A DNA stretch of 8,954 nucleotides from Mariprofundaceae bacterium. GTDB lineage: Bacteria; Pseudomonadota; Zetaproteobacteria; Mariprofundales; Mariprofundaceae. The notes under the pieces are model-generated. The model did no database searches, was not told the DNA's origin, and saw only the letters and a list, made by a program, of their open reading frames with translations. The position numbers and the translations under genes were made by a program. Positions within the stretch are counted from its first letter, which is position 1; each line of letters begins with the position of its first letter. The DNA lies in contig WSZY01000220.1 of the NCBI GenBank assembly GCA_013139875.1, positions 1-8,954 of the forward strand, in the 5' to 3' direction. Shown here one piece after another: positions 1-8,954 of this stretch.

Positions 1-18
1 CATGCAGCATAACTTTTT

Positions 19-705
19 TCAGCTGATCAGTTTGCGTCGTTCCAGCACGGCCAGTATCCGATCCACCACCTCATCAATTCTCATCGTTGTAGAATCAATT
101 TCAATGGCGTCCTTTGCCCTCACAAGCGGTGAACAGTCACGTCCGCTATCGCGTGCATCACGGGCATTCAGATCATCGACAATCTGATCGAGCGTAACTT
201 TCGCATCACCCTGCTGCAACTGCGCCCAACGTCTGCGTGCCCGCTCCCGATGCGAAGCAGTCAGGAAAAACTTGGCCTCAGCATCAGGCAAAACAACCGT
301 TCCGATGTCACGCCCATCCATAACACAACCCGAAGCGGCAATTTTACGCTGCAATTCGAGAAGCTGTTTACGAATCGCAGGTATCGCCGCCACCGTTGAG
401 GCATAGGCGCCGACATCCTCCCCACGTAACAGCGGAGTGCAATCCCTATTTTCAAAAAATATCCCCTCTGCATGCCAATCCATCTCTTCGACAGCGCTGT
501 CAACTGCTGCAACAACTGCCGATTCATCATCCAGATTAATACCCAGATCATTCGCCCGCCAGCCAAGAAAACGGTAGAGCAGACCCGTATCCATAACAAC
601 CAGCCCAAGTGCTTCCCCTATCATCACCGCAATCGTGCCCTTACCGGAACCGGAGGGGCCGTCGATAGCGATACGCAATCCTTCAACTGCTGTCCATTCA
701 CTCAC
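19..705 (-). CDS. cmk: Cytidylate kinase (CMP/dCMP kinase)
   Basis: This 228-aa cytosolic kinase phosphorylates CMP and dCMP with ATP, giving CDP and dCDP for nucleotide synthesis and salvage. Visible motifs are the P-loop GPSGSGKGT (residues 16-24), DTGLLYR (39-45, the equivalent of the DSGxxYR motif), DGRDIGTVV (130-138), the arginine-rich DLNARDARDSGRD stretch (179-190) and the substrate-side AIEIDST (200-206). The length matches the usual 220-230 aa. The start is a GTG at 703-705, only two bases after the aroA stop (TGATTGTG); no strong Shine-Dalgarno is visible, so translation probably depends on coupling to aroA. It is the last complete gene of the aromatic supraoperon. In many proteobacteria rpsA follows cmk, but the window ends 18 bases after the stop. 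The identification is secure; the exact start is slightly less so. Confidence 0.97.
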   Translation of the reverse strand: MSEWTAVEGLRIAIDGPSGSGKGTIAVMIGEALGLVVMDTGLLYRFLGWRANDLGINLDDESAVVAAVDSAVEEMDWHAEGIFFENRDCTPLLRGEDVGAYASTVAAIPAIRKQLLELQRKIAASGCVMDGRDIGTVVLPDAEAKFFLTASHRERARRRWAQLQQGDAKVTLDQIVDDLNARDARDSGRDCSPLVRAKDAIEIDSTTMRIDEVVDRILAVLERRKLIS

Positions 706-707
706 AA

Positions 708-2045
708 TCAGCCGTCATCCCAGCGAACATTCATACCCAACTTCTGCGCCAACACCACAAAACCGGGGAAAGATGTGGCAATCGCCGCCGCATTCTCAAT
801 GGTAATCCCAGCACCGGAACACTGAGCTGCCACGGCCATCGCCATGGCAATACGGTGATCACCCTCTGCATCCACGCGGCAACCGCCTTTCAGCACTCCA
901 CCTTTGATACGCACACCATCAGAGCGCTCTTCAACGTCAGCCCCGGCAGCCATCAGGGCTCTGGCCATCACAGCAATCCGGTCAGACTCCTTCACCCTGA
1001 GTTCTTCAGCTTCTGACAACAGAAATTCACCATCCGCCAGCGATGCAGCTGCAAAGAGAACCGGAAACTCATCAATCGAATCGGGTACATCGACAGGATT
1101 CACATTGATACCCGCCAACTGTTGATATGTAACATGAATGTCTGCTACAGCCTCTTCACCGACAGCTCCTTCATTCTGCAGTTCCATCTGCCCATTCATA
1201 TCTGAAAGAATCCGGCTCCAGCCATTACGCAGCGGGTTCATGCCGATCCGCTCCAACGTAATATCTGAGCCTGGAACCAGGGAAGCCGCAACAGCAAAAA
1301 AGCTTGCTGAAGACGGATCAGCCGGAATATGGATCGGCTCTTCCGGTGCAGTCAGTTTCCCTGTCGGATTGAGATGAATCATACCCGCTTCATCGACGTG
1401 AACAGGCTGACCAAACAGTGGCAGCATCCGCTCTGTGTGGTCACGGGTCGGGCGAGGTTCAACTACCGTGGTCTCACCATCGGCAAACAGGCCGGCCAGC
1501 AGCACGCACGACTTCACCTGCGCACTGGCAACCTCCGAGATGTAATGAATTGCTTCCAGCGCACCACCCTTAATCGTAATCGGCAGCAGATTTCCACCAT
1601 CAGCACCATCAATGACCGCCCCCATCCTTCGAGCCGGATCGGCCACCCTCTTCATCGGGCGTTTGCAGAGTGACGCATCGCCGGTCATTGTGGTGGTGAA
1701 AGGTTGTCCGGCCAGCACGCCTGTCATCAGTCGCACACAGGTGCCGGAATTGCCGGCATCCAGCATCATCGAAGGCTGTTTCAACCCATGCAGACCCACA
1801 CCATGAACACGTAACGACGTCTTCTCGCTGTTGAGCCAGTCGATCGTAACTCCCATATCCACAAACATCCGGGCCGTAGCCAGGTTGTCCTCACCGGGTA
1901 GAAAACCATGAATTTCAGTTGTACCGTCGGCCAGTGATGCCAGCATCACGGCGCGGTGAGACATCGACTTGTCACCGGGAACAGTAACCCGTCCTTTCAG
2001 TGCTCCGGCTGCCGGACCTGCAATCAGAGTTCCACCTGCATTCAC
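708..2045 (-). CDS. aroA: 3-phosphoshikimate 1-carboxyvinyltransferase (EPSP synthase)
   Basis: EPSP synthase condenses shikimate-3-phosphate with phosphoenolpyruvate, the sixth step of the shikimate pathway. From the chosen start the protein has 445 aa, typical for the family. Key motifs are PGDKSMSHRA (23-32), LDAGNSGTCVRL (95-106), TGDASLCKRPM (121-131), SAQVK (174-178), RDHTE (201-205), PDSIDEFPVL (321-330), RVKESDRI (350-357) and DHRIAM (397-402). GDK, SAQxK and RxHxE are features of the class II-like branch seen in Bacillus-type enzymes; the GNSGT loop resembles the Bacillus form rather than the GNAAT loop of strongly glyphosate-insensitive class II enzymes. The open frame extends to 2141, but that would overlap tyrA by 86 nt. 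A GTG at 2043-2045 has GAGGAG at 2052-2057 with a 6-nt spacer and follows the tyrA stop by 10 nt, so I chose it. Confidence 0.96.
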   Translation of the reverse strand: MNAGGTLIAGPAAGALKGRVTVPGDKSMSHRAVMLASLADGTTEIHGFLPGEDNLATARMFVDMGVTIDWLNSEKTSLRVHGVGLHGLKQPSMMLDAGNSGTCVRLMTGVLAGQPFTTTMTGDASLCKRPMKRVADPARRMGAVIDGADGGNLLPITIKGGALEAIHYISEVASAQVKSCVLLAGLFADGETTVVEPRPTRDHTERMLPLFGQPVHVDEAGMIHLNPTGKLTAPEEPIHIPADPSSASFFAVAASLVPGSDITLERIGMNPLRNGWSRILSDMNGQMELQNEGAVGEEAVADIHVTYQQLAGINVNPVDVPDSIDEFPVLFAAASLADGEFLLSEAEELRVKESDRIAVMARALMAAGADVEERSDGVRIKGGVLKGGCRVDAEGDHRIAMAMAVAAQCSGAGITIENAAAIATSFPGFVVLAQKLGMNVRWDDG

Positions 2046-2051
2046 ACGCTG

Positions 2052-2057
2052 CTCCTC
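2052..2057 (-). promoter_or_regulatory. Ribosome binding site that fixes the aroA start
   Basis: On the minus strand GAGGAG overlaps the last bases of the tyrA stop codon (TGA at 2056-2058) and is followed by six bases and then GTG at 2045-2043. This is the best Shine-Dalgarno near any candidate aroA start. It favours a GTG start with a 445-aa product over the ATG at 2088-2090 inside tyrA. Confidence 0.75.
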
Positions 2058-2949
2058 ACAAGCTCTCTCCGTGTTTTTCAAGCCACTCATCGCGTGCCCT
2101 CTTAGCGGCAGCAAAACTCTGCAACAGTTTCTCTCCGTCACCGCTCTCCAGCATCTGCTTCAATTCAGCAAGCTCTGCCTGAAGCGCATCAATATTGGCT
2201 GAAAGCGCATCACGATTGGAGATGGCAATATCACGCCACATCTCCGGTGATGAGGAGGCAATACGGGTAAAATCACGGAAGCCGCCGGCTGCAAACTGGA
2301 ATGGATCATGCTCATCATCACCCTGCTGACGTACCGCATTGACCAGTGCAAACGCTGCCAGATGCGGCAGATGGCTGACCGAGGCTAAAAAGTCATCATG
2401 CTGCTTCGCATTCATTGACACGACACGGCTCTTTGTCGCCTCCCACATCGCAGTTACAAGAGCCAGTGATTCAGCATCACTGTTTTCGGTTGGTGTCAGG
2501 ATACAGAGACGATCTTCAAACAGCTCGGCAAACGAGGCTTCAGCCCCCGACTGCTCTGTTCCGGCAATCGGATGGGCAGGAATAAAACGGGAACTGTCCG
2601 AGAGATGTTTCTCAGCCACACTGATGGCATGCTGTTTTGTGCTTCCGGCATCGGTCACCACTGCCTTTTCCGGCAATGCTTTGGCAAGCTCGGCAAAGAC
2701 CCGATCGTATGCCCCCATCGGCACAGCCACCAGCACCATGTCGGCATCACCTGCCGCTTCGGCAATATCATGGGTCCAGTGGTCGATAATTCCCAACTCA
2801 CGTGCCCGATCCAGATTCTCACGACTGCGACCGACACCGGTCACACGACCGACAAACCCTGCATGCTTCAAGGCACGAGCAACCGATCCGCCAATCAGGC
2901 CGACACCAATCACCACCAGATGTCCAATTGATTCATTACTTCGGGACAC
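2056..2949 (-). CDS. tyrA: Prephenate dehydrogenase (TyrA, monofunctional)
   Basis: This 297-aa Rossmann-fold enzyme oxidatively decarboxylates prephenate (or arogenate) with NAD(P), the committed step to tyrosine. The dinucleotide-binding motif VIGVGLIGGS is at 13-22, AGSTK at 101-105, the HPIAGTEQSG active-site motif at 126-135, and HDDFLASVSHLPHLAA, with the conserved histidines, at 184-199. GGFRDFTRIASS lies at 222-233. There is no chorismate mutase or ACT domain, so it is the short form, and Phe/Tyr control must come from elsewhere. The start is GTG at 2947-2949, preceded by GGAG at 2956-2959 with 6-nt spacing; no earlier in-frame start is available because TAA (2953-2955) lies two codons upstream. 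It is separated from hisC by an unusual 151-nt gap and is followed after 10 nt by aroA. Substrate preference (prephenate or arogenate) cannot be told from sequence here. Confidence 0.95.
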   Translation of the reverse strand: MSRSNESIGHLVVIGVGLIGGSVARALKHAGFVGRVTGVGRSRENLDRARELGIIDHWTHDIAEAAGDADMVLVAVPMGAYDRVFAELAKALPEKAVVTDAGSTKQHAISVAEKHLSDSSRFIPAHPIAGTEQSGAEASFAELFEDRLCILTPTENSDAESLALVTAMWEATKSRVVSMNAKQHDDFLASVSHLPHLAAFALVNAVRQQGDDEHDPFQFAAGGFRDFTRIASSSPEMWRDIAISNRDALSANIDALQAELAELKQMLESGDGEKLLQSFAAAKRARDEWLEKHGESL

Positions 2950-2952
2950 GAT

Positions 2953-2991
2953 TTACTCCATCCGAACAGGAGTCTTCTGCTCCATATTCAT
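2953..2991 (-). other. Possible 12-codon leader ORF upstream of tyrA
   Basis: A short frame starts at ATG 2989-2991 and reads MNMEQKTPVRME before TAA at 2953-2955. It is in the same frame as tyrA, and its stop is three bases before the tyrA GTG. No strong ribosome binding site precedes it. It could be a translationally coupled leader, the remnant of a longer tyrA N-terminus, or chance. It overlaps GGAG/CTCC complements that could pair in two alternative ways around the tyrA Shine-Dalgarno. Confidence 0.25.
2956..2983 (-). promoter_or_regulatory. Alternative pairing around the tyrA Shine-Dalgarno
   Basis: On the minus strand, GGAG (2983-2980) can pair with CTCC (2972-2969), while the overlapping ACTCC (2973-2969) can instead pair with GGAGT (2960-2956), which contains the tyrA Shine-Dalgarno. 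The two pairings exclude each other. The stems are short (4 and 5 bp), so this is a suggestion of a translational switch, not proof. Confidence 0.3.
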
Positions 2992-3000
2992 CAAACTTTC

Positions 3001-3018
3001 CCGCACACGGATGTGCGG
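3001..3018. repeat. Perfect 7-bp inverted repeat (hairpin 1)
   Basis: CCGCACA at 3001-3007 is the exact complement of TGTGCGG at 3012-3018, with a 4-base loop. It is GC-rich and stable on either strand. No T-tract follows on the minus strand, so termination is unlikely. Confidence 0.7.
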
Positions 3019-3027
3019 CTTTAGTAA

Positions 3028-3055
3028 GCAATCGGAAATCGTAATTTTCGATTGC
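3028..3055. repeat. 12-bp inverted repeat with 4-base loop (hairpin 2)
   Basis: GCAATCGGAAAT (3028-3039) pairs with ATTTTCGATTGC (3044-3055) around the loop CGTA. The one imperfect position is a G-U wobble if read as plus-strand RNA and a C-A mismatch in the minus-strand operon transcript, so the structure is slightly better in RNA made from the plus strand. This would fit an inserted repeat or an antisense RNA, but one position is weak evidence. Confidence 0.65.
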
Positions 3056-3061
3056 ACCAAA

Positions 3062-3088
3062 GGCCGAGAGGCATGGTAGCCCGAGGCC
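3062..3088. repeat. Interrupted inverted repeat (hairpin 3)
   Basis: GGCC (3062-3065) and GGC (3070-3072) pair with GCC (3079-3081) and GGCC (3085-3088), giving a 4-bp and a 3-bp stem separated by an asymmetric internal loop (GAGA opposite CGA) and capped by six bases. It starts 13 nt beyond the hisC stop. Function is unknown. Confidence 0.4.
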
Positions 3089-3100
3089 GTATTAAACACA

Positions 3101-4210
3101 TCACTCCTGGAACGAACTAAATATTGATTCTAAAGCTTTCAGCAGACGCTCGTTCTCCTGCTCGCTTCCTACCGAAATACGCAGATAATCCGGCATTCCA
3201 TAGGGCCCGAGTGGGCGAGGGATAATGCCCTGATCTTCCAGCATCTGCAAAATTTGTGTGGCCTTATCGTGGCGAAGCAGCACAAAATTTCCGAAACTTC
3301 TGCCGCCCAGCACACCCCAACCATCAAAGGTCAGCTCAAGACGATCCCGCTCCTGTTTACAATCAGCCACACGAGCCATCATCCAATCGATATCATCCAG
3401 TGCTGCCAGAGCGGCTTTCTGGGCAATGAGATTAACATTGAAAGGTTCCCTGAAACGGTTGACCAGCGAGACAATCTCCGCATCCGAAATGGCATAGCCG
3501 ATCCGGCATCCTGCCAGTCCGTAAGCCTTGGAGAAGGTACGGCTGATCACCAGTCCGGGATGACTCAGACCGTTAACCGTATCGCCAAGCTCATCAGTAA
3601 CAAATTCGAAGTAGGCCTCATCCATAATGACCACAACACCACGGGGAAGACGGTCTAAAAATGTCTGGATCGCAGTCATGCCATGCAGAGATCCGGTCGG
3701 ATTGTTGGGGTTGGCAATGCAGACCACCCTGGTTCGTTCGCTGACAGCATCTGCCATGGCATTGAGGTCATGACTCAGGCCATCACCTTCAGGCACAGGA
3801 ATGCCGGTCGCTCCGGCAGCCTGTGCAGCCAGCGCGTAGACAATAAAACCACGCTGACTGAAAATCACCTCATCACCGGGACCTGCAAAGGTACGGATCA
3901 GAAGCTCAAGCACCTCATTGGAGCCGTTACCGAGCAGAATATTCTCTGTGATTTTGCCGTGTTTGGCGGCCAGAGCCGCCTTCAACTCGCCACAATCGCC
4001 ATCCGGATAGCGGTGCACTTGCCCGGCAGCTTTTTTAATTGCCCTGATTGCCATCGGTGAGGGGCCGTAAGGGTTCTCATTGGATGCGAGCTTTACCGCC
4101 TCTTTCAGCCCTTTCTCCGCCAGCAACGTCTCAATCGGTTTGCCGGGCAGATAAGGAAAGAGCTTCAACGCCTGTGGCACTGCTCTTTCAGCCCAGTTCA
4201 CCTCACCCAT
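3101..4210 (-). CDS. hisC: Histidinol-phosphate / aromatic aminotransferase (HisC family)
   Basis: This 369-aa PLP-dependent class I/II aminotransferase matches HisC in length and motifs. LASNENPYGPS is at 41-51, the cofactor-binding ANPNNPTG at 166-173, DEAY at 197-200, the Schiff-base lysine K228 within SRTFSKAYGLAGCRIGY (223-239), and the substrate-carboxylate arginine in LRISVG (343-348). HisC-family enzymes transaminate imidazole-acetol phosphate, and many also act on phenylpyruvate and hydroxyphenylpyruvate. The position between pheA and tyrA favours an aromatic role, alone or in addition to histidine synthesis; sequence alone does not separate the two. The ATG overlaps the pheA stop by one base (TAATG), so the two are probably translationally coupled. 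The next gene, tyrA, starts 151 nt downstream. Confidence 0.94.
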   Translation of the reverse strand: MGEVNWAERAVPQALKLFPYLPGKPIETLLAEKGLKEAVKLASNENPYGPSPMAIRAIKKAAGQVHRYPDGDCGELKAALAAKHGKITENILLGNGSNEVLELLIRTFAGPGDEVIFSQRGFIVYALAAQAAGATGIPVPEGDGLSHDLNAMADAVSERTRVVCIANPNNPTGSLHGMTAIQTFLDRLPRGVVVIMDEAYFEFVTDELGDTVNGLSHPGLVISRTFSKAYGLAGCRIGYAISDAEIVSLVNRFREPFNVNLIAQKAALAALDDIDWMMARVADCKQERDRLELTFDGWGVLGGRSFGNFVLLRHDKATQILQMLEDQGIIPRPLGPYGMPDYLRISVGSEQENERLLKALESIFSSFQE

Positions 4211-5364
4211 TAAAGCTTACGTGAGACAGGATAGGAGCCGAGCACCTTGATGAAAGTCCCTGCCTTGTTCTCAACCTCTGCAATGGCAGCAGCCACCGGT
4301 TCGTCATCACGATGCCCCTGAACATCAACAAAGAAGAGATACTCCCAGAGCTTCTTCTTTGATGGGCGCGATTCGATACGGGTCAGGCCGATACCCCGTG
4401 AGGCAAAACAGTGAATCAGGCTGTTCAATGCTCCCGGTTCATCCTTGATTGACATCACCAGTGCTGTCCTGTCCTCACCTGAGGCTGGCGAATCATGCTG
4501 GCCGATCACCAAAAAACGGGTGGTGTTGTCATGGTGGTCTTCCACATTCTTCTGCATCAGTGGTAGTGAGGTCTGATCAACAATGGCGTATGGGCCAATG
4601 GCAGCAGCATGCCGCCACTCCAGATCACCATTACCACTTTTTGCCTCTTCGATCATCCTGGCGGCACGCACAGTTGACGCTACCTCCATCAGGGAAGCAT
4701 TCGGAAGATTCTCCTGCAGCCACTTGCGGCACTGGGCCAGCGGCTGTGGATGTGAGGCCACCAGCTGCACATCTGCCAGCGAATCGGCATAGCTGAAGAG
4801 ATGGTGATGGATTGACAGCTGTACTTCGGCACAGATAAAAATCTCACGATCCATCTCCGAGAAGAGATCGAGTGTATGGGTCACCGCACCTTCAAAGGCA
4901 TTCTCAACCGGCACCACCCCGTAGGTGGCACGACCGGACTCCACTGCATCAAAGATCGCCTCGAAATTTTTGCACGCCATATAGTTGGCCGTAGCACCGA
5001 ACTGCCGGGCTGCCGCGGTGTGAGTGAATGTGCCTTCAGGGCCAAGAAAGGCGATGGTCATCGGATGTTCAAGTGTCAGGCAGGCACCGATCACCTCACG
5101 AAAAATACCATGAATCGCCTCATCGGGAATCTTGGTCATATGTGAGTGCTCAGCCACATCACTGTTGCGAGCCAGCAGCCGACGGATGATCTTCGCCTCA
5201 CGGCTCGGCACATAGAATGGCGCATTGCCCTGATCCACTTTGCGCTCGCCCACTGCTGCCGCCAGCGCCGCACGTTTATGAATCAGTGACAGCACCTCAT
5301 CATCAACCGCATCAATGGCTGAACGCAACTCATCCAGTGTCATTTTGTTATCTGAACCACTCAT
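4210..5364 (-). CDS. pheA: Chorismate mutase / prephenate dehydratase (P-protein)
   Basis: This 384-aa bifunctional enzyme converts chorismate to prephenate and then to phenylpyruvate for phenylalanine synthesis. An AroQ-type chorismate mutase lies at about residues 8-97 (LRSAIDAVDDEVLSLIHKRA). Prephenate dehydratase spans about 101-290, with GPEGTF (108-113), VPVENAFEG (151-159) and the catalytic TRF (282-284). A C-terminal ACT domain (about 300-384) contains PGALNSLIHCF and ESRP (331-334), the region that binds phenylalanine for feedback inhibition in this family. Domain order and length are normal. The ATG at 5362-5364 has no clear Shine-Dalgarno and lies four bases after a 9-bp hairpin; an internal ATG at 5341-5343 (Met8) is a possible alternative and would not remove any mutase core. 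It is the first gene of the aromatic block. Confidence 0.97.
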   Translation of the reverse strand: MSGSDNKMTLDELRSAIDAVDDEVLSLIHKRAALAAAVGERKVDQGNAPFYVPSREAKIIRRLLARNSDVAEHSHMTKIPDEAIHGIFREVIGACLTLEHPMTIAFLGPEGTFTHTAAARQFGATANYMACKNFEAIFDAVESGRATYGVVPVENAFEGAVTHTLDLFSEMDREIFICAEVQLSIHHHLFSYADSLADVQLVASHPQPLAQCRKWLQENLPNASLMEVASTVRAARMIEEAKSGNGDLEWRHAAAIGPYAIVDQTSLPLMQKNVEDHHDNTTRFLVIGQHDSPASGEDRTALVMSIKDEPGALNSLIHCFASRGIGLTRIESRPSKKKLWEYLFFVDVQGHRDDEPVAAAIAEVENKAGTFIKVLGSYPVSRKL

Positions 5365-5368
5365 GGCG

Positions 5369-5409
5369 AACAGGCTAACAGCAGCCGCAACGCCTTGCCA
5401 TAGCCTGTT
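5369..5409 (-). promoter_or_regulatory. pheA leader hairpin next to the start codon
   Basis: AACAGGCTA (5369-5377 on the plus strand) is the exact complement of TAGCCTGTT (5401-5409), so the pheA transcript can form a 9-bp stem with a 23-nt loop. The loop contains a nested GCAA/TTGC pair. The stem ends four bases before the ATG, where a ribosome must bind, and no T-run follows. A competing GGCT/AGCC hairpin shares its 3' arm. This suggests translational control, but no ligand or known motif is recognised. Confidence 0.5.
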
Positions 5410-5418
5410 AAAATGAGT

Positions 5419-5455
5419 TTCAGAAATTATGATTCAGAGTCTGAAAGAGCCTGAA
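5419..5455. promoter_or_regulatory. TTCAG/CTGAA repeats, possible operator upstream of pheA
   Basis: TTCAG occurs at 5419-5423 and 5433-5437 and its complement CTGAA at 5441-5445 and 5451-5455. The middle pair forms a perfect 13-bp palindrome, TTCAGAGTCTGAA (5433-5445). The cluster surrounds the only plausible minus-strand -10 (CATAAT at 5426-5431). It may bind a regulator of the aromatic operon; I cannot name one. Confidence 0.35.
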
Positions 5456-5571
5456 CAGGGAAATAGAATATAGTTATCCGGAGAATTGAGGAGATGAAAC
5501 AGAGGGCAGGGACGCCCCATAAAGAGCAGATGAGCATCGCACAGAAGTGCTGAAAAATATTTTAATTAAAT

Positions 5572-5862
5572 TTAATCCCGGCTCCCTTCCATGTGCCATG
5601 TAAAGCCGCTTCCGGGCACATCATGATCATCGAAAGATTCGACTTCGATAAACTGTGGAACTTCGATCACCGGGGAGCCAGCCTGGTTGTTGAAAACAAT
5701 CTGTTCAAGCTCCTCCCTAACCAGCTCCAGTGCCCTCTTTTTTGCTGCAATGTCGCTATCCGACTCAATAAACCGTGTGGTGTGGAAGCCGAACTCCCGA
5801 GCCCTGCTGCCCACCACTGTTTTATAATTGTTCCCTTTCACCAGAACTTTATATTTTTTCAT
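5572..5862 (-). CDS. Conserved-looking small protein of unknown function
   Basis: I do not recognise a characterised function for this 96-aa protein. It opens with a short beta-like basic segment (MKKYKVLVKGNNY), continues with GFHTTRFIESDS (25-36) and a charged helix (about 37-57), and ends in an acidic strand (VIEVPQFIEVESFDDHD, 65-81) and PGSGFTWH (83-90). There is no signal peptide, membrane segment or cysteine, so a cytosolic alpha/beta protein is likely. The GFHTTRF and GSGFTW patterns resemble small hypothetical proteins I recall from other Gram-negatives; this is memory, not a search. The start ATG has GGAGG (5873-5877) 10 nt upstream, within a hairpin. It stands alone between two intergenic regions and appears to have its own promoter. 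The codons read cleanly and the frame is intact, supporting a real gene. Confidence 0.8.
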   Translation of the reverse strand: MKKYKVLVKGNNYKTVVGSRAREFGFHTTRFIESDSDIAAKKRALELVREELEQIVFNNQAGSPVIEVPQFIEVESFDDHDVPGSGFTWHMEGSRD

Positions 5863-5871
5863 GTGAACGCT

Positions 5872-5896
5872 GCCTCCAAATCGGTGCGTTGGAGGC
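5872..5896 (-). promoter_or_regulatory. Hairpin sequestering the ribosome binding site of the 96-aa gene
   Basis: In the minus-strand transcript GCCTCCAA (5896-5889) pairs perfectly with TTGGAGGC (5879-5872), leaving a 9-nt loop. The 3' arm contains GGAGG (5877-5873), the only Shine-Dalgarno candidate for the ATG at 5862. The stem has 8 uninterrupted pairs, five of them G-C, so it should hinder initiation unless opened by temperature, a protein, a small RNA or a ligand. Confidence 0.6.
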
Positions 5897-5926
5897 TATA
5901 TAGTAGATGCCTCTCTCCGAAGGCGA

Positions 5927-5956
5927 ATTATAGACCGGCGCCGATACATCTGTGTA
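5927..5956 (-). promoter_or_regulatory. Candidate sigma-70 promoter for the 96-aa gene
   Basis: A consensus -10 box TATAAT lies at 5932-5927 on the minus strand. With an 18-nt spacer the -35 position is TACACA (5956-5951), a 4-of-6 match to TTGACA. Transcription would begin near 5920 and give a leader of about 58 nt that contains the Shine-Dalgarno hairpin. Confidence 0.5.
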
Positions 5957-5970
5957 TCGCATAAATATGC
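5942..5970. promoter_or_regulatory. Palindromes over the -35 region, possible operator
   Basis: CGATACA (5942-5948) and TGTATCG (5953-5959) form a perfect inverted repeat with a 4-base spacer, lying over the -35 box and the upstream part of the promoter spacer. It abuts a second palindrome, GCATA-AA-TATGC (5959-5970). This layout suits a dimeric repressor site. No known regulator motif is recognised. Confidence 0.4.
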
Positions 5971-6013
5971 TATAAAAAGGTGAACGTTCTGACCGTCCAC
6001 TGTTTATAGGCGG

Positions 6014-6060
6014 TTGTTAAAATGAAACCAAATGACCGCTTTTGGCCGAAGGCAGTCATT
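6014..6060 (-). terminator. Probable intrinsic terminator of the hisS-DUF1538-PII-CBS operon
   Basis: Twenty-two bases after the CBS-gene stop, AATGACTGC (6060-6052) pairs with GCGGTCATT (6039-6031) in the minus-strand transcript: nine pairs with one G-U wobble. The tail that follows (TTGGTTTCATTTTAA) is T-rich but broken. A second weaker hairpin (ACCG.CC/GGACGGT, 5992-6014) follows. The position at the operon end supports termination; the imperfect T-tract lowers confidence. Confidence 0.6.
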
Positions 6061-6081
6061 CAACAAAAAGCAACATCACTA

Positions 6082-6489
6082 CTATTGAATCTTCAATAGC
6101 CCCTTTATCACCATGTCCGTGTAACTGACAATACCGACAATGTTGCCGTCACGATCAATCACCGGCGCTCTGGAGAGGCCAAGGCGGGCAAACAGGGCAC
6201 TGGCATATTTAATATTCATGCCAGGATGCACCGTTACTGCAGGCTTGGTCATCACCTCATAAATACTGACCCGATCCGCAGAACGATCCTTCACCAGCAC
6301 CTCCCGGGCGATATCGGCAATCACCACAATACCGTACTCGTCATGCTCATGGCGTTTGTTGACGATCAGGCATTTAGTCTCAATATGCTCCATCATCTCC
6401 AGTGCCTCACGGACAGTTGCCACACCCTCCACCAGGTCAAACTCCTTTTTCATCACATCGCGTACCAGTAGTGTCACATGTTCGCTCAT
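6082..6489 (-). CDS. Two-CBS-domain protein
   Basis: This 135-aa soluble protein is almost entirely a CBS pair (Bateman module). CBS1 covers about residues 8-66 (VRDVM at 9-13, YGIVVIADIAREVL at 52-65) and CBS2 about 75-133 (VMTKPAVTV at 79-87, APVIDRDGNIVGIVSYTDM at 108-126). The D-x-x-G-x-x-x-G-I-V-S-x-x-D pattern in CBS2 is typical of repeats that bind adenosine nucleotides. There is no enzymatic or membrane domain, so it should act as a sensor or regulator of a partner. Its ATG overlaps the PII-like stop (ATGA), with GGAGGAG just upstream, making co-expression with the PII-like and DUF1538 proteins very likely. The last 18 bases of the gene form a palindrome (CTATTGAA-TC-TTCAATAG) that includes the stop codon. 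Ligand and target are unknown. Confidence 0.9.
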   Translation of the reverse strand: MSEHVTLLVRDVMKKEFDLVEGVATVREALEMMEHIETKCLIVNKRHEHDEYGIVVIADIAREVLVKDRSADRVSIYEVMTKPAVTVHPGMNIKYASALFARLGLSRAPVIDRDGNIVGIVSYTDMVIKGLLKIQ

Positions 6490-6836
6490 AGCTTCTCCTC
6501 CACTTCATCCAGCAGTGTCTCAATCTGCCCCTTAAGGCCGATGGTATCCTCGACATCGATCTGAAACGCCACCCCGCTTCCCGGATGAGCTTCGAACCCG
6601 GCCGTGTCTGCAATCTGCTCGAGTATCTTACGACTCAGGTGCTCCTCGACAATAAAGAGCAGCATCTCGCGCTGAGACTCCAGTGTCAGCCCGAAAAAGG
6701 TCTTGCGCGGATTCAGCCCCTCCCCCCTGGCGTCGCCCACCACCGTAGCGCCCGTGGCACCCGAATCCCGTGCTGCTGTCATGATAGCATCGGTTTTTGT
6801 TGAATCGACAAGTGCAATAATCAGTTTAAAGTGCAT
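6486..6836 (-). CDS. PII-like (GlnB-related) signalling protein
   Basis: The product is a 116-aa soluble protein with the PII ferredoxin-like pattern: first strand FKLIIALVD (3-11), helix, second strand GATGATVVGDARG (26-38), a T-loop-like segment EGLNPRKTFFGLTL (39-52), strand REMLLFIVEE (56-65), helix, and a B-loop-like ending TAGFEAHPGSGVAFQIDVEDTIGL (78-101; key GSG and VE). The canonical YRGAEY uridylylation motif is absent, so it is a divergent PII rather than GlnB/GlnK. PII proteins are trimers that sense ATP/ADP and other small molecules and control partner proteins, often transporters. The open frame extends to 6902, but ATG 6834-6836 has GGAGG at 6843-6847 with a 6-nt spacer and starts the PII fold, so I chose it. 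It overlaps the preceding DUF1538 gene by 11 nt. Confidence 0.85.
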   Translation of the reverse strand: MHFKLIIALVDSTKTDAIMTAARDSGATGATVVGDARGEGLNPRKTFFGLTLESQREMLLFIVEEHLSRKILEQIADTAGFEAHPGSGVAFQIDVEDTIGLKGQIETLLDEVEEKL

Positions 6837-7620
6837 TGTCTGCCTCCTTGATCTGCTGCGATTTACCGATTTTCTGAGAGAGTTGGGCATAGCCCATAAC
6901 ACTCATAATCGGAAAAACGCTAGCGAATGCGATGAGTCCAAACCCATCGATCAGGGGACTTCTCCCCGGAATAGTTGATGCAAGCCCCAGGCCCAGGGCT
7001 GCCAGTAAAGGTACAGTTATCGTTGATGTGGTAACGCCACCGGAATCATAGGCGAGCGGAATAATCATACGTGGTGCAAATCGGGTCTGAATGATTACAA
7101 CCACGTACGCAGCCATCACATAGAGCCAGAGATCCGTGCCTGTAACGATACGGAAGCAGCCGATTGAGACACCCACAGCCACACCGAGTGAGACGGCAAT
7201 GCGTAGCCCCAGGGCGGAGATCGCACCACCGGATACCTGCTGTGCTTTTATCCCCACCGCAATCAGCGCTGGTTCAGCCAGCGTGGTTGCCATGCCGATG
7301 GCAAATGCAAAAATATAGACCCAGGCATAATCCTGCCAACGGATAATTTCCGGGATGGTGGCTGCTGCACCATAGAGAAAGTGAGGGTCGGTCAACTGCA
7401 TGGCCATCATCTTGCCGAGCGGAAAGATCGCCTCCTTCAGCCCCATAAGAAAGAGTGCCAACCCGAGCAGAACGTAGACAAAGCCACGAATCACCGACCA
7501 GAGGTGCGGAATTGGCTGGCGAAGCACCAGCAGCTGGAAGCCCAGCAGTACCACCACAATGGGCAATACATCATGAAGTGTTGAAAGCATAGTGTCCACG
7601 AACAGATCAGACATGTTCAT
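6826..7620 (-). CDS. DUF1538 family membrane protein (second paralogue)
   Basis: This 264-aa polytopic inner-membrane protein has about six or seven hydrophobic segments (roughly 18-34, 45-63, 98-123, 137-157, 164-178, 196-215, 223-245). Conserved motifs shared with its upstream neighbour are RQPIPHL (34-40), FPLG (66-69), [11 protein letters not shown] (112-122), [17 protein letters not shown] (189-205) and [16 protein letters not shown] (219-234). These are the hallmark blocks of DUF1538, a family of putative transporters with no established substrate that I know of. Compared with the paralogue it has an extra loop around 74-96 and a charged C-terminal tail (about 246-264). The start overlaps the previous stop (ATGA); a second Met at position 3 is an alternative. 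The stop overlaps the PII-like gene by 11 nt, implying coupled translation and probably a functional link. Confidence 0.88.
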
Positions 7621-8375
7621 GCTGTGATGATCCCATAAAGCATGACAAAAATCATCGGCAACAGTGATGCAAATGCAATCAGGCCGAAACCATCCAGTAC
7701 CGGATTCCTGCCACGAATCGAGGTGGCCAGACCGACACCCAGTGCTGTTACCAATGGAACGGTGATGGTGGAAGTGGTAACACCACCCGAATCGTAGGCG
7801 ATACCGATGATCTCCTCAGGTGCGAAGTAGGTTATTACCACTGCCAGAATATAACCGGCCATGATGCAGAGATGCAGCGGCCAGCCGAAAATAATACGCA
7901 GTACACCAAGTACGATCGCCGAACCCACTGAGAGCGCCACCACCATGCGAAGATTGAATGCATAGTCGGCCATTGCCATCTCACCATGCTCAATCACTCC
8001 GCCCTGGGCCGCCACTTCAGCCGCTTTTCCAGCCACCGCAATCAATGCCGGTTCTGCCACAGTGGTGCTAAAACCAAGCAGGAACGCAAACAGAAGAAGC
8101 CAGAAAACACTGCCTTTTTTTGCAAAGGCGTGTGCCATCGCCTCACCCAATGGAAAAAGACCGATCTCCAGGCCGCGAATAAAGAGAGCCAGCCCCACAA
8201 GCACGAACAGAAGTCCTGCCAGCAGTTCCCCCAGATTGGGAATCGGCTGTTCTAGTACAATTTCCTGGAAAAAAAGGATCACCACAATAATCGGCGTGAG
8301 ATCCCGCACTGCTTCAACCAGCGGCCTGAAGGCATCGCGGAACGTATTCCACATGGGTTGAAGCTTGTCTGTCAT
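7617..8375 (-). CDS. DUF1538 family membrane protein (first paralogue)
   Basis: This 252-aa integral membrane protein has hydrophobic segments at about 27-47, 51-72, 89-114, 143-163, 167-184, 199-217 and 229-250. Signature blocks are LEQPIPNL (41-48), FPLG (74-77), [11 protein letters not shown] (104-114), [17 protein letters not shown] (192-208) and [16 protein letters not shown] (222-237). The Asp and Thr/Ser-rich GGVTTST segment inside a hydrophobic stretch, and the AEPAL segment in the first half, look like substrate- or ion-binding re-entrant regions; that is inference. The family is DUF1538, usually described only as a putative transporter. Its ATG overlaps the hisS stop (TAATG), with AAGG four bases before the start codon. 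The following gene is a paralogue, so the pair may form a heteromer. Confidence 0.88.
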
Positions 8376-8954
8376 TATGCCTTCTGTGCGATCAACTCTA
8401 CTGCAGCGTCCAGCGTTAAAGTGTGCTGTTCACCTGTGCTCATCTGCTTCAGTGTCACAACACTCCGGTTCATCTCATCGTCACCCACCACCATCACAAA
8501 ACGAGCTCCCTCACGGTCAGCCATCCTGAACTGTCGTTTGGCGCTGCCACCACCACAGTGAACTGTTGCCAGCCCTCTGCCCCGCAGCTCGGAAGCAAGC
8601 TTCAGCACGTGCCCCTTCACCGAATCGCCAAGTGCGACCACGGCAACATCCGGCACTGCTCTCTCCTCATCCGGTAGCAACATCGCCAGCCGTTCAATGC
8701 CCATGGCAAAGCCGATAGCAGGTGTGGCAGGCCCCCCGAGCTCTTCGATAAGCCCATCGTAACGGCCGCCGGCAATCACGGTTCCCTGTGCACCGAGCTG
8801 ATCGGTAATAATCTCAAAGGCAGTACGATTGTAGTAGTCGAGCCCCCGCACAATGCGCGGATTCAATTGATAATCGACATTCAGGGCATCAAGCCCCTCT
8901 TTCACACCGGCAAAGTGGTGGTCACAATCGTCGCAGAGGTGGTGAACCATCTCC
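8375..8954 (-). CDS. hisS: Histidyl-tRNA synthetase, C-terminal part (5' end outside window)
   Basis: This frame enters from the right edge and gives the last 192 residues of HisRS, which charges tRNA-His with histidine. The class II catalytic core is recognisable by the histidine-specific motif [15 protein letters not shown], the glycine-rich [17 protein letters not shown] and the motif 3 region [12 protein letters not shown]. The remaining ~100 residues form the alpha/beta anticodon-binding domain ([20 protein letters not shown] ... [19 protein letters not shown]) and end in a normal-looking helix. The catalytic N-terminal portion with motifs 1 and 2 is beyond the window, so integrity there cannot be judged. 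The TAA stop shares one base with the ATG of the DUF1538 gene, placing these downstream genes in the hisS transcription unit or at least in read-through distance. Confidence 0.97.

Follow-up and report, generated by a model that had tools for sequence, protein, structure and literature searches.

Background

According to the accessible text of its description, UmpAB from Halomonas zhaodongensis is a heterodimer that catalyses Na+(Li+,K+)/H+ antiport: UmpA and UmpB were co-immunoprecipitated, antiport was observed in vesicles, the exchange of Na+, Li+ and K+ against H+ had its optimum at pH 9.0, and UmpA and UmpB jointly, not either alone, restored full salt and alkali tolerance in E. coli KNabc (PMC5484666). 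The 4.2-kb H. zhaodongensis clone comprises ORF1 to ORF4, of which umpB bears the last number; the sequence beyond umpB is not described in that text, where a term search returned no mention of PII, P-II, CBS, antiparallel or topology (PMC5484666). The accessible part of a 2023 review indicates that PII control appears limited to transporters able to act as trimers and lists such control for transporters of ammonium, nitrate, urea and bicarbonate (PMC10710835), so that a PII-gated monovalent-cation/proton antiporter would be new. A term search of the main text of the DUF1538/UmpAB literature yielded no mention of PII, the match in PMC7221264 being a residue string; the search for CBS, which covered all of these papers but PMC13255231 and PMC12093952, yielded none either. 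Among the entries listed, no literature on DUF1538-PII-CBS linkage was found by title or abstract start, most subscription journals being outside coverage.

The balance of Na+/K+ and protons is decisive for survival in salty and in alkaline water, and UmpA is present in about a quarter of the genomes from one class surveyed here (98 of 368), yet the one member with an assay in the literature found here was studied without these sensors. Here we argue, with a probability of about 0.62, that the DUF1538 pair of a Mariprofundaceae bacterium is a Na+(Li+,K+)/H+ antiporter that is switched with the energy state of the cell by docked PII-like and CBS proteins.

Gene content and junctions of the locus

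In the window, i.e. the whole stretch of 8,954 nucleotides that was analysed, the four genes with overlapping junctions that the first-pass annotation had reported at 6082..8375 are all real, as judged by profile scores and by the junctions in the DNA, and lie on the minus strand. The umpA-like gene (8375-7617, 252 aa) and the umpB-like gene (7620-6826, 264 aa) encode DUF1538 membrane proteins, the putative first and second halves of an antiporter pair, which score 229.4 and 216.3 bits, respectively, against Pfam PF07556 with its gathering cut-off of 22.6 bits. Next come a gene for a PII-like signal protein with a shortened T-loop (KTFFGL) at 6836-6486 (116 aa; PF00543, 42.8 bits, cut-off 25) and one for a stand-alone CBS-pair protein, a predicted adenine-nucleotide sensor, at 6489-6082 (135 aa; PF00571, 65.3 bits over two stretches, cut-off 24); these scores substantiate the earlier assignment of a divergent PII-like gene and a stand-alone CBS pair. 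The upstream neighbour of umpA on the same strand is the 3' part of hisS (8953-8375, TIGR00442).

Read from the DNA, hisS and umpA have one base in common (TAATG), and umpA/umpB as well as PII-like/CBS overlap by ATGA. The umpB and PII-like genes overlap by 11 bases, with AAGGAGG ahead of the PII-like ATG; the ORF listing gives an alternative start of the PII-like frame, GTG at 6902, but ATG at 6836 fits better, to judge from the homologues and the Shine-Dalgarno site. The assembly from which the window comes is 1.16 Mb in size, 74% complete and contains one DUF1538 pair that was found; among the matches listed, the closest named relatives of the window UmpA are from Zetaproteobacteria and Mariprofundaceae MAGs, at 89-90% identity. 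An Rfam scan of the window gave no matches at gathering score, and thus no known riboswitch is present there. A terminator scan gave 5 hits in the window vs. 3.2 in shuffled sequence, which is near expectation, and a promoter scan 8 vs. 3.3, somewhat above it; no conclusion is built on either scan.

Conservation of the gene order

Gene order was compared in three samples. Among the best 80 of 178 genome loci retrieved with a UmpA-only query, 69 show the order A-B-PII-CBS on one strand, including the locus of Vibrio ezurae, a species named among the close homologues of UmpAB in the accessible text (PMC5484666). Five more of these 80 have A-B-PII but no CBS, two being located at a contig end, in another five the contig ends before the PII-like position, and a single one, from a Beggiatoa MAG, is a true absence, with umpAB, 4.2 kb of room and no PII-like gene. 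Thus, a PII-like gene follows umpB in 74 of the 75 named loci with room, and CBS follows the PII-like gene in 69 of the 72 with further room, 3 being without CBS; the matched domains are separated by median gaps of 36, 59 and 21 bases. The phylum sample (249 genomes, rich in the window's own family) yielded PF07556 in 74 genomes, the PII-like profile in 66 at E<=1e-15 and both in 63, so that 3 of the 66 carry the PII-like gene without any DUF1538 match. A PII-like gene lies within 264 bp of umpAB at 61 of 64 umpAB places (61 genomes), and the three genomes with the remaining places (G112, G038 and G039) each have a PII-like gene elsewhere. In the class of genome G046, where UmpA was counted at E<=1e-100, we read 40 of the 98 neighbourhoods, taking 20 from the 21 best rows and distributing the other 20 over the remainder; all four genes are in order in 38 of these, the other 2 being at contig edges (38/38 with room).

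The four-gene order, retained in many Proteobacteria, is far beyond chance, and these counts establish the linkage. A survey for linkage of DUF1538 with PII-like and CBS genes had been set beforehand as a test of the first-pass annotation and came out in its favour in all three samples; given the conserved linkage, the genes are best read as one unit in which a membrane pair is joined by two types of cytoplasmic sensor. Were the four genes adjacent for expression alone, with no functional tie, one would point to hisS, which likewise overlaps umpA. It lies outside any wider conserved unit: hisS was matched at 13 of 111 loci searched, 2 of those being the window's own and many loci having little upstream sequence, and hisS is no conserved part of the system. 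Moreover, the order is kept across classes while the outer neighbours change (45 upstream clusters over 70 loci and 42 downstream clusters over 58 loci), and in other branches the fused DUF1538 proteins retain PII-like partners, so we consider adjacency for expression alone extremely improbable.

Relationship of the DUF1538 pair to UmpAB

The window proteins had been described as a membrane pair of unknown function. This description has to be corrected given the NCBIfam UmpA and UmpB models and the Halomonas relative, an assayed antiporter in the accessible text (PMC5484666). Each window protein has its own NCBIfam model as the best match, confirming an adjacent A + B pair, and profile searches show full-length homology to UmpA and UmpB. 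Both score below the equivalog cut-offs, in which they differ from UmpAB proper: 376.5 bits vs. 490 for NF041627 (UmpA) and 327.2 bits vs. 500 for NF041628 (UmpB). The UmpA cut-off is reached by none of the 368 genomes from the class of G046. As far as the accessible text extends, the Halomonas genes resemble the window pair in being two adjacent, overlapping, homologous DUF1538 genes with seven predicted crossings per protein, and the identity between UmpA and UmpB is 50% in the window pair and 43% in the Halomonas pair (PMC5484666).

In the DUF1538 alignment, TT.AEPAL and a second motif of 11 residues are largely invariant; across 73 aligned sequences, E108-P109, D195 and G197 to T203 (UmpA numbering) are invariant. 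In the UmpA structure model of the window (pLDDT 93.7), both motifs lie at or near helix breaks, 90-106/109-124 and 187-199/205-218, and E108 and D195 would be candidate residues for binding of the ion and the proton. An internal repeat within DUF1538 was also considered and rejected, as profile comparison of the halves produced no convincing alignment.

The substrate had been regarded as only a guess among bicarbonate, ammonium or a cation. Homology to UmpAB, for which Na+(Li+,K+)/H+ antiport was assayed in the text available (PMC5484666), favours the cation over bicarbonate or ammonium, and the substrate is thus no longer a free guess; the window pair probably exchanges Na+(Li+,K+) for H+ as well. 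Conceivably, antiport is confined to the Halomonas branch and the window pair carries another substrate (e.g. bicarbonate, ammonium or a metal), still under PII-like and CBS gating. The scores below the equivalog cut-offs are compatible with this alternative, as are, so far as the two sources were accessible, the substrates of the known PII-controlled transporters (PMC10710835) and the PII-NG proteins that adjoin CzcABC metal pumps (PMC7726332). We regard it as fairly unlikely in view of the full-length homology to the assayed antiporter and the invariant residues listed above; in addition, many of the named loci belong to salt-water taxa, among them Vibrio and Mariprofundus.

Membrane orientation

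Under the positive-inside rule, loop charge can be read as orientation. Six loops were placed from the model helices and the aligned sequences, and lysines and arginines are found mainly in loops 2, 4 and 6 of UmpA and in loops 1, 3 and 5 of UmpB. When all lysines and arginines were counted in 149 pairs, the first half was even-loop positive in 147 and the second half odd-loop positive in 106, with 34 ties and 9 opposite; this raw count is blurred because arginines 143, 160 and 223 are conserved in both halves. With these three shared columns left out, a step chosen after the first count, and identical sequences counted once, the first half was even-loop positive in 116 of 132 sequences (11 ties, 5 against) and the second half odd-loop positive in all 133 distinct sequences; for fused proteins alone, the figures were 21/23 and 23/23. 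This opposite bias suggests that UmpA, with a predicted N-in/C-out topology, and UmpB are probably antiparallel in the membrane. The hydrophilic C-tail of UmpB is predicted to be cytoplasmic, on the side where the PII-like and CBS proteins would be. With seven crossings per half, direct fusion of the halves can retain the antiparallel arrangement.

The PII-like and CBS sensors

The PII fold of the third gene product is apparent from 259 Foldseek matches at E<=0.001, which comprise PII and CPII proteins (best E 3.3e-06). The short T-loop of this protein bears KTFFGL as a conserved tip. In canonical GlnB/GlnK, a T-loop tyrosine is the site of uridylylation; the translation of the window PII-like protein contains no tyrosine. 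Residues K90, R101 and R103, which we take to be the ATP-phosphate residues of canonical PII (GlnB/GlnK), are missing throughout the 18 type I rows that were sampled, one in three from an alignment of 54, position 103 being a lysine in 2 of the 18. Among 27 canonical PII rows from related genomes, K90 occurs in 24, R101 in 23 and R103 in 22, figures that are no independent count because the rows were picked by motifs including K90 and R103. In a PII tree (canonical row L210 being a misread frame, and the additional type II genes and the first halves of tandem proteins being excluded beforehand), 26 canonical rows group together with strong support, separate from the DUF1538-linked rows, the rest being poorly resolved. 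The PII-like gene of the window is linked to DUF1538 and shows no linkage to CzcABC-type pumps as in PII-NG. The PII-like protein likely has an altered ligand or binding mode compared to canonical PII.

Nucleotide-binding CBS pairs carry GxxS/TxxD/N as their ribose-phosphate motif. This pattern is present in the second CBS motif of 49 of 71 homologues and in the first of 7 of 71, and its retention in the second favours an adenine nucleotide as the ligand; the best PDB sequence match of the CBS protein is CBS-CP12 (5nmu, E 6.5e-21). Thus, the term "nucleotide-controlled" in the first-pass annotation has support for one half: an adenine nucleotide is a likely ligand of the CBS pair, whereas the missing phosphate residues weaken the term for the PII-like protein.

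The two sensors might share c-di-AMP as a signal, with the PII-like protein (as PstA) or the CBS protein (as CbpB) binding it and shutting the antiporter in osmotic stress. The diadenylate cyclase domain PF02457 occurs in the genome of the window; a search of 61 genomes matched it above the cut-off in 38. The CBS protein weakly matches the CbpB model (23.4 bits). However, three genomes with umpAB and the PII-like gene (G045, G046 and G051) have no PF02457 match, so that c-di-AMP cannot be the general signal; as a shared signal it is decidedly improbable, although c-di-AMP signalling is possible in Zetaproteobacteria, where the cyclase domain is common.

Fused DUF1538 proteins and other branches

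Three loci (L157, L158 and L159) encode DUF1538 fusions of about 500 aa and retain PII-like and CBS genes. For fusions of about 600 aa, a PII-like gene was apparently absent at the strict threshold in 11 genomes of the phylum sample; 11 neighbourhoods of such fusions were read, 4 of which (L142-L145) are from those 11 genomes. At all 11, a divergent PII-like gene adjoins the fusion, as detected at 46-54 bits by the type I profile, which was built without the fused ~600-aa loci. Downstream, a third gene, small and still more divergent, matches its own profile at 11/11 and the type I profile, weakly, at 2/11; for the second and third genes alike, 7 of the 11 own-profile matches arise by construction because those seven loci supplied each profile. 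Profile comparison relates the second and third genes to the type I family with 98.5% and 92.3% probability, respectively, each alignment containing one wrong-frame row (L144 for the second gene, L146 for the third) that was left out of the later own profiles.

Six of nine plasmid records were read (H1, H2, H5, H7, H8 and H9; H3, H4 and H6 were left out). Clostridia plasmids (L177, L180-L182) and loci from the phylum of a Cryomorphaceae MAG (L185-L188) encode fused DUF1538 proteins of 478-626 aa, followed by a PII-like partner at 8 of 8 loci. In seven of these cases, two or three PII-like domains are recognised: two in one protein (5 loci), three (L186) or two genes (L187). The partner in L182 is a 229-aa protein with one recognised PII-like domain. 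Two alphaproteobacterial plasmids (L178 and L179) have a split DUF1538 pair and then a PII-like gene. DUF1538 was detected in 5 of 118 genomes sampled from the phylum of the Cryomorphaceae MAG, all 5 with a PII-like partner, and in 3 of 119 from the phylum of a Scalindua MAG, 2 with a partner and 1 at a contig edge. Judging from this gene content, DUF1538 is usually partnered by a PII-like protein, and the second sensor comes in two kinds, of which CBS is one.

Information could also flow in the opposite direction, the PII-like and CBS proteins being receivers that are bound or released by the antiporter and signal the ion or pH state to targets elsewhere in the cell. In the phylum sample, 17 of the 78 places with a PII-like gene of this family lie away from umpAB, so that these proteins may have other targets, and UmpAB is active in E. 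coli from a clone that brings no PII or CBS gene with it, as the accessible text has it (PMC5484666), which makes the sensors dispensable for transport. The overlap at every window junction and the occurrence of a second PII-like domain instead of CBS in other branches fit local control better, and we consider the receiver role unlikely.

A wider proposition would be that DUF1538 proteins are ancient antiparallel paired cation/proton antiporters, generally PII-gated, accompanied by PII and CBS or by two to three PII-like domains, with a PII site remodelled to recognise a signal different from the canonical ATP and 2-oxoglutarate. On this proposition, DUF1538 would be the first class of PII-controlled monovalent-cation/proton antiporters. 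We advance it tentatively, at somewhat less than even odds.

Proposed mechanism

Under control of the antiporter by the sensors, our preferred reading, the PII-like and CBS proteins would dock on the cytoplasmic face of a UmpAB-type antiporter and turn it on or off with the energy state of the cell. The ion path would be formed by antiparallel UmpA and UmpB, each with seven predicted crossings and two broken helices that bear E108 and D195 (UmpA numbering). The CBS pair, going by its motif, would sense an adenine nucleotide; the PII-like protein would sense its ligand via the changed site, and its T-loop may lock or release the antiporter, by analogy with GlnK-AmtB and SbtB-SbtA. In other branches, a further PII-like domain would replace the CBS pair. 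The gating of the antiporter by both sensors is inferred from such analogies, and the available texts hold a point against it, UmpAB being reported as a heterodimer (PMC5484666) and PII control as apparently restricted to transporters able to act as trimers (PMC10710835). A dimeric antiporter under control of this kind raises a question of stoichiometry.

If this mechanism is true, PII control extends to monovalent-cation/proton antiport. Many proteins annotated as "P-II family nitrogen regulator" would then have a job other than nitrogen control, and the unit would offer for study a transporter with two separable sensors.

Comparison with known systems

GlnK-AmtB and SbtB-SbtA, as covered by the accessible part of the review, resemble the unit described here in that a PII-fold protein is located beside, or acts on, a transporter (PMC10710835), docking through the T-loop being assumed in our case. 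They differ in that the partner here belongs to an unrelated cation/proton antiporter family, an additional CBS protein is present, and the PII-like protein lacks K90, R101, R103 and the tyrosine. Similarly, PII-NG, in the text available, is a PF00543 protein of divergent sequence whose linked partner is a proton-coupled exporter of cations, the CzcABC proton/metal antiporters (PMC7726332). Compared by partner genes, the partner is DUF1538 here and an RND pump there.

In ClC transporters, a CBS pair serves as a nucleotide switch. MgtE and CorB/MpfA, to the extent that the review was accessible, likewise employ CBS domains to switch an ion transporter by nucleotide (PMC10710835). Whereas the CBS pair belongs to the transporter in MgtE, CorB/MpfA and ClC, it is a separate protein here. 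Finally, SMR pairs (e.g. PsmrAB) and Fluc are dual-topology, paired small transporters. The DUF1538 proteins are larger, and UmpAB has no identity to PsmrAB according to the accessible text (PMC5484666), but they share with these transporters a homologous gene pair with opposite positive-inside signs.

Among the phylum sample, 17 of the 78 places in which PII-like genes of the same family as the window's were found are separate from DUF1538; such genes lie in the fetched gene neighbourhoods L151-L156, L200 and L201. Some of these separate genes adjoin a gene for an SH3_3-domain protein (L152, L154 and L155) or a Dus gene (L152 and L153), and therefore the family may have targets besides DUF1538. 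Two further arrangements were observed at the DUF1538 loci themselves, namely, three PII-like domains within one protein of 380 aa, encoded downstream of a fused DUF1538 gene (L186:5001-6140), and two adjacent DUF1538 systems that differ in kind within one genome (L148:2241-7249 and L150:2999-7187).

Downstream of the CBS gene, the minus strand of the window contains a 96-aa ORF (5572-5862) for which Pfam and NCBIfam profile searches gave no match. Because a copy with 81% sequence identity is located downstream of CBS in neighbourhood L033, and was found again in L232 (the two probably represent one genome), this ORF appears to be a genuine gene that close relatives share. The segment at 19-5364 (minus strand) holds an unremarkable series of genes, most of them for aromatic amino acids, including aroA, tyrA, hisC and the prephenate dehydratase gene; the minus-strand ORF at 19-705, with no match listed at the E-value used, is presumably cytidylate-kinase-like.

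Outside the window, the same genome encodes a diadenylate cyclase domain, PF02457 (G000:C34:740-1093), which is also present in most of the searched genomes of the window's family, an occurrence hinting at c-di-AMP signalling in Zetaproteobacteria.
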